Assembly (NCBI GenBank): GCA_017408025.1
Contig: JAFQVJ010000068.1
Span: 43,440-107,439 of the forward strand
Direction: 5' to 3'
DNA from: Lachnospiraceae bacterium
GTDB lineage: Bacteria; Bacillota; Clostridia; Lachnospirales; Lachnospiraceae
Length of the DNA: 64,000 nucleotides
In this document: piece by piece, positions 1 to 64,000 of the stretch
How the letters are laid out: the number at the start of each line of letters is the position of its first letter
How positions within the stretch are numbered: position 1 is the stretch's first letter
Program-made: the position numbers and the translations under genes
The notes under the pieces: generated by a model
The model's input: only the letters and a program-made list of their open reading frames with translations
What the model was told of the DNA's origin: nothing
The model's database searches: none

Positions 1-495
1 TCTGTTTTGATAATATTTTTTACTGGTGTTATTATATATAATTCCAATAAAAGCCTATTTTCTATAATTGCTGCCGTAGCTGCTATACCCGCCGCAAAAC
101 TTATAACAGGATATATTGTAAGAGTACCTTATAAGACAGGTGATGCTAAGCTCTATGAAACACTTAAGGCGAAATCGGCAAAAAATGCTGAATACGAGGC
201 TATTATAGGTGCTGATTTTATCATTTCCTCAAGCAGTAAGAGTATGGGGATAACATTTGCATATATAATCAATGGAAAAGTAATTTGTTATACAGCATCC
301 AATAAGACTAATACAAAAGAAACGGAAAAATACATCAAAGAAGTGTTTGACAATGAAGGAACTCAATATTCACAAATAAAGGTATACAGTGATGAGAGTA
401 AATTTCTAAAAAATGTAGACGAGGTATCTACAGAAAAAGGAAAAGAATGTACAGATAAGAGAATATTTGAAAAGCTTTGCGTTTATTCAATGTAG
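1..495 (+). CDS. Hypothetical membrane-anchored protein, 5' end outside window
   Basis: I do not recognise this protein. The frame is open at the first base, so the true start probably lies upstream of the window. The visible part begins with a hydrophobic stretch, then a second one rich in Ala and Ile (about residues 18-40), suggesting one or two membrane segments. A soluble tail of about 120 residues follows, with a Ser-rich patch and many Lys/Glu residues, and has no motif I can assign. The stop is followed 12 bases later by the RluA-family gene on the same strand, so the two are probably co-transcribed. A role cannot be inferred from that alone. Confidence 0.6.
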   Translation, partial: SVLIIFFTGVIIYNSNKSLFSIIAAVAAIPAAKLITGYIVRVPYKTGDAKLYETLKAKSAKNAEYEAIIGADFIISSSSKSMGITFAYIINGKVICYTASNKTNTKETEKYIKEVFDNEGTQYSQIKVYSDESKFLKNVDEVSTEKGKECTDKRIFEKLCVYSM

Positions 496-507
496 TCAGG
501 AGAACAT

Positions 508-1578
508 ATGCAGGAGATAATCATTAGTAAAAATGAAGCAGGACAGCGATTTGACAAATTTCTTGTCAAATATTTTAAAGAAGCCGGATCGGGTTTTATA
601 TATAAAATGCTGAGAAAAAAGAATATTGAATTAAATGGGAAAAAAGCAACAGGCAATGAAAAATTGTCTCAGGGTGATTCTGTCAAATTTTTTATGGCTG
701 ACGAAACAATTGCAAAGTTTAGGGGGCATATTTTGGCTGCTAATTCTAACACTCCTGAGCAAAAACATAGTAAAAAATCTGGTTTTGCCAAAGAAAATAT
801 GAATATTTTAAAGCTTGTAGCAGACAATATAGTGTATGAGGATGAGAATGTTTTATTTCTCAACAAGCCATCAGGTATTCTCTCACAGAAAGCAGCTCCT
901 TCTGATATATCAATAAACGAGATGATTATAGATTATCTTTTAGAAAAAGGAGATTTGACAGAGGATGTGCTTATGACCTTTAAACCATCTGTCTGCAATA
1001 GACTTGATCGAAATACCACAGGCCTCATATCCTTTGGTAAGTCTTTAGCTGGCCTTCAGGAGCTGTCTAAGGGCTTTAAGGACAGAACATTTGAAAAATA
1101 TTATCTTTCTGTTGTATGGGGAAATGTTATTGAAAATAAAACTATAGAAGGCTATCTTTCAAAAAATATTACAAAGAATATAGTTAGTATAACCACAAAA
1201 GTTTCTGATAACAGTTCGTATATCAGGACGTACTACGAACCATTAAGCCATGGCTACATTGAGGTAAATGGTAAAGAAAAGAGTATTACATTACTTAAGA
1301 TAAAGCTCATAACAGGAAAAACTCATCAGATCAGAGCACATTTGTCATCTATAGGTCATGGAATCCTAGGTGACGATAAGTATGGCAACAAAAATGACAA
1401 TACATATTTGAAGAGTAAGCTAGGTATAAAATATCAGATGCTTCATTCATGGCAGCTGTGTTTTGGCCATTTGACAGAATACGAAGTACTGAAAGTACTT
1501 GAAAACAAAAGCTTAGTAGCCAAACCGGATATAATGTATAAAAGACTATTCAATATAGATATTGACGAAAGTATGTGA
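508..1578 (+). CDS. RluA-family 23S rRNA-type pseudouridine synthase
   Basis: Isomerises uridine to pseudouridine in structured RNA, most likely 23S rRNA. An S4 RNA-binding domain occupies about residues 10-65 and is followed by the RluA catalytic domain. The signature RLDRNTTGL carries the catalytic Asp167, and GKTHQIRAHL is the conserved downstream motif. At 356 residues it is longer than typical RluD because of a linker of about 30 residues (95-125). The start is set by CAGGAG just upstream of ATG. A second, RluD-like paralogue lies at 21604-22518, so the two probably modify different sites. Assignment to RluC, RluB or another subgroup is not possible by eye. Confidence 0.9.
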   Translation: MQEIIISKNEAGQRFDKFLVKYFKEAGSGFIYKMLRKKNIELNGKKATGNEKLSQGDSVKFFMADETIAKFRGHILAANSNTPEQKHSKKSGFAKENMNILKLVADNIVYEDENVLFLNKPSGILSQKAAPSDISINEMIIDYLLEKGDLTEDVLMTFKPSVCNRLDRNTTGLISFGKSLAGLQELSKGFKDRTFEKYYLSVVWGNVIENKTIEGYLSKNITKNIVSITTKVSDNSSYIRTYYEPLSHGYIEVNGKEKSITLLKIKLITGKTHQIRAHLSSIGHGILGDDKYGNKNDNTYLKSKLGIKYQMLHSWQLCFGHLTEYEVLKVLENKSLVAKPDIMYKRLFNIDIDESM

Positions 1579-1603
1579 TTGCACATTTTGACAGGATGAA
1601 AAT

Positions 1604-2137
1604 ATGGGAACATGGAAAACAAGAGGTCTTCGAGGCTCTACCTTAGAAGATATGATAAATCTTACAATTGACAAATATAGAGAAAATGGTATCGCTTTGA
1701 TACAGAAGATTCCAACGCCTATAAAACCTGTGGCTATGGATAAGGACACCAGACGGATAACTCTTGCCTATTTTGACCAGAAGAGTACAGTTGACTACAT
1801 AGGTGTCGTACAGGGTATTCCTATATGTTTTGATGCCAAGGAATGTAATACTGATACATTCCCCTTACAAAATATTCATAAGCATCAGGTTGATTTTATG
1901 GAATGCTTTGAGAAACAGGAGGGCATATCATTTCTAATTATATATTATACTCACAAGGATGAAATGTACTATCTTCCCTTTTCTTATGTGAAGAAATTTT
2001 ACGACAGATGCCAGCAGGGCGGAAGAAAAAGCTTTCGATTTGAAGAGATTGATACAAGCTACCGAATAGAAAGCCAGCGTGGTGTCCATGTGCATTTTTT
2101 ACCATTGTTACAAAAAGATATTGACAGTAGATGTTGA
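1604..2137 (+). CDS. recU: Holliday junction resolvase RecU
   Basis: Endonuclease that cuts four-way DNA junctions during recombinational repair and chromosome segregation, the Gram-positive counterpart of RuvC. The fold's metal-binding residues are visible in STVDYIG (Asp64) and FDAKE (Asp77, Lys79, Glu80), and the Leu-Gln-Asn-Ile-His segment after it is typical. The length of 177 residues is slightly below the Bacillus protein because the N-terminal extension is short. The ATG is preceded by AGGATGAAAAT. In Bacillus recU sits beside a penicillin-binding protein gene; here its neighbour is a pseudouridine synthase and it is followed by 183 bases before hisZ. Confidence 0.92.
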   Translation: MGTWKTRGLRGSTLEDMINLTIDKYRENGIALIQKIPTPIKPVAMDKDTRRITLAYFDQKSTVDYIGVVQGIPICFDAKECNTDTFPLQNIHKHQVDFMECFEKQEGISFLIIYYTHKDEMYYLPFSYVKKFYDRCQQGGRKSFRFEEIDTSYRIESQRGVHVHFLPLLQKDIDSRC

Positions 2138-2280
2138 CAAACAATAATGTTTCAGTTAAAATAATCTTTGTGTTAATTTGGTAGCACGTTACCGTGATAA
2201 AGTAATACTGGGTATCAAAAATTGTTTTCAAGTTATGAATAACTTAACTGAGATACTGAAAATAAACGAATAACTCTCGT

Positions 2281-2303
2281 TTACATATAATTTTACATAT
2301 AAT
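2281..2303 (+). promoter_or_regulatory. Duplicated TATAAT-like -10 region before hisZ
   Basis: Two close copies of TTACATATAAT lie end to end, each holding a perfect TATAAT (2286-2291 and 2298-2303), followed by the AGAAAGGA ribosome site of hisZ. I could not find a convincing -35 at 16-18 bases for either, so this is only a candidate promoter region for the his operon. Confidence 0.3.
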
Positions 2304-2320
2304 AGAGAAAGGATTTTAAT

Positions 2321-3532
2321 ATGAAAAAGAAACTTTTACATACACCAGAAGGTGTAAGAGATATATATAATGAAGAATGTGCAAAGAAGCTCCATCTTCA
2401 ACAGACAATTCATGATACATTGAAATCGTATGGTTACGAGGATATTCAGACACCAACCTTTGAGTTTTTTGATATTTTTAGCAAGGAGCATGGAAGTGTA
2501 GCCTCTAACAATATGTATAAATTCTTTGACAGAGAAGGCTATACATTGGTTCTTCGACCAGATATGACTCCAGCAATTGCCAGAGCAGTATCTAAATATT
2601 ATATGGATGAGGATATGCCAGTACGTTTCTGCTATATGGGTGAAACGTTTGTCAACCATGCTGAACATCAAGGTAAGCTAAAGGAGATAACACAGATTGG
2701 AGCTGAGCTTGTTGGCGACAATAAATCGGATGCTGATGCTGAAATTTTAGCTATGACTATTGATTCTGTATTAAAATGCGGACTTGAAGATTTTAGATTA
2801 GATATAGGACATGTTGATTATTTCCATGGACTTATGGAAGCTTCTGGTCTTAATGATGAACAAATTGAAGAATTGATGCAGCTTCTTGAAAATAAAAATT
2901 TCTTTGGAGTTGAAGAGCTTATCACAAGCTGCAATGTTCCAGAGGGGGTAAAAGAAATTTTCACTAAGCTTCCAGAGCTTTCTGGCTCTATAGAGGTTAT
3001 AACAAAGGCAAGAGGTTTATTTACAAACGAAAAAATCAATAATGCACTTGATAGACTTGAGAAGGTTTATAAAATTCTTGAATATTATGGATTTGAGAAA
3101 TATGTATCATTTGATCTTGGTACTATAGCTAATTTTGATTATTATACCGGTATAATATTTAAGGTATATACATATGGAACTGGAAACCCTATTGCCCGCG
3201 GTGGAAGATATGATAATCTTCTCCGTCAGTTTGGTAAGGATGCTGCATCTATTGGATTTGCCATAGATTTAGATCAGCTGCTCATTGTTCTTAGCAGACA
3301 AAAAATAGATGTGAAGGGCTCAACTGCAAAAACACTTATTATATATGATGTAGACCAGACAGCCGAGGCTGTTAAGCAGTCATTTATATCAAGAGATCAC
3401 GGTATTCCTGCTGTGACCATGAGAAAGAGCAGTCGTATGGATATGGATGCATACGTGGACTATTGTAAGAAGCTTAATTTCGACACACTTGTATATATCA
3501 CAGGTGGTGATATCATCAGAAAGGAGTTTTAA
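2321..3532 (+). CDS. hisZ: ATP phosphoribosyltransferase regulatory subunit HisZ
   Basis: A histidyl-tRNA-synthetase-like protein without aminoacylation activity that assembles with the short catalytic HisG and makes it active and sensitive to histidine. The class II synthetase fold is seen from the N-terminal TPEGVRDI motif, through the motif-2-like [11 protein letters not shown] (about residue 78), to the GGRYDNLL motif near residue 295. At 403 residues it has the usual HisZ length and lacks a full anticodon-binding domain. AGAAAGGATTTTA precedes the ATG. hisG follows after two bases, so the two subunits are made from one message. Confidence 0.93.
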
Positions 3533-3534
3533 AC

Positions 3535-4170
3535 ATGAGATATTTAACATTTGCCCTTGCAAAGGGACGTCTCGCAAAGAATACTCTTGAGATATTCGAG
3601 AAGATTGGTATTACCTGTGAGGAGATGAAGGATAAAGATACAAGAAAGCTTATATTTGTAAACGAGGAGCTTAAACTTAAATTCTTCCTTGCTAAAGCTG
3701 GCGATGTTCCTACATACGTTGAGTATGGTGCAGCCGATATAGGTGTAGTTGGCAAGGATACTATTCTTGAAGAGGGAAGAAATATACTTGAAGTTGTTGA
3801 TTTAAACATGGGAAAATGCCGTATGTGTGTATGCGGGCCAAGATCAGCAGAGGAATTATTAAAGCATCATGATATGATACGAGTTGCCAGCAAATATCCA
3901 AATATAGCTAAGGATTATTTCTACAATAAGAAGCATCAGACAGTAGAGATAATCAAGCTCAATGGTTCAGTAGAACTGGCACCTATCGTTGGATTGTCAG
4001 AGGTTATCGTGGATATCGTAGAAACGGGCACAACACTTCGTGAGAATGGACTTGATGTTCTTGAAGAGATTTGTCCACTTTCTGCAAGGATGGTCGTAAA
4101 TCAGGTATCAATGAAAATGGAAAATGAGCGTATTATGAAGCTCATAGCAGACCTTAAGACAGTTCTATAA
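3535..4170 (+). CDS. hisG: ATP phosphoribosyltransferase, short form HisG
   Basis: Catalytic subunit of the first step of histidine synthesis, joining PRPP to ATP. At 211 residues it is the short (HisG-S) form, which lacks the C-terminal regulatory domain and needs HisZ, encoded immediately upstream. The N-terminal FALAKGRL motif and the PRPP-binding [11 protein letters not shown] motif (about residues 162-172) are clear. The ribosome site AAAGGAG lies at the very end of hisZ, consistent with translational coupling. A 96-base AT-rich spacer separates it from hisD. Confidence 0.95.
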
Positions 4171-4266
4171 GCCAATAATTACTATAATATGATGTTTAAA
4201 TAAGAATTCTATATTATTTTTCCGTATTGGAATTTGTAAATATCTGGGATTCGGGAAGGTGAAGAA

Positions 4267-5565
4267 ATGAGAATTGTAAAATTAAATGAGGAAAAAAAGA
4301 AGGACATTCTGAACACTCTTTTAAAGAGAAGTCCAAACAATTATGACAGCTATGCCGATACAGTAAACGAAATAGTTAATAATGTGAGACAAAATGGTGA
4401 CAAAGCTGTAGCTGAATATACATTAAAATTTGATAAGACAGAGGTAACAGCTGATAATATTATGGTGACGGCTGACGAAATCAAGGAGGCATATGATTAT
4501 ATCAATGCCAATGATGAAGGATTAGTTGATGTTATTAAAAAATCAGCTGATAATATTAGAGATTACCACAATAAGCAGATGCAATACAGCTGGTTTGATT
4601 CTAAGCCAGATGGAACAATGCTTGGTCAAAAGGTTACAGCCCTTGGCAGTGTAGGCGTATATGTTCCAGGCGGTAAAGCTGCTTATCCGTCATCTGTTCT
4701 TATGAATATTATTCCTGCTAAGGTTGCAGGTGTTGAAAAGATCGTTATGGTCACACCACCCGGCAAGGATGGTAAGGTTAATCCTGGAACACTTGTAGCA
4801 GCTGATATAGCTGGTGTTGACTGTATATATAAAGTAGGTGGTGCACAGGCAATTGCCGCACTTGCTTTTGGAACAGAAACTATACCAAAAGTTGACAAAA
4901 TAGTTGGACCTGGTAACATCTTTGTAGCTCTGGCTAAGAAGGCGGTATTTGGTTTCGTAAGTATTGATTCTATAGCCGGACCTAGCGAGATTCTCGTATT
5001 GGCAGACGAAACTGCAAATCCACGTTTTGTAGCTGCTGATTTATTGTCACAGGCAGAGCATGATGAGATGGCTTCAGCTATCTTGGTCACAACAAGCATG
5101 GAGCTTGCTAATAAGGTTTCTGAAGAGGTTGACAAATTTGTTGCCGTTCTAAGCAGAAAAGAGATTCTTGAAAAGTCTCTTGAGAATTATGGATACATAT
5201 TAGTTACTGATTCTATGAAGGATGCCATAGATGTAGCAAACGATATTGCTTCAGAGCATCTTGAAATCGTTACTAAGAACCCATTTGATACAATGACAAG
5301 AATAAAGAACGCAGGAGCAATTTTCCTTGGAGAATACAGCTCTGAACCACTTGGTGATTACTTTGCTGGTCCAAACCACGTACTGCCTACAAACGGTACA
5401 GCAAAATTCTTCTCTCCACTGAGCGTTGATGACTTCATTAAGAAGTCAAGCATCATATCATACTCAAGAGAAGCACTTGAAGCTATCCATAAGGATATTG
5501 AGCACTTTGCAACATCAGAACAGTTGACAGCACATGCTAATTCTATTAAAGTAAGATTTGAATAG
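4267..5565 (+). CDS. hisD: Histidinol dehydrogenase
   Basis: Zinc- and NAD-dependent enzyme that oxidises L-histidinol in two steps to L-histidine. The full 432-residue length matches the family. Visible signatures are VYVPGGKAAYPSSVLMN, the GPGNIFVA stretch, the metal-ligand region SQAEHDEMA, the catalytic SEHLEI motif (Glu-His) and GPNHVLPT near the C-terminus. GGGAAGGTG precedes the ATG. A 12-bp hairpin lies between this gene and hisB. Confidence 0.96.
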   Translation: MRIVKLNEEKKKDILNTLLKRSPNNYDSYADTVNEIVNNVRQNGDKAVAEYTLKFDKTEVTADNIMVTADEIKEAYDYINANDEGLVDVIKKSADNIRDYHNKQMQYSWFDSKPDGTMLGQKVTALGSVGVYVPGGKAAYPSSVLMNIIPAKVAGVEKIVMVTPPGKDGKVNPGTLVAADIAGVDCIYKVGGAQAIAALAFGTETIPKVDKIVGPGNIFVALAKKAVFGFVSIDSIAGPSEILVLADETANPRFVAADLLSQAEHDEMASAILVTTSMELANKVSEEVDKFVAVLSRKEILEKSLENYGYILVTDSMKDAIDVANDIASEHLEIVTKNPFDTMTRIKNAGAIFLGEYSSEPLGDYFAGPNHVLPTNGTAKFFSPLSVDDFIKKSSIISYSREALEAIHKDIEHFATSEQLTAHANSIKVRFE

Positions 5566-5575
5566 TTGTACATTT

Positions 5576-5609
5576 AATCTATCCTTCCAGATTAATTGAA
5601 GGATAGATT
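5576..5609 (+). terminator. Hairpin between hisD and hisB
   Basis: Perfect 12-bp inverted repeat: AATCTATCCTTC at 5576-5587 and GAAGGATAGATT at 5598-5609, with a 10-base loop. Only a short T stretch follows, so it may act as a weak intra-operon terminator or as an mRNA stability/processing element rather than a full stop. Confidence 0.5.
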
Positions 5610-5636
5610 TGAATTTGTTATAGGAAGGATAATGAT

Positions 5637-6224
5637 ATGGCTAGAATAGGAAACGTTAAAAGAGAAACTGGAGAAACACAGATAGAAGTTACTATCAGCC
5701 TTGATGGTACCGGCAAGGCTGATGTTAATACAGGTATAGGATTTTTTGACCACATGTTGAACAATTTTGCAAGACACGGTCTGTTTGATTTGACTGTAAA
5801 GGCAACAGGAGACCTTTATGTGGATTGTCATCATCTTGTAGAAGATACTGGTATCGTTCTTGGTCAAGCCATATTGATGGCACTTGGAGACAAAAAAGGT
5901 ATCAGGCGTTATGGCAACGCCATATTACCTATGGATGATGCATTGATTCTCTGTGCCTTAGATCTTTCTGGCAGACCGTATTTTGCATATGACTTGAAGT
6001 TTAGTCAGCCAATGTGCGGATATTTTGAAACAGCCATGACACGTGAATTCTTCTACGCAGTATCATATAGTGCCGCTATGAATCTTCACTTTAAGATGCT
6101 GTCAGGTGAAAACGATCACCATATTATAGAATGTGCATTTAAGGCATTTGCAAAGGCAATGGATATGGCAACGCAGAATGATGAGAGAATCACGTCAGTA
6201 CTGTCCACTAAAGGAATACTGTAG
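5637..6224 (+). CDS. hisB: Imidazoleglycerol-phosphate dehydratase
   Basis: Manganese enzyme removing water from imidazole glycerol phosphate to give imidazole acetol phosphate. The two repeated half-domains are evident from GIGFFDHML near residue 35, DCHHLVEDTG near residue 62, and the second-half NDHHIIECAFKAFAKAM near residue 160. These supply the His/Glu metal ligands. At 195 residues it is the monofunctional form without a phosphatase domain. TAGGAAGGATAATGAT precedes the start. hisC, hisH, hisA and hisF are not next to it. Confidence 0.95.
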   Translation: MARIGNVKRETGETQIEVTISLDGTGKADVNTGIGFFDHMLNNFARHGLFDLTVKATGDLYVDCHHLVEDTGIVLGQAILMALGDKKGIRRYGNAILPMDDALILCALDLSGRPYFAYDLKFSQPMCGYFETAMTREFFYAVSYSAAMNLHFKMLSGENDHHIIECAFKAFAKAMDMATQNDERITSVLSTKGIL

Positions 6225-6328
6225 ACGAATATAAAAAACATTGAGAATAAAAAACGTTAGACGAGTTAATACTCAAAGAATCAGGAAAGGACTACATAAG
6301 CATGAGTCAGGTTAAGATAATTCAGGAA

Positions 6329-6342
6329 ATATATATATATAT
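6329..6342 (+). repeat. (AT)7 dinucleotide run that sets the hisI reading frame
   Basis: Seven AT units lie 27 bases after an ATG (6302) that has a good ribosome site, AGGAAAGG at 6283-6290. In the present length the ATG frame stops at TGA 6362. Removing one AT unit would join it in frame to the long hisI coding region, giving an N-terminus that reads [20 protein letters not shown]. Confidence 0.85.
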
Positions 6343-6348
6343 AATGGT

Positions 6349-7563
6349 GTGGCAGGCTATATGACTGCTGATGAAGAGTTTAAAGCATATGGACATAACA
6401 ATACAACAGTTGAGCTTTGCAGAAGCATCGACAATATGGGGGCTGATGTTCTCTATATAACAGAGCTTTCTGAAACTGATGCTGAGCATGACAAAAATAT
6501 AGATACTGTAAAGGAAATTGTTACTGCAATTGATATTCCAGTAATGCTCGGAGGTAATATCAAGCGCCTTGAGGATGTTAAGAAATATCTCTATGCAGGT
6601 GCCCAGGTAGCGGTTCTTGATTTCTCTAAGGATTCCAACAAAGAAATGTTTAAAGAAGCTTCTGACAGGTTTGGCATTACGAAGATTGGTGTAAAATCAG
6701 ATGATATCATAACAGTGCACAAGTCAACAGAAGAGTCATCAGATATTAAGCTTAAGTTTTCGCCAGACAGTGAAAATGCAGCTTCATATATTACATATTG
6801 TAAAGAAAATGACGATTCAGTTTATGGCATTGGTTTTGTTGCAGATAAATTATTGTTCGGTAATGGAAATTGTCAGACAATTGACTATGTTTTTATAAAA
6901 ACTCTGTTAAAAAATGACGGAATAGCCGTCAAAGAATATGTTGCAACTGCAAAATTTGACGAATTTAAGTTGAATAGTGACGGAATGATACCAGTAATTG
7001 TTCAAGATTATCAAACAAATGATGTTCTCATGATGGCATATATGAACGAAGAAGCATATAACCATACTGTAGAAACTGGCAGAATGACATATTACAGCAG
7101 AAGTAGGGATGAACTGTGGGAAAAAGGTCTTACATCAGGTCATTTCCAATATCTAAAATCTCTGGAAATTGACTGTGACAAGGATACCCTTCTTGCAAAG
7201 GTTTATCAGGTTGGTGCTGCCTGCCACACTGGTAGCAGGACATGCTTCTACACAAACATATATAAGAAGGACTATAAGGATAATAATCCTCACAAGGTAT
7301 TTGAGGATGTATATAATGTAATCCTTGACAGAAAGCAGAATCCAAAGGAAGGCTCTTATACAAATTATCTTTTCGATAAGGGTATAGATAAAATACTTAA
7401 GAAGGTTGGTGAGGAAGCTACAGAAATTATCATAGCAGCTAAGAATCCTAACCCAGAGGAAATCAAGTATGAGATATCTGATTTCTTATATCATGTAATG
7501 GTACTTATGGCGGAGCGTGGAGTAAATTGGGAGGATATTACAACAGAGCTTTCAAGAAGATAG
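6349..7563 (+). CDS. hisI: HisA-like domain fused to phosphoribosyl-AMP cyclohydrolase/phosphoribosyl-ATP pyrophosphatase
   Basis: Carries out steps two and three of histidine synthesis. The HisI part (about residues 212-320) has WEKGLTSG, the metal-binding DCDKDTLL and [10 protein letters not shown]. The HisE part (325-404) has [14 protein letters not shown] and EISDFLYH. The first 200 residues resemble a degenerate HisA/HisF barrel ([21 protein letters not shown]). The frame can begin only at GTG 6349 or ATG 6361, neither with a good ribosome site, whereas the well-placed ATG at 6302 is out of frame by one AT unit. The first barrel strand is therefore missing from the readable frame. Possible explanations are phase variation, slippage or a sequencing error. 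The coordinates give the open part only. Confidence 0.88.
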
Positions 7564-7623
7564 GAAAGAATAAAGAAGTTATCTTGAAATAACTGGACTT
7601 AATATGTGAATACTGATAAAATA

Positions 7624-7661
7624 TTAAGGAGTGTGAGTTCCTAAGAATTCATACTCCTTAA
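7624..7661 (+). terminator. Probable terminator of the his operon
   Basis: Inverted repeat TTAAGGAGT...ACTCCTTAA surrounds a short loop after hisI. The U-tract is weak (TTGTATGTT). It lies between hisI and the next, functionally unrelated gene, as expected of an operon end. Confidence 0.55.
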
Positions 7662-7734
7662 TTGTATGTTAAAGTCAAAATTTTTCATAACTATAGTAAC
7701 ATATTTGATAATACACAAAAAAGAGGTGTCACTT

Positions 7735-9132
7735 ATGAAAATTAACAAACGAATTATAATAACTAGTGGAATTGTACTTTTTGTTCTTATTGCTGTTATA
7801 TATCTAGGTGTGGCAGTATTTTACCAGTATCATTTTCTACCTGGAACTACTATAAACGGGAAAGATTATAGCAATAAATCCATAGATAGCGTTGAAAAAT
7901 CCATTCAGAACGATATAAGAACATACTACCTTAAAATACTTGAAAGAAATGGCGGTGTTGAACATATCGCTGCTGCTGACATAGATTTGCAGGTATCTAT
8001 AGATGGTGACCTGTCGACCATAAAGGATGGACAAAACCACTACCTTTGGTTTCTAGCTCCAAAAGAAGACGCAAGGTTAGACGTTACGGTGACATATGAC
8101 GAGACTAAATTGGATTATGCCATTGCAAATCTTGACTGCCTCAACGATGAATATATCAATGCTGGTGTGGCTCCAGAGCTGACATATGATGGTGTAGAAT
8201 TCACCATGACAGAGGCTATACCTGGAAATGAGATTGATAAAGAGATGACAAAACAATATATAAAAGAATCTATAACTAATATGGATGCTGTATTAAATCT
8301 GGAGACAAAGAACTGTTATCTTAAGCCATTAGATACAGAATCGGATAAAACGATGCAGGATACTTTAAATAAACTTAACAGCTATCTTGATGTGGTTATA
8401 AATATTACATTTGGTGAAAAGACCGAAGTAATTGACCGTTCAAAGATCAATAAATGGTTGTCTGTAGATATGAATAATAATATTATTCTTGACAAAGATG
8501 CCATAATAGAGTATGTGGATTCATTTGCAGAAGAATACGAAACAATGGGGCGGACAAGAGAGTTTACAACTTCCTTCGGTGAGACTATCCGTGTGAATGG
8601 CGGTGACTATGGATGGTGGATAAACAGAACTGCCGAAGCCGAAGCTATCATAAGTGATATTGAGAATCTTAACAGCTGTACCAGAGAAGCAAACTATCTA
8701 CAGATTGCTGGTGCCTACGGAGAGTCTGATATAGGTACGACATATATTGAAGTAGATTTATATGCCCAACATCTCTATGCATATAAAGAAGGTGAATTAA
8801 TAGTTGATTGTCCAATTGTTTCAGGAGATCCGGTAAATGGAAAGAGGACACCTACAGGACTGTACAACATGCGTTTTATGTTTACAAACTATGACTTTGT
8901 CAGAGGCTCATTTAAGAAAAAATTAAAATACTGGATGGTATTTTATGGCGATTCAGTGGAGACAAACATAGGAATTGCTTCCTGTGACTGGCTCACAAGC
9001 TTCGGTGGCTCTGCATACAAGTCAGCTGGTTCACTTGGTTCAATATACGTTGACGAAGAAAATGCCAAGAATTTGTATATGCAGCTTCCAGGTAAGGATT
9101 TCCCTGTAATTATATACGATTACAAGCATTAA
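7735..9132 (+). CDS. L,D-transpeptidase-like (YkuD fold) protein lacking catalytic Cys and His
   Basis: A membrane-anchored cell-wall protein: an N-terminal transmembrane helix (about residues 8-28), two peptidoglycan-binding-like modules (about 60-290) and a C-terminal YkuD domain (about 340-465). YkuD enzymes make 3-3 crosslinks using the Cys of an SHGC motif and a preceding His. Here the aligned segment FGGSAYKSAGSLGSIYVDEE has Leu434 and Ser436 in place of those residues, and the usual IGxHDA is IGIASC. The rest of the domain, down to the final PVIIYDY, is intact, so I infer a pseudoenzyme with a binding or regulatory role. AGAGGTGTCACTT places the start at 7735; an in-frame codon at 7666 has no ribosome site. 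Confidence 0.85.
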   Translation: MKINKRIIITSGIVLFVLIAVIYLGVAVFYQYHFLPGTTINGKDYSNKSIDSVEKSIQNDIRTYYLKILERNGGVEHIAAADIDLQVSIDGDLSTIKDGQNHYLWFLAPKEDARLDVTVTYDETKLDYAIANLDCLNDEYINAGVAPELTYDGVEFTMTEAIPGNEIDKEMTKQYIKESITNMDAVLNLETKNCYLKPLDTESDKTMQDTLNKLNSYLDVVINITFGEKTEVIDRSKINKWLSVDMNNNIILDKDAIIEYVDSFAEEYETMGRTREFTTSFGETIRVNGGDYGWWINRTAEAEAIISDIENLNSCTREANYLQIAGAYGESDIGTTYIEVDLYAQHLYAYKEGELIVDCPIVSGDPVNGKRTPTGLYNMRFMFTNYDFVRGSFKKKLKYWMVFYGDSVETNIGIASCDWLTSFGGSAYKSAGSLGSIYVDEENAKNLYMQLPGKDFPVIIYDYKH

Positions 9133-9189
9133 TCTGCCAAATAAATATATATTTCAATATGAGAATACTTTATGAGAACGGAGAGAATC

Positions 9190-11055
9190 ATGACTAAATT
9201 AGCATTATCAGATGAGATACTGATGAGTATCGATAAACCTGCCAGATATATCGGTCACGAAGTAAATATGGCAGTCAAAGACCTAAAGGATATAGATGTT
9301 AGGTTTGCTATGTGCTTTCCTGATGTATACGAGATAGGTATGTCCCATCTAGGAATCCAGATATTATACCATATGTTCAATGGCATGGATGGCGTTTACT
9401 GTGAAAGAGTTTATTCACCTTGGACTGACCTTGATAAAATCATGAGGGAACAGCATATTCCATTATTCACATTAGAAACACAGACACCAGTAAAGGATAT
9501 GGACTTTTTAGGCATAACTATTCAGTATGAGATGTGTTATACAAATATTCTACAGATTCTGGATTTGAGTGGTATAACTATGACCGCTGCCCATAGAGCT
9601 GAGGATGAGCCTATTGTAATTGGTGGTGGTCCTTGTACCTACAACCCTGAACCTATCGCTGAATTTTTTGATATCTTCTATATAGGTGAGGGAGAAACAG
9701 TATACAAGGATTTAATCAACGCATATCGTCATAATAAGGCTAATGGTGGAAGCCGACGTGATTTCTTAATGGCTGCTGCCAATATTCCCGGACTCTATGT
9801 TCCACAATTATATGAGGCTTCCTATAACAATGATGGAACTTTGAAAAGCTTTACACCAACTGTAGAAGGTGTCCCTACAACAGTAAAGAAGGAAATTGTT
9901 ATGGATATAAGCAATACGGTATATCCTGAAAGACCTATTGTTCCATATATCCGTGCCACACAGGACAGAGTAGTTTTGGAAATTCAGAGAGGTTGTATCA
10001 GAGGATGTCGATTCTGTCAGGCGGGTATGATTTATCGTCCAGTCAGAGAGAGAGATGTAGAATTCCTCAAGGATATGGCCGTAAAGATGCTAAAGAGTAC
10101 TGGTCACGAAGAGATTACATTAAGCTCCCTTAGCAGTTCGGACTATTCTAAGCTTGATGAATTACTGAACTTCTTAATTGACGAATTTAAAGGTAAGGGT
10201 GTCAATATATCATTGCCATCACTTCGTGTAGATGCATTTTCCCTTGATGTAATGAGCAAGGTTCAAGATGTTAAGAAAAGCTCTCTTACATTTGCCCCTG
10301 AAGCTGGTTCACAACGTATGAGAAATGTTATAAATAAAGGACTTACGGAAGAAGATATATTAAACGGCTGTGCCCTTGCGTTCAAAGGAGGTTGGAACAA
10401 GGTTAAGCTATATTTTATGCTTGGTCTTCCAACAGAGACAGAGGAGGATATGAAGGCGTTAGCTGAGCTTTCGGAGCTTGTGGCTGAGAAGTATTATGAG
10501 ATACCAAAGTCAGAGCGAAATGGCAAGGTTCAAGTGACAGCCAGCAGCTCATTCTTCATACCAAAGCCATTTACTCCATTTCAGTGGGCAGCTATGTGTA
10601 CCAAGGATGAATTCCAGCGTCGCGCCTATGTTGTAAATGACCGAATGAAGGAAATGCTTAACAGAAAGAGCCTTAAATATAATTACCATGACCCTGACAC
10701 ATCTATCATTGAGGGACTTCTTGCCCGTGGCGACAGAAAGGTATCTAGTGTCATAAAGAGAGTATATGAGGCTGGTGGTATATATGATGCATGGGGCGAA
10801 TATTTTAACTACGATAGATGGTTAGCAGCTCTTGAGGCAGAAGGTCTCGACCTGGATTTCTATACTACAAGAGAACGTAGCACAGATGAATTGTTTCCAT
10901 GGGATTTCATAGATACAGGTGTGACAAAGAATTTCTTAAAGAGAGAGTGGCAGCGTGCACACGAAGAACAGATTACTCCAAATTGCCGTATGGAGTGTCA
11001 GGGTTGTGGCGCAGCAGTATTTAAAGGAGGTGTCTGCTTTGAAGATAAGAATTAA
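9190..11055 (+). CDS. B12-binding-type radical SAM protein (TIGR03960-like)
   Basis: Radical SAM protein of the conserved but incompletely understood family paired with DUF2344. The iron-sulfur motif RGCIRGCRFCQAGM (CxxxCxxC, near residue 275) is plain. A cobalamin-binding-like domain comes before it, including FPDVYEIGMSHLGIQILY near residue 37. The C-terminus carries further Cys residues (CRMECQGCG). GGAGAG five bases before ATG 9190 favours this start over ATG 9172. Its last 17 bases overlap the DUF2344 gene. In many Clostridia this pair precedes RNase G and rplU and is suspected of a role in tRNA or ribosome maturation, which is inference. Confidence 0.88.
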   Translation: MTKLALSDEILMSIDKPARYIGHEVNMAVKDLKDIDVRFAMCFPDVYEIGMSHLGIQILYHMFNGMDGVYCERVYSPWTDLDKIMREQHIPLFTLETQTPVKDMDFLGITIQYEMCYTNILQILDLSGITMTAAHRAEDEPIVIGGGPCTYNPEPIAEFFDIFYIGEGETVYKDLINAYRHNKANGGSRRDFLMAAANIPGLYVPQLYEASYNNDGTLKSFTPTVEGVPTTVKKEIVMDISNTVYPERPIVPYIRATQDRVVLEIQRGCIRGCRFCQAGMIYRPVRERDVEFLKDMAVKMLKSTGHEEITLSSLSSSDYSKLDELLNFLIDEFKGKGVNISLPSLRVDAFSLDVMSKVQDVKKSSLTFAPEAGSQRMRNVINKGLTEEDILNGCALAFKGGWNKVKLYFMLGLPTETEEDMKALAELSELVAEKYYEIPKSERNGKVQVTASSSFFIPKPFTPFQWAAMCTKDEFQRRAYVVNDRMKEMLNRKSLKYNYHDPDTSIIEGLLARGDRKVSSVIKRVYEAGGIYDAWGEYFNYDRWLAALEAEGLDLDFYTTRERSTDELFPWDFIDTGVTKNFLKREWQRAHEEQITPNCRMECQGCGAAVFKGGVCFEDKN

Positions 11056-11779
11056 ATTCAGTAAAACTGGGGCAGTGAGATTCATCGGTCATCTAGACGT
11101 AATGAGATACTTTCAGAAGCTTAACAGAAGAGCAGGCATAGATGTGAAATATTCTACAGGATTCTCTCCACATCAGATAATGTCCTTTGCTGCACCTTTA
11201 GGTGTAGGACTTGAAAGCCACGGTGAGTACGTTGATATAGAGGTTAATTCAACAATGTCTTCGTCAGAATCAATCAAGGCTCTTAACAATGCATCTATAG
11301 AGGGTATACAGGTTACTTCGTATGTAGAACTTCCAGAGGGAACGGCAAATGCCATGTCATCTGTAGCAGCAGCTGATTACATAGTTCGCGTCAAGGAACA
11401 GTACAAGCCAACTGTCATTGCTGATAACGCTATGTTGAAGAAACGATTTGAAGAATTCTTAAGTCAATCATCAATTGTAGTTACCAAGGCTTCTAAAAAA
11501 TCTGAACGTGAGGTAGATTTGCGACCACTTATATACAAGGCTTCTGTTAATGAAAATGGCGAAATATTCATGCAACTATGTACTGGAAGCGCTGAAAACC
11601 TCAAGCCTGAGCTGGTATTAGAGACTTTCTTTAGGTATGTAGGTGACAAGATGAGCCAGTTTGCACTGGATATATGCCGTCTTGAGGTTTATGGTCTGTA
11701 TACTAGCAAGGATGAAAATGGAAATGTTATAAGCGAAAAGCTTATACCTCTTGAGCAATTTGGCAAGGAAATCTTATAA
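11039..11779 (+). CDS. DUF2344 protein, partner of the radical SAM protein (TIGR03936-like)
   Basis: A 246-residue protein of the DUF2344 family, beginning (M)KIRIKFSKTGAVRFIGHLD, with the family's FSPHQIMSFAAPLGVG motif near residue 48. No enzymatic function is established. The start is a TTG at 11039, eight bases after a perfect AAAGGAGG that lies inside the radical SAM gene; an upstream in-frame ATG at 10955 has no ribosome site. In some bacteria the two proteins are fused, and here they overlap by 17 bases, so joint action is likely. A hairpin follows before rng. Confidence 0.88.
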   Translation: MKIRIKFSKTGAVRFIGHLDVMRYFQKLNRRAGIDVKYSTGFSPHQIMSFAAPLGVGLESHGEYVDIEVNSTMSSSESIKALNNASIEGIQVTSYVELPEGTANAMSSVAAADYIVRVKEQYKPTVIADNAMLKKRFEEFLSQSSIVVTKASKKSEREVDLRPLIYKASVNENGEIFMQLCTGSAENLKPELVLETFFRYVGDKMSQFALDICRLEVYGLYTSKDENGNVISEKLIPLEQFGKEIL

Positions 11780-11792
11780 ATCATATGAATAA

Positions 11793-11826
11793 AAATAAGA
11801 CAGTCATGCTATTGTCTGTCTTATTT
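11793..11826 (+). terminator. Hairpin with T-run directly before the rng ribosome site
   Basis: Perfect 11-bp stem AAATAAGACAG/CTGTCTTATTT with a 12-base loop, ending in a run of T. It looks like an intrinsic terminator for the radical SAM/DUF2344 transcript. The AGGAGG of rng (11830-11835) begins only four bases after the stem, so a terminated or structured leader would directly affect rng. Confidence 0.75.
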
Positions 11827-11839
11827 TTTAGGAGGAAAA

Positions 11840-13138
11840 ATGGATAATGCAAATACTCCAAATAATAATGTAAATAACAAAATAGTCCTGACAAGGCTTA
11901 ATCTGGACAATATGCAGCCAGCAACATTTTTTGCTATTTATGAAAATGGTAAGGCACAAAGGGTAGAGCTTTTCTATGATGATGACAGATATGATCTTGG
12001 CAATATATATGTTGCTCATGTCAATGATCTTGTTAAAAATATTAATGCAGCATTTGTAGAATATGCACCAGGTCACAAGGGCTACCTTTCCTTGGAAGAG
12101 TATCACGAAAAGAGCGATAGCGTATTCTTCACAAACAGAAAGAATACTAGAAAAGTCTGCCAAGGCGACAATATCCTTATACAGGTAAAAAAGGAGCCCA
12201 TAAAGACTAAGGATGCTGTTGTATCTACAAATATAGAATATTCCGGAAAATATATTGTGCTTACATATGGCAAGTCTGACATATCAGTCTCATCAAAGAT
12301 AACTGATAATTCTATAAGAGATGTTTTAAAAAAGCTTGGTGAAAGCTTTATAGCAAGTATAGATTTTGACAATCAGCAGTATCCTTTATTCACAGAAGAG
12401 ATATTTATGTCTATTTTACATGGTACTGGCATAATATTCCGCACAGAATGTGGAACAGAAGAAGCTCTCGAAAATCAAGGTTTAATTCGTGAAGAGCTCG
12501 TAAGGCTTTTTCAGGAATTTCTCATGATATTTCATAAGGCTATGTCGTCTAAGGGCAGGACTCTTATCAAAGAGGCACAAACCCCCATAATAACCATGAC
12601 AAAAAATGCTCTTAAACACACTGAAAATGAAGACAATGAGGTTATAACAGATTCAAAGGAAATATTTGATACATTGGCATCGGAAGGCATTAAAGCAAGA
12701 CTTTATCTGGACGAGCTATTGCCGCTATATAAGCTTTACAGTGTAGAATCTGTTTTGAATGAGATAATATCTAAAAAGATATGGCTTAAATCAGGTGGTT
12801 ATCTTATCATTGAATACACAGAGGCCATGACTGTAATCGATGTGAATACTGGCAAGTGCGACCAAGGCAAAGATAAAGAGAAGACTATCATGAAGATTAA
12901 CACAGAGGCTGCTGATGAAATATTAAGGCAGCTCCGTCTTAGAAATATCTCAGGTATAATCATTGTAGACTTCATTGACATGAAATCAGAGGATTTCAAG
13001 TCCCAATTAATGCGACAATTAAAGTCTAAAGCAGCAAAGGACCAGGTACGAACAACCATAGTTGATATGACCCGACTAAATCTAGTAGAAATTACTAGAA
13101 AGAAGATTCGTGAGAGAATCATAATCAAAAAAAGCTAA
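11840..13138 (+). CDS. rng: Ribonuclease E/G family protein, short form
   Basis: Endoribonuclease for rRNA processing and mRNA decay. An S1-like RNA-binding segment lies near residues 45-125, followed by the RNase H-like and DNase I-like catalytic regions. The two metal-binding Asp residues are present as VIDVNTG (Asp334) and IVDFIDM (Asp380). The protein ends at residue 432, right after the TRKK motif, so the CxxC zinc link and small domain that hold the E. coli enzyme together as a tetramer are missing. It is followed by dpaA, not by rplU as in many Clostridia. Confidence 0.9.
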   Translation: MDNANTPNNNVNNKIVLTRLNLDNMQPATFFAIYENGKAQRVELFYDDDRYDLGNIYVAHVNDLVKNINAAFVEYAPGHKGYLSLEEYHEKSDSVFFTNRKNTRKVCQGDNILIQVKKEPIKTKDAVVSTNIEYSGKYIVLTYGKSDISVSSKITDNSIRDVLKKLGESFIASIDFDNQQYPLFTEEIFMSILHGTGIIFRTECGTEEALENQGLIREELVRLFQEFLMIFHKAMSSKGRTLIKEAQTPIITMTKNALKHTENEDNEVITDSKEIFDTLASEGIKARLYLDELLPLYKLYSVESVLNEIISKKIWLKSGGYLIIEYTEAMTVIDVNTGKCDQGKDKEKTIMKINTEAADEILRQLRLRNISGIIIVDFIDMKSEDFKSQLMRQLKSKAAKDQVRTTIVDMTRLNLVEITRKKIRERIIIKKS

Positions 13139-13151
13139 AATTATTTACTTA

Positions 13152-13180
13152 TCATATTTTTGTTGCCTCCTGCATATACT
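13152..13180 (+). promoter_or_regulatory. SigmaE-like promoter of dpaA
   Basis: TCATATT (13152-13158) fits the Bacillus SigmaE -35 consensus KMATATT exactly. After a 14-base spacer, CATATACT (13173-13180) fits the -10 consensus CATACAHT at 7 of 8 positions. SigmaE is the early mother-cell sporulation sigma factor. Initiation is predicted around 13187, in the loop of the hairpin at 13165-13202. Confidence 0.6.
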
Positions 13181-13202
13181 GTTGTGACACAGTACAGGAG
13201 GC
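13165..13202 (+). promoter_or_regulatory. Hairpin hiding the dpaA ribosome binding site
   Basis: GCCTCCTG (13165-13172) pairs with CAGGAGGC (13195-13202), and ACTG (13178-13181) with CAGT (13190-13193). The 3' arm contains the AGGAGG ribosome site of dpaA (ATG 13210). RNA reading through from rng would have the site buried, while RNA starting near 13187 would lack the 5' arm. Confidence 0.75.
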
Positions 13203-13209
13203 GAATTTT

Positions 13210-14136
13210 ATGACAGAATACAATTGTAATAAAGACATTTCCATAGGAGTTATAGCCTGTGATTTAAGACAGGTATATATGGCAAGAATGCTTGCCAAGG
13301 TGGGGTATAAAATACATCTTGTTTATTCCGAGAATCTTGATAAAGAAAAGCTTTACAGAATCATGCTTGACTCCGACTTTTCTGAATTCAAAAATCTTCG
13401 CATTTCCAACGATATAACAGACATCCTTATATCTTCAGAAGTTATAGCTGGTCCTGTACCATTTGACAAAATCAGCGAATTTATAACTATACCTAAATTT
13501 ATAAATGCCTTGACAGATAGAGCGAATTTAAACAAAACCCTGCTTTTTGCAGGTGTTATTGATGCTGATTGTAAAGAGATTCTTCTAAAAAATGGTGTTG
13601 AATGTATAGATTTTATGGAGATAGAGGAGCTTGCAGTATATAACACTATAGCCACCGCAGAAGGAATTATCGCTGAGGCCATCTTAAACAAAGAAACTAA
13701 TCTTCATAATAGTGAATGCATGGTCTTAGGATACGGTAAGTGCGCAAAAACACTTGCTAATAAATTAAAGGGTATAGGCGCTAATGTGACAGTAGTTGCA
13801 AGAAATCCAATGGATTTAACAACAGCATCAAGTCTTGGACATTCAACCTTAAATATTGCATCATTAAAAAATCACATTTATTGCTTTGAATACATTTTTA
13901 ACACTATTCCTCACATGATTCTTGATGATTCAGTATTAGAGCACGTACATCCTGAATCTGTCATATTCGACATAGCATCATTACCTGGTGGAGTAGACAA
14001 ATATTCAGCTGCCAAAAGAAATATAAAGCTAGTTCATTCTCTTGGCATTCCTGGAAAACACGCTCCAAAATCAAGTGGTGAGGCAATTGGAAATTATCTG
14101 ATGCAGTATATAGAAAAGCAAGTAGACATAATATAA
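13210..14136 (+). CDS. dpaA: Dipicolinate synthase subunit A
   Basis: With DpaB it converts dihydroxytetrahydrodipicolinate to dipicolinic acid, the calcium chelator that fills the spore core. It acts in the mother cell. The NAD(P)-binding Rossmann motif VLGYGKCAKTLANKLKGIGA lies near residue 174, and the C-terminal HSLGIPGKHAPKSSGEAIG is typical of the subunit. The length of 308 residues is normal. Its presence indicates that the organism makes endospores. The gene has its own SigmaE-like promoter and an occluded ribosome site. In Bacillus subtilis the homologue depends on the later factor SigmaK. Confidence 0.93.
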   Translation: MTEYNCNKDISIGVIACDLRQVYMARMLAKVGYKIHLVYSENLDKEKLYRIMLDSDFSEFKNLRISNDITDILISSEVIAGPVPFDKISEFITIPKFINALTDRANLNKTLLFAGVIDADCKEILLKNGVECIDFMEIEELAVYNTIATAEGIIAEAILNKETNLHNSECMVLGYGKCAKTLANKLKGIGANVTVVARNPMDLTTASSLGHSTLNIASLKNHIYCFEYIFNTIPHMILDDSVLEHVHPESVIFDIASLPGGVDKYSAAKRNIKLVHSLGIPGKHAPKSSGEAIGNYLMQYIEKQVDII

Positions 14137-14238
14137 ATATGTAAATATATTATGTAATAATTTAATAATTTTGTTTATCACACACTATACCTTCCTGAAT
14201 AGAATACATTATCACATTATTTTTAGGAGATTATGATA

Positions 14239-14832
14239 ATGGATATTAAAGGAAAAACAATAGGTGTAGCCTTTACAGGCTCCTTTTGCACATATAAAAA
14301 AGCATTTACAGAATTAAGAAAGCTTGTGGAGGCAGGAGCTGATGTATATACAATCTTTTCCGATAGATCTGCATCCATCACTTCAAGATTTGGTGAACCT
14401 TCCGCTTATCTTCAAGAAGCTGAAGATATAACTGGACACAAGCCTATTCTCACAATTGAAGGTGCAGAGCCTATAGGCCCGAAAGCATACCTTGATGTAA
14501 TGATTATGTTACCTTGTACTGGAAATACTGCTGCAAAGCTTTGCAACGGTATAGTTGACAGTCCGGTTCTTATGGCTGCAAAAGCTCATCTTCGTAATGA
14601 AAAGCCTCTTGTAATTACCATATCTACAAATGATGGTCTCTCAATGAACTTAAAGAATATAGGATTGCTTATGAATACTAAAAATATTTATTTTGTTCCT
14701 TTTGGACAGGATGATCACATCAAGAAACCCAATTCTCTCGTTGCTCATATTGATATGGTTATACCAACAATTGAACTTGCACTTGAAGGGAAACAGATTC
14801 AGCCTGTGGTTGTAAGTCCATTTATTAAATAA
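14239..14832 (+). CDS. dpaB: Dipicolinate synthase subunit B
   Basis: Flavoprotein-fold partner of DpaA in dipicolinic acid synthesis. The N-terminal GVAFTGSFCTYKKA motif and MIMLPCTGNTAAKLCNGI near residue 90 are family hallmarks. Its 197 residues match the family length. TTAGGAGA places the start at ATG 14239 (8-base gap) rather than 14233 (2-base gap). It lies 102 bases after dpaA on the same strand, and asnB follows at once. Confidence 0.92.
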   Translation: MDIKGKTIGVAFTGSFCTYKKAFTELRKLVEAGADVYTIFSDRSASITSRFGEPSAYLQEAEDITGHKPILTIEGAEPIGPKAYLDVMIMLPCTGNTAAKLCNGIVDSPVLMAAKAHLRNEKPLVITISTNDGLSMNLKNIGLLMNTKNIYFVPFGQDDHIKKPNSLVAHIDMVIPTIELALEGKQIQPVVVSPFIK

Positions 14833-14869
14833 TTTATCATCATGCCAAGAAGGCAGAAAGGTCAAGTAT

Positions 14870-16807
14870 ATGTGTGGAATATCAGGATTTTTTAACCCTT
14901 ACATGAACTTTTTTAAGGATGAAGCTTATTGGCGCCACACCATCAGAAAAATGAATACAGCCATAAGGCATCGAGGTCCTGATGATTCCGGTGGCTTTCT
15001 GACAGAAAATTGTGGTCTCGGTCATGTTCGTCTGTCTATAATTGATTTGGAAGGCGGACACCAGCCGATGACAAAGATGTACGGTTCATCAAAGTACCTC
15101 TATAAACAGAATGAAAATGTTAAAGTATGCCATTACAGTCGTTCAAGAACTGTTGCCATAGTCTACAACGGTGAAATTTATAATATGAATGAGCTTCGAA
15201 ATGAGCTCATCTGTGAAAGCGAAGCTCGCAAGAACATGCCTGGTGATGTTTCTGAACCTGTATTTTTTGATACAAACAGTGATACAGAGGTTATTTTAAA
15301 CGGTTATATTCTTCATGGTATTGACTATGTAAATAAGCTTAACGGTATCTTTGCATTTGCCATCTACGACAGTCTTAATGGACTATACATTTGTCGAGAC
15401 AGAGTAGGTGTTAAACCTTTATTTTATACTGAAATTGGCAATGACATTATCTTTTCCTCAGAGATAAAAGGCCTATTTGCACATCCGCTGGCTAAACCAG
15501 TTATAGATATTAACTCACTTAGAAGCGTGTTTGGTCTTGGTCCCGCAAAGAAGCAAGGTAGTGGAGTGTTTAAAAATGTCCGTGAAGTTTTGCCTGGACA
15601 TTATCTTCATGTAACCTTTGACGGTGTAGATGATGTAGCATATTGGCAGCTTGTAAGTCATTCTCACGAAGATTCACTTGAAGAAACTATCGAGAAAACA
15701 GCTTATCTTGTCAAGGATGCTGTGGAAATGCAGATGCTTGCAGATATTCCTATATGCACATTTCTTTCAGGTGGCATTGACTCAAGCCTTGTATCAGCTA
15801 TATGCGCCAAGAAGCTTGCCAATGATGGCAAAAAGCTGACCACTTATAGCTTTGATTTCAAGGATAATAACATTTACTTTAAATCAAATGATTTCCAGCC
15901 TTCCGAGGACAGACCGTATGTTGACATCATGAAGGAACACATCAAATCTGACCATATTTACCTGGAGTGTCCGTATGAACAACTGTATGATTATCTCTTT
16001 GATACTGTAAAAGCAAGAGACTTACCATGCATGACCGATGTTGAGAGCTCCCTGTTATATTTTTGTGGTCTTGTGGCTGACAATCACAAGGTTGTACTCA
16101 CGGGTGAATGCGCAGATGAAATCTTTGGTGGCTATCCATGGTTCCATAAAAAGGATTTGCTTGAAGCTGGTACTTTTCCATGGTCCACAGATTTATCTCC
16201 AAGAACTATGCTCTTAAAGGATGAAGTTAAAAATGAACTGGATATACCTGCCTATATCCGCCAAATTTACGATCAAAGTATCGCAGCCACGCCTAGACTT
16301 ATAGGTGAGAAGGGCGAGGAGGCTATGCGACGTGAAATTTCATATCTTAATCTGACATGGTTTATGACTACACTTTTAGATCGAATGGATAGAACCAGCA
16401 TGTACAATGGACTTGAAGCCAGAGTGCCTTTTGCGGATCACCGTATAGTCGAATATCTTTGGAATGTGCCTTGGGAAATGAAATACCACAATAATACAGT
16501 AAAAGGGCTGCTACGCGAAGCTACAAATAGACTTGGGGTATTGCCTGACAGCGTGCTTAATCGCAGAAAGAGTCCTTATCCAAAGACTTATCACCCCGGC
16601 TATGAGGCTTTACTTGGGCAGCAGTTTAAAGAGCTTTTATCATCACCAAATGAGCCGATACACGAGCTTATTGATAAACAGAAGGCTTTACAGTTTATAA
16701 GCAGCGAAAAGGATTACGGAAAGCCTTGGTATGGTCAGCTCATGGCTGGTCCTCAGCTTATAGCATATATGCTGCAGGTTAATTATTGGATGAAAATGTG
16801 GTCTTAA
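14870..16807 (+). CDS. asnB: Glutamine-hydrolysing asparagine synthase
   Basis: Makes asparagine from aspartate, ATP and glutamine nitrogen. The N-terminal amidotransferase domain begins at Cys2 (MCGISGF), the nucleophile exposed once Met is removed, and carries RHRGPDDSG. The synthetase domain has the PP-loop SGGIDSS near residue 304 and GECADEIFGGYPW near residue 414. At 645 residues it is slightly longer than average because of a loop in the glutaminase domain (about 80-100). AGAAAGG precedes the ATG. It follows dpaB by 37 bases, but a functional link to sporulation is only a guess. Confidence 0.94.
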   Translation: MCGISGFFNPYMNFFKDEAYWRHTIRKMNTAIRHRGPDDSGGFLTENCGLGHVRLSIIDLEGGHQPMTKMYGSSKYLYKQNENVKVCHYSRSRTVAIVYNGEIYNMNELRNELICESEARKNMPGDVSEPVFFDTNSDTEVILNGYILHGIDYVNKLNGIFAFAIYDSLNGLYICRDRVGVKPLFYTEIGNDIIFSSEIKGLFAHPLAKPVIDINSLRSVFGLGPAKKQGSGVFKNVREVLPGHYLHVTFDGVDDVAYWQLVSHSHEDSLEETIEKTAYLVKDAVEMQMLADIPICTFLSGGIDSSLVSAICAKKLANDGKKLTTYSFDFKDNNIYFKSNDFQPSEDRPYVDIMKEHIKSDHIYLECPYEQLYDYLFDTVKARDLPCMTDVESSLLYFCGLVADNHKVVLTGECADEIFGGYPWFHKKDLLEAGTFPWSTDLSPRTMLLKDEVKNELDIPAYIRQIYDQSIAATPRLIGEKGEEAMRREISYLNLTWFMTTLLDRMDRTSMYNGLEARVPFADHRIVEYLWNVPWEMKYHNNTVKGLLREATNRLGVLPDSVLNRRKSPYPKTYHPGYEALLGQQFKELLSSPNEPIHELIDKQKALQFISSEKDYGKPWYGQLMAGPQLIAYMLQVNYWMKMWS

Positions 16808-16811
16808 AATG

Positions 16812-16840
16812 TGGACTTGAATGATATTTTGATGTATAAT
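16812..16840 (+). promoter_or_regulatory. Candidate SigmaA promoter for the HlyD-like/yggS/sepF genes
   Basis: TGGACT (16812-16817), a 17-base spacer and a perfect TATAAT (16835-16840). The -35 matches TTGACA at 4 of 6 positions. A small hairpin (ACAGATTA...TAATCTGT, about 16858-16883) lies in the leader between this site and the gene. Confidence 0.5.
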
Positions 16841-16914
16841 GAGGGATATGATTAAAGACAGATTACAGATATTGTTTAATCTGTAGAAGTCTGATATTTC
16901 ATGTGGAGGATACA

Positions 16915-18327
16915 GTGACTGATAATCATAATAGAAGAAACAATAGAAGAGTAGTTAAATATAGAAAGCGACGCAATATAAATATCGGTGTTCTTATATT
17001 TGCATGTATTTTCATATATTTCGTTATCTACATCGCCATGTTCTTAACGCGCGACAGGATTTCAGTATATGAAGTTGTCTATGGACAGACAGCCGATTCA
17101 TCAAACAAGTTTTATGAGGGTCTTATTATTAGAGACGAAACACCATTTTATGCCCCAAGCGCAGGATATCTTAATTGTTTTGTGCGTGAAGGTGAGAAGG
17201 TGGCTGTTGGTTCGACTGTCTACACCATAGATGAAAATGGAAATATTACCGAGCTTTTGCAAGAAACACTTGCTGAAAGCGACACTTTAACTGACGACAA
17301 TTATGCGTCTATTAAGAATATGATTTCTGACTTCACACTTAAATATAGCGATACCAATTTTGATTCAGTATATGATTTTAAAGTGGATATTGATGCTGCA
17401 TTACTTGAATATGTCAATCTGAACGCAATCAATGATATCATTGGTTCAATGAGTGCAGAAAGTCTGGCATTATTTAACATGGTAAAGGCTGAGCAGTCTG
17501 GCATTATCGCATATTACGTTGACGGCTACGAGGATAAATCTGTTGAAGGGCTTACCACAACAGATTTTAATAAAGAGGCATATGTAAAGACCACTAACAA
17601 ATCTAATGACCTTGTGGCAGCAGGTAGTCCAATTTATAAAACCATAAACAGTGAAAAATGGGATATTGTCATACCTTTGTCAGATGAAGATGTAAAAAAA
17701 TATTTTGAGGATACCCGTATCAAGATACGTTTTCAGGAAGATAATATTACGGCTGTGGGTGACTTTGAGATTATGTATATAAATGGACAAGCCTATGGAC
17801 GTATTTCTCTTGAACAGTATATGGTTCGTTATGCTTCTGAGCGTTTTATAAATATTCAGATTGTAGAGGATCAGATTGAAGGACTAAAAATTCCGAAAAC
17901 CGCTCTTGTGACTTTTGATTTTTATATCATTCCGGAAAAATTTGCAACTTATGGCGGCAATACTTCTGATGCTGGCTTCCTTGTAGAAAAATATGATGAA
18001 GATGGCAATGTGTCAGTTGAGTATATCAATCCAATGATTTATGAATTCAAAGATGGATATTATTATGTCAGTACAGAGGATTTTAGTTCAGGCCAAAATC
18101 TTATATTAGAAGACAATTCCGAAAAATACACAATCAGTGCTAAACAGTCACTTACAGGTGTATACAATATCAATAATGGATATTGTGTATTTAGAGATGT
18201 AAATATTTTAGCTACAACGAATGATTATTATATAGTCGAAAGTGGTACAGCATATGGTCTGTTAGTCTATGATCATATTGTTCTTGACAGCTCAGCTGTC
18301 ACGGAAAATCAGGTTGTATATCACTAA
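16915..18327 (+). CDS. HlyD-like single-pass membrane protein
   Basis: A short basic cytoplasmic tail is followed by one transmembrane helix (about residues 22-45) and a large outer domain. The segment GLIIRDETPFYAPSAGYLNC (about 67-86), followed by VREGEKVAVGSTVYTID, resembles the lipoyl-like domain of HlyD-type membrane adaptors. The remainder is beta-rich. No ABC transporter partner is adjacent. Instead yggS and sepF follow, which is the division-cluster setting of this family in Lachnospiraceae, so a cell-envelope or division role is possible but unproven. TGGAGGA five bases upstream sets the GTG start at 16915 (470 residues). Confidence 0.75.
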   Translation: MTDNHNRRNNRRVVKYRKRRNINIGVLIFACIFIYFVIYIAMFLTRDRISVYEVVYGQTADSSNKFYEGLIIRDETPFYAPSAGYLNCFVREGEKVAVGSTVYTIDENGNITELLQETLAESDTLTDDNYASIKNMISDFTLKYSDTNFDSVYDFKVDIDAALLEYVNLNAINDIIGSMSAESLALFNMVKAEQSGIIAYYVDGYEDKSVEGLTTTDFNKEAYVKTTNKSNDLVAAGSPIYKTINSEKWDIVIPLSDEDVKKYFEDTRIKIRFQEDNITAVGDFEIMYINGQAYGRISLEQYMVRYASERFINIQIVEDQIEGLKIPKTALVTFDFYIIPEKFATYGGNTSDAGFLVEKYDEDGNVSVEYINPMIYEFKDGYYYVSTEDFSSGQNLILEDNSEKYTISAKQSLTGVYNINNGYCVFRDVNILATTNDYYIVESGTAYGLLVYDHIVLDSSAVTENQVVYH

Positions 18328-18347
18328 GGTATAGGAGTGTGAACAGG

Positions 18348-19040
18348 ATGTTAATAGAAAATTACAATGATGTAAATGAAAAGGTTAATGCTGCCTGTAA
18401 AAAAGTTGGCAGGAATCGGGATGAAGTTACACTTATTGCTGTCAGCAAAACAAAGCCAGCTGAAAACATTGCCGAATTATATGAATATGGTGTAAGAGAT
18501 TTTGGTGAAAATAAGGTCCAGGAAATGGTTGAAAAGTATGAACTTCTTCCAAAAGATATACGTTGGCATCTCATAGGTCATTTACAAACCAACAAGGTTA
18601 AATATATAGTTGATAAGGTTCATCTGATTCATTCGGTAGATTCTGTAAAGCTTGCCGAACAAATCGAAAAAGAGGCGGCAAAAAAGGGTGTCATTGTCAA
18701 TATTCTTGTTCAGGTAAATGTTGCCAATGAAGAGACAAAGTTTGGTCTTGATAAAGATGAGACGATAAAAAATGTAGAAGCAATATCAAAATTTGAACAT
18801 ATTAGGATAAAAGGTCTTATGACTATAGCACCTTTTGTGGAGGATAGCGAAGAAAATCGTAAATATTTTAACAATTTAAAGCAATTATCGGTTGACATAC
18901 AAAAGAAAAACATTGATAATGTAGATATGGATTTTCTCTCCATGGGAATGAGCGGTGATTTTGAGACTGCCATAGAAGAGGGAGCAACGCTGATTCGCGT
19001 TGGTACAAGCATTTTCGGAATGAGAAATTACAATAATTAA
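18348..19040 (+). CDS. yggS: YggS/PLPBP family pyridoxal-phosphate homeostasis protein
   Basis: A single-domain alanine-racemase-like barrel that binds pyridoxal phosphate and buffers its level; it has no racemase activity. The cofactor Lys34 lies in LIAVSKTKP, and the family signatures RDFGENKVQE, WHLIGHLQTNKVKYI and LSMGMSGDFETAIEEGATLIRVGT (phosphate-binding end) are all present. I chose ATG 18348 (230 residues) because its ribosome site GGAG is about ten bases upstream; GTG 18339 overlaps that site. It sits just before sepF, as in many Firmicutes division clusters. Confidence 0.93.
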   Translation: MLIENYNDVNEKVNAACKKVGRNRDEVTLIAVSKTKPAENIAELYEYGVRDFGENKVQEMVEKYELLPKDIRWHLIGHLQTNKVKYIVDKVHLIHSVDSVKLAEQIEKEAAKKGVIVNILVQVNVANEETKFGLDKDETIKNVEAISKFEHIRIKGLMTIAPFVEDSEENRKYFNNLKQLSVDIQKKNIDNVDMDFLSMGMSGDFETAIEEGATLIRVGTSIFGMRNYNN

Positions 19041-19057
19041 GATATAGGAGTGTAATG

Positions 19058-19609
19058 ATGAGTAAATTTGGTGATAAGTTTTTAAACCTTTTAAGATTGA
19101 ATGACGACGAAGACTATGATGATTACGAAGACTATGATGATTACGACGATTATGATGATGAGCCAAAGAAGTCATTTAAAAAATCAAAGAAAGAAGATTT
19201 AGATGATTTTGATGAACCTGATTTGAAAAATACAAATGATGTTCAGCCTAAGGTTCAGAAACCACAGAAAGTCGCAGCACGTGGAAACAGCAAAGTTGTT
19301 CCAATGAGAACAGGGAGAAACAATATGGAAGTTTGTGTAATTAAACCTGCAAATGTTGAAGATGCAAGAGAGATAACAGATACACTTTTAAGTGGTCGTG
19401 CCGTTGTCCTCAACCTTGAAGGTCTTCATGTTGATGTTGCACAGAGAATCATTGACTTTACATCTGGTTCATGCTATTCAATCAATGGAAATCTTCAGAA
19501 GATATCGAGCTACATATTTATTATCACACCTGAATCAGTTGAGATTTCAGGTGATTTTCAGGAGCTTCTCGGTGGTGGATTTGATGTTGCTACATTCAAA
19601 CAGCAGTAA
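19058..19609 (+). CDS. sepF: Cell division protein SepF
   Basis: Binds FtsZ filaments and ties them to the membrane at the division site. The C-terminal SepF domain (about residues 88-180) has the typical KPANVEDAREITDTLLSGRAVVLNLEGL and the final GDFQELLGGGFDVATF. An N-terminal amphipathic membrane-binding stretch (MSKFGDKFLNLLRL) is followed by a highly acidic Asp/Tyr linker (about 18-36) encoded by tandem 18-bp repeats, then a Lys/Asp-rich linker. GGAG spaced 7 bases before ATG 19058 is better than for ATG 19055. The usual neighbours ylmG and ylmH are not next to it. Confidence 0.94.
   Translation: MSKFGDKFLNLLRLNDDEDYDDYEDYDDYDDYDDEPKKSFKKSKKEDLDDFDEPDLKNTNDVQPKVQKPQKVAARGNSKVVPMRTGRNNMEVCVIKPANVEDAREITDTLLSGRAVVLNLEGLHVDVAQRIIDFTSGSCYSINGNLQKISSYIFIITPESVEISGDFQELLGGGFDVATFKQQ
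19109..19162 (+). repeat. Tandem 18-bp repeat inside sepF
   Basis: GAAGACTATGATGATTAC occurs twice in exact tandem (19109-19126, 19127-19144), followed by a diverged third unit (19145-19162). It encodes the acidic Asp/Tyr linker. Since 18 bp is a multiple of three, copy-number change would alter linker length without breaking the frame. Confidence 0.85.
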
Positions 19610-19627
19610 TTTTTAATCAAACATATT

Positions 19628-19666
19628 CCCTCGGCTGGACAGGCTAGAGCTTGTTACATCCGAGGG
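19628..19666 (+). terminator. Probable terminator after sepF
   Basis: CCCTCGG (19628-19634) pairs with CCGAGGG (19660-19666) around a 25-base loop, followed by a T-rich stretch. It is the first of several structures in the sepF-aroB gap. Confidence 0.5.
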
Positions 19667-19670
19667 ACAT

Positions 19671-19717
19671 TTATTATTGTATAGGAAAGTTCTAGAAACT
19701 TTCCTATACAATAATAA
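19671..19717. repeat. Hairpin family copy H1 (GGAAAGTT core)
   Basis: Perfect 21-bp inverted repeat: left arm 19671-19691, right arm 19697-19717, five-base loop CTAGA. The inner core AGGAAAGTT/AACTTTCCT is shared with copies at 28588, 29948 and 34671. The outer arms (TTATTATTGTAT) differ from those of other copies but are still complementary. T-rich and A-rich ends would let it act as a terminator on either strand. Confidence 0.85.
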
Positions 19718-19723
19718 TCAGAT

Positions 19724-19768
19724 GAGCACTCGCGCGAGAAAAAATGTCAGCAAAAGCTGACCGTGCTC
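19724..19768. repeat. Structured repeat A, copy 1
   Basis: A 45-base element closed by GAGCAC/GTGCTC and holding two inner hairpins: the palindrome CTCGCGCGAG and GTCAGC-AAAA-GCTGAC. The same element, inverted and with a few changes, occurs at 29896-29941. In both places it lies 6-7 bases from a GGAAAGTT hairpin, so the two parts form one composite repeat. Confidence 0.85.
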
Positions 19769-19774
19769 GGCTCG

Positions 19775-19838
19775 CAAAGTGGAGCAAGTCCCTCATTTAT
19801 GAGGGATTTAGAGAATTGAAGTGGACTTGTCCACTTTG
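19775..19838. repeat. Long bulged stem between repeat A and aroB
   Basis: CAAAGTGGAGCAAGTCC (19775-19791) pairs with GGACTTGTCCACTTTG (19823-19838), 16 bp with one bulged base. It encloses a second hairpin, TCCCTC/GAGGGA (19789-19806). The inner end GTGGACTTGTCCAC is itself a palindrome. It appears to be an insertion within the flank of repeat A, because copy 2 of A reads GTGCTCCACTTTG without it. Confidence 0.7.
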
Positions 19839-19867
19839 TATAACTATTTTAAAATTAGGAGGCAATT

Positions 19868-20977
19868 ATGAATGACAGACTTACAGTTCACGATAACGGA
19901 GAACCTGTATACGATATAGTTTTTACTAACGGTTTCGAATTGTTAGTATCAGAACTTGAGAAACTTAAGATTGCTGGAAGAAAAGTATGTATAGTAACTG
20001 AGACAACTGTTGGTGCTATCTACAGCCAACAGGTCATGGATATAGTTACAAAAGCTGGTGGAAATGCTTTTGTATACACTTTTCCAGCTGGAGAGGAAAA
20101 TAAAAACCTTGATATTGTTAAGAAAGTGTATGAATACCTTATATTAAATCATTTTGACAGAAAAGATGTGCTTATAGCCCTAGGTGGTGGCGTAACTGGT
20201 GATTTAACCGGATTTACAGCTGCAACATATCTTAGAGGTATTGATTTTATACAGATTCCTACATCATTGCTTTCGCAGGTTGACAGTTCTGTCGGTGGAA
20301 AAACTGGTGTTGACTTTGATTCATACAAGAATATGGTTGGTGCATTTTATCATCCAAAGCTTGTATATATAAATACTGACACATTGAAAACTCTTACTAA
20401 GAGACAGTTTTTATCTGGTATGGGTGAGGTTGTTAAGTATGGTCTTATCAAACGCCGTGATTTCCTTACCTGGCTCATGGACAACTGCGATGCAATCAAG
20501 AATTATGATGTGGAAGCTCTCAAATACATGATTTATGTAAGCTGTGATACAAAGAGAGAAGTGGTTGAAAATGATTTCACGGAGCTGGGAGAACGCGCTC
20601 TTTTAAATATGGGACACACTCTCGGTCATGCCATTGAGAAATGCGTTGATTTCAGATTACTCCACGGTGAATGTGTTTCTATCGGTTCAGTGGCATCTGC
20701 ATATATATCTTATAAGAAGGGATATATAACAAAAGAAGATGTAAATCTTATAATCAATGCCCATAAAATGTTTGAACTTCCTGTTTCAGAGAATACTTTT
20801 GATGATAATGCCGTATTGTCTGCAACACTAAATGATAAGAAGATGGAAGCAGGTACTATTAAATTCGTTGTGTTGAACGAAATTGGTAAGGCTGTCATCG
20901 ATAGGTCCATCACTAAGGATGATATGGCCGATGCGCTCTCAAAAATTAAAGCTGGAGATTTTGAAAATTATGCATAA
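19868..20977 (+). CDS. aroB: 3-Dehydroquinate synthase
   Basis: Second enzyme of the shikimate pathway, turning DAHP into 3-dehydroquinate with NAD and a divalent metal. The NAD-binding ALGGGVTGDLTGFTAATYLRG (about residues 104-124) is clear, as are QIPTSLLSQVDSSVGGKTG and the metal-ligand region LNMGHTLGHAIE with LLHGECVSIG. The length of 369 residues is normal. A strong AGGAGG precedes the ATG. Its stop codon overlaps the start of lspA, implying coupled translation. No other aro gene is in the window. Confidence 0.95.
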   Translation: MNDRLTVHDNGEPVYDIVFTNGFELLVSELEKLKIAGRKVCIVTETTVGAIYSQQVMDIVTKAGGNAFVYTFPAGEENKNLDIVKKVYEYLILNHFDRKDVLIALGGGVTGDLTGFTAATYLRGIDFIQIPTSLLSQVDSSVGGKTGVDFDSYKNMVGAFYHPKLVYINTDTLKTLTKRQFLSGMGEVVKYGLIKRRDFLTWLMDNCDAIKNYDVEALKYMIYVSCDTKREVVENDFTELGERALLNMGHTLGHAIEKCVDFRLLHGECVSIGSVASAYISYKKGYITKEDVNLIINAHKMFELPVSENTFDDNAVLSATLNDKKMEAGTIKFVVLNEIGKAVIDRSITKDDMADALSKIKAGDFENYA

Positions 20978-21614
20978 AAAAAAATCACATTTATATAAAT
21001 ATCTGGGTTACTTTTTCTTAGTAATAGTTTTAACTGCATTTGATCAGTTTACAAAGCTGCTTGCAGTAGACAAATTAAAAAATCAGGCTCCATTTGTTAT
21101 TTGGGATGGTGTTTTTGAATTTTCATATGTTGAAAACAGAGGTGCAGCTTTTGGTATGCAACAGGGTATGATTGCTTTATTCGTTGTTATCACATTGATT
21201 ATAGTACCTTTGATGATATTTATTATACACAAGATTGACAAACTCATATATGTTATGGGAACAAAAGTAAATAAAAAGGCATTCGTTTTTTTACAGATTG
21301 TATTTGTTATTCTCATAGCTGGCGCTATTGGGAATCTTATTGACAGATTAGCTCTTGGATATGTAGTGGATTTCCTTTATTTTAAGCTTATCGATTTTCC
21401 AGTGTTTAATGTGGCTGACTGTTATGTGACAGTTTCCACAATAGCACTTATATTGATTGGATTCTTTATGCTTAGCGAAAAAGAATTGGATTATCTCCTA
21501 TATTCGCAAAAGAAATGGTCTGTAGATATTGCCAGTTCTGATGAAGATGTAAAAAATGAAACTTCTATAGGTTCAGATGAAAAAGTTGAGGAAGATACAG
21601 ACAATGAAGATTAA
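20970..21614 (+). CDS. lspA: Lipoprotein signal peptidase (signal peptidase II)
   Basis: Membrane aspartyl protease that cleaves prolipoproteins before the lipid-modified Cys. Four hydrophobic segments are visible. The two catalytic Asp residues lie in GAIGNLIDR and FNVADCYVT, and the family motif DQFTKLLA and VENRGAAFGM are present. The acidic C-terminal tail of about 40 residues (after residue 175) is longer than usual. The ATG at 20970 lies within the last codons of aroB, and codons 3-5 are an A9 run shared with the aroB stop. The next gene, rluD, overlaps its end by 11 bases, as lspA-rluD pairs often do. Confidence 0.93.
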   Translation: MHKKKSHLYKYLGYFFLVIVLTAFDQFTKLLAVDKLKNQAPFVIWDGVFEFSYVENRGAAFGMQQGMIALFVVITLIIVPLMIFIIHKIDKLIYVMGTKVNKKAFVFLQIVFVILIAGAIGNLIDRLALGYVVDFLYFKLIDFPVFNVADCYVTVSTIALILIGFFMLSEKELDYLLYSQKKWSVDIASSDEDVKNETSIGSDEKVEEDTDNED

Positions 21615-22518
21615 TAATATTGTGGTAAGTGAAGATGATGATTTAATCCGTATAGATAAATATCTGTCACTTTCAGCACCTGAACTAACGCGAAACAGAA
21701 TACAAGGGTTAATAAGTGATGGAAATGTTTCTGTAAATGGCAAATCGGTTAAAGCTAATTATAAGGTTCGTGAGAACGACAAAATAGAGCTTTTGATACC
21801 TGATGCAGTTCCAACCGATATTCCCGCTGAAGATATACCATTAGATATTGTTTATGAAGATGATGATATTTTGATCGTAAATAAACCAAAGGGGATGGTT
21901 GTCCATCCAGCACCTGGTCATTACACAGGAACCCTTGTAAATGCCTTAATGTACCATTGTAAAGACAAGCTTTCAGGCATAAATGGAGAGTTAAGACCAG
22001 GTATTGTCCACAGAATCGACATGGATACCACAGGACTTTTAGTAGTATGTAAAAATGATTATGCTCACAATTTTATAGCAGAGCAACTAAAGGAGCACTC
22101 AATAACAAGAAAATATCAAGCTATAGTATACAATTCATTTAATGATACTGAAGGTACTATAGAAGGCAATATCGGTCGTCACCCAAATGATAGAAAGCGT
22201 ATGACCATAACCCCAAATGGAAAACCGGCCATTACTCATTACAAAGTATTGCAAAACCTTGGTAAATATGCTTTGGTTGAATGTCAGCTTGAAACAGGTC
22301 GTACACATCAAATTCGTGTACATATGAGTAGTGTAAATCATCCTTTACTTGGTGATGAGGTTTATGGTCCGAGGAGCTGTCCATTTAAACTGCAAGGTCA
22401 AGTTCTTCACGCTAAGACAATAGGCTTTATTCACCCCACAACTAAGGAATATATGGAATTTGATTCGGAGTTGCCAGATTATTTTATGAAATTGATAGAG
22501 CATCTCTCTAACACATAG
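21604..22518 (+). CDS. rluD: RluD-type 23S rRNA pseudouridine synthase
   Basis: Forms pseudouridine in 23S rRNA, probably in helix 69 by analogy with E. coli RluD. An N-terminal S4 domain (about residues 12-60) is followed by the catalytic domain with GIVHRIDMDTTGLLVV, holding the catalytic Asp, and ETGRTHQIRVHM. The length of 304 residues is typical. The start at ATG 21604 overlaps lspA, and the ribosome site GAGGAAG lies inside lspA. It differs from the RluA-family gene at 508-1578 in lacking the extra linker. Confidence 0.92.
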   Translation: MKINNIVVSEDDDLIRIDKYLSLSAPELTRNRIQGLISDGNVSVNGKSVKANYKVRENDKIELLIPDAVPTDIPAEDIPLDIVYEDDDILIVNKPKGMVVHPAPGHYTGTLVNALMYHCKDKLSGINGELRPGIVHRIDMDTTGLLVVCKNDYAHNFIAEQLKEHSITRKYQAIVYNSFNDTEGTIEGNIGRHPNDRKRMTITPNGKPAITHYKVLQNLGKYALVECQLETGRTHQIRVHMSSVNHPLLGDEVYGPRSCPFKLQGQVLHAKTIGFIHPTTKEYMEFDSELPDYFMKLIEHLSNT

Positions 22519-22573
22519 ATATGAGTCTCTTTAACGAGATTCTTGTAAAATAAGATATCAAGGAGGTAACCAT

Positions 22574-23197
22574 ATGGAAAAACATGTTGTGATTACAATA
22601 GGTCGCCAGCTCGGCAGTGGTGGCCGTGAAATTGGCTATCTTGTGGCTGAAAAACTAGGTATTAAGTGTTATGATAAAGAGCTTTTTAGCGAAGCTGCTA
22701 AACGAAGTGGTATGTGTGAAAAAATTTTTGAAGCTCATGATGAAAAGCCAACAAGGAGTTTTTTATATTCATTAGCAATGGATACACACGTTATGGGCTA
22801 CATGCCCTCTGGATATGTTGATATGCCCATTGGTCACAAGCTTTTCCTGGCTCAGTTTGAAACTATAAAAAATATTGCTGACAAGGAATCTTGTGTAATC
22901 GTAGGAAGATGTGCAGATTATGTGTTGGAAAATAATCCTGATTTAATATCTGTGTTCGTACACGGTAATATGGGCACAAGAATAAAGCGTATCATGGAAA
23001 AAAGGGACATTACAAAGGAATCTGATGCCCGAGATTTAATACAAAAAACTGATAAACAACGTGCATCATATTATAATAGTTATTCAGATAAAAAGTGGGG
23101 CGACGCAAAAACTTATAACTTTTCAATTGACAGCGGATTGCTGGGGATTGATGGAACAGCTGATTTAATTGTTGACATTGTCCGCAAGAAGAAGTAA
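22574..23197 (+). CDS. Cytidylate-kinase-like family protein
   Basis: A P-loop protein of 207 residues related to cytidylate kinase: ITIGRQLGSGGREIGYLVAE (about residues 7-26) is the Walker A-like loop, and VIVGRCADYVL (near 112) is also typical. The pattern matches the cytidylate-kinase-like family of Lachnospiraceae rather than standard Cmk, whose loop reads GPAGSGKS. The substrate is therefore uncertain. An AAGGAGG ribosome site precedes the ATG. It follows rluD by 55 bases and precedes the flippase-like gene. Confidence 0.75.
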   Translation: MEKHVVITIGRQLGSGGREIGYLVAEKLGIKCYDKELFSEAAKRSGMCEKIFEAHDEKPTRSFLYSLAMDTHVMGYMPSGYVDMPIGHKLFLAQFETIKNIADKESCVIVGRCADYVLENNPDLISVFVHGNMGTRIKRIMEKRDITKESDARDLIQKTDKQRASYYNSYSDKKWGDAKTYNFSIDSGLLGIDGTADLIVDIVRKKK

Positions 23198-23242
23198 AAT
23201 TGTATGGTGTGATTTTACTCAAGAAAGGTTAAAAAGTGTTAA

Positions 23243-24277
23243 ATGGATAAGAAGAAGTACCTGTTAAACGGAATGTTTCTTATTGTGCTTATGGTCGGTA
23301 CATTATATTTTGTACTCAAGGATCAAGAAATTGACCAACTTTTTGTATATATTTCTAAGGCAAATCCTTTATGGCTTTTAGTAGGATTAGCACTAGTTTT
23401 AGTATACGTTTCATTTGAGTCGGTTATTATACATTATTTGATGAAATCCCTTTCCTATGCGATAAATTTCATCCACTGCCTTAAATATTCTTTTATAGGC
23501 TTTTTTGTAAGTGCTATTACACCTAGTGCAACTGGTGGACAGCCTGCTCAGATATATTATATGAAGACAGATGGTATCCCTATGACAATATCGTCACTTG
23601 TGCTTATGGTTGTGACAGTTGCATACAAAGCTGTTCTTTTGGTATTAGCGGTGTTTATGCTTTTGTTTGAGAGCGATTTTGTTATAGCACATATATCAGG
23701 TATTGAATTTATTTTGGTATTTGGAATTGTTGTAAATGTAGTTATCATTGGTTTTTTGATGCTTGTAATATTTAAGCAGTCTTTTGCAAAGAAAATTGTT
23801 GGAAATCTGTTATTGTGGCTTGGACGTCATGGTATAATTAAAAATTACCAGCATAGGATAAAAAAGACTCTTGCTGCCATGAGTAAATATAATCAGAGTG
23901 CAGAATATCTTAAAACCCATAAGAGAATTATCTTTAATGTATTTGTTATAACGATGTTGCAACGTATAGCATTATTTGCAGTTACATGGGCTGTGTACAA
24001 GGCATTTGGTCTTTCAGGCTGTAGTGCTTTTGAGATAATAACTCTCCAGCTTATTATAAGTTTGGCTGTTGACAATCTTCCTTTACCTGGTGGTATGGGC
24101 GTTTCAGAAGGTATTTTCCTTGTATTTTTTGAGGAAATATTTACTAAGACTTTCCTTACAGCTGGATTACTTATAAGCAGAGGATTAAATTACTATTCAA
24201 TTATTATTATAGGCGGTGTTATAACTGCTGTAGCGCAGTTGACCCGAAAAAAACGAACGACGGAGTTAGAAAAATGA
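23243..24277 (+). CDS. Flippase-like membrane protein (LPG synthase transmembrane domain family)
   Basis: An integral membrane protein with about eight hydrophobic segments and the family motifs SAITPSATGGQPAQ (near residue 91) and LPLPGGMGVSEG (near 278). It matches the transmembrane flippase domain of MprF and the UPF0104 group but lacks the C-terminal lysyl-transferase domain. It most likely moves a lipid across the membrane; the lipid is unknown. Its last four bases overlap the start of pssA (ATGA), so it belongs to a phospholipid operon together with pssA and possibly psd. Confidence 0.82.
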   Translation: MDKKKYLLNGMFLIVLMVGTLYFVLKDQEIDQLFVYISKANPLWLLVGLALVLVYVSFESVIIHYLMKSLSYAINFIHCLKYSFIGFFVSAITPSATGGQPAQIYYMKTDGIPMTISSLVLMVVTVAYKAVLLVLAVFMLLFESDFVIAHISGIEFILVFGIVVNVVIIGFLMLVIFKQSFAKKIVGNLLLWLGRHGIIKNYQHRIKKTLAAMSKYNQSAEYLKTHKRIIFNVFVITMLQRIALFAVTWAVYKAFGLSGCSAFEIITLQLIISLAVDNLPLPGGMGVSEGIFLVFFEEIFTKTFLTAGLLISRGLNYYSIIIIGGVITAVAQLTRKKRTTELEK

Positions 24278-24933
24278 TAGGTTTTTATAATTATACAGTT
24301 ATCCTTACATATATAGGATTAGTATCAACATTTATAGGTATAACACAGGTTTTTAATGGCAAATATCTTCCAGCTATGTTCTGTTTGTTAGTATCTGGTT
24401 TATGTGATATGTTTGACGGTGTAGTTGCCAGAACACATAAAACAAGAAGCGAGGATGCAAAGAAGTTTGGAATCCAGATTGATTCCCTTTGTGATGTAAT
24501 ATGCTTTGGTGTGTTCCCAGCCATAATTAATTATGCTTATACATTGCATTTCAATTCTGATTATACAGTATTAGCTATATGCATATCATCATTTTTTGTA
24601 CTTGCAGCTATTACACGTTTAGGTTACTTTAATGTAATGGAAGAAAAACGCCAGAAAACAACAAAAGAAGTGCGCAAAGCTTATCAGGGTCTGCCTGTAA
24701 CAACAGTGGCTTTAATTTTACCTGGTATTTATATGCTTAGGCAACGTCTTATAGCTTTAGATGTTAATTTTGCCATTGTAATAAATATTGCTTGTGTAAT
24801 TGTAGGATTATTGTTTATTCTTAATATTCCAATTCCTAAGGCTCATAAGCGCGGAATTATTCTTATGACTGTTTTAGGTATAGCAATGCTAGTAATTTTA
24901 ATACTTCAGTTTAATGGAGTGACAAGTTTCTAA
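24274..24933 (+). CDS. pssA: CDP-alcohol phosphatidyltransferase, probable phosphatidylserine synthase
   Basis: Transfers a phosphatidyl group from CDP-diacylglycerol to serine. The CDP-alcohol motif is seen as DGVVAR...G...D...D (about residues 48-76) with a spacing of 11 between AR and G, slightly longer than the classical 8. Six hydrophobic segments follow. The serine assignment rests on the nearby phosphatidylserine decarboxylase (25082-25945), which would turn the product into phosphatidylethanolamine. A terminator closes the gene. Confidence 0.88.
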   Translation: MIGFYNYTVILTYIGLVSTFIGITQVFNGKYLPAMFCLLVSGLCDMFDGVVARTHKTRSEDAKKFGIQIDSLCDVICFGVFPAIINYAYTLHFNSDYTVLAICISSFFVLAAITRLGYFNVMEEKRQKTTKEVRKAYQGLPVTTVALILPGIYMLRQRLIALDVNFAIVINIACVIVGLLFILNIPIPKAHKRGIILMTVLGIAMLVILILQFNGVTSF

Positions 24934-24965
24934 TTATAATTTGATTATATATAACAGAAGATAAG

Positions 24966-24987
24966 CCGGCGTCATATGCCGGTTTTT
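24966..24987 (+). terminator. Intrinsic terminator after pssA
   Basis: CCGGC-GTCATAT-GCCGG hairpin followed immediately by TTTTT. This is the clearest textbook terminator in the first half of the window and separates pssA from psd. Confidence 0.85.
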
Positions 24988-25023
24988 CTATATAAAATGT
25001 AAATATGTTTTCATGTTATTTTA

Positions 25024-25051
25024 TTAACACTATAAACTTAACACTATAAAC
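25024..25051 (+). repeat. Exact 14-bp tandem duplication before psd
   Basis: TTAACACTATAAAC is present twice with no spacer (25024-25037, 25038-25051). Each copy carries a -10-like TATAAA, so the duplication may give psd two overlapping promoters. The ribosome site of psd begins 18 bases further on. Confidence 0.8.
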
Positions 25052-25081
25052 GATGTAGTGATGTGCAAGGAGGTTGTTCAT

Positions 25082-25945
25082 ATGAATTGTAAAAACAGAG
25101 AAGGAAAAATTGTATTTAAAGACAATGGTCAGGATGATTTTTTGAAGAAGCTTTATGGCAGCGAGCTTGGACGTGCCGCATTGGGTGTTATGGTTAAGCC
25201 TGGTGTATCTAGATTTGCTGGCTGGTTACTTGATACTAAATTGTCCACAATCTTAATTAAGCCGTTTATAAAATCCAATAATATAGATATGACCGACTAT
25301 GTAGACACAGAATTTAAGTCATATAACGATTTCTTTGTTCGTAATTTAAAAACAGGCAAACGATTCATAAATTACGATAAAGACGTCCTTATTAGCCCAA
25401 GTGATGGACGTGTCAGCGTTTATGATATCGATGATAATTCCGTATTTAAAATCAAAGATTCATATTACACAGTTGAATCTTTGACAAAAAGTAAAAAAGC
25501 AGGTGAATATTATAAAGGTGGCAAGTGTGTGATTATACGTCTATGTGTTGATAATTATCACAGATATTGTTATATAGATGATGGCTACAAATCAAAAAAT
25601 AAGTTCATACAAGGTGTTTTACACACCGTAAATCCAATTGCCTGTGAACACTATGACATCTACAAGGAAAATTCAAGAGAATGTTCTATACTATATACAA
25701 ATAACTTTGGCAAGGTTATGCAGATTGAGGTCGGTGCATTGATGGTTGGCAGAATCATCAATTATGATCAGGTGTCATGTATAAAAAAAGGTGTTGAAAA
25801 AGGTAGATTTGAATTCGGTGGTTCGACGATTGTGTTGTTATTTGAAAAAGATTCTGTAGATATAGATGCAGATCTTATTAAGAATACTGAGGATGGCTTT
25901 GAAACTGCTGTAAAAATGGGCGAACGAATAGGCTTGTCAAAATAG
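25082..25945 (+). CDS. psd: Phosphatidylserine decarboxylase proenzyme
   Basis: Decarboxylates phosphatidylserine to phosphatidylethanolamine at the membrane. The enzyme cleaves itself at Ser248 within EFGGSTIVLLF to create the pyruvoyl cofactor. The SPSDGRVSVYDI and VDNYHRYCYIDDG motifs are also present. The length of 287 residues fits the larger (non-archaeal) type. CAAGGAGGTTGTTCAT places the start at ATG 25082; an in-frame codon at 25058 lies before the ribosome site and is rejected. It is separated from pssA by a terminator and so has its own promoter region. Confidence 0.93.
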   Translation: MNCKNREGKIVFKDNGQDDFLKKLYGSELGRAALGVMVKPGVSRFAGWLLDTKLSTILIKPFIKSNNIDMTDYVDTEFKSYNDFFVRNLKTGKRFINYDKDVLISPSDGRVSVYDIDDNSVFKIKDSYYTVESLTKSKKAGEYYKGGKCVIIRLCVDNYHRYCYIDDGYKSKNKFIQGVLHTVNPIACEHYDIYKENSRECSILYTNNFGKVMQIEVGALMVGRIINYDQVSCIKKGVEKGRFEFGGSTIVLLFEKDSVDIDADLIKNTEDGFETAVKMGERIGLSK

Positions 25946-25963
25946 ACTTTTTTATGATATAAT

Positions 25964-26009
25964 ACCCACAACACTTCGTAAAACCTGCGTTTTGCGAAGT
26001 GTTGTGGGT
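25964..26009. terminator. Long bidirectional terminator between psd and the convergent gene
   Basis: ACCCACAACACTTCG (25964-25978) pairs with CGAAGTGTTGTGGGT (25995-26009), and inside it AAAAC pairs with GTTTT around a CTGC loop. The stem is 20 bp with a single internal mismatch. It lies between convergent genes and could stop transcription from both sides. Confidence 0.75.
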
Positions 26010-26048
26010 AACTTTATACACTTCTCTTTTTAGTTATGTATAGTATTT

Positions 26049-26480
26049 TTAGCTAAGATGCTTATTAATCATGTTATCAATTAAAGGAAGCTTAACTGTC
26101 TTACCCTTGAATGCACTGATAGCTAAGATTAAAAGGAATATCTTACCAATAACATCAATGATATTAGTAAAGAATGAGATGATTCCAAATCCATCTACAA
26201 TGTTAATATCAGCAAACTGAAGGAAGAAGTTTATGAAATCTAAAAGGTCATAAACAAATCCAAATAAGAAGCTTACTAACACTAAAAATATTACTAAGAA
26301 TACAGCCTTAAGCGCAGAAGCCTTAAGCCATAAATCCTCTTCCTTGTATAATACATAAGCTACTAAAAGCACAAATGGCATTGCATATACCCATGAGCTG
26401 CTAACAAAAGTTGTTACAATAGCTAATAAAAATACAAGTCCGGCTGTCATACATGTTGAAATACCTAACTTAGTCTTCAT
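26049..26480 (-). CDS. Hypothetical four-helix membrane protein
   Basis: A 143-residue protein with four hydrophobic segments (about residues 10-28, 33-45, 58-82 and 96-123) and a short basic C-terminus (KGKTVKLPLIDNMINKHLS). No catalytic motif is visible. The arrangement resembles small DUF4870-type membrane proteins, but I do not claim the family. An AGGTAACACATC region precedes the ATG. It is transcribed alone, divergently from ttcA and convergent with psd. Confidence 0.75.
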   Translation of the reverse strand: MKTKLGISTCMTAGLVFLLAIVTTFVSSSWVYAMPFVLLVAYVLYKEEDLWLKASALKAVFLVIFLVLVSFLFGFVYDLLDFINFFLQFADINIVDGFGIISFFTNIIDVIGKIFLLILAISAFKGKTVKLPLIDNMINKHLS

Positions 26481-26686
26481 GATGTGTTACCTCCATATTT
26501 ATTTTACTTTAAGTTACTCTTTCACCTTAAAGCACTGAGATAAATTATATGACAATTATTGATTTTAGTCAACATTTTACACAAAACCAATAAGCTTTAT
26601 ATTATAATATATTTTATACTTTATATTACGCACATGTAAACTTAACAATCAGTTTACAAATATGTTTTTAGAATGGAGAAAAAACA

Positions 26687-27445
26687 ATGAAACTTCAGCA
26701 ATTACTCAGCTATACAAGACGCGGCGTTGATGATTACAATATGATAGATGATGGAGATGTTATCGCCATTGGCATATCTGGTGGCAAAGACAGTCTTACT
26801 CTACTCTACGCTCTTCACGGTCTTAAGCGCTTTTATCCTAAAAAATTTGAATTAAAAGCCATTACCGTAGACCTTGGATTAGGTATCCAAAAGCTGGATG
26901 AAATAACAGCATTATGCAAATCAATGGATGTTGAATATCATATTGTTAAAACAGAGATTGGCGACATAGTTTTTAATGAGCGTAAGGAAACAAATCCATG
27001 TTCGTTATGCGCAAAGATGCGTAAGGGCGCATTAAACGATAAAGCCCTTGAAATTGGCTGTAACAAGATTGCTTATGCTCATCATAGAGATGACATAATT
27101 GAAACAATGATGCTTTCTCTAATATTCGAGGGGCGCTTCTACTCTTTTTCTCCAAAGACATATTTAGATAAAACAGGACTTACATTGATACGTCCACTTA
27201 TGTACGCCAGTGAATACGACATCAAGGGATTCCAAAATAAAACAAATCTACCTGTGGCTAAAAATCCATGTCCAGTTGACGGACGCACTAAACGACAGTA
27301 TGTAAAGGATTTAATTGATAACCTAAACAGAGAGTTTCCAGGTATACGTGAACGTTTTTTTAGAGCCGTTTTAGACGGAAATATCCAAGGCTGGCCAACT
27401 CCTATTCCAAGACAACCTAGGACAAAGTCTAGAGATATTAAATAA
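26687..27445 (+). CDS. ttcA: TtcA-like tRNA 2-thiocytidine synthase
   Basis: ATP-dependent sulfur transfer to cytidine 32 of tRNA is the known role of the family. The PP-loop SGGKDS (residues 31-36) and the CSLCAKMRKGAL motif (Cys105 and Cys108) are present, and a third Cys lies in KNPCPVDG near residue 195. Together these can hold an iron-sulfur cluster. Its 252 residues are shorter than E. coli TtcA. The gene is preceded by TGGAGAAA and stands apart from its neighbours. A different PP-loop tRNA thiolase specificity cannot be excluded. Confidence 0.85.
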   Translation: MKLQQLLSYTRRGVDDYNMIDDGDVIAIGISGGKDSLTLLYALHGLKRFYPKKFELKAITVDLGLGIQKLDEITALCKSMDVEYHIVKTEIGDIVFNERKETNPCSLCAKMRKGALNDKALEIGCNKIAYAHHRDDIIETMMLSLIFEGRFYSFSPKTYLDKTGLTLIRPLMYASEYDIKGFQNKTNLPVAKNPCPVDGRTKRQYVKDLIDNLNREFPGIRERFFRAVLDGNIQGWPTPIPRQPRTKSRDIK

Positions 27446-27492
27446 AATCATAGCTATAATAATAGCTATAACACCACAAAGGAGAAATGACT

Positions 27493-28551
27493 ATGGCAAA
27501 AAATGATAACTCATATCATGCACAAAAAGACAAGGAACAGATTAAAAAGCTTGACCAGCTTTTGGATGAATTACCTAAATTCTGTAAAACCTTTTTCAGA
27601 GGTATTGAACAGACTACCAGCTCCTCTACTCGCCTTGGATACGCATACGATCTTCGTATATTCTTTAACTTTATTAGAGAAAAAAATCCTCTATACAAGA
27701 ATAAGGAACTCTATGAGATAGATTTGACTTTATTCGACCATTTGGATACTGTGGATATTGAAGACTATCTTCATTATCTCCAGATGTATTACAAGGATGA
27801 TACTGAATATATGAATAAGGAACAAGGCGTAAAACGAAAATTCTCTGCACTTCGCCAGCTATATAACTACCTCTATTGTCATAATATGATAGATGACAAT
27901 CCTGCTTCAAAGGTTTCTACTCCAAAGCTTCGTGCCAAGGAAATCATTCGTCTTGATCCTAACGAGGTTGCCGACATGCTTGATCAGGCTGAATCCGGTG
28001 TAAAATTGACTAAAAAACAACAACAGTTTCATGAAAAGACAAAGCTTCGTGATGTAGCACTGCTCACTCTTCTGCTTGGCACTGGTATCCGAGTATCTGA
28101 ATGCGTCGGTCTGGATGTGAATGATGTTGACTTCGACAACGGATGTATCAAGGTCATAAGAAAAGGTGGCAAGGAAGCCATCGTTTACTTTGGTGATGAG
28201 GTCGAGGATGCATTAAAAGAATACATGGAACACAGACTAGAGCTATTTACACCCGTTGAGGATGATTTAAACGCTCTTTTTATCTCCTCCAAGCATAGAC
28301 GTATAAGTGTCCGTGCCGTGGAGCTTCTGGTTAAAAAGTATTCTTCTCTTACCACAACCCTTAAACACATCACACCACATAAGCTTAGAAGTACATACGG
28401 TACACAGCTTTACAAAGAAACTGGTGATATCTATCTTGTTGCTGACGTACTTGGGCACCGTGATGTAAATACAACCAAGAAGCATTACGCTGCCATAGAT
28501 GATGAGCGCAGATTGAAGATACGAAATGCTGTACAGCTTCGCGAAAAGTAA
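27493..28551 (+). CDS. Xer-type tyrosine recombinase
   Basis: Cuts and rejoins DNA through a Tyr-phosphate bond. The catalytic set is complete: Arg200 in GTGIRVSE, the Lys of IRKGGKEA, His296 and Arg299 in HKLRST, His322 in LGHRD and the nucleophile Tyr332 in KKHYAA. An N-terminal core-binding domain covers about residues 25-150. There is no phage gene, excisionase or visible attachment site, and it sits beside lexA, so I infer a chromosomal recombinase rather than the integrase of a mobile element. AAAGGAG 8 bases upstream favours ATG 27493 over ATG 27487. Confidence 0.9.
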   Translation: MAKNDNSYHAQKDKEQIKKLDQLLDELPKFCKTFFRGIEQTTSSSTRLGYAYDLRIFFNFIREKNPLYKNKELYEIDLTLFDHLDTVDIEDYLHYLQMYYKDDTEYMNKEQGVKRKFSALRQLYNYLYCHNMIDDNPASKVSTPKLRAKEIIRLDPNEVADMLDQAESGVKLTKKQQQFHEKTKLRDVALLTLLLGTGIRVSECVGLDVNDVDFDNGCIKVIRKGGKEAIVYFGDEVEDALKEYMEHRLELFTPVEDDLNALFISSKHRRISVRAVELLVKKYSSLTTTLKHITPHKLRSTYGTQLYKETGDIYLVADVLGHRDVNTTKKHYAAIDDERRLKIRNAVQLREK

Positions 28552-28583
28552 AATGAGAATCCTATGATTTTCATTTTACTTTT
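28548..28583 (+). terminator. Terminator of the tyrosine recombinase gene
   Basis: GTAAAATGAGAAT and ATTTTCATTTTAC form a 13-bp stem with one mismatch, with a CCTATG loop, followed by TTTT. The left arm includes the stop codon of the recombinase. Confidence 0.75.
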
Positions 28584-28587
28584 ATAT

Positions 28588-28622
28588 TTGGATAGGAAAG
28601 TTCTCGAAACTTTCCTATCCAA
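28588..28622. repeat. Hairpin family copy H2 (GGAAAGTT core)
   Basis: Perfect 15-bp inverted repeat TTGGATAGGAAAGTT/AACTTTCCTATCCAA with loop CTCGA. It shares the inner core with the copies at 19671, 29948 and 34671 but has different, still complementary, outer arms. It lies between convergent genes. Confidence 0.85.
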
Positions 28623-28639
28623 TTTGAATTATATAAAAA

Positions 28640-29056
28640 TTATTTTTCTACTATATATACTGGTACTATTATATAGTTACCAGCCGTAATCTTATCATCT
28701 CTAACAAGATTGTTAATAATCTGAATATCTTCTATATATTCCTCTGTTGAATCATTAGATAATGTCTCATCATTGTACTCAAGGGCAATACTCCAAAGAG
28801 TATCTCCCTCTTCTATTCTAATTGACTTGTACTGCTTCTGAACAGGTTTATCACTTCCTTCGGCTGTAATATTAAGAATACCAGCAACACATATAAAAAG
28901 AACAAGAAATGCGACAAACGATATCTTAAAAAGTCTACTATTAATAATAACTGAATGTCTTCCGATTCTACCATCTGCTCTTCTGACAGTATTCTTATTG
29001 TTACTAGTACTTATACCTCTGTATGCAGCTGTTCTCCTTGTGTTCTGTGTATTCAT
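28640..29056 (-). CDS. yneA: YneA-like SOS cell-division suppressor with LysM domain
   Basis: A 138-residue protein with a basic cytoplasmic N-terminus, one transmembrane helix (about residues 47-67) and an outer LysM domain (about 80-136; YKSIRIEEGDTLWSIALEYN ... NYIIVPV). In Bacillus subtilis the equivalent protein is divergent from lexA, is induced by DNA damage and delays division. Here the gene is also divergent from lexA, with three LexA-type boxes between. The N-terminal Asn/Arg/Thr tail is longer than in Bacillus YneA. AAAGGAGTG precedes the ATG. The function is inferred from domain and position. Confidence 0.82.
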   Translation of the reverse strand: MNTQNTRRTAAYRGISTSNNKNTVRRADGRIGRHSVIINSRLFKISFVAFLVLFICVAGILNITAEGSDKPVQKQYKSIRIEEGDTLWSIALEYNDETLSNDSTEEYIEDIQIINNLVRDDKITAGNYIIVPVYIVEK

Positions 29057-29113
29057 AATATCACTCCTTTGTACTTATAAGATAGGTCTATAACCTTGCT
29101 TTGACCGTTCATC

Positions 29114-29193
29114 CGAACAGTTGTTTGTTGTTATGTCCTTATATTAACACTCGAACAATTGTTTGTCAATACTTTTTTTCGAACAATTGTTTG
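29114..29193. promoter_or_regulatory. Three LexA (SOS) boxes between yneA-like gene and lexA
   Basis: CGAACAGTTGTTTG (29114-29127), CGAACAATTGTTTG (29152-29165) and the same again (29180-29193) match the Gram-positive LexA site CGAACNNNNGTTYG. The third overlaps the lexA -35 box. An additional half-site CGAAC starts at 29199. The centres of boxes 1 and 2 are 38 bases apart, and of boxes 2 and 3 are 28 bases apart. Confidence 0.92.
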
Positions 29194-29219
29194 CAAAACG
29201 AACAAAGGTGTGGTATACT
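29191..29219 (+). promoter_or_regulatory. SigmaA promoter of lexA
   Basis: TTGCAA (29191-29196), a 17-base spacer and TATACT (29214-29219). The -35 overlaps the last bases of the third LexA box, which explains autorepression by steric exclusion. Confidence 0.8.
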
Positions 29220-29263
29220 ACCTATAAGCTAAGAAATACAAGTATTATTAAGGAGGTTTTTAT

Positions 29264-29881
29264 ATGTCATACGGTAAGATAACGGAAAAACAGACCGAAA
29301 TATTAGAATACATAAAGAAAGAAATTCTTGCAAAAGGATATCCACCAACAGTGAGAGATATCTGCACTGCGGTTAATCTCAAATCTACATCATCTGTTCA
29401 TGCTCATCTTGAAACACTTGAAAAAAACGGATATATTAGACGTGACCCAACTAAGCCTAGAGCAATTGAAATCATTGACGAGAATTTTTCTCTCACAAGA
29501 AGAGAAATGGTTAACGTTCCTATGCTTGGTCGAGTTGCAGCAGGTGAGCCTATATTAGCTACACAGAATATTGAAAACTACTTTCCTATTCCAGCTGAAT
29601 TTATGCCAAATGGAGAAGTGTTTATGCTTCAGATAAAAGGAGACAGCATGATTAATGTTGGTATTTTTGACGGTGACTGGATAGTTGTAGAAAAGAAAAA
29701 TACGGCTCGTAATGGCGAGATTATTGTTGCATTAGTGGATGATTCTGCTACTTGTAAAACATTTTATAAAGAAAATGGACACATTCGTCTGCAACCAGAA
29801 AATGATCATCTTGACCCTATTATCGTACCAGACTGCACTATTCTTGGCAAGGTTATCAGTCTTTACAGACAGATTGTATAG
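29264..29881 (+). CDS. lexA: LexA SOS repressor
   Basis: Represses DNA-damage genes and cleaves itself when RecA filaments form. An N-terminal winged-helix DNA-binding domain (about residues 1-70; LEYIKKEI, YPPTVRDIC, SSVHAHLETLEKNGYI) is followed by the peptidase domain. The cleavage site is Ala93-Gly94 in GRVAAGEP, with catalytic Ser128 (GDSMI) and Lys165 (ATCKTFYK). Its 205 residues are standard. AAGGAGG precedes the ATG. Three boxes upstream imply autoregulation and joint control with the divergent LysM gene. Confidence 0.97.
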   Translation: MSYGKITEKQTEILEYIKKEILAKGYPPTVRDICTAVNLKSTSSVHAHLETLEKNGYIRRDPTKPRAIEIIDENFSLTRREMVNVPMLGRVAAGEPILATQNIENYFPIPAEFMPNGEVFMLQIKGDSMINVGIFDGDWIVVEKKNTARNGEIIVALVDDSATCKTFYKENGHIRLQPENDHLDPIIVPDCTILGKVISLYRQIV

Positions 29882-29895
29882 ATAAGAACAAAGTG

Positions 29896-29941
29896 GAGCA
29901 CGGTCAGCTTTAGCTGACATTTTCTTCTCGTGCGAGTGCTC
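29896..29941. repeat. Structured repeat A, copy 2 (inverted)
   Basis: On the opposite strand this reads almost the same as 19724-19768: GAGCAC, the CTCG..CGAG hairpin, an A-rich linker, GTCAGC-TAAA-GCTGAC, then GTGCTC. Both inner stems are kept although loop bases differ. It begins shortly after the lexA stop and is followed by hairpin H3. Confidence 0.85.
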
Positions 29942-29947
29942 ATCTTA

Positions 29948-29994
29948 TTTTTATTGTATAGGAACGTTTCGAGAACTTTCCTATACAATAAAAA
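29948..29994. repeat. Hairpin family copy H3 (GGAAAGTT core)
   Basis: 21-base arms 29948-29968 and 29974-29994 with loop TCGAG and one mismatch (C29965). The inner core and the TTATTGTATAGG arm match copy H1. Together with repeat A it forms a composite element inverted relative to 19671-19768. Confidence 0.85.
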
Positions 29995-30030
29995 AATAAA
30001 GGGGAAGCCACCAGCTTCACCTTTATTTTT
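29991..30030. terminator. Bidirectional terminator between lexA and the methyltransferase gene
   Basis: AAAAATAAAGG-GGAAGC and GCTTC-ACCTTTATTTTT form a long stem with A- and T-runs at its two ends. The stop codon of the convergent methyltransferase gene lies within it. Confidence 0.75.
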
Positions 30031-30667
30031 TTACACATCCTTCATATAGTTTCTTTTCTAATATGTATCTTTCCATAGATTTCTCTTGAATATACTCAAG
30101 CTTAAATCTATCAAAAAACAATACTATATCTTCCCTATCAAAAAATCTTTTTAATCTTCCATCAGATGTCTGATATAGATTTCTTTCTATTTGCTTTCCT
30201 TTGCCTGCACCAAAATTAACATCATTTACAGAATTAACCCTAAAAATCAAATATCCTTCTGGCTTTAACACTCTATATATATCGTCGATAATCCTCTCAG
30301 TATCATCACTTCTAAAGTAATGTAAGCTCAAATCTGCAATTATAATATCGCAAAACTCATCATTAAAAGGTAATCCATCAAGCATATCAAAGCAAAATGC
30401 TTCTTTAATCTCAGGAAAATTCTCTCTTATGCAAGTTATAGCGTTGGCTGACTGATCGCATGGTATAACTTCTTTATTTCTCTGTATTAAGCATAGCGTG
30501 TCATTTCCAGAGCCACAGCCCAAATCTATAATCGGTAGTGACGTAGCTTCGATTATTTCACTAAACTTGTCAAGCCAATCATCAATCTGTATATTATTCC
30601 TTTTATTATGTTGATGCTTTTTATCCCAATATTCTTTCGATTTATTTATTTCTAACAGTTTGTCCAT
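30023..30667 (-). CDS. Class I SAM-dependent methyltransferase, substrate unknown
   Basis: A 214-residue protein with SAM-binding motif I (IIDLGCGSGNDTLCL, near residue 45), an acidic residue after strand 2, motif IV-like IIADLSLHYF (near 107) and VLKPEGYLIFRVNS (near 136). This is a Rossmann methyltransferase of the small-molecule type, with an N-terminal YWDKKHQHN typical of tellurite-resistance/thiopurine-like enzymes. The substrate cannot be told. GAGGCAATAATT precedes the ATG. It is the last gene of the - strand run that starts at rplU. Confidence 0.8.
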   Translation of the reverse strand: MDKLLEINKSKEYWDKKHQHNKRNNIQIDDWLDKFSEIIEATSLPIIDLGCGSGNDTLCLIQRNKEVIPCDQSANAITCIRENFPEIKEAFCFDMLDGLPFNDEFCDIIIADLSLHYFRSDDTERIIDDIYRVLKPEGYLIFRVNSVNDVNFGAGKGKQIERNLYQTSDGRLKRFFDREDIVLFFDRFKLEYIQEKSMERYILEKKLYEGCVKK

Positions 30668-30681
30668 AATTATTGCCTCAT

Positions 30682-31161
30682 CTATTCCGCAACCTTTGCC
30701 ACCTGAAACTGTATTACCTTGCCTAAATCCTTTAATGATAGTTCTACCTGATAACCAATCTTTCCAGCACTAAATATAATAGTATCAAACTCTTCTGCCT
30801 GTATATCCACAGTGGTCTTATAATTCTTTTTCATGCCTATAGGCGAACATCCACCATGAATATATCCAGCAACCGCAAGCAAATCCTTTGATTTAATCAT
30901 CTCTATAGATTTTTCACCTACACTGTTAGCAGCAAGCTTAAGATTAAGCTCCTTTTCAACAGGCACTACAAATACATAATAGTTCTTGCTCTTGCCAACA
31001 GTTACAAGGGTCTTAAATACTCTTCTTGGGTCTTGTCCAACCATAGCCGCCACTTCAACCCCTGTAGTAGTTCCATCACCATCATATGTATAGTGCTTGT
31101 AATCTATCTTTGCCTTATCAAGAATTCTCATAACATTTGTTTTAATCTCTGCTTTTGCCAT
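30682..31161 (-). CDS. ybaK: YbaK-type Cys-tRNA(Pro) deacylase
   Basis: Hydrolyses mischarged Cys-tRNA(Pro), keeping cysteine out of proline codons. The YbaK/EbsC fold is shown by RRVFKTLVTVG (about residue 43), the hallmark GGCSPIGMKKNYKT (near residue 106) and the C-terminal IFSAGKIGYQVELSLKDL. The length of 159 residues is standard. TAGGAGTATG precedes the ATG. It lies between rsfS and the methyltransferase gene. Confidence 0.9.
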   Translation of the reverse strand: MAKAEIKTNVMRILDKAKIDYKHYTYDGDGTTTGVEVAAMVGQDPRRVFKTLVTVGKSKNYYVFVVPVEKELNLKLAANSVGEKSIEMIKSKDLLAVAGYIHGGCSPIGMKKNYKTTVDIQAEEFDTIIFSAGKIGYQVELSLKDLGKVIQFQVAKVAE

Positions 31162-31200
31162 TTTTCATACTCCTATAATTATAAATAACAACTATAGTAA

Positions 31201-31554
31201 CTATTCTGCAATCTCTATAAGTTCTGCATCCTTCCATATTCTCTCAAGATCATAGAATAACCTGTCTTCCTGATTAAATATATGAACAATAAAATCGTCG
31301 TAATCCATAAGAATCCAATTTCCTGATGGATAACCTTCAACCTGCCTGCAGTGAACGCCTATCTTTAAAAGCTCCTCTTCTACATTATCAGCAAGTGCCT
31401 GTACCTGATTTTTATTAGAACCACTAGCAATAATAAAATAATCTGCCATAACAGATATTTTGCTTATATCTAACACCTTAATATCCATGCCCTTCTTATC
31501 ATCAAGGGCATTATATACTACCTTTACTAATTCCTTGTCAGTTAAGTTACTCAT
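31201..31554 (-). CDS. rsfS: Ribosomal silencing factor RsfS
   Basis: Binds uL14 on the 50S subunit and blocks joining of the 30S when nutrients run short. The 117-residue length and the patterns DIKVLDISKISVMADYFIIAS and the C-terminal GNWILMDYDDFIVHIF are diagnostic. AAGGAGGAAAT precedes the ATG, nine bases after the stop of yqeK, so the two are one transcript. This position after nadD-yqeK is the usual one. Confidence 0.95.
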   Translation of the reverse strand: MSNLTDKELVKVVYNALDDKKGMDIKVLDISKISVMADYFIIASGSNKNQVQALADNVEEELLKIGVHCRQVEGYPSGNWILMDYDDFIVHIFNQEDRLFYDLERIWKDAELIEIAE

Positions 31555-31563
31555 ATTTCCTCC

Positions 31564-32163
31564 TTATACAATACGACTTTTTTCGTCATGAAGCTTTTTG
31601 TAAAAAAGATATGTTTCCTCAGTAGTCGGGTCAATCTCTCCCTCGCCACCTTCAAGATACTCCAGCGTATCCCTAAGAATCATATACATTGCCTCGTCTA
31701 TATCTTCAAATGATATTTTTCTAATCTCTGCAAGATTCTTTTCTTTATCCCTTCCAGGCTCAATATAATCAGCTATAAATATGATTTTTTCCAGCGTAGT
31801 CATATCTGGCTTGCCTGTTGTGTGACATCTGATAGCTGACAGAATTTCCTCATCATCTACGCCATATTTTTCTCTGGCATAGACCGCACCCAGCTTACTG
31901 TGTATAAGAAATGGATTTCTTTTCTCCACATCAGTTATCTTCACATTATATTTCTTACATTCCTCAAGCTTTTCTTCGTCATCTATGCACTTTGCACAGT
32001 CATGTAGAAGCCCTGCAAGCTCTGCCATGTCAATATCAATACTGTATTTCATCGCCATAGCTGCGGCAGTAAACTCAACACCTAAGGTATGCTGATATCT
32101 TGACTTAGATAAGCAATCCTTTAACTTTTTTCTGATTTTTTTTAAATCCTCTCTCTGTATCAT
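31564..32163 (-). CDS. yqeK: YqeK family HD-domain hydrolase (Ap4A hydrolase)
   Basis: HD-domain phosphohydrolase; B. subtilis YqeK splits Ap4A symmetrically into two ADP. The metal-binding residues appear in SRYQHTLGVE (His), AGLLHDCAKC (His-Asp) and the later HSKLGA and RCHTTG segments. The length from ATG 32163 is 199 residues. TAGGAGGT ten bases upstream sets this start; an earlier in-frame codon at 32196 would place that ribosome site inside the gene. Confidence 0.92.
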   Translation of the reverse strand: MIQREDLKKIRKKLKDCLSKSRYQHTLGVEFTAAAMAMKYSIDIDMAELAGLLHDCAKCIDDEEKLEECKKYNVKITDVEKRNPFLIHSKLGAVYAREKYGVDDEEILSAIRCHTTGKPDMTTLEKIIFIADYIEPGRDKEKNLAEIRKISFEDIDEAMYMILRDTLEYLEGGEGEIDPTTEETYLFYKKLHDEKSRIV

Positions 32164-32216
32164 AGGTGTATAACCTCCTACATTTTCAAAAATCAAAACA
32201 CAATGTTAAATATGGA

Positions 32217-32810
32217 CTAAAAGCCATATAAATCATTATCTCTTATATACTGCGCCACCTCTAAAGGTACATCCTCAAGCTCGCCTGCTCTAACCTCTGT
32301 TGATGATATATCATGCTTTGGCATTTTTACCATACGGATATCTGCATTATAGCGTGTGTTTAGCTCTTTTATACGAGCTGATAGCACATCATCATATATA
32401 TCATCTCTCCCGGCAGCCAAAAGCGTACACTTAGCCAGAACAATCTCCGGATGATACCATTTATCTATTGCATCAAGTGAGTCACCGCCAACTATAAAAT
32501 AATAATGATTGTCTGGATATTTTTCGTTGAGTAATGTAAGTGTTTCTGCTGTATATATAAAGCCTTCACGCATTTGCTCAAAATCCGAAAACTTCATATA
32601 CTCATAAGGCTTTATAGCAAGCTTGACCATAGCATTTCTATGAACCACATCCGCTATAACCTTGCCTGCCTTATGAGGCGGATTTGGTGATACCATTATA
32701 AGCACCTTTTCCAAGTCATACTGCTCATAGGCAGCTTTAGCAAGTTGGATATGTGCTATATGAATTGGATTAAATGTTCCACCTAATATGCCTATTTTAC
32801 GCTTATCCAT
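32217..32810 (-). CDS. nadD: Nicotinate-nucleotide adenylyltransferase
   Basis: Joins nicotinate mononucleotide to ATP to give deamido-NAD, the committed step of NAD synthesis. The nucleotidyltransferase loop GILGGTFNPIHIAHI (about residues 7-21) and the later ISSTEVR are the family's two ATP-binding motifs. The 197-residue length is typical. Order yhbY-nadD-yqeK-rsfS is the conserved Firmicutes arrangement. AGAAAGGACTAC precedes the ATG with a rather long gap. Confidence 0.95.
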   Translation of the reverse strand: MDKRKIGILGGTFNPIHIAHIQLAKAAYEQYDLEKVLIMVSPNPPHKAGKVIADVVHRNAMVKLAIKPYEYMKFSDFEQMREGFIYTAETLTLLNEKYPDNHYYFIVGGDSLDAIDKWYHPEIVLAKCTLLAAGRDDIYDDVLSARIKELNTRYNADIRMVKMPKHDISSTEVRAGELEDVPLEVAQYIRDNDLYGF

Positions 32811-32879
32811 ATATTAATGTAGTCCTTTCTAACATGCCTACACCAGTTGCTTTATTCCTTCAATGCTTCTGCGCCAACA

Positions 32880-33173
32880 CTATTTAGTAGGTAAGACGAT
32901 TTTAGGATTCTCCTTGCGTGGTCTGTATAACACAATTTTCCTACCTATAACCTGTACAACCTGTGAGTTTGTTCTCTCTGCAAAAATCTCTGCAAGAACC
33001 TTTGGGTCATCTGCACAGTTCTTTAAAACATTCATTTTGATAAGCTCTCTAGCTTCAAGTGCTTCATCAATAGCCTTTGTAAACTCCGGTGTTGCACTTG
33101 ACTTTCCTATATGAAGAATTGTATCAGAAGTCATTGCTAATGATTTTAAATACGCTCGCTGTTTACTTGTCAT
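32880..33173 (-). CDS. yhbY: YhbY-type CRM-domain RNA-binding protein
   Basis: Small (97 residues) protein consisting of one CRM domain, found on pre-50S ribosomal particles. MTSKQRAYLKSLA at the start, the LHIGKSSAT loop (the GxxG motif) and the C-terminal QVIGRKIVLYRP are characteristic. It lies between obgE and nadD, as usual, and is presumably part of the same ribosome-assembly operon. Confidence 0.93.
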   Translation of the reverse strand: MTSKQRAYLKSLAMTSDTILHIGKSSATPEFTKAIDEALEARELIKMNVLKNCADDPKVLAEIFAERTNSQVVQVIGRKIVLYRPRKENPKIVLPTK

Positions 33174-33187
33174 AATTTCTATCCTTT

Positions 33188-34480
33188 CTATTTGTAATAT
33201 TCAAATGCATGACCGTATATTTGTACAGTATCGCCTTCCTGAATTCCTAACTCTTCCAACTGGTCAAGGATTCCATTATCCTTCATAAACTTCTGGAAGA
33301 ATATAAATCCCTTTTCAGACTCAATATTTGTGTAACCAAGCATCTTGTCGATACGAGGTCCCTCGATGTGGAATACACCTTCTTCTTCCTCATCTGCGAA
33401 TACATAGAATGGCTCTTCTGGGTTGTCGTAATACTCTTCTGGGTCAATTTCCTGTTCGTAAATGATTGGAGCTTGATCCAGATTATCTAACATGCCCTGA
33501 ACCTCCCATAAAAGCTCCTTTAAGCCCTTGCCACTTACGGCTGATATAGGGAATACCTTTATTCCCTGTGGCTCAAATTCCTCTCTTATAAGATCTATAT
33601 AAGTTGTATCATCCTCTGGCAATGCATCAATCTTGTTGGCCGCGATAACCTGTGGACGTTTGAGAAGCTCTGGATTGTACTTTTCAAGCTCTTCATTTAT
33701 AGATTTGATATCATTAACAGGGTCTCTTCCTTCAACACTGGCAGCATCTACCATGTGTATAATAACCTTTGTTCTCTCAATATGTCTTAAAAACTCATGA
33801 CCAAGACCGATACCTTCGCTTGCCCCTTCGATAAGTCCAGGGATATCAGCTATAACAAATCCCTTTGAACCATCCATATCAACAACTCCAAGGTTTGGTG
33901 CAAGAGTTGTAAAGTGATAATTGGCAATCTTTGGACGAGCATTTGTAACCCTTGAAAGAAATGTTGATTTACCCACATTTGGGAAACCAACCAGACCAAC
34001 ATCAGCTATAACCTTAAGCTCAAGTCTTACCCAAAGCTCCTTTGCTGGTTTACCTGGCTGTGCGTACTTAGGAACCTGCATTGTAGCTGTTGCATAATGC
34101 ATATTTCCCTTTCCACCTTTTCCTCCATGAAGAATCGTTACACGCTTATTCTCTCCAGACATATCTGCAATAACCTTGCCTGTCTCATCATCTTTTATTA
34201 CTGTTCCTTCTGGAACTTTTATAATAAGGTCTTGACCATCTTTTCCATGCATATTTTTCTTGCCGCCTTCTTGTCCACTCTCAGCAACATACTTTCTGAT
34301 ATGACGGAAATCAGTAAGTGTATTTAAGCCTAAATCAACTTCAAATATGATATCTCCACCATTACCACCATCGCCACCGTCAGGACCACCTGCGGCAACA
34401 AAAAGCTCACGTCTAAAGCTTACATGACCATCTCCGCCTTTTCCGGATTTTATAAATATTTTAGCATTATCTGCAAACAT
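33188..34480 (-). CDS. obgE: Obg/CgtA GTPase
   Basis: Essential GTPase in 50S ribosome assembly and stress control. Three domains are visible: the glycine-rich Obg fold (about residues 1-158; KGGDGHVSFRRE, GGPDGGDGG), the G domain (159-330; GFPNVGKST, DIPGLIEGA, NKIDALP) and the C-terminal OCT domain found in Gram-positive members (about 355-430). AAGGAGGAAAATATTC precedes the ATG. The 280 bases between it and rpmA hold repeat B, hairpin H4 and the rpmA terminator, so obgE may need its own promoter. Confidence 0.97.
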   Translation of the reverse strand: MFADNAKIFIKSGKGGDGHVSFRRELFVAAGGPDGGDGGNGGDIIFEVDLGLNTLTDFRHIRKYVAESGQEGGKKNMHGKDGQDLIIKVPEGTVIKDDETGKVIADMSGENKRVTILHGGKGGKGNMHYATATMQVPKYAQPGKPAKELWVRLELKVIADVGLVGFPNVGKSTFLSRVTNARPKIANYHFTTLAPNLGVVDMDGSKGFVIADIPGLIEGASEGIGLGHEFLRHIERTKVIIHMVDAASVEGRDPVNDIKSINEELEKYNPELLKRPQVIAANKIDALPEDDTTYIDLIREEFEPQGIKVFPISAVSGKGLKELLWEVQGMLDNLDQAPIIYEQEIDPEEYYDNPEEPFYVFADEEEEGVFHIEGPRIDKMLGYTNIESEKGFIFFQKFMKDNGILDQLEELGIQEGDTVQIYGHAFEYYK

Positions 34481-34580
34481 GAATATTTTCCTCCTTAAAT
34501 CTAGGAAACAAACTACAAAACATTTTTATTTTAAACTAAAACACTGTTAATGTCCAGTGAGAATAGAGTTTCTATAAAAA

Positions 34581-34668
34581 AAAGAATCTTGCTTGCAAGA
34601 TTCTCCGCCTACGGAGGGTCGCTTCAGCGACATCTTCCTATCCGCCGTAGTGCGATCCTTAGCGGAGC
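34581..34668. repeat. Clover-shaped repeat B, copy 1
   Basis: The perfect palindrome AGAATCTTGC-TT-GCAAGATTCT (34583-34604) is followed by a nested fold: CTCCGC (34603-34608) with GCGGAG (34662-34667), CTACGG (34609-34614) with CCGTAG (34645-34650), and the tip hairpin GTCGC-TTCA-GCGAC (34618-34631). An inverted copy, with only about five differences, lies at 37057-37143. Confidence 0.9.
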
Positions 34669-34670
34669 GT

Positions 34671-34717
34671 TTTTTGTTTAATAGGGAAGTTTGAAGAACT
34701 TTCCTATTAAACAAAAA
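34671..34717. repeat. Hairpin family copy H4 (GGAAAGTT core)
   Basis: 21-base arms 34671-34691 and 34697-34717, loop TGAAG, with one G-T pair (AGGGAAGTT against AACTTTCCT). The outer arm TTTTTGTTTAAT differs from the other copies but is fully complementary. T- and A-runs at the ends suit a bidirectional terminator. It begins two bases after repeat B. Confidence 0.85.
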
Positions 34718-34746
34718 AGAGCCTCAATCATAGGATTGAAGCTCTT
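34711..34746 (-). terminator. Intrinsic terminator of the rplU-prp-rpmA operon
   Basis: On the - strand AAGAGCTTCAATC-CTAT-GATTGAGGCTCTT is followed by a run of T. It lies just after rpmA and marks the end of that transcript. It overlaps the right arm of hairpin H4. Confidence 0.8.
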
Positions 34747-34762
34747 AATATGTCTATATAAC

Positions 34763-35047
34763 TTATTCAGCTACAGGGTAAATAGAAACCTGCTTCTTAT
34801 CTCTACCCTTTCTCTCGAAACGAACAACACCATCTACTAAAGCAAATAATGTATCATCTCCACCCTTACCTACGTTTACACCAGGATGAATCTTTGTTCC
34901 TCTCTGTCTGTAAAGGATGTTACCAGCCTTTACGAACTGTCCGTCAGCTCTCTTTGCGCCTAATCTCTTAGACTCAGAATCTCTACCGTTCTTTGTAGAA
35001 CCAACACCCTTTTTATGAGCGAATAACTGAAGGTTCAACTTTAACAT
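34763..35047 (-). CDS. rpmA: 50S ribosomal protein bL27 with cleavable N-terminus
   Basis: Its N-terminus reaches the peptidyl-transferase centre. The sequence begins [18 protein letters not shown]: the first nine residues are the extension known in Firmicutes to be cut off by the protease Prp, with cleavage just before Ala10, exposing the functional end. The rest ([19 protein letters not shown]) is standard L27 and the length is 94 residues. The prp gene ends three bases upstream, which fits this processing. Confidence 0.97.
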
Positions 35048-35050
35048 GAC

Positions 35051-35383
35051 TTACACCTCCTTGTAAGATATCTTAATATAAGTATCTCCATAGCTCTCTC
35101 TTATACTCTCTAAACCGATTACAAGAGAATCAACCAGAAGCTTTGATTCATTACTTATGGACTTACCGCTAAAGCTCATACTGAGAAGACCCGTGTCCTC
35201 ATCAACATTATATGAGATTTCATCATCAGTTAATTTCTCAATTGAATTAACTGCATTTGTTGATAGCATAGACGCTGCGGCACACACAATGTCACTTCCT
35301 GACTCTGCATATCCTGCATGTCCAACCAATGAAAATCCGCGATATAAATCCGATGAATCTTTGAAAATTGTTACGTTTATCAT
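35051..35383 (-). CDS. prp: Prp cysteine protease for L27 maturation
   Basis: Removes the N-terminal extension of L27, needed for a working ribosome in Firmicutes. The catalytic pair lies in GHAGYAESGSDIVCAA: His22 and Cys34, the same positions as in the Staphylococcus aureus protein. The length of 110 residues is normal. It is encoded between rplU and rpmA, the conserved order (older name ysxB). The presence of the cleavable extension in the neighbouring rpmA confirms the role. Confidence 0.95.
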   Translation of the reverse strand: MINVTIFKDSSDLYRGFSLVGHAGYAESGSDIVCAAASMLSTNAVNSIEKLTDDEISYNVDEDTGLLSMSFSGKSISNESKLLVDSLVIGLESIRESYGDTYIKISYKEV

Positions 35384-35403
35384 AACTGCTATATCTGCAA
35401 TAA

Positions 35404-35712
35404 TTAAGCGTTAATCTTTGTAATCTTAACTGCTGTATACTGCTGTCTGTAACCATTCTTCTTATGGTAGCCAGTCTTTCTCTTGTACTTGTAAACGATA
35501 ACCTTCTTGCCCTTAACGTTATCAATAACGTCAGCTTCTACAGAAGCACCAGCTACAGTTGGAGCACCAACCTTAACGTCATCGCCACCAACAAGGAGAA
35601 CCTGATCAAAAGTATACTTGTCACCAGCGTTCACACCAAGTAATTCTACATTGATTATATCGCCTTCTGATACCTTATACTGCTTTCCACCTGTTGCAAT
35701 GATTGCGTACAT
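35404..35712 (-). CDS. rplU: 50S ribosomal protein bL21
   Basis: Binds 23S rRNA in the large subunit. MYAIIATGGKQYKVSEGD at the start and the C-terminal KKNGYRQQYTAVKITKI are diagnostic, with KRKTGYHKKNG as the rRNA-binding part. The length is 102 residues. TAGGAGGTGCGAAT sets the ATG at 35712; the reading frame stays open for 19 more codons upstream, but that part is the untranslated leader. It heads the operon rplU-prp-rpmA under a strong promoter at 35831-35859. Confidence 0.96.
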   Translation of the reverse strand: MYAIIATGGKQYKVSEGDIINVELLGVNAGDKYTFDQVLLVGGDDVKVGAPTVAGASVEADVIDNVKGKKVIVYKYKRKTGYHKKNGYRQQYTAVKITKINA

Positions 35713-35823
35713 ATTCGCACCTCCTATAAGTTCACACCTGTGAACAATACTCGCCAACTTTGGTGCCATTCTCTCTATATAAACATATAAAAGAACAGAC
35801 TTATAACCTCATTGTGCGGCAAA
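35713..35823 (-). promoter_or_regulatory. rplU 5' leader, candidate L21 autoregulatory RNA
   Basis: About 110 bases lie between the predicted transcription start and the rplU ATG. A stem GTTCAC-AGGT-GTGAAC (35730-35745) sits 18 bases before the start codon, near the ribosome site. Firmicutes rplU messages often carry an L21 leader that binds the protein, so this is a likely but untested example. Confidence 0.5.
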
Positions 35824-35830
35824 CATAGAA

Positions 35831-35859
35831 ATGATAACATATCCTTTTGGTATTGTCAA
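35831..35859 (-). promoter_or_regulatory. Strong SigmaA promoter of the rplU operon
   Basis: On the - strand a consensus TTGACA (35859-35854), a 17-base spacer and TATCAT (35836-35831) are found. This is the best SigmaA promoter I can see in the window, in keeping with a ribosomal-protein operon. Confidence 0.85.
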
Positions 35860-35971
35860 GCCATTAATTGTTTTTAATTGCTTTTATCACACAACAAGTA
35901 TTATTCGTGGTGCAATCAATAACCAAATTTCCATAATGGCTGCTCATCTATTCAAACTACATCACTTTCTA

Positions 35972-36556
35972 TTATTTATTATCAAATCGAATCTTACTAA
36001 CAATTTGCGCCAATATAATCTCCGCTAACAAACCTCGATTTTCCTCTAAATAAGCTTTATGCATATAGTCATCCCATGTTCCTAACACTTCTGTCCTTAT
36101 TCCTCTCTCATAAATGACACCTAATGACAGCTCATTCTCTAATAAAGTTTGTGAGAAAATTCCTGCTTCTTTAATAGCATTAGCATAATTTTTTCCAAAA
36201 TAAAAGAAATCAATTTTATCATTGTAGCTTATGTCATATATTATCTTCAAATCTTCTTCGTTCAATGTTACACTATTATTCAAATCATTAATAATAAACA
36301 CCGTATATACATATGATTCATCGGATGTTAGATTTTCTTTAGATATCTTATCAATTTTTCTAACATAACAAGCTTCATCAAATTCAATATCTTCACCATA
36401 TAGGATTATTTCTGTTTTATAATTTTGGGTTACAATAGATATATCCTTTTCTACACTTTCCTGAAATTCACTATCATCACTTCCTAGCATAAATAATCCT
36501 ATAATCACTATAATCACTGTAATTACTATGCCTACTAATACCAATATTTTTTTCAT
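35972..36556 (-). CDS. Hypothetical membrane-anchored protein
   Basis: I do not recognise this protein. It begins with a typical signal anchor (MKKILVLVGIVITVIIVIIGLFML, residues 1-24 in outline) without a lipobox Cys, and the remaining 170 residues are acidic and probably outside the cell. No enzymatic motif is visible. GGGAGAAAAAAT precedes the ATG. It lies upstream of rplU on the same strand, but rplU has its own promoter, so the two are probably unrelated. Base composition is a little richer in A and T than the neighbours, which may point to a recent arrival. Confidence 0.7.
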   Translation of the reverse strand: MKKILVLVGIVITVIIVIIGLFMLGSDDSEFQESVEKDISIVTQNYKTEIILYGEDIEFDEACYVRKIDKISKENLTSDESYVYTVFIINDLNNSVTLNEEDLKIIYDISYNDKIDFFYFGKNYANAIKEAGIFSQTLLENELSLGVIYERGIRTEVLGTWDDYMHKAYLEENRGLLAEIILAQIVSKIRFDNK

Positions 36557-36774
36557 ATTTTTTCTCCCAAAATCATTAAAAATAGTAATAATTGTTCTGT
36601 TGCCACCATTATATTATAGTTAGCTGTAAGTCTTTTTACATTTTTATATTTTCCATTATTTAGTGTGATATTTTTTTTAATTTTACAAACAATATAATTA
36701 TCATTTAAAAATGATTGCAATTGATTTAGGTTACTATACCCTAAACTATTGCACAACAACAAGGAGGTATCTCT

Positions 36775-36990
36775 ATGAACACTAAGGGTTTAGATTATAC
36801 AATCCTTACAATTGCCATAATTGGTGCAATTAACTGGGGACTGATTGGATTTTTCAGAATAGATTTGGTTGCCATTCTTTTTGGAGAAATGTCCATGATA
36901 TCCAGAATAATTTACTCTATCGTAGGTTTATGCGGTCTATACTTAGTAAGCCTCTATGGTCGAGTAACTAATGCTATGACCAGCAGATAG
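36775..36990 (+). CDS. DUF378 (YuzA-like) small membrane protein
   Basis: A 71-residue protein with two transmembrane helices (about residues 8-30 and 42-62) and the DUF378 signature IIGAINWGLIGFFRIDLVA. The function of the family is unknown. AAGGAGGTATCTCT gives a strong start. It is the only + strand gene among many - strand ones, is followed by its own terminator and lies convergent with mgsA. Confidence 0.88.
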   Translation: MNTKGLDYTILTIAIIGAINWGLIGFFRIDLVAILFGEMSMISRIIYSIVGLCGLYLVSLYGRVTNAMTSR

Positions 36991-36995
36991 TTGTG

Positions 36996-37030
36996 TACAA
37001 GAGTTCCGTTTTTACAACAGAACTCTTGTA
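36996..37030. terminator. Terminator after the DUF378 gene
   Basis: TACAAGAGTTC (36996-37006) pairs with GAACTCTTGTA (37020-37030), an 11-bp perfect stem, followed after a short gap by TTTTT. It lies between convergent genes. Confidence 0.7.
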
Positions 37031-37056
37031 TATACATATATTTTTAAAGCTAAAAG

Positions 37057-37143
37057 GCTCCGCTAAGGATCGCACTACGGCGGATAGAAAGATGTCGCTA
37101 AAGTGACCCACGTAGGCGGAGAATCTTGCAAGCAAGATTCTTT
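37057..37143. repeat. Clover-shaped repeat B, copy 2 (inverted)
   Basis: Reverse complement of 34581-34668 with about five differences. The palindrome AGAATCTTGC/GCAAGATTCT and outer stem CTCCGC/GCGGAG are intact; the middle stem (CTACGT against CCGTAG) and tip (GTCAC against GCGAC) carry mismatches. It lies between DUF378 and mgsA, 2.4 kb from copy 1, flanking rpmA, prp, rplU and two other genes. Confidence 0.9.
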
Positions 37144-37171
37144 TTAATTATATATAACTTGTCACTTAGCA

Positions 37172-37570
37172 CTACAACTTGTACATTTCTCTCCACTCAA
37201 GATCTCCTCTCTCAAGTGCCTTGATAAGTAGCTCTGCAGTAGCGAGATTTGTTGCCAAAGGTATATTGTTCATATCGCATGACTTGAATATATTCTTGAT
37301 ATCTGGCTCATGCTTACGAGGCTTAACTGGATCTCTAAAGAATATAACCATATCTATCTGGTTGTTCATAATCTGAGAACTAAGCTGCTCCTCTCCACCT
37401 AAATGTCCTTCGAGAAACTTATAAATATTGAGATTTGTGACCTCCTCCACTAATCTTCCCGTGGTTCCTGTAGCATATATGTCGTGTTTACTGAGAATTC
37501 CACGATATGCTATACAGAAATTCTGCATAAGCTTCTTTTTCGAATCATGTGCAACTAATCCAATGTTCAT
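37172..37570 (-). CDS. mgsA: Methylglyoxal synthase
   Basis: Converts dihydroxyacetone phosphate to methylglyoxal and phosphate, an overflow route when phosphate is short. The conserved GLVAHDSKK at the start, TGTTGRLVEE (phosphate-binding), GGEEQL and FFRDPVKPRKHEPDI (catalytic Asp) are visible. The length of 132 residues is typical. It is the last gene of the mre-min-rodA cluster, with an 11-base gap after rodA. Confidence 0.95.
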   Translation of the reverse strand: MNIGLVAHDSKKKLMQNFCIAYRGILSKHDIYATGTTGRLVEEVTNLNIYKFLEGHLGGEEQLSSQIMNNQIDMVIFFRDPVKPRKHEPDIKNIFKSCDMNNIPLATNLATAELLIKALERGDLEWREMYKL

Positions 37571-37581
37571 AATCTATACCT

Positions 37582-38736
37582 CTAATCTAAAAGTTTTTTA
37601 TGTTGTAACCCCACATTTAACACAACACCCATTCCAGCCATAAGACTTAAAAGAGAACTAAGTCCATAGCTTACAAACGGTAACGGAAGTCCCGTATTAG
37701 GCAATAGCTTCGTTGCCACACACATATTAACAAAGGCTTGAAAGCCTATGATTGCTCCTATACCACAACAAATAATTCTTCCTGCCAAATCAGGTGCATG
37801 AGCTCCCATATAAAAGCATTCGAAACATATCAATGCCACTAATATGATAACTGACATAGTACCGACAAATCCTAATTCTTCACCTACTATAGTAAAGATA
37901 AAGTCTGTCTGCGCTTCCGAAATATAATTACCATTTTTCACACTGTCTTCCCTGTCATTGTTAAGACCTTTTCCCCATATACCACCTGAGCCGATGGCTA
38001 TAAGGGAGTTGGTTTGCTGATAATTTATTCGCTCAGCAACCTCATTATCTTCATCAAAAAAACCTAATAATCGGTCTACCTGATATTGCTTCATAATAGT
38101 CTGATCAGGTTGCAACAGCAAATAGACTACGATTACGACTGCTGGTACTGCTACAGCAAACACACCTGCTATAATCTTATAGCTTAATCCACCTATATAC
38201 ATCATTACACAAAAGCATACACATATAACAATACTGGTAGACAAATCTGGTTGCTTCAATATAAGGAACAACGGAACAGCAAAGGTTAATATAAACAATA
38301 GTAATACCTTTGGTGTGTTAAACTTATCCTTGTATTTCCACATAAGCTTTGCAAAGAAAATTACAAGTAGTATCTTTGCAAACTCCGATGGCTGAATCTG
38401 TATTGGACCAAATTCAAACCAACGCTGTGCGCCCTTAACATTCTTACCGAAAAACTTAACCGCTAACAACAATACCAAGGTAAGAAGGTATATCAGCCAG
38501 TAGAATTTCAATATAAAATGATAATCTATCAATATGAGCACTAAAATAGCAACAGTTCCAACTATTATACCAAAGAGCTGTTTTGATTCATAGGAATCTT
38601 CCTTTGTCGCACTGGCAATTACATTGAGACCAAGTATCAAAAGTGCATACAACCATATGATAAGTCTCACATTAATGTGCTTATAATTATAGCTCTTTAA
38701 TCGTTCTTTTATTTTAGTTAAAAATGCTACTATCAT
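37582..38736 (-). CDS. rodA: RodA peptidoglycan glycosyltransferase
   Basis: SEDS-family membrane enzyme that polymerises lipid II into glycan strands for side-wall growth, working with the transpeptidase encoded by mrdA upstream. About ten hydrophobic segments are seen. Family motifs include WFEFGPIQIQPSEFAK (with the catalytic-loop region), QTDFIFTIVGEELGF and the C-terminal LPFVSYGLSSLLS. FtsW is excluded mainly by context, since mreBCD and mrdA lie in the same run. The ribosome site is weak (GCAGG). Confidence 0.9.
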   Translation of the reverse strand: MIVAFLTKIKERLKSYNYKHINVRLIIWLYALLILGLNVIASATKEDSYESKQLFGIIVGTVAILVLILIDYHFILKFYWLIYLLTLVLLLAVKFFGKNVKGAQRWFEFGPIQIQPSEFAKILLVIFFAKLMWKYKDKFNTPKVLLLFILTFAVPLFLILKQPDLSTSIVICVCFCVMMYIGGLSYKIIAGVFAVAVPAVVIVVYLLLQPDQTIMKQYQVDRLLGFFDEDNEVAERINYQQTNSLIAIGSGGIWGKGLNNDREDSVKNGNYISEAQTDFIFTIVGEELGFVGTMSVIILVALICFECFYMGAHAPDLAGRIICCGIGAIIGFQAFVNMCVATKLLPNTGLPLPFVSYGLSSLLSLMAGMGVVLNVGLQHKKLLD

Positions 38737-38778
38737 AATACAATGAACCTGCTTTCGCTAAAAATATAAGTTCCGTTA

Positions 38779-39045
38779 CTAATGCTTTACTTCCTTGATT
38801 GGAATATTTGCAACAAGGGCCGGAACATTACCATTTCCACCATCCGACTCAGTGGTTGTAATCTGTATATCAAGACCCTCACAATCAATCTCCATATATT
38901 TTGCAATAACCTTGATAATGTCATTCTTTATCATTTCCATAACTTCAGGAGAACAACTTGCTCTGTCTGATACAAGTAAAAGTTTAAGTCTATCTTTCGC
39001 AACTGAACCAGAAGATTTTTTCTTAAATATATCTAATAAACTCAT
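38779..39045 (-). CDS. minE: MinE topological specificity factor
   Basis: Drives MinD off the membrane so that MinCD clears from mid-cell. The anti-MinCD region (about residues 10-30; VAKDRLKLLLVSDR) and topological domain (35-88; MIKNDIIKVIAKYMEID) are both present. TGGAGGATATT sets ATG 39045 (88 residues). MinE together with MinCD suggests an oscillating Min system rather than the DivIVA-anchored one of Bacillus. Confidence 0.94.
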   Translation of the reverse strand: MSLLDIFKKKSSGSVAKDRLKLLLVSDRASCSPEVMEMIKNDIIKVIAKYMEIDCEGLDIQITTTESDGGNGNVPALVANIPIKEVKH

Positions 39046-39059
39046 AATATCCTCCAAAT

Positions 39060-39851
39060 CTAGTTCTTCTTAAACAAACCTGCAATCTTTGAGAAGAATC
39101 CTGTTCCACCTGATAAATCAAGCATAGGAACCTCTTCACCAATGATTCTCTTACAGATGTTCATATAAGCCTGTCCTGCAAGTGTTGAATTTCCTACAAG
39201 TGGCTCACCCTGGTTAGTAGATATAACGATATTCTCATCATCTGGAACAGCACCGATTAAATCTATAGCAAGTATATCCACAACATCCTCAATAGACATC
39301 ATGTCACCCTTCTTCACCATATCCATTCTAAGACGATTTACAATTAAGTCCACCTTCTTGATTTCTTTTGCATCAAGAAGTCCAATAATTCTATCTGCAT
39401 CTCTGATTGCTGATACCTCTGGTGTTGTAACCACCAATGCTCTATCAGCAGCAGCTATGGCATTCTGGAAGCCCTGCTCAATACCAGCTGGACAATCAAG
39501 AATTATGTAATCAAACTCTTCTCTCAATTCATCTACGAGCTTAACCATCTGCTCTGGTGTAACACTAGACTTATCTCTTGTCTGTGCTGATGGTAAAAGA
39601 TACAGATTTGAATACCTCTTATCCTTTATCATAGCCTGCTTTGCACGGCAGTTTCCTTCAACAACATCGACAAGATTATAAACTATTCTATTCTCCAGAC
39701 CCATTACCACATCTAAATTTCTAAGTCCTATATCTGTATCGATTAATACAACCTTATACTCCAACTTTGCAAGACCTGTACCAACATTTGCAGATGTAGT
39801 TGTCTTTCCTACTCCACCCTTACCGGATGTTACTACTATTACTTCACTCAT
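39060..39851 (-). CDS. minD: Septum site-determining ATPase MinD
   Basis: Membrane-binding ATPase that recruits MinC. The deviant Walker A SGKGGVGKTTTSANVG (about residues 8-23), VVLIDTDIGLRNLD (switch I) and DYIILDCPAG (Walker B) are clear. The C-terminal amphipathic helix (GFFSKIAGLFKKN) is the membrane-targeting sequence. The length is 263 residues. GGAGGAAGAGGA precedes the ATG, and minE follows after 14 bases. Confidence 0.96.
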   Translation of the reverse strand: MSEVIVVTSGKGGVGKTTTSANVGTGLAKLEYKVVLIDTDIGLRNLDVVMGLENRIVYNLVDVVEGNCRAKQAMIKDKRYSNLYLLPSAQTRDKSSVTPEQMVKLVDELREEFDYIILDCPAGIEQGFQNAIAAADRALVVTTPEVSAIRDADRIIGLLDAKEIKKVDLIVNRLRMDMVKKGDMMSIEDVVDILAIDLIGAVPDDENIVISTNQGEPLVGNSTLAGQAYMNICKRIIGEEVPMLDLSGGTGFFSKIAGLFKKN

Positions 39852-39875
39852 TCCTCTTCCTCCTAAATAGTGTTT

Positions 39876-40541
39876 TTAAAAGTTTAAATCATTAAGAACC
39901 TCTCTATTTAATGGTTCTATATATATATTCTCACCATCAACATATGCAATCTTTGTCTCTGGTTTAGAAGACTTCTTTGGTTTGTCTGCACATCTCGCTA
40001 TGATGTCACCAATCTTTATCTGAACTGGATGCATCTCAAGTGCCACGACAAAAGCATTTGGATTACCTTTTATACCAGCATAAACTGTTCCTTTTAAGGA
40101 ACCTAGTATAACTACATTCCCGGCAGACAATATCTTTGCTCCTGGATTAACATCACCTAAGATAATAATGCTTGAATCACTCTCGAGAACCTGACCACTG
40201 CGAAGTGTCCCTTTATAGAACTGCCCTCCACTATAGTCATTCATATTACTCAAAACTTCTTCAACACGATTCTTACATCGTTCCTCATCAGCACTATCCA
40301 TTACACAGACAATGTTCAGCTCTGTATTCTCCTGGATCATATCAAGAATTTCTCTCTGCTCATCATTTGAAAGCTTTTTTCCTTCAAAGGAAATTGCCAT
40401 GGATGATGAATTGTTAAAGAATTTTGACGACTCTTCAAATTTCATTTTCAATTGCTCCTTGAGCTTAGAAAAATCTTCCTTTTCGTCAAGCACAACTACT
40501 ATACCATATTTATTTCCTTTTATCATCACAGAATTTTTCAA
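39876..40541 (-). CDS. minC: Septum formation inhibitor MinC
   Basis: Blocks FtsZ polymerisation near poles together with MinD. The N-terminal domain (about residues 1-95) and the C-terminal beta-helix (about 115-205; RSGQVLESDSSIIILGDVNPGA, then ILSAGNVVILGSLKGTVYAG) are recognisable. The start is a TTG at 40541, set by GGAAGGTGATTC; a longer in-frame start at 40574 lies before this ribosome site. It leads the min trio directly after mrdA. Confidence 0.93.
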   Translation of the reverse strand: MKNSVMIKGNKYGIVVVLDEKEDFSKLKEQLKMKFEESSKFFNNSSSMAISFEGKKLSNDEQREILDMIQENTELNIVCVMDSADEERCKNRVEEVLSNMNDYSGGQFYKGTLRSGQVLESDSSIIILGDVNPGAKILSAGNVVILGSLKGTVYAGIKGNPNAFVVALEMHPVQIKIGDIIARCADKPKKSSKPETKIAYVDGENIYIEPLNREVLNDLNF

Positions 40542-40582
40542 AGAATCACCTTCCTTTCTATTTATTTTCATCATTTCATATT

Positions 40583-43477
40583 TTACTGTGCTGGCTGTTC
40601 TCCACTTACTGCTGGCTCAATATATGGACCATCATAGTTACCAGCAAGTATCTGTTCTAAAGTATACTCTCCATAATAAAATCTTGCAACCTCTGATCCG
40701 ATTTTAATACTATAAGTTGAAGTATATCCATTCTGTACAACGATTGACATACTTACCTCTGGATTATCACTTGGAGTATATGCAATTAAAGTAGCATGGT
40801 CAGGCATATTTGCATTTTCCTGTGCTGTACCTGATTTAGCTGCAATCTTATAGCCCGTTGATTTTAATGCGCTATAGCTATTTGCCGCATTCTCCATTCC
40901 TTTTTTTGCTGTTTTAATGCTCTCTTCCGATACTTCCATCACACTGACTTCCTTCTCTGGTGCACCAAGGCTATTGCCCTCATAATCTACAATATCCTTT
41001 ATAAGTGTAAGTTCTCTGTTTACACCGTTTCCAGCTATAGTATTGACATATCTTGCAAGCTGTACACCTGTATAGCTGTGAGAACCCTGTCCGATAGATG
41101 ATGCAACAATATTAGTATCAGAAAAATGTGGTGCATATTCTTCAACCTCAACACCAGAAGTCTCTGTTAATCCCACCATGGCACCATACTTTTCGAGTAA
41201 TGAAAGACCGTTTGCGTCATTATAGCTTCCTGTGTGTTTACAACCAAGTCTGTAACCAACTTCGTAAAAGAAACAGTTACAAGAAACTTCTATAGCCTTT
41301 GTAACGTTTATCAAACCGTGTCTTCGTGGATAAATCCAGCATTTTGGAGAAGGAACAACCTTTGTAAATATACCTTCTGTCTGTATGGTAGAGGTTGGAG
41401 TTATGACACCTTCCTCTATACCAGCTATTGCCGTAAGAGGCTTAAATGTAGAACCTGGTGCAAGTCTCATCTTTGTTGCACGGCTGTACAGTGGACTTGA
41501 CAGATCCTCACTGAGCTGTGTCCAATATTCATAATCAATAGCTCCAGAAAATACATTGTTATCATAGCTTGGATATGAAACCATGGCCAAGACATCACCA
41601 GTATCCACATCTACCAATGTAACTGATGCAGAACAAGGTGTAAGTGCAACCTGCGCTGGTGTTATGTTGATAGCCTTTATCTGATCTATCATAAAATCAT
41701 ATGCAGAGTAGCTTCCTCTTTCCAATCTATTATAAGTGTTAGCATCAAACTTCAACACATTCTGATCAAACAAAAGAAGACAAATCTCTTTCCCTGCTAT
41801 TCTACCTGTATTAATAAGATATTCATATATAAGTTTTGTAAAATTTTTGTCATTTGCAGTAAGCTTTTCAATAATATAGTCGACTAAAGCGTTATACACA
41901 GTTTCGCTGTCGGCATAATTCTTATCAAGATTAAGCTTTGAAAGTTCAACATAATTGGAAGAAACACTATATAAAAGCATCTCCCTCAGGGAAAGATTAT
42001 CTCTCATCCACTCAGCATATGTTTCATCCTCACTGTTGAAATTTGTTTTAGGAATAACATTATTTCCATATGATGTATCTGAAAGCATATTGAAAATATA
42101 TGTGTAATATGCATTTTTTTCATCTGTCAACTGACTTAATGGCACTGCCTCATCATTATAAAGCTGCTGCTTTATCTCTGCTATGATTTCATCTTTTCGT
42201 GTTGTCATCCTTTGAAAAATACTTTTTTCGTTATCCGTAGCATCCTCGTCATCAAAATGCTCCACATCAACAACATTATTGTTAATCATCTGGAAATAAA
42301 CATCCTTAATTGGAATCTTATTATCTTCCTTATCAGCCTCAGTAAGATCCCTGTTTACAATATTTTTAACAAGAATATTGGCAAGATTCTGCTCTAACAG
42401 GTGATAGATACCTATCTGATAATCAGATTTTATAGTTAAATATACATCTTCCCCTGCAGTAGCAGCCTTTGACTCGCTTATATCTATAACCTTACCAGTG
42501 TTATCAACAAAAACCTTTTCGTAGCCTTTGTTACCACTTAAAGTAAGCTCCATGGTGGCTTCAATACCATTTTTCCCAACTATATCATTTAAGACATATT
42601 TGTCTGTCTCGTCATCTATTTCGTCATTTAAAGATGTAAGCTGCTCTTCAGATATCTTTCCTGTGTACCCTACAATAAGAGAATAATACATTGCATTATT
42701 GTAAACTCTCTTTGTATCCTCTGAAATACTTACACCTGGTATATCTGCTGCGTTTTCGTATATGGCCGCAACAGTTTTCTCAGAAACATCTTCTGCAATG
42801 GATGTAGAAATATATTTCTGATATGCATTAAGAGACAGATTGTATCGAACCATTACAATTTTTATAGCATCCTCTCTCGTATATAACTCATTATCTACAT
42901 CATATTTTTCTTCTCCACAAAGATATTGAAATACATTTTCAGCACTTTCCTCTGAAAGCTTTTTATCCTCTGTATCCAATTTCTCTGTCCCGTATATATC
43001 CTTTAGAAAACGCAATCTTGTACTCTCGGATATCTCCGAAGAGAATGAAACTACTCCACTAGCATCCATAACCAGTGGAAAATCCATAATGATTGAATCA
43101 CCATATTTCTCTATAATACTAATTGTTTTATAAATAATGGCATTTAAGCTGTCACTCTTTGTTTTACCACTATCCAGCGTATCTTCCATAGTTACAGAAT
43201 AGATAGGTTCGTTATATGCCAATATGTTACCATCGGCATCATATATATTGCCTCTTGTACCTGTAGAATACCTTATTTTCTCAGACATCTGCGTATATCC
43301 CACGGCATAATCTTCTGAATTTACAACCTGTAAATTAAATACTCTAACTACAAGAATTGCAAATAATCCACAAAAAAACAAGCTCAATATAAAAACTCTG
43401 GACTTAACAAAATTTAAAACTAATTCAAGAATTTCCCTAATCAAGCTCCTTTTCACCTCTCTTTTCGAATGCTTCAA
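40583..43477 (-). CDS. mrdA: Class B penicillin-binding protein, elongation type (PBP2/MrdA)
   Basis: Transpeptidase that crosslinks new side-wall peptidoglycan, partner of RodA. One transmembrane helix (about residues 28-50) is followed by a large dimerisation region and the transpeptidase domain with STFK (nucleophile Ser676), SCN (Ser732) and KSGT (881-884). At 964 residues it is some 250-300 longer than usual PBP2, owing to an extended region at about 350-560. mreD overlaps its start. The exact start is uncertain: TTG 43477, GTG 43456 and TTG 43444 are all in frame and the ribosome sites crowd them. Confidence 0.9.
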   Translation of the reverse strand: MKHSKREVKRSLIREILELVLNFVKSRVFILSLFFCGLFAILVVRVFNLQVVNSEDYAVGYTQMSEKIRYSTGTRGNIYDADGNILAYNEPIYSVTMEDTLDSGKTKSDSLNAIIYKTISIIEKYGDSIIMDFPLVMDASGVVSFSSEISESTRLRFLKDIYGTEKLDTEDKKLSEESAENVFQYLCGEEKYDVDNELYTREDAIKIVMVRYNLSLNAYQKYISTSIAEDVSEKTVAAIYENAADIPGVSISEDTKRVYNNAMYYSLIVGYTGKISEEQLTSLNDEIDDETDKYVLNDIVGKNGIEATMELTLSGNKGYEKVFVDNTGKVIDISESKAATAGEDVYLTIKSDYQIGIYHLLEQNLANILVKNIVNRDLTEADKEDNKIPIKDVYFQMINNNVVDVEHFDDEDATDNEKSIFQRMTTRKDEIIAEIKQQLYNDEAVPLSQLTDEKNAYYTYIFNMLSDTSYGNNVIPKTNFNSEDETYAEWMRDNLSLREMLLYSVSSNYVELSKLNLDKNYADSETVYNALVDYIIEKLTANDKNFTKLIYEYLINTGRIAGKEICLLLFDQNVLKFDANTYNRLERGSYSAYDFMIDQIKAINITPAQVALTPCSASVTLVDVDTGDVLAMVSYPSYDNNVFSGAIDYEYWTQLSEDLSSPLYSRATKMRLAPGSTFKPLTAIAGIEEGVITPTSTIQTEGIFTKVVPSPKCWIYPRRHGLINVTKAIEVSCNCFFYEVGYRLGCKHTGSYNDANGLSLLEKYGAMVGLTETSGVEVEEYAPHFSDTNIVASSIGQGSHSYTGVQLARYVNTIAGNGVNRELTLIKDIVDYEGNSLGAPEKEVSVMEVSEESIKTAKKGMENAANSYSALKSTGYKIAAKSGTAQENANMPDHATLIAYTPSDNPEVSMSIVVQNGYTSTYSIKIGSEVARFYYGEYTLEQILAGNYDGPYIEPAVSGEQPAQ

Positions 43478-43961
43478 GCTTTTTGTTAAAATACATAAGT
43501 AAACGATATATAAAAACAGTAATAAAAATTGTATATACCATTTCCGGGAGTATTATCGCCTTTATGTAATATATAAAATCAAGCTTATTTCTTAAAAGAA
43601 ACGTTATTACATAATAAATAAAGTTGTATAAAAAATCGCACACACCAACAACTGCCATAGGTATAAGAATATCTTCAAGATAAAATATTTCATGAAACAT
43701 TCCTATAACAAAGCCTATAATCATATATAAAAAAGCATTTATACCTATAACGTCATAATAGCCATAAAACAAATCTACAAGAATGCCTAAAATAAACCCA
43801 ACATACATGCCTTCCTTCTTACCCCTCAATAGGGCGTAGGAACAGACAAATGCCATGATTATGTTAGGTGCAGCCACTCCAAATGAAATTCCACTGGAAA
43901 ATGTTGTCTGGAATACATATGAAATTATGATTGATATTCCCACAAGCACTACTCTTAGCAT
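43437..43961 (-). CDS. mreD: Rod shape-determining protein MreD
   Basis: Polytopic membrane protein of the elongasome. Its 174 residues hold five to six hydrophobic segments and the family-like motif VGFILGILVDLFYGYYDVIG near residue 55. The sequence is otherwise weakly conserved, so position between mreC and mrdA is the main support. It overlaps the start of mrdA by about 40 bases. GGAG lies 11 bases before the ATG. Confidence 0.88.
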   Translation of the reverse strand: MLRVVLVGISIIISYVFQTTFSSGISFGVAAPNIIMAFVCSYALLRGKKEGMYVGFILGILVDLFYGYYDVIGINAFLYMIIGFVIGMFHEIFYLEDILIPMAVVGVCDFLYNFIYYVITFLLRNKLDFIYYIKAIILPEMVYTIFITVFIYRLLMYFNKKLEAFEKRGEKELD

Positions 43962-43969
43962 TCTACCAA

Positions 43970-44821
43970 TTACTCCTCACCAGTTACTTTTAATTGTGTT
44001 ATTACAAGGACTTCTTCCATCTGAGAAAAGTCCACAATCGGTGTAACCCATGCTGATTTTGTCAGCTTATTTCCATCATCCTCTATGCCTGAAACATATC
44101 CAATAAGAATTCCTGGAACATACTTATCTGATATCTGTGATGTAATAAGCATGTCTCCTTCCTTCACATTGGCATCAATATTTATGTTTGTAACTCTTAT
44201 CATACCTGATTCAAAATTCTTCAAATCGCCTTGAACAATACAAACATCAGATGTAGATGCAAATTTAGCACTGACATTGGAATCATCATTGATTATGGTT
44301 GTTATCTTGGCATAATTTTCACCAACATATGTTACGCAGCCTACAAGTCCACCATCCGATATAACATTCATTCCAAGCCCAATTCCATCACTTAAGCCCT
44401 TATCAATGGTAAATATAGAAAACCAGTTTCCAGTTTCTTTCCCTATGACTCGAGCTGCAATCTTTGGATAGTCTGCATATACATCATCCAACTCTAACAG
44501 CTCTCTCAATCGCTCAAGCTCTGCTCTCTGCTGTGATGCAATGACATTTTCATGCTTTAACTCTTCATTTTCTGCCTTCAATCGTTCATTTTCCTCCTGC
44601 AGATCTGCTAATTCCTTTAGCATATCTGCCTTGTCAGAAAACCATTCACCTATTTGATTCATTCCTTTCTGGACAGGAAGAATGATTGTGGACACAGCCT
44701 CACGTATAGGTCTTGCAATATTACTATTTATCATGGTTAAAACCACAAGCCCTGCACACAAAACGCACAAAAATGATAAAATATATTTAGTTGGGATTAC
44801 CTTTTTTCCCGGTTTTTTCAT
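43970..44821 (-). CDS. mreC: Rod shape-determining protein MreC
   Basis: Bitopic scaffold of the elongation machinery. A transmembrane helix (about residues 9-28) is followed by a strong coiled coil (about 60-105; LADLQEENERLKAENEEL) and the two beta-barrel domains, with GMNVISDGGLVGCV near residue 150. TGGAG six bases upstream sets ATG 44821 (283 residues). It lies between mreB and mreD in the standard order. Confidence 0.93.
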   Translation of the reverse strand: MKKPGKKVIPTKYILSFLCVLCAGLVVLTMINSNIARPIREAVSTIILPVQKGMNQIGEWFSDKADMLKELADLQEENERLKAENEELKHENVIASQQRAELERLRELLELDDVYADYPKIAARVIGKETGNWFSIFTIDKGLSDGIGLGMNVISDGGLVGCVTYVGENYAKITTIINDDSNVSAKFASTSDVCIVQGDLKNFESGMIRVTNINIDANVKEGDMLITSQISDKYVPGILIGYVSGIEDDGNKLTKSAWVTPIVDFSQMEEVLVITQLKVTGEE

Positions 44822-44865
44822 ATAATTCTCCATTCAGCGTCTATATTTTAAACACACAAATATGA

Positions 44866-45888
44866 TTATTCGTACTGCTTCTCCCTTGGAACGTACGCAA
44901 GCTTTAACAATTCAGGTGAAGAAAGTATCTTCGATATACCTCTAATAACTGATTCAGAAGGTTCTTCACTGATATTCACCTTAAGACCTGTCTCCTTCGT
45001 TATAAGTTTGCTTAAATTCTTAACATTTGCTGAGCCACCTGTAAGATATATACCTCTGGCAATAATATCAGCTGAAAGCTCTGGTGGAGTTCTCTCCAAA
45101 ATGACTTTTATATTCTCAATTATCTGATGAAGAAGATCCTCTATAGCCTCGTGAACAAGATCTCCACTTATCTCTCTTGCATTTGGAAGACCTGTAACAA
45201 TGTTTCTTCCGTATGTCATCGCTATCTTCTCTGGCTCTTCGTTCATTGCATCTGCCAATTCCTTCTTAACGATTTCTGCAGAACGATTTCCTATGATAAG
45301 ATTATATTTCTTCCTAATGTTACCAGCTATGGCGTCATCAAGCTTCATTCCACCTGTTTTTATCAGCTTGCTTAAAACAATTCCACCCATTGATAAAACA
45401 GTGATTTCTGTTGTATCTGCACCAATATTTACAAGAAGATGTCCATTTGGACTATTTACATCAATGCCTACACCTACAGCGTCTGCAATAGGCTTCTCAA
45501 CAACAACAATTCTTTTAGCCTTAACCTTGGCATCCATGATTACATCATAAAATGCTCTCTTCTCGACCTCTGTTATATCTGTAGGAACAGCTATACAGAA
45601 ATCTGCTCCTGTGATTGCTTTGTTATTATTGATTTTCTTATAGAAGCACGAAAACAATGTTTCCATATTCTGAATATCAGCAATAACACCAAACTTAACA
45701 GGGAATGTTACCTCTATATTGCCTGGTGCCTTCTCGTACATCTCAAATGCAAAATCACCAAATTTAATTATCTCATTCTTATTCTTAATCGCTATAACGT
45801 TCTTTTCATTCAATATTGTATCACCTGAAAGTGAATACATCTTAATATTACTTGTTCCAAGATCCACTCCGTAAAAATGCTGTGCCAT
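44866..45888 (-). CDS. mreB: MreB-type actin homologue with altered phosphate-2 loop
   Basis: Actin-like filament protein that directs side-wall synthesis. Phosphate-1 VDLGTSNIK (residue 5 on), the catalytic-region VVEKPIADAVG, the YNLIIGNRSAE segment, TPPELSADII and the adenosine motif GIYLTGGSA are present. The phosphate-2 loop normally reads D-I-G-G-G-T-T; here it reads NIGADTT, with Asn154 for the conserved Asp and Ala157-Asp158 for Gly-Gly. Nucleotide handling may therefore differ from standard MreB. Its 340 residues are full length, and mreC, mreD and mrdA follow. Confidence 0.92.
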   Translation of the reverse strand: MAQHFYGVDLGTSNIKMYSLSGDTILNEKNVIAIKNKNEIIKFGDFAFEMYEKAPGNIEVTFPVKFGVIADIQNMETLFSCFYKKINNNKAITGADFCIAVPTDITEVEKRAFYDVIMDAKVKAKRIVVVEKPIADAVGVGIDVNSPNGHLLVNIGADTTEITVLSMGGIVLSKLIKTGGMKLDDAIAGNIRKKYNLIIGNRSAEIVKKELADAMNEEPEKIAMTYGRNIVTGLPNAREISGDLVHEAIEDLLHQIIENIKVILERTPPELSADIIARGIYLTGGSANVKNLSKLITKETGLKVNISEEPSESVIRGISKILSSPELLKLAYVPREKQYE

Positions 45889-45936
45889 CTTATTTTTCTC
45901 CTTCCATCACAAAAAATCTTCTACATGAGATTTCTT

Positions 45937-46659
45937 TTACATTAAATTTTTTTCCTTCAAACTCACATAAGTATTATCACCAATAATGATATGGTCAACC
46001 AGTGTAATCCCTAAAAGTTCTCCTGATTTTTTTACTCGTTCCGTCATCTCCACATCCTGACGACTCGGTGTAGCATCGCCGCTGGGATGATTGTGCAACA
46101 TCAGTATACTGACTGCTTTCTGTTTAAAGGCTTCAAGAAATATTTCCCTAGGTGAAGCCAATGACGAATTGACAGTGCCTATAGATAAAATCTTCTCACC
46201 AATAAGTGCACCCTTGCCATTGAGACTAAGCAACATAAGACATTCTGTTTCCCTATGCCGTAAATCCTCCATATAGTAATCAGCTACTGTATGAGGATTA
46301 CTGATAACAAAACTCTGCTTAGCACTTTGCTTAGCTATACGCCTTGTAAGTTCAGCAACGGCTTTAATCTGAAATGCTTTTACCTTTCCCACACCTCGCA
46401 TTTCCATCAGTTCCTCTACACTGACATGACATAAGCCCGATAAACCTCTGGCACCTGTATAACTTAATATGCTCTCTGCAAGTCTTACTGAATTAGTTCC
46501 TTGAAATCCTGTTCTTATAATGACCGCAAGTAATTCTGCATCACTTAAAGCCTCTGCACCATAGATTTCAAGTCTCTCATCTGGTCTGCACTCCGGTGGC
46601 AGTGTTTTTATATTCCACTGATTTACCGGCATTTTCTTATCTTCATTTATATATGCCAT
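45937..46659 (-). CDS. radC: RadC-like JAB/MPN domain protein
   Basis: A 240-residue protein with helix-hairpin-helix DNA-binding segments (about residues 60-95; MEMRGVGKVKAFQIKA) and a JAMM metal site HNHPSGDATPSRQD near residue 190. The family's cellular role is unsettled; the old DNA-repair assignment is doubtful. GGAGG before ATG 46659 sets the start. It lies upstream of mreB in the same direction, a common neighbourhood for radC in Firmicutes. Confidence 0.93.
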   Translation of the reverse strand: MAYINEDKKMPVNQWNIKTLPPECRPDERLEIYGAEALSDAELLAVIIRTGFQGTNSVRLAESILSYTGARGLSGLCHVSVEELMEMRGVGKVKAFQIKAVAELTRRIAKQSAKQSFVISNPHTVADYYMEDLRHRETECLMLLSLNGKGALIGEKILSIGTVNSSLASPREIFLEAFKQKAVSILMLHNHPSGDATPSRQDVEMTERVKKSGELLGITLVDHIIIGDNTYVSLKEKNLM

Positions 46660-46740
46660 ATAACCTCCTGCTTTATGCATTTGGTTACTCTCCGCTATGT
46701 ATTATAGCAAAATCCATGTCGAAAATTATACCATAACACA

Positions 46741-46771
46741 CAAATAATCCAGACAGCGCCTAGATTATTTG
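46741..46771 (-). terminator. Hairpin between the lyase gene and radC
   Basis: CAAATAATC (46741-46749) and GATTATTTG (46763-46771) form a 9-bp stem around a 13-base loop. No U-run follows in either direction, so termination is only possible. Confidence 0.35.
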
Positions 46772-46811
46772 ATAATACCATATTTTTATTACATTGTACA
46801 TAAAAAATTGT

Positions 46812-48116
46812 TTATTTATTTAAATTTACAATTCCAGCATCAATAAGCTTCTGTAAGGACATCATGATGCCTAATTTGGCATGATACCATGTCAGTCCAC
46901 CTTGAAAATAAACGTTATATGGTGGCTTAATTGGTCCATCAGCACTAAGCTCTATAGATGAACCTGATACAAATGCACCTGCCGCCATGATAACCTCTGA
47001 ATCATAACCTGGCATTGCCCATGGTTCAGGCTCCACATGGCTGTCAACCGGTGCAGCCGCCTGAATTCCCTTACAGAATTCAATAACACCCTCTGGTGTT
47101 CCAAATGTTACCGCCTGAATAATATCATGTCTCTCCTCTGTGCTGTTTGGAACAACTGTAAAGCCCAGCTTTTCATATACATTTGCTGCAAATATTGCTC
47201 CCTTCAATGCACCTGCTGTAACTGTAGGTGCAAGGAATAATCCTTGGAAAAAGCTCTTATTTACGCCCAACGATGCTCCTACTTCCTTTCCCAGCCCAGG
47301 AGTTGTAAGTCTAAAGGCTGCATTCTCAACACATTCCTTTGTACCAGCAATATAGCCTCCTATAGGTGCAAGTCCACCACCTGGATTCTTAATAAGTGAG
47401 CCTACTATCATATCTGCGCCAAAGTCTGATGGTTCAACAGTATCAACAAATTCTCCATAGCAGTTATCTACCATAATCTTTATATCACTATTGATTTCTT
47501 TTATAAACTTAATAACCTCAGCTATGGATTGAACGCTTAATGTTGGTCTTGTAAGATATCCCTTTGAGCGCTGTATTGCCACAAGCTTTGTTTTTTTATT
47601 TATAGCATTCCTTATTCCATCGAAATCAAATGAACCATCGCTGAGTAAATCTACCTGATTATATGTCACACCGTATTCAGCAAGAGAACCACGTGAAGGT
47701 CTGATACCTATGACCTCCTCCAAGGTATCATATGGCTTTCCTGAAACTGATAAAAGCTCATCCCCTGGACGAAGATTTCCAGAAAGGGCTATATTTAACG
47801 CATGTGTACCACAGGCTATCTGCGTTCTTACAAGGGCATCTTCTGTGTGGAATACATCTGCATATACAGCCTCAAGAGTGTCTCTTCCAAGGTCTGTGTA
47901 GCCATACCCTGATGATGTCTCAAGATGCATCTCACTAACCTGATTCTTCTGCATAGCGTGAAGAACCTTCATCTGATTGTACTCAGCCACACCATCTATA
48001 GATTCAAATCGTTCCTTAAGCCCGTCTAATATTTCATTTGAGTAATCAAGAACTTCCTTTGAAATTCCCATTTTTTCATATAATGCTTTCATTTTACTAT
48101 CTTCTACCTGTCTCAT
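46812..48116 (-). CDS. Methionine gamma-lyase family protein (YnbB-like)
   Basis: Pyridoxal-phosphate enzyme of the Cys/Met-metabolism superfamily, of the group once named aluminium-resistance protein. The fold is shown by QIACGTHALNIALSGNLRPG (about residue 78) and IMVDNCYGEFVDTVEPSDFGADMIVGSLIKNPGG near residue 220, where SLIKNPGG holds the cofactor Lys. The exact substrate is unknown; B. subtilis YnbB is the likely homologue and lies in a similar setting near miaA. GAGGTACAAA sets ATG 48116 (434 residues). Confidence 0.88.
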   Translation of the reverse strand: MRQVEDSKMKALYEKMGISKEVLDYSNEILDGLKERFESIDGVAEYNQMKVLHAMQKNQVSEMHLETSSGYGYTDLGRDTLEAVYADVFHTEDALVRTQIACGTHALNIALSGNLRPGDELLSVSGKPYDTLEEVIGIRPSRGSLAEYGVTYNQVDLLSDGSFDFDGIRNAINKKTKLVAIQRSKGYLTRPTLSVQSIAEVIKFIKEINSDIKIMVDNCYGEFVDTVEPSDFGADMIVGSLIKNPGGGLAPIGGYIAGTKECVENAAFRLTTPGLGKEVGASLGVNKSFFQGLFLAPTVTAGALKGAIFAANVYEKLGFTVVPNSTEERHDIIQAVTFGTPEGVIEFCKGIQAAAPVDSHVEPEPWAMPGYDSEVIMAAGAFVSGSSIELSADGPIKPPYNVYFQGGLTWYHAKLGIMMSLQKLIDAGIVNLNK

Positions 48117-48183
48117 TTTGTACCTCATATATTTTTAAATTTTGCATATAAATATTATATTACATATTCAAAAGCAAACATAA

Positions 48184-49137
48184 TTAAATTATGTCAACTT
48201 GTTTAATATCAGTTAATATAAAATCTAATATTTTATCCTTATCATTCCCGAAGTTTTCATGATTAAGCCATGTAACATCCTCTTCACGTCTAAACCATGT
48301 AAGCTGCCTTTTGGCGAAGTTTCTCGTGTTTTTCTTAAGAGTCTCCACAGCCTCCTCATAAATGCATTTTCCATCAATATACTGACGAATCTCCTTGTAG
48401 CCTATACCCTGCATTGACACAAGTTCGTCTGAATAGCCCATATCCTTTAGCTTTTTAACCTCATCAAGCAAGCCATTTTCAATCATGATATCCACTCGAA
48501 GATTTATTCGTTCATATAGCTTTTCTCTGTCCATATTTAGAACATAATATCTAAAATTATACGGTGATATTTTTTGTCTTTGCTCCTCATTATGCTCTGA
48601 TATTGGCTGTCCTGTTTCATGATAATATTCCAGCGCCCTTATAACACGCTTGAGATTATTCTCATGAATTTGGGAAGCAGACTTAGGGTCAACTTCTTCA
48701 AGCAACTTATGAATAACCGACACACCCTCTAATGAGGCTTTTTCCTCCAACTGATGACGATATGTCCTGTCTCCCTCTTCCTCGGCAAACTCTATATCAT
48801 ATAGAATGGACTGAATGTAAAATCCTGTCCCCCCTGCTATTATTGGAACCTTACCCTTGGCATAAATTTCTTCCATAGCCTCTGTTGCCATTTTTTTAAA
48901 TACATATATATTAAATTCATCTGTCGGGTCTAGCACATCTATCAAATAATGCTTTACTCCATCCATTTCCTCTTTTGTAACCTTTGCAGAGCCTATATCC
49001 ATATATTTGTACACCTGAATGGAATCTGCACTGATAATCTCACCATTTACAGCCTTTGCAAGCTTTATGGATAATTCGGTTTTTCCAACAGCTGTAGGAC
49101 CTGTGAGTATTATCAACGGTCTCTTTTTTTCACTCAT
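48184..49137 (-). CDS. miaA: tRNA dimethylallyltransferase
   Basis: Adds the dimethylallyl group to A37 of tRNAs reading U-starting codons. The P-loop LTGPTAVGKTELS (about residues 11-23), ISADSIQVYKYMDIGSAKV and the substrate motif VPIIAGGTGFYIQ are clear, and the C-terminal RNFAKRQLTWFR is typical. The product is the substrate of MiaB, encoded at 55886-57367. ATG 49137 fits the family start, although its ribosome site (GAGAT) is weak; a TTG at 49158 is the alternative. Confidence 0.95.
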   Translation of the reverse strand: MSEKKRPLIILTGPTAVGKTELSIKLAKAVNGEIISADSIQVYKYMDIGSAKVTKEEMDGVKHYLIDVLDPTDEFNIYVFKKMATEAMEEIYAKGKVPIIAGGTGFYIQSILYDIEFAEEEGDRTYRHQLEEKASLEGVSVIHKLLEEVDPKSASQIHENNLKRVIRALEYYHETGQPISEHNEEQRQKISPYNFRYYVLNMDREKLYERINLRVDIMIENGLLDEVKKLKDMGYSDELVSMQGIGYKEIRQYIDGKCIYEEAVETLKKNTRNFAKRQLTWFRREEDVTWLNHENFGNDKDKILDFILTDIKQVDII

Positions 49138-49184
49138 ATTTATCTCTATTCTCTCCAATCAAAACATTTTCCCCTACATATCTG

Positions 49185-51296
49185 CTATACAATACGCTTA
49201 AACTTTTTCTCAAGCTCATACTTACTCATGCTTATAATCGTAGGCCTTCCATGTGGACAATTATATGGATTTTCCAATGTCAAAAGCTCATCTATAAGCT
49301 CATTAGCTTCCGCCTCCGACAATCTGTTATTGCCCTTGACAGCTGCTTTACACGACATGGATGCAACCTTTTCTGTGATAATATCTGGTGTTATTCTGCC
49401 AGCTGTGTCATCTGATAATGTATCAAGAATCTCCATCAAAAGTGCTTCCTTTGATATAGAATACAAATCATATGGCACCGCTCTAACTGCATATTCCTTG
49501 CCACCAAAGTGCTCAATTTCATATCCAAAGTCTGTAAATATATCCATATATTTAGATAACAATGCCTCTTCATTCATATTGAGCGTAAGTATAATCGGTG
49601 GCGCAACAGCCTGTGATACCGGCTTTCTGTCTTTATATCTTGCCATCATGCGCTCATATAAGACCTTTTCATGGGCAGCATGCTGGTCTATTATAAACAT
49701 CTTATCGCCAAACTGAACTATCCAGTATGTGTCAAAAACCTGCCCAACTATTACATGCTTTTCTCGTGCCTGCTTTGATAAGAGCTTATCATCAAACATA
49801 GATATCTGACCGCCTTTATCTGTGATAACTCCCTCACCAGCTTCAACATTTTCTACTGTTTCAGAGTCAACCTCTTCGTTTAACTTATGTTCAATGTCCT
49901 GCTTATCTTTTTCTATATTGAAATTATTTTGAATAGAAGGCTCATTGACCTTATATTCAAATTCTTCGTTTACTTCATTAACAGGCTTATTTTCAGCTTC
50001 TACCATTTCATCTTTTTTTATAGCATTTTCCTTTGAGACTTCCACAGGCTTACTGCCAGTGTAATCAAACTTTCTTGTCACTGGTCTAGCTTCCGTCATC
50101 ATAGGCTTTGTCATAAATCTGTTTAGACTTGCCTGGTCTACACAAGCATTCGCATTCTGTGAATTTTCATCCTCACTTTTCTTACGATTTAACTCAAACG
50201 GTTCAGGAAGTGGCTTATATGCTATAAGCTTCTTCTGTTCCTTCACTTCCTCCTGACGCCTCTGATTCTGTTCCTTTTCGTTGTCATATCCAGCATCTGG
50301 TATAAGCTCCCTGCCAGATATGGAATCATCTATCATCTTCGTTATAAATGGATATATCTGCTCCTGATTAGTAAATCTTAGCTCCATCTTCGTCGGGTGA
50401 ACATTTACATCGAGAAGACTTGAATCAATTGATACATGAAGTGCTGTAAATGGGTATTTATGCTGCATCATATAAGGCTTGTATGCATCCTCGATAGCCT
50501 TTGAGATAAGTCCACTCTTGATATATCTTCCATTTATAAAATAATTTTCATAATTTCTGTTTCCTCTGGATATAACTGGCTTTCCTATTAATCCTGTCAC
50601 CTTCATAAAATCATTTTCTGTATTAATTTCTATAAGATTTGAGGCAATCTCTCTTCCGTATATAGCATATATTACATCCTTAAGCTTTGAATTGCCAGCT
50701 GTGTGAAGCTTATTCTGATTATTGACTATAAATCTTATGCTTACCTCTGGATGGGATATGGCTATTCGCTCAACAATATCTGATATATAACCGCCCTCAG
50801 TAACTGGTGATTTCAAAAACTTTCTTCTGGCTGGTGTGTTAAAAAAGAGATTTCTTATAAGAAATGTTGTTCCATCTGGAACTCCGATATCTTCTATAGA
50901 TTTCTCCACTCCACCCTCTATAACATAACGGGTACCTGTAAGACTACTCTTTGTCTTAGTGATTAGCTCAACCTGACAAACAGCCGCAATACTAGATAAA
51001 GCCTCACCTCTAAAACCTAGAGATGAGACTGATACCAAATCCTCTGCCGTTCTGATTTTACTGGTAGAATGGCGCAAAAACGCCACTTTCACATCATCCT
51101 TTTCAATACCACAACCATTGTCAGTGATACGGATAAAGCCTATACCACCTTCTTTGATTTCAACTGTGATAGCAGATGCCTTAGCATCTATAGCATTTTC
51201 AAGTAGCTCCTTAACTATAGAAGCTGGACGTTCTATAACCTCACCTGCAGCAATCTGATTGATTGTGCTCTGGTCTAAAACCTTAATATTCGGCAT
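49185..51296 (-). CDS. mutL: DNA mismatch repair protein MutL
   Basis: Links mismatch recognition by MutS to strand removal. The GHKL ATPase domain (about residues 1-330) has ELLENAIDAKA, DNGCGI and GFRGEAL. A variable acidic linker (about 340-500) precedes the C-terminal domain. That domain carries the endonuclease motif DQHAAHEKVLYE and the SCKAAVKGNNRL and CPHGRP motifs, so it should be a nicking MutL, as in bacteria without MutH. The 703-residue length is normal. AAGGAGGGCG precedes the ATG. Confidence 0.96.
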   Translation of the reverse strand: MPNIKVLDQSTINQIAAGEVIERPASIVKELLENAIDAKASAITVEIKEGGIGFIRITDNGCGIEKDDVKVAFLRHSTSKIRTAEDLVSVSSLGFRGEALSSIAAVCQVELITKTKSSLTGTRYVIEGGVEKSIEDIGVPDGTTFLIRNLFFNTPARRKFLKSPVTEGGYISDIVERIAISHPEVSIRFIVNNQNKLHTAGNSKLKDVIYAIYGREIASNLIEINTENDFMKVTGLIGKPVISRGNRNYENYFINGRYIKSGLISKAIEDAYKPYMMQHKYPFTALHVSIDSSLLDVNVHPTKMELRFTNQEQIYPFITKMIDDSISGRELIPDAGYDNEKEQNQRRQEEVKEQKKLIAYKPLPEPFELNRKKSEDENSQNANACVDQASLNRFMTKPMMTEARPVTRKFDYTGSKPVEVSKENAIKKDEMVEAENKPVNEVNEEFEYKVNEPSIQNNFNIEKDKQDIEHKLNEEVDSETVENVEAGEGVITDKGGQISMFDDKLLSKQAREKHVIVGQVFDTYWIVQFGDKMFIIDQHAAHEKVLYERMMARYKDRKPVSQAVAPPIILTLNMNEEALLSKYMDIFTDFGYEIEHFGGKEYAVRAVPYDLYSISKEALLMEILDTLSDDTAGRITPDIITEKVASMSCKAAVKGNNRLSEAEANELIDELLTLENPYNCPHGRPTIISMSKYELEKKFKRIV

Positions 51297-51323
51297 TTTC
51301 GCCCTCCTTTCCCTCTGATACCA

Positions 51324-54014
51324 CTATCCTTTATAACGGTTCTTGAGCTTTCCCTGAAGCTTATATAAAGTATTAAGTGCGTCAATCGGTGTCAGATTAC
51401 CTAAGTCAATTTCTTTTATTTCATCCAATATATCATCATCTGTAACTGTATCAAAAAGAGACATCTGAGCCAAATCCACCTCATCAAGCTTAACAGGTTT
51501 TTTCTTAGCATTAGATGTACCATTGCCAGAATACATGGCAATCTCCTTTGCTTTCTTGGATATATCTGCATCCATAAGCTCTAACACAAGCTCTTTAGCT
51601 CTATTTATAACAGAATCAGGAACACCTGCAAGCTTGGCAACCTGTATACCATAGCTCTTGTCTGCTCCACCCTTTATAATTTTTCTAAGGAACACAATGT
51701 CATCGCCCTGCTCCTTAACAGCTATACAGTAGTTATTAACTCCCGGCAAGGTTCCCTCAAGCTCTGTAAGCTCATGATAATGGGTTGCAAAAAGTGTCTT
51801 TGCTCCCAGAAGCTTTGTGTTGCATATATGTTCAACAACAGCCCACGCAATGCTAAGTCCATCAAATGTACTTGTTCCTCTACCTATCTCATCTAATATA
51901 AGAAGGCTGGAGGCTGTTGCATTTCTAAGAATATTGGCAACCTCAGTCATCTCAACCATAAATGTTGACTGACCAGAAGCAAGGTCATCAGATGCGCCAA
52001 CTCGGGTAAATATTCTATCGCACACACCTATATTAGCACTCTCTGCTGGCACAAAGCTCCCTATCTGTGCCATCAAGACGATAAGTGCAGTCTGCCTCAT
52101 ATACGTTGATTTACCAGCCATGTTAGGTCCCGTTATAATAGACACTCTGTTAGCTGAATTGTCAAGATATGTATCATTTGCAACGAACATATCATTTGGA
52201 ATCATTTTCTCAACTACAGGATGTCTGCCATTTTTTATGTTGATAACGCCTTTTTCGTTAATCTTTGGACAAACATAACCGTTTTTCTCAGCAACATAGG
52301 CAATGGATGTAAATACGTCAATCTTCGCAACTGCCTTAGCTGTATTCTGGATTCTTACAACATCTGCTGCAATATTATCCCTAAGCTCGGCAAATAAATT
52401 GTATTCAAGAGTAGCCAGTCTGTCCTCTGCACCGAGAATCATATCCTCAAGCTCTTTAAGCTTTGGGGTGATATATCGCTCTGCATTGGTAAGTGTCTGC
52501 TTTCTTGTGTAATCCTCAGGTATCTCAAAGCTGTCTCTATAGGTATTTGTAATCTCTATACAGTAACCAAACACCTTATTATACTTTATCTTAAGGCTTT
52601 TAACGCCTGTTCTTTCTCTCTCAAAGCTTTCAAGGTCAGCAATCCATTCCTTTCCCTTTGTCTTTGCCTCTCGAAGCTTGTCTACCTCATCATTAAAACC
52701 CTCTTTAATGATACCACCCTCTCTTATAGCTATAGGTGGTTCTTCTACTATGGCATTTTCAATAACAGATGCTATATCTGACAATCCATCCATTTCCTCA
52801 TTTATCTCGCCTAACAGGTCACCATTAAACTGACCTAAGATATTTTTAATATGAGGAAGCATCATAAGAGAATTCTTAAATGCTATCAAATCTCTAGGCC
52901 CTGCTGACTTATACGCTATTCTACCTATAAGCCTCTCAAGGTCATAGATTGGATTTAAGTATTCTCTTAGCTCATCTCTGTCAATAAGTGATGAATTAAG
53001 CTCCTTTATAGCCTTCTGTCTCTTCTCTATCTGTTCTTTTTCAAGCAAAGGTTGCTCTATATAATTTCTAAGAAGTCTTGCTCCCATGGCGGTCTTTGTC
53101 TTATCAAGAATCCAAAGAAGTGAACCACGCTTCTGCTTTTCTCTAAGCGTCTCTACAAGCTCAAGATTTCTTCTTGTAAATGTATCTATAATCATATACT
53201 TTCCTGTAGTATATGGGATAATCTTTGTAAGCTGTGTAAGTGATGTTTTCTGTGTCTCATAGAAATACTGCATTAAAGCACCTGCAGCAACTATGCCCAC
53301 AGGGTAATCACCTACTCCAAGAGCCTCCATGGATGCGACCTCGAAATGCTCTTTCAATATACGTCTGCACATATCGTCATCAAAGTAATATGGCTCCTGT
53401 GGAAATACTGATATTCCCATTCGCTCTTTAATATCCTCTACATCTATACCACTGACAAATAAAGGCTCGTTACATATTATCTCTGATGGTGTAAATTTGT
53501 TGATTTCATCCAGAAGCGTTCTAAGTGAATCCACCTCTGTCATATAGAAATCACCTGTAGATATATCGGCTGTTGCCACACCAAAGCCATTACCAATATA
53601 CACTATACACATAAGGTAGTTATTCTTTGATTCATCAAGAGCTGTCACATTCATGTTAGTTCCCGGTGTTACTATACGGACAACCTCTCGCTTTACAAGT
53701 CCTTTAGCCTGTTTAGGGTCTTCCACCTGCTCACCGATGGCTACCTTGTATCCCTTTGATACAAGCTTATTTAAGTACATTTCAACAGCATGATGAGGAA
53801 CGCCACACATAGGTGCGCGTTCCTCAAGTCCACATTCTTTTCCTGTTAATGTTATCTCTAGTTCCTTCGACACAAGCAATGCATCATCAAAGAACATCTC
53901 ATAAAAGTCACCAAGGCGGTAAAACAGTATGCAATCCTTGTATTGTTGTTTTGTCTCCACATATATCTTCATCATTGGAGATAATTTACTGATATCTACT
54001 TCCTTTAATGTCAC
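51324..54014 (-). CDS. mutS: DNA mismatch repair protein MutS
   Basis: Recognises mispairs and small loops. The mismatch-binding motif appears as YRLGDFYEMFFDDA (about residue 28), containing the conserved Phe-x-Glu type residues. The ATPase domain has the Walker A TGPNMAGKSTYMRQ (near residue 628) and LLILDEIGRGTSTFDG. The length is 896 residues. The start is GTG 54014, eight bases after GGAGG; a later ATG within SPMMKIY is possible but has no ribosome site. mutL follows after 27 bases. Confidence 0.96.
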   Translation of the reverse strand: MTLKEVDISKLSPMMKIYVETKQQYKDCILFYRLGDFYEMFFDDALLVSKELEITLTGKECGLEERAPMCGVPHHAVEMYLNKLVSKGYKVAIGEQVEDPKQAKGLVKREVVRIVTPGTNMNVTALDESKNNYLMCIVYIGNGFGVATADISTGDFYMTEVDSLRTLLDEINKFTPSEIICNEPLFVSGIDVEDIKERMGISVFPQEPYYFDDDMCRRILKEHFEVASMEALGVGDYPVGIVAAGALMQYFYETQKTSLTQLTKIIPYTTGKYMIIDTFTRRNLELVETLREKQKRGSLLWILDKTKTAMGARLLRNYIEQPLLEKEQIEKRQKAIKELNSSLIDRDELREYLNPIYDLERLIGRIAYKSAGPRDLIAFKNSLMMLPHIKNILGQFNGDLLGEINEEMDGLSDIASVIENAIVEEPPIAIREGGIIKEGFNDEVDKLREAKTKGKEWIADLESFERERTGVKSLKIKYNKVFGYCIEITNTYRDSFEIPEDYTRKQTLTNAERYITPKLKELEDMILGAEDRLATLEYNLFAELRDNIAADVVRIQNTAKAVAKIDVFTSIAYVAEKNGYVCPKINEKGVINIKNGRHPVVEKMIPNDMFVANDTYLDNSANRVSIITGPNMAGKSTYMRQTALIVLMAQIGSFVPAESANIGVCDRIFTRVGASDDLASGQSTFMVEMTEVANILRNATASSLLILDEIGRGTSTFDGLSIAWAVVEHICNTKLLGAKTLFATHYHELTELEGTLPGVNNYCIAVKEQGDDIVFLRKIIKGGADKSYGIQVAKLAGVPDSVINRAKELVLELMDADISKKAKEIAMYSGNGTSNAKKKPVKLDEVDLAQMSLFDTVTDDDILDEIKEIDLGNLTPIDALNTLYKLQGKLKNRYKG

Positions 54015-54052
54015 CGTCTGTGCCTCCTATTTATCTATGGTTATTTAACTAT

Positions 54053-55735
54053 CTATTCAGCAGCCTTCTTGCGATTATCTTTAAGCTCTCTATCGAACTT
54101 TTCAGCCAACGCAACCGCATCATCTATATTTTTACAGAAGTTAGCTTCACCAACCTCTTTAATAAATCCACTCTTCTCCATTACCACCATAGGCTGTTCA
54201 TTTACGTGGGAGAATATAAGATTTATCTTATTCTTTTTACATGTATCAATGATTCCGTCAAATGTGTGTATAGCTGTTGAGTCCATTGCATTTACACCTC
54301 TCATTCGAAGGATGATTGTATTGACAGAAACATTACTTACAATATATGACAATTTATCACAAGCTCCGAAGAATAAAGGTCCTGTAATCTCGAATACAAG
54401 AGTATCTTTTGGAAGCTCCATAAGATTATTTTCTTCACCTTCTGTATGATCAACGTATGTCCAACCCTTTATCTCTGTCACTTCTGACATTCTCTTTAAG
54501 AATAAAACACAAGCAAGGATAAGACCGATAACAATTGCATATACAAGATTTAACAATATTGTTGATAAAAATGTTACAACAAGTACAATGATATCACTCT
54601 TTGGAGATCTCTTTATTATATTAATAATGTTCTTGATACCGCTCATATTGTATGAAACAATGAAAAGAATTGCTCCAATAGTTGGCATCGGAATCATCTT
54701 GGCATATGGAATCAATACAAGTAACATTATAAGCAGCGCAATAGAATGAACAAAACAAGCAATAGGTGTTCTTGCACCATTTCTCGCATTCGCTGTAGTT
54801 CTCGCTACGGCACCTGTTCCCGGTATACCACCAAAAAGACCAGTAACGATAGCACCTACACCCTGTCCTATAAGCTCCATGTTTGAATTATGCTTGCTAC
54901 CAATCAATGCATCTGTAACTACAGCTGACAAAAGTGTAACAATGGCACTAAGTATAGCTATAGTGAAGGCTGTTGGTAAAAGCTCCTCTATCAATGCAAA
55001 TGACACATCTGGTACTGAAAGCTTAGGTAACTCACCTGAAAGCTTTGGATATAATTTTCCAATTGTATTAACTGAATCTATGTCACAAATCTTGACAATA
55101 GCTGATGCAATAACAACTACTACAAGATAGCTAGGAATAGTCTTATTAATCTTTGGCCATATAATAAGTATAACAAGGGATAAAACACCTATGCCAAGTG
55201 CCACTGGATTAAACGTCTCCACACATGAGAATAATGCTTTAAACTTATCGATAGTCTCAATAGTTGGTCCTGTATATCCTCTTGTATCAACACCTATAAA
55301 GGATGCAATCTGACCCACAAAAATCAGCACTGCAATACCAGCTGTAAATCCAAGTGTTATAGTATATGGGATATATTTTATGAGATTACCAAGTCTGAAA
55401 AATCCCATAATAACAAGAATTATACCTGCCATAATTGTAGCAACTATAAGTCCATCCATACCATACTGTGCCACAACACCTGCTATCATTGTTGAAAGAG
55501 CTGCTGTCGGTCCGGTAATCTGAACTCGGCTACCGCCTAAAAACGTCGTAACAATACTTGCTACAATGGCTGTATATATACCAAGCTGTGGTTCAACACC
55601 TGACGCCAATGCCAGAGCCATAGACAATGGCAATGCAATTATAGCTACAATTATTCCTGATATAAAATCCTTACCGAACTGTTCTTTTGTATAGTTCTTC
55701 ATAACGGAGAACAATTTTGGTTTTAACTTATCCAT
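54053..55735 (-). CDS. SulP family anion transporter with STAS domain
   Basis: Membrane transporter for sulfate, bicarbonate or related anions. About eleven hydrophobic segments (residues 20-425) are followed by a cytoplasmic STAS domain (about 435-545; INAMDSTAIHTFDGIIDTCK). Signatures include GIVVAIIALPLSMALALASG and the TGPTAALSTMIAGV loop. The anion cannot be told from sequence. GAGG with a seven-base gap sets ATG 55735. It stands between miaB and mutS, genes often adjacent in Clostridia, so it is probably an insertion into that cluster. Confidence 0.92.
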   Translation of the reverse strand: MDKLKPKLFSVMKNYTKEQFGKDFISGIIVAIIALPLSMALALASGVEPQLGIYTAIVASIVTTFLGGSRVQITGPTAALSTMIAGVVAQYGMDGLIVATIMAGIILVIMGFFRLGNLIKYIPYTITLGFTAGIAVLIFVGQIASFIGVDTRGYTGPTIETIDKFKALFSCVETFNPVALGIGVLSLVILIIWPKINKTIPSYLVVVVIASAIVKICDIDSVNTIGKLYPKLSGELPKLSVPDVSFALIEELLPTAFTIAILSAIVTLLSAVVTDALIGSKHNSNMELIGQGVGAIVTGLFGGIPGTGAVARTTANARNGARTPIACFVHSIALLIMLLVLIPYAKMIPMPTIGAILFIVSYNMSGIKNIINIIKRSPKSDIIVLVVTFLSTILLNLVYAIVIGLILACVLFLKRMSEVTEIKGWTYVDHTEGEENNLMELPKDTLVFEITGPLFFGACDKLSYIVSNVSVNTIILRMRGVNAMDSTAIHTFDGIIDTCKKNKINLIFSHVNEQPMVVMEKSGFIKEVGEANFCKNIDDAVALAEKFDRELKDNRKKAAE

Positions 55736-55885
55736 CTTCATTCCTCTTCTTTTGTATAAAAATTAATGGTTATCCAATAGTTCTGTTAAGACACTCTTTT
55801 CGCACCAAAACCGATTATACTACTTGTGAAAGATTTGTCAATTTGTATTTCATCTATTAGATAGACAGCAGTTGAAAAATAATCA

Positions 55886-57367
55886 CTATATTTCTCGCTG
55901 CTTTCCAATAAAATAGAATCCTTTTGCCTCCGTAAGCTCTACATCAACTATCTTTCCTATGAGAGATGAATCTCCTGGGAAATGAACAACCATACTAGAC
56001 TCAAGTCTACCTGTCACATAGCCTTCAAGCTGTGTATTAACATCCTCTACAAGAGCCTTCTTTACCTGTCCTTCAAATCTTGCTGTTCTCTCATTTGCTC
56101 CACTTTGAACCTCTGCCAGCAGTCTGTCAAATCTTTCCTTAACTACCTCCTCTGGTATCTGCTCTTCCATGGCAGCAGCAGGTGTTCCGCTTCTCTTCGA
56201 ATAGATAAATGTAAACGCTGAATCATACTTGACCTTACGCACTACATCCATTGTATCTTCAAAATCTTCTTCCGTCTCCCCAGGGAAACCCACAATAATA
56301 TCAGTTGAAAGAGATATATCTGGCATTGCCTTCTTGATTTTTTCAACAAGCTTAAGGTAATGCTCTTTGTCATAATGACGGTTCATTATCTTTAAAATAC
56401 GACTGCTTCCTGATTGTACCGGAAGGTGTAGCTGCCTACATATCTTTTTCGATGCTGCCATAACCTCTATAAGCTCATCTGATAAATCCTTTGGATGAGA
56501 TGTCATGAATCTGATTCGCTCAATTCCATCTATCTTTTCAACCTCTTTTAATAGCTGTGCAAATGTCATCGGATTTTCAAGATTCTTTCCATAAGAATTA
56601 ACATTCTGTCCAAGAAGCATTATCTCAACAACGCCGTCTTCTGCCAGTTTCTTTATCTCTGCTATAATATCCTCTGGTTCTCTGCTACGCTCTCTTCCCC
56701 TGACATAAGGGACTATACAGTAGCTACAGAAATTGTTACAGCCAAACATAATATTCACACCAGACTTGAAGCTGAACTTTCTCTCTATAGGCAATTCCTC
56801 AACAACTCTGTCTGTATCCTTCCAAATATCTATAATCATAGAGTTCTGTGATACCCTGTCATAAAGAAGTTCTGCAAACTTATATATATTGTGGGTTCCA
56901 AATACAAGATCTACAAAACGATAGCTCTTTTTTATTTTCTCTACTACATGTTCCTCCTGCATCATACAACCGCACATACATATCATCATATCAGGATTCT
57001 TTTTCTTGTAATTTGATAAAAGCCCAAGATGACCATATACCTTCAGATTGGCATTTTCTCTTACAGTACATGTGTTGTATATAACAAAATCTGCCTTTTC
57101 ACTTTCCGTAGTCTCATATCCTATAACCTTGAGAATTCCCTCAAGCTTTTCAGAATCTCTTGCGTTCATCTGACAACCAAATGTCTTTGTACAGGCATAT
57201 AGAGCTCTGCCAAGACGTTCCTTCACTCCAGCAACGTATTCCTTAAGCTTAGCCATGAAATAGTACTGTCTCTCAGGCTCATTGTCAGGCGCATCAAGAA
57301 TAGCTCCCGACGCTATAAGTTTTTCCATCTCCCTAATCTTTTCAATTATCTGGGCATTAGAATTCAT
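55886..57367 (-). CDS. miaB: tRNA-2-methylthio-N6-dimethylallyladenosine synthase
   Basis: Radical SAM enzyme adding a methylthio group to the MiaA product at A37. The N-terminal MTTase domain supplies three Cys of the auxiliary cluster (FGCQMNARDSEKL, NTCTVRENA, CGCMMQEE). The radical SAM cluster is in GCNNFCSYCIVPYVRGRERSR-type sequence (near residue 210), and a TRAM RNA-binding domain lies at the C-terminus (about 430-490). The length of 493 residues is normal, with a roughly 50-residue N-terminal extension. GGAG precedes the ATG by eight bases. Confidence 0.95.
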   Translation of the reverse strand: MNSNAQIIEKIREMEKLIASGAILDAPDNEPERQYYFMAKLKEYVAGVKERLGRALYACTKTFGCQMNARDSEKLEGILKVIGYETTESEKADFVIYNTCTVRENANLKVYGHLGLLSNYKKKNPDMMICMCGCMMQEEHVVEKIKKSYRFVDLVFGTHNIYKFAELLYDRVSQNSMIIDIWKDTDRVVEELPIERKFSFKSGVNIMFGCNNFCSYCIVPYVRGRERSREPEDIIAEIKKLAEDGVVEIMLLGQNVNSYGKNLENPMTFAQLLKEVEKIDGIERIRFMTSHPKDLSDELIEVMAASKKICRQLHLPVQSGSSRILKIMNRHYDKEHYLKLVEKIKKAMPDISLSTDIIVGFPGETEEDFEDTMDVVRKVKYDSAFTFIYSKRSGTPAAAMEEQIPEEVVKERFDRLLAEVQSGANERTARFEGQVKKALVEDVNTQLEGYVTGRLESSMVVHFPGDSSLIGKIVDVELTEAKGFYFIGKQREI

Positions 57368-57402
57368 AGTATAATCTCCAATCCATTTCTTGTATGCATT
57401 TA

Positions 57403-58644
57403 TTACCTAATCTGTCCACTTCCGTAGATAATGTACTTACTTGTTGTAAGCTCCTTAAGTCCCATAGGTCCTCTTGCGTGAAGCTTCTGTGTCGATATAC
57501 CTATCTCTGCTCCAAAGCCAAACTCAAAGCCGTCTGTGAATCTTGTTGAAGCATTTACATAAACACATGCAGCATCAATTTCATCAAGGAATTTATTCGC
57601 ATTGTCATAATCCTTCGTCACAATAGACTCACTGTGCTTCGTGTTGTGCCCGTTGATATGCTCTATAGCCTCATCAATACTCTTAACTGTCTTAACAGAG
57701 ATAATATAATCAAGATACTCTGTATAAAAATCTTCCTCTGTTGCCTCCTTCAAGCCAGGACATATCTTCCTTGCAGCTTCATCGGCTCTTATTTCAACAT
57801 TTTTTTCTTTAAGTGCTGCCACTGCAACAGGTAAAAACTTTTCTAAGATATTCTCATGAACAACAAGTGATTCACAGGCATTACATACACCTATTCTCTG
57901 TGTCTTTGCATTAATAAGTATATTTACTGCCATATCTATATCAGCTGTCTCATCTACATACACATGACAATTTCCTGTACCAGTTTCAATAACTGGTATT
58001 GTGGCATTTTCAACAGTAGCCTTAATAAGTCCTGCACTACCTCTTGGAATAAGAAGGTCTACATACCGGTTCATTTTCATAAACTTAGTTGTTGTCTCCC
58101 TGTCAGTTGACTCTATAAGCTGCACTGCATCAGCTGTCACACCTGCGTTCGCCACAGTATTTCTTATGACCTCTACAATCTTTTTATTAGAGTTAATGGC
58201 ATCACTGCCACCCTTTAATATAACAGCATTTCCAGTCTTAAAGCACAGACCGAATGCATCTGATGTAACGTTTGGTCTGGCCTCATAGATAATACCGATA
58301 ACACCCATAGGTACGCGACGTTTTCCAACAATCATACCATTTGGTCTCTTTGACATGTCTGTAACCTCACCGATTGGGTCTGGAAGGTCTGCAACCTGTC
58401 TAAGTCCCAATGCCATATCCTCAATTCTTGCCTTTGTAAGCATAAGTCTATCAATAAGTCCCTGTGGCATATCGTTTGCCTTGCCATTTTCAACATCAAT
58501 TGCATTGGCTGCAATAATATCATCTGCATTTGCCACAAGAGCGTCAGCCACCTTTATAAGTACACTATTCTTTTCGCCTGTACTTAGTCTTCCAAGCACC
58601 ATTTTAGCTGTACAGGCATTTTTACACAATAATTCTAAATCCAT
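57403..58644 (-). CDS. proA: Gamma-glutamyl phosphate reductase
   Basis: NADPH-dependent reduction of glutamyl-5-phosphate to the semialdehyde, second step of proline synthesis. Aldehyde-dehydrogenase-type fold with [20 protein letters not shown] (about residue 112), the catalytic Cys in [12 protein letters not shown], and the C-terminal [20 protein letters not shown]. The 413-residue length is typical. GGAG seven bases away favours ATG 58644. The partner proB is 900 bases upstream, separated by ynzC-like and folate genes. Confidence 0.95.
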
Positions 58645-58655
58645 CTTCATTACTC

Positions 58656-59249
58656 CTATCTATAAATATTCTTCTGTGTCACTATTACATCTGGCTTAAC
58701 ATCATGTTCTTCTTTATCATCAATAGCTTCAACCTTCTGCTCATCATAGGCTAGCCCAATCCTGCATACAAAATTATGGCTGTTAAGATACTTATCATAA
58801 AAGCCACCACCATATCCAACGCGATTTCTTTCACCGTCAAAAGCCACCATAGGCATAATCATTAATGCTGTGTCTGTGTCTCCATCAGCAGTCGGCAAAT
58901 CCTGTTTAGGCTCGCATATACCGTTGTACCCTTTTTCAAGGTCATCACGTAAAGAGGAAATGTAATGAAATTTCATGTATTTTGAAGCATTTTCATCTGT
59001 ACCCACCTCATGACTGTACACCCTTGGTAATGCTACTTTCTTTCCTGCTTTCAGTGCATCCTCAATTATCCCATCTGTCTTAACTTCTTTATTGTAATCT
59101 GCATATATAAACACTATATCCGCGTTTTTATATTCATCAAGAGCCATTACCTTATATCCTATAATATCTCCTGCAAAATCTATCATCACAGTTTCTGTCT
59201 CATGCTTGAATATGCTTACTTGTCTCCTGATATCGTTCTTACTTGCCAT
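58656..59249 (-). CDS. 5-Formyltetrahydrofolate cyclo-ligase
   Basis: ATP-driven return of 5-formyl-THF to methenyl-THF. The N-terminal basic [16 protein letters not shown] and the C-terminal [13 protein letters not shown] followed by RIGLAYDEQ are the substrate and ATP-binding motifs. The 197-residue length fits. ATG 59249 has GGATGG eight bases upstream. It lies 11 bases before proA and may share its transcript; the pathways are not obviously linked. Confidence 0.9.
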
Positions 59250-59290
59250 AATAATTTCCATCCCTTTCCATAAACAAGTATTGATGAAAC

Positions 59291-59506
59291 CTATTTATTC
59301 TTTGGTTTATATCTGTCCTTGACATTTTCTATAGTTCCATCCGGATGCTGTATCTTCATACTGTCAAGATTTCCTCTCAAATTGTTGTGAAACGCCTGAA
59401 CATAAGCCTTTCTAAGCTCCGCCTGTTCAACCTTTTCCTCCTCTGTCAATCCTACCGACTTTGACTTTCTATACAATTCGTTAATTCTATCAATCTTTAA
59501 ATCCAT
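59291..59506 (-). CDS. DUF896 (YnzC-like) small protein
   Basis: A 71-residue protein with the UPF0291 pattern: INELYRKSKSVGLTEEEKVEQ, then RKAYVQAFHNNLRGNLD and a C-terminal HPDGTIENVK. It is predicted to be a short helical hairpin with a flexible tail. In B. subtilis the homologue ynzC lies in the SOS operon with yneA, but here it lies between proB and the folate gene, without a LexA box, so its control differs. Confidence 0.92.
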   Translation of the reverse strand: MDLKIDRINELYRKSKSVGLTEEEKVEQAELRKAYVQAFHNNLRGNLDSMKIQHPDGTIENVKDRYKPKNK

Positions 59507-59541
59507 ATCTTATTCCTCTCTATATAAACCAAATATATATC

Positions 59542-60378
59542 TTATTTTATTTCTTCAATAAGATCAAATTTTTCATTTTTATTTGCAACAAACAGAGTTC
59601 CCACATTCTTACCCTGAATAATATCATTTATAATATTCACATCTTCTGCATTAGCTATAACCATATCTGCACCTGAATATGTAGCTATCTTGGCAGCTGT
59701 AAGCTTGGCTGACATTCCACCAGTACCCACACTACTTCCACTTGTAGATTTGCCCATTGCCAGATATTTGTCATCCAATTCCTCAACAATGTCAACAAAC
59801 TGTGCATCTTTGTTGATATTTGGATCATCTGTATACAAACCATCTATATCAGACATCAATATCAGCAAATCAGCATCTGTAAGTGATGTAACAATTGCCG
59901 AAAGTCTGTCATTATCACCAAACTGAATTTCATATGTAGATATAGTATCATTTTCATTTACTATAGGGATAACTCCAAGCTTTAGCAACTCGTGGAATGT
60001 ATTTGTTGCATTTGTCTTATTTTCTTCCCACATCATAGTAATCTTTGTCATAAGAATCTGTGCCACAGACTGATTGTACTCACTGAAAAGCTTCTGATAT
60101 GTCATCATAAGCTGTGCCTGTCCTACAGCAGCACATGCCTGCTTTTCAGCCAGTGTAAGTTCCTTGCCTGACAGTCCCAGTTTTTTTCTTCCAACAGCAA
60201 TAGCACCTGATGATACAAGTATTACCTCCTTACCCATTCCACATAGATTTGTAAGCACACGAACAAGCTTCTCCAGCTTCTCAAGATTTAAAAAACCTGT
60301 CTCTTTATGTGTGAGTGATGACGAACCTATCTTCACAACGATTCTCTTTTTATTCTTAAGTTCTTCTCTATAATTCAT
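59542..60378 (-). CDS. proB: Glutamate 5-kinase without PUA domain
   Basis: Phosphorylates glutamate in the first, feedback-controlled step of proline synthesis. The amino-acid kinase fold shows VVKIGSSSLTH (about residue 14), VSSGAIAVGRKKLGL, NENDTIS and GTGGMSAKLTAAKIA. At 278 residues it lacks the C-terminal PUA domain of E. coli ProB, as in many Firmicutes. GGAGG lies at the end of the upstream FAD protein gene, and the two overlap by four bases (ATGA). Confidence 0.95.
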   Translation of the reverse strand: MNYREELKNKKRIVVKIGSSSLTHKETGFLNLEKLEKLVRVLTNLCGMGKEVILVSSGAIAVGRKKLGLSGKELTLAEKQACAAVGQAQLMMTYQKLFSEYNQSVAQILMTKITMMWEENKTNATNTFHELLKLGVIPIVNENDTISTYEIQFGDNDRLSAIVTSLTDADLLILMSDIDGLYTDDPNINKDAQFVDIVEELDDKYLAMGKSTSGSSVGTGGMSAKLTAAKIATYSGADMVIANAEDVNIINDIIQGKNVGTLFVANKNEKFDLIEEIK

Positions 60379-62009
60379 TTCTCTTCCTCCTGATAAAAGG
60401 CTTCTGCGATTGCCTCATATACTTTTATACCATCCATAGCCGCAGATGTTATACCACCTGCATAACCAGCTCCCTCACCACATGGATATATTCCTTTTAT
60501 GTTTGCTTGTAGCAATTCGTCTCTACATATTCTTATGGGAGAAGATGTTCTGCTCTCAACACCCAGCATCAATGCATCTTGTCTGTTGAAGCCCTTTATA
60601 TTCTTCCCAAATGACTCAATACATTCCTTCAAAGCATGGCATATTTCATCAGGTAAGACACGGTTTAAATCAGCAAAAGTAACATTCCCCTTTGTAACTG
60701 GTGTTATTTCTCCGTACTGTTCCGATACTCTGCCTTCTTTAAAATCTCCAAATAATTGAACAGGTATTTTTCCTTTTCCCTCTCTGTATGCAGCCATTTC
60801 TAGCTTTCGCTGGAACTCTATTCCTGCTAAGACATCATCTGTTTCAAAATCTTCAGGCGTAACAGACACTATAATAGCACTGTTGGCATTTTTGCCATCA
60901 CGTTTACTGTAGCTCATACCATTTACCGCCAGCATTTCCTGCTCTGAAGATGCATTTACGACATAACCTCCAGGACACATACAAAACGAATAAACGCCGC
61001 GCCCATTAGAAGCCTGCGCAGTCAGCTTATAATCCGCTGCACCCAGTATTCCTTCCACACTGTCCTCATGCTTCATCCCATACATAGCCATATCTATCTG
61101 CTCCTGGGGGTGTTCCATTCTTACTCCAACAGCAAAGGCTTTAGGCTCCATATGAAGTTCTTTTTCCTTTAGCAATGCAAATGTATCTCTTGCACTATGT
61201 CCAAGAGCAAGAACAAGTGTATCTGTCTCTATCACCTCTTCATTGTTTATGACTATAGCTTTAACACTGCCATCAGATATATTTATATCTGTAAGCTTTG
61301 AATTAAATCTCACATCTCCGCCATTGTCAATTATAGCATTACGCATGTTTTTTACAACCTTAGCAAGCACATCTGTTCCAATATGCGGTTTGTTTACAAA
61401 ACGAATATTTTCTGGTGCACCAAACTTCACAAAAGTATCAAGAACAAGCCTGTTTCTTCCAGATTTATCCTTAACCATAGTGTTCAGCTTTCCATCTGAA
61501 AATGTTCCTGCTCCGCCTTCGCCAAACTGTACGTTTGATTCTGTATTAAGCTCACCAGTCTTCCAAAAATGCTCAACATCCTCTGTGCGTTCTTCAACTG
61601 ACTTTCCCCGCTCAATAACTATGGGTTTATAACCATTTATGGCTAAGAAATATCCACAGAATAATCCCGCTGGTCCCATACCAACAACAATCGGTCGCTT
61701 TGCATTGTATGTACTCATACAATTGTCTGCATATTTTTCTTTGAAAGAATATGTTTCTTTATTACAAAGCGAAATATTCCCCTTTATAATACCTTTTTTC
61801 ACCTTCATATCATCCTTCAACTGCACATCCACAGTATACACATGATATATATCATGCTTTTCTCTTGCATCTATAGATTTTCTGATTATCTCAAAGGATG
61901 AAATATCTGCTAAAGAGATTTTTAATAATTTCGATATTTTATTTTTCAATATGTCATATTCTTCTTTTTGCTTATAATATGGCACCTTTATCTGATTTAT
62001 GCGAATCAT
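60375..62009 (-). CDS. FAD-dependent dehydrogenase (COG2509-like)
   Basis: A 544-residue flavoprotein of unknown substrate. A roughly 90-residue N-terminal extension precedes the FAD-binding GMGPAGLFCGYFLAINGYKP (about residue 110), and FGEGGAGTFSDGKLNT follows. The C-terminal half has YPCGEGAGYAGGITSAAMDG, the second FAD-contact motif. The family is widespread in Clostridia and uncharacterised. A four-base overlap with proB suggests one transcript; a metabolic link to proline is speculation. Confidence 0.87.
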   Translation of the reverse strand: MIRINQIKVPYYKQKEEYDILKNKISKLLKISLADISSFEIIRKSIDAREKHDIYHVYTVDVQLKDDMKVKKGIIKGNISLCNKETYSFKEKYADNCMSTYNAKRPIVVGMGPAGLFCGYFLAINGYKPIVIERGKSVEERTEDVEHFWKTGELNTESNVQFGEGGAGTFSDGKLNTMVKDKSGRNRLVLDTFVKFGAPENIRFVNKPHIGTDVLAKVVKNMRNAIIDNGGDVRFNSKLTDINISDGSVKAIVINNEEVIETDTLVLALGHSARDTFALLKEKELHMEPKAFAVGVRMEHPQEQIDMAMYGMKHEDSVEGILGAADYKLTAQASNGRGVYSFCMCPGGYVVNASSEQEMLAVNGMSYSKRDGKNANSAIIVSVTPEDFETDDVLAGIEFQRKLEMAAYREGKGKIPVQLFGDFKEGRVSEQYGEITPVTKGNVTFADLNRVLPDEICHALKECIESFGKNIKGFNRQDALMLGVESRTSSPIRICRDELLQANIKGIYPCGEGAGYAGGITSAAMDGIKVYEAIAEAFYQEEEK

Positions 62010-62036
62010 CCTATTTTTTCCTTCCCATCCAGGATT

Positions 62037-63332
62037 TTACACTTCATTAACTACAGCCCTTCCTGCTTTTATACCTGACAGCCACGCCCAATGAAGATTG
62101 TATCCACCGCACATACCGTCTACATCTAATATTTCTCCTGTTATGTAGAGACTAGGTAGCTTTTTACTTTGAAAATTCTCATCTATCTCCGACAGCTTTA
62201 CACCGCCAGCACAGACCTGCGATTGTTCAAAATCATTGGTTCCAATTATCACTGTATAATGGTTCTTTATTGCACTGATAATATCAAGCAAATCTTTTTC
62301 TGTTGCATCCTTTGCGGGCATATTCTCTTTCATTCTACAATCACTTAAAAGTTTCCGCACCAGCTTACTATTAACCATTCCACAAAGTACAGCATATATG
62401 TCTGCGTCTTTGTTATTCTTAATATTTCTTTCTAATATACTCTGCAATGTAGCTCTATCAATATCAGGCATAAAATCAATATAAGCACTGACCTTGCAGC
62501 CATCAGCAATACCATATGATGCATACCTTGATACCTGAAATACAGGAATTCCCGATATTCCATATTCAGTCAACTGAAGCTCTCCCCTGTCAACTGCCAT
62601 AAGCTCCTGATCTACATACAGCTTAATCTCTGCATATGTTCTTACACCAGCCGCCAATGTATATGTTTTTTCACGGCATCTTAAGCCAGTAAGAGCTGGC
62701 ACTACCTCTATAAGCTTCAAGCCAAGACCTCCTGCTATATTATATCCAGAGCCATCACTTCCAAGCTTTGAATATGCCTTGCTACCACATGCTAATATAA
62801 CCTTATCAGCTCTGTACTCACATCTCTTCTTTTTGCGATTTCCATTGTCATCTATGTAACCTTCAGATGTCTTTATGATAAATCCACCTGATGATTTGTG
62901 TTCAGATTTCTGCTTTTCCACGGAGATAACATGTGCATCCATAACCATCTCAACGCCATAGCTTATACAAGCGCCTAAAAGCACATCATTAACAGTAGAT
63001 GCCTGACACGAATACGGATATATATATCCATTTTTATCAGTACATAACATACCAAGATCATTAAAGTAACTGATTATGTCATCTGCTGAACTACCATTTA
63101 AGCATTCTTTTAAGCTATCAATATCATGGCTTCTAAAACAGTTAATATTTAATTGTCTATTTGTAAGATTGCATCTGCCATTTCCCGTTGCCAGAAGTTT
63201 TTTTCCCGGTACTGTGTTATGCTCCAACATTGTAATCTTAATGTTTTTACCTGATTTTAAAGCTTGCTTAGAAGCCTCTATGGCAGCAATCATACCTGAT
63301 GCTCCTGCACCTATTATAAACAGTTCTGTCAT
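62037..63332 (-). CDS. HI0933/BaiN-type FAD-binding oxidoreductase
   Basis: NAD(P)/FAD-dependent flavoprotein of the HI0933 family, which includes BaiN, proposed to act on bile acids; the actual substrate here is unknown. The N-terminal dinucleotide motif IIGAGASGMIAAIEA (about residues 5-19), PGKKLLATGNGRCNLTN (near 48) and the C-terminal GEILDVDGMCGGYNLHWAW are diagnostic. The length is 431 residues from ATG 63332; GTG 63344 sits directly on the ribosome site. It lies 27 bases before the other FAD gene. Confidence 0.9.
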   Translation of the reverse strand: MTELFIIGAGASGMIAAIEASKQALKSGKNIKITMLEHNTVPGKKLLATGNGRCNLTNRQLNINCFRSHDIDSLKECLNGSSADDIISYFNDLGMLCTDKNGYIYPYSCQASTVNDVLLGACISYGVEMVMDAHVISVEKQKSEHKSSGGFIIKTSEGYIDDNGNRKKKRCEYRADKVILACGSKAYSKLGSDGSGYNIAGGLGLKLIEVVPALTGLRCREKTYTLAAGVRTYAEIKLYVDQELMAVDRGELQLTEYGISGIPVFQVSRYASYGIADGCKVSAYIDFMPDIDRATLQSILERNIKNNKDADIYAVLCGMVNSKLVRKLLSDCRMKENMPAKDATEKDLLDIISAIKNHYTVIIGTNDFEQSQVCAGGVKLSEIDENFQSKKLPSLYITGEILDVDGMCGGYNLHWAWLSGIKAGRAVVNEV

Positions 63333-63360
63333 CTGAAAGCACACTTCCCCATTAATAGTA

Positions 63361-63422
63361 TAATCGCAGTTGTAAACAACCGCGATTAAGTTTAATCGTA
63401 GTTGTCGGGCAACTCCGATTTA
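63361..63422. repeat. Two tandem, similar hairpins upstream of the HI0933-like gene
   Basis: TAATCGC-A-GTTGT/ACAAC-C-GCGATTA (63361-63387) is followed six bases later by AATCGTAGTTG/CAACTCCGATT (63394-63420). Each has a single mismatch, and the two resemble each other. They may be tandem terminators or operators. Confidence 0.6.
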
Positions 63423-63433
63423 GTGTACCATAT

Positions 63434-63478
63434 TTACGATTTATCCGCAAGTAACTTGCCTGTCATGCTTTCTGCCAT
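63434..63478 (-). CDS. Possible 14-residue peptide
   Basis: ATG at 63478 has a strong GGAGGAGA ribosome site and encodes MAESMTGKLLADKS before a TAA. It lies between the partial gene at the window end and the tandem hairpins. It could be a leader peptide or the remnant of a longer gene; I do not recognise it. Confidence 0.3.
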   Translation of the reverse strand: MAESMTGKLLADKS

Positions 63479-63491
63479 TTTTATCTCCTCC

Positions 63492-64000
63492 TTATTTCCA
63501 ATCTCCATATACATTAATGTGTGTATCAACCAATTTACCTTCATAAAAAGAAAATTCCAATAACATCTCATTACTTATATATACATAATGACAATCCAAC
63601 ACTTGATCATCCCTAACTTCTGCCGGCTGTCCTAATAGTCTAATGACATCCTCCTTTGTAGTTCCTGCACCCAAACTATATATTGATATATTATCAGTTA
63701 TTGAAAATCTCATTACAACTATCGGAGAATCTCTATCAACCACTTCATCTCCCACATTTACTATAAGAAATCTTTCTCCATTTTTTATTAAATACGCTCC
63801 ACTTATATTATCATTAGAATCACCTGTAAAAATATCTGAATACTCATACTCATCCCCCAATTTATTCAGCGTCCAGGGAAACTCTACAATTCTTCCATCT
63901 ATGCTTATGTTCTTACAAACATCTGCTGGGTCAAATTTTCCTACGCTTCCCCCTCCTGTTGTCTGCTCATCAGCATGCTCTTGTGTCTCTGCCTGCGCCC
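63492..64000 (-). CDS. Hypothetical secreted or envelope protein, 5' end outside window
   Basis: The frame is open to the last base, so only the C-terminal 168 or so residues are seen. The visible start is a Gln/Glu/Thr-rich linker (AQAETQEHADEQTTGGG), typical of extracellular linkers, followed by a globular domain of about 140 residues. The domain has a central GAGTTKEDVIRLLGQPAEV segment, a helix often seen in BLA/SmpA-like outer-surface domains, and then alternating strands. I do not recognise the protein. A TTG at 63860 is not the start, because coding continues upstream. Confidence 0.65.
   Translation of the reverse strand, partial: AQAETQEHADEQTTGGGSVGKFDPADVCKNISIDGRIVEFPWTLNKLGDEYEYSDIFTGDSNDNISGAYLIKNGERFLIVNVGDEVVDRDSPIVVMRFSITDNISIYSLGAGTTKEDVIRLLGQPAEVRDDQVLDCHYVYISNEMLLEFSFYEGKLVDTHINVYGDWK

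Follow-up and report, generated by a model that had tools for sequence, protein, structure and literature searches.

The window analysed here is a 64,000-nucleotide stretch of a Lachnospiraceae genome (G000; 2.35 Mb in 71 contigs) in which a ribonuclease gene, rng, is followed by the dipicolinate synthase genes dpaA and dpaB and by an asparagine synthase gene (Table 1). The top NCBIfam model for rng was TIGR00757 (260.5 bits), under the curated cut-off of 325.95. The top models for dpaA also lay under their cut-offs (NF006162, 241.1 bits against 261; TIGR02853, 165.5 against 319.65), and the gene is named dpaA because these were its best matches and dpaB is its neighbor. The same genome encodes sigE, sigK, sigG and spoIVA. 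The order rng-dpaA-dpaB-asnB was identical in two other members of the genus, G006 and G007, while rng is followed by sequence other than dpaA in G003 and G005 and, in G001, by a gene that we take to be rplU from its first residues. Any dpaA match was found in four of eight genus genomes, one of them remote, and having dpaA follow rng appears to be a local feature of a single subgroup. The genus member G005 had no sigE above the cut-off, no spoIVA and no dpaA match, and apparently does not sporulate.

Table 1. Features of the rng-dpaA locus, in window coordinates
Feature	Position	Strand	Remark
rng (Rne/Rng-family ribonuclease)	11840..13138	+	Housekeeping gene upstream of dpaA; source of read-through RNA
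rng stop codon	13136-13138	+	
−35 element TCATATT, SigmaE-like	13152..13158	+	Own ATA 16 nt ahead of CATA
Promoter spacer, 14 nt	13159-13172	+	
Hairpin 5′ arm GCCTCCTG	13165..13172	+	Within the −35/−10 spacer, second half
−10 element CATATACT	13173..13180	+	Opens the hairpin loop
Inner stem TACTGT/ACAGTA	13177-13182/13189-13194	+	Within the hairpin loop
Predicted transcription start	G13186/A13187	+	In the inner-stem loop; predicted from the spoIVA leader logo
Hairpin 3′ arm CAGGAGGC	13195..13202	+	Holds the SD
dpaA SD AGGAGG	13196-13201	+	Inside the 3′ arm
Lock-to-ATG spacer GAATTTT	13203..13209	+	Weak U-tract
dpaA (dipicolinate synthase subunit A, 308 aa)	13210..14136	+	ATG at 13210
dpaB (dipicolinate synthase subunit B)	14233..14832	+	Above both cut-offs, NF006161 and TIGR02852
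asnB-type asparagine synthase	14870..16807	+	TIGR01536 above cut-off

Three further elements were noted in the window. A hairpin (AATAAGACAG/CTGTCTTATT) followed by a T6 run and AGGAGG lies just before the rng ATG (11790-11840); this terminator-like element, directly ahead of the rng Shine-Dalgarno (SD) sequence, is absent before rng in G006 and G007. The gap between dpaA and dpaB holds a block, TATCACATTATTTT(T)AGGAG, common to three species (window 14137-14242; L180, 3895-4007; L181, 3901-4034), and by eye a CATTAT in this gap is complementary to the ATAATG where dpaB starts, a pairing that would place the SD in the loop. At 5580-5640, a perfect 9-bp repeat (TATCCTTCC/GGAAGGATA) is found at the start of a 195-aa gene, the second copy including AGGA.

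Upstream of dpaA, the 5′ arm of a hairpin lies wholly inside the spacer of a SigmaE-like promoter and directly abuts its −10 element. The stem, which could be extended by the pairs T13164-G13203 and T13163-A13204, is GC-rich and fits an intrinsic terminator stem, and the loop spans 22 nt. Initiation was predicted by a rule of 13 to 14 nt past the C of CATA, where spoIVA leaders favor a purine; the predicted start agrees with the position of about 13187, in the loop, put forward in an earlier sequence-only reading of this DNA.

That reading had also held that the hairpin buries the AGGAGG of dpaA, and the computed fold bears this out. Using RNA energies, opening the SD was calculated to cost 15.6 kcal/mol in the read-through RNA, a value reached by none of 1,000 dinucleotide shuffles of the 5′ sequence (top shuffle, 15.2), and 0.7 kcal/mol in an RNA beginning 14 nt past the C of CATA. 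The fold of 13139-13215 had a z of −5.4 and was equalled by none of 200 shuffles; a longer stretch of 141 nt was less striking, with a z of only −1.9 and 13 of 200 shuffles folding equally well. These results confirm that the dpaA hairpin is real and beyond chance. The strict pattern CCTCCT-N6-36-AGGAGG has a single match in the 2.35-Mb assembly, at the dpaA hairpin; one match was likewise obtained with its backwards control. Over seven genomes it was found at 15 places versus seven for the control, and by our own reading these include terminators and other hairpins besides SD locks. A loose CCTC..CATA..GAGG pattern gave no clear enrichment over its backwards control (83 versus 68 in G000, 67 versus 59 in G006, and 52 versus 60 in G007). 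Rfam searches returned no matches in window positions 11000-17000 (E value up to 1) or in seven loci (gathering score).

A search for related loci with a single protein identified none, and one with an alignment query identified two, those of G007 and G006. Their dpaA genes are 51 to 54% identical to that of the window. Both leaders form the hairpin from arms of other sequence that have changed in a compensating way, and in both the 5′ arm lies within the spacer of a SigmaE-like promoter; conservation of the arms in relatives, proposed as a check in the sequence-only reading, takes the form of compensating changes. The −35 and −10 elements are TCATATT-N14-CATATACT in the window and TCATAAA-N14-CATATACT and GCATAAT-N13-CATATATA in the other two. 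Each of the three leaders folds at a z of about −5, with none of 200 shuffles as good. Beyond four invariant CCTC/GAGG pairs, the arms vary at nearly all positions: the position just outside CCTC is G-C, A-T and T-A across the three species, and three more inner positions are altered on both sides in G000 versus the other two. Duplexes of a leader's own arms were calculated at −17.9, −11.9 and −12.5 kcal/mol versus −6.0 to −9.5 kcal/mol for arms of mixed species. Covariation was judged by a swap of 5′ halves among spoIVA leaders and a table of pairs at dpaA, the 3′ arms being out of register in alignment A3. Between the long RNA and the RNA with a CATA start, the SD opening cost is predicted to fall from 12.8 to 0.4 kcal/mol in G007 and from 13.3 to 1.2 kcal/mol in G006 (0 of 1,000 shuffles in each). 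An SD was recognised in 54 of the 58 dpaA-type loci examined; stems were 8 to 12 in all three rng-dpaA leaders, and a stem of at least 7 was found in none of the other 51 with an SD (at most 6), one of which, L061, is a remote match that may not be dpaA. In G006 and G007 the 5′ arm starts about 4 to 5 nt past the rng stop codon, and a terminating rng ribosome could keep it open.

The same anatomy was identified upstream of spoIVA in five of seven genus members and in much of the family. From 258 spoIVA leaders found, a set of 117 from 102 genera (own tally) was assembled from seven of the genus, the 30 family hits with the highest scores and the 80 ranking after those, picked by protein score and not by leader; 113 had a recognised SD. 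A leader was called locked if opening its SD cost at least 6 kcal/mol and its stem was at least 6, and relieved if a start 14 nt past some CATA cut an opening cost of at least 6 kcal/mol by at least 4 kcal/mol. The SD was hidden in a strong hairpin in 88 of the 113 leaders and would be freed by a CATA start, at a predicted SigmaE site, in 78. Swapping 5′ halves across species lowered the mean opening cost from 13.5 to 7.4 kcal/mol (p = 6e−33), and pair types at variable stem positions differed widely among species. Still, 53% of the swapped chimeras stayed above the lock threshold, since a C-rich arm can find a partner in many G-rich SDs. A scan for Watson-Crick-only stems missed spoIVA owing to a G-U pair. 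Outside the family, eight of the best 30 of 112 order-level spoIVA hits were locked and nine of the 30 showed relief. Many spoIVA leaders from elsewhere in the order (L300, L303, L318 and L322, for example) carry a near-palindrome, TGTACCCATACA, after a −10 element CATATATTT; Lachnospiraceae leaders have TGTAWCAG in its place.

Genomic context was compared using orientation classes that were derived from open frames only and are therefore crude. The 88 locked spoIVA genes comprised 80 in tandem with the gene upstream, four ambiguous and four unclassified; the 25 unlocked ones comprised 16 in tandem, that is, behind a co-directional gene, five ambiguous, three divergent and one unclassified. 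With the five unclassified left out, tandem genes made up 80 of 84 locked versus 16 of 24 unlocked leaders (p = 5.6e−4). The best matches upstream of six locked spoIVA genes were a LivF-type transporter ATPase (twice), uridine kinase, FolD and a response regulator/phosphodiesterase (twice), only the uridine kinase exceeding its cut-off. A separate terminator-like hairpin was found in the gap of 2 of 82 locked versus 4 of 21 unlocked tandem spoIVA genes (p = 0.015), so that 17 of these 21 had neither lock nor separate terminator. In tandem dpaA gaps, such hairpins were found in 12 of 30 unlocked versus none of three locked loci.

The promoter within the lock was compared across these leaders. 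In the 78 locked spoIVA leaders with a CATA at −62 to −25, the consensus was approximately GGAATAA for the −35 and GCATATA(C/T)T for the −10 element, with an ATA-to-CATA distance of 16 nt in 42, 17 in 10, 15 in four, 14 in one and 13 in four. In the window, TCATATT-N14-CATATACT shows the SigmaE features of a −35 with ATA, the spacing and a −10 of the form CATATA-T. A matrix trained on 40 locked spoIVA leaders, none from the genus of the window and all with predicted rather than mapped promoters, placed the dpaA promoter of the window first of 616 gene starts, 138 of which had a scorable CATA. Its score of 21.2 compares with a training median of 20.1 and a background 95th percentile of 9.3; the runners-up were G000 spoIVA (19.1), G006 dpaA (14.9) and a next start at 11.9, and the G007 dpaA promoter, scored separately, reached 14.2. 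The claim of the sequence-only reading that a SigmaE-like promoter overlaps the 5′ arm is supported by this rank and by the position of the arm inside the spacer. On these promoter letters, SigmaE would be the sigma factor acting on dpaA, the −35 of SigmaK (AC) having been looked for by eye only. In C. difficile, dpaAB is SigmaK dependent (PMC3789822), so a SigmaE promoter at dpaA here would be a shift. In B. subtilis, SigmaE activates spoIVA, SpoIIID later shuts it off, and asnO is a member of the SigmaE regulon (PMC517825).

The 616 background gene starts came from the window, 20 stretches of G000 and 20 of G006; several G006 stretches had been picked for pattern hits or dpaA, including those with a 124-aa gene and with G006 dpaA, and the G000 spoIVA stretch was sampled before spoIVA was known to lie there. 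The hairpin threshold was passed by 25 starts and hairpin plus CATA relief by four: G000 dpaA, G006 dpaA, G000 spoIVA and the G006 124-aa gene. With only four such starts, three of them at dpaA, dpaA and spoIVA, the device is rare and sits on sporulation genes. The 124-aa gene (L170, 14727; L130, 1501-1556) lies behind a pyridoxamine kinase gene and has a strong SD hairpin with CATACA in the loop and a weak promoter score (5.0).

Other SD hairpins were observed in the genus. The strongest among the 616 starts (20 kcal/mol; L157, 15212, in G006) has no CATA promoter in its loop and precedes a 396-aa protein without a known family. In G001, CCTCCTTGCATATACT...AAGGAGG (L117, 1501-1570) precedes a 424-aa protein without a family match, 21 nt past a methyltransferase gene; it resembles a further lock, yet its ATA-CATA spacing is 13. 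An HPr-like gene in G002 (L126, 1257-1534) has an SD hairpin, and a G000 gene with a similar start (L145, 11594), by eye an apparent homologue, has a weaker hairpin and CATACA.

We propose that one hairpin would sort RNAs according to where each begins. RNA entering from rng would carry both arms and fold, silencing dpaA through its predicted buried SD; in leaders whose stem runs into a U-tract, the polymerase may in addition terminate at the start codon. The mother-cell SigmaE promoter would be built into the DNA of the hairpin, its spacer forming the 5′ arm and its −10 element the start of the loop. Transcription beginning within the loop would then give a sporulation RNA that lacks the 5′ arm and whose SD, only a few bases in from the 5′ end, lies exposed, as the sequence-only reading had it and as the folding model predicts in all three rng-dpaA genomes; such an RNA could support neither hairpin folding, SD hiding nor termination. 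The device would allow a spore gene to be placed immediately after a growth-phase gene with no separate terminator in between.

A different account is that the hairpin serves only as an intrinsic terminator, for rng and likewise for the genes ahead of spoIVA; it would borrow the SD of the next gene as its G-rich arm and hide it as a by-product. The tails of locked spoIVA leaders suit this account: the T fraction between SD and ATG was 0.73 in locked and 0.37 in unlocked leaders and 0.30 in the 616 background starts, and a T-run of at least 5 was found in 49 of 88 locked leaders, none of 25 unlocked leaders and 6 of 616 background starts. It is also consistent with the T7 that forms the tail past the G007 stem (TTTTTTT) and with the rarity of separate terminators in locked tandem gaps. 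A terminator would moreover protect dpaB and asnB, in whose leaders no lock comparable to that of dpaA was found; hiding the dpaA SD alone leaves both open to read-through, which favors some termination at the dpaA hairpin. However, a T-run of 4 is missing in 24 of the 88 locked spoIVA leaders, the tail is weak in the window (four T among the eight bases past the 3′ arm) and reads ATTAATTT in G006, and the loops are long because the −10 element lies in them. A terminator scan listed none at the dpaA hairpin, as its loop limit of 8 excludes a 22-nt loop by construction. Termination as the sole function is thus considered unlikely, while the U-rich tails indicate that in locked spoIVA leaders the hairpin probably terminates read-through RNA as well.

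The inverted repeat could instead act at the DNA level, as an operator bound by a repressor such as SpoIIID, with RNA folding irrelevant. It extends from the spacer to about +15, and SpoIIID is the protein that shuts off spoIVA in B. subtilis (PMC517825). A protein site would keep its letters, whereas the arm letters here change by species and stay complementary, and the SD, at a constant spacing from the ATG, is always part of the 3′ arm; an operator was rejected on these grounds and is very improbable. A chance inverted repeat, in which C/T-rich letters happen to match a purine-rich SD, could draw on the ease with which SDs pair with C-rich stretches, as in the chimeras that still pass, and on the modest z of the longer stretch; set against the absence of any equal among 1,000 shuffles in each of three species, the compensating changes and the 88 of 113 leaders locked at spoIVA versus 25 of 616 gene starts, it is scarcely credible. 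RNA thermometers likewise bury SDs in hairpins, but a leader regulator of that type, or a ligand switch, acting on the transcript of the gene itself is just as hard to credit and was rejected, since no Rfam model matched and the predicted own RNA, without the 5′ arm, would have nothing left to switch.

The anatomy, the covariation, the promoter match and the context statistics are shown by the sequences themselves. It is considered probable that a hairpin lock with an embedded SigmaE promoter sorts read-through from sporulation RNA at dpaA, and that the device is used again at spoIVA across a large part of the Lachnospiraceae. From the computed folds and the start rule, we infer that the read-through RNA is silent and that the real start lies in the loop. 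The two-level lock on a spore gene, as originally conceived for dpaA, stands in its promoter and hairpin anatomy; it has to be amended in that termination may act too and that the lock is not a one-off of dpaA. We lean, by a small degree, towards a wider interpretation in which a three-in-one element of the Lachnospiraceae (terminator, ribosome-site lock and SigmaE promoter) insulates mother-cell genes from whichever gene precedes them, with spoIVA as the standing case, and arose anew where dpaA moved behind rng; the 5′ end alone would decide whether an RNA of a given gene is silent or active. If true, this would explain how a gene for sporulation can follow a growth gene at a distance of a few dozen bases and still not leak, a single element replacing terminator, promoter and leader, and would account for a common spoIVA leader hairpin that no Rfam model matches. 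It makes precise predictions at the sequence level (compensating arms, and 5′ ends that fall within a loop), would bring a phage T4 trick into bacterial development and offers a ready-made insulator part.

A literature search that covered few subscription journals found no sporulation case of an SD lock with a promoter in the hairpin, the nearest being papers on T4; the logic of the lock is already known from that phage, and for the sporulation setting no earlier report was found. In the T4 late genes e and soc, in I-TevI and segB and in mobE of phage Aeh1, the ribosome-binding site is hidden on a long early or middle RNA, and a late promoter within the 5′ strand of the hairpin gives a short RNA without that strand, which is translated (PMC2988022, PMC3014915). 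At dpaA, similarly, the SD is computed to lie in a stable helix on RNA started upstream, and the promoter is placed so that RNA from the predicted start would lose the 5′ strand and free the SD. Unlike in T4, the genes are chromosomal, the elements are SigmaE-like with no phage gene or phage late promoter, and the predicted switch is a sporulation sigma factor; the U-tracts at locked spoIVA leaders suggest a termination layer, and the arrangement recurs at unrelated genes (spoIVA and dpaA) behind different neighbors. The likeness would thus be one of logic, not descent. In the transposase genes of IS10 and IS50, RNA from outside folds and hides the ribosome-binding site and the element's own RNA does not, much as proposed here for read-through and sporulation RNA; their inverted repeat is the end of a mobile element, whereas that of dpaA sits in a normal gap between genes and incorporates the −35/−10 spacer. 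An intrinsic terminator ahead of a promoter also insulates a gene by stopping upstream RNA, and many locked spoIVA leaders share its U-tract. In contrast to such an insulating terminator, the hairpin, the SD and the promoter of dpaA occupy the same bases.
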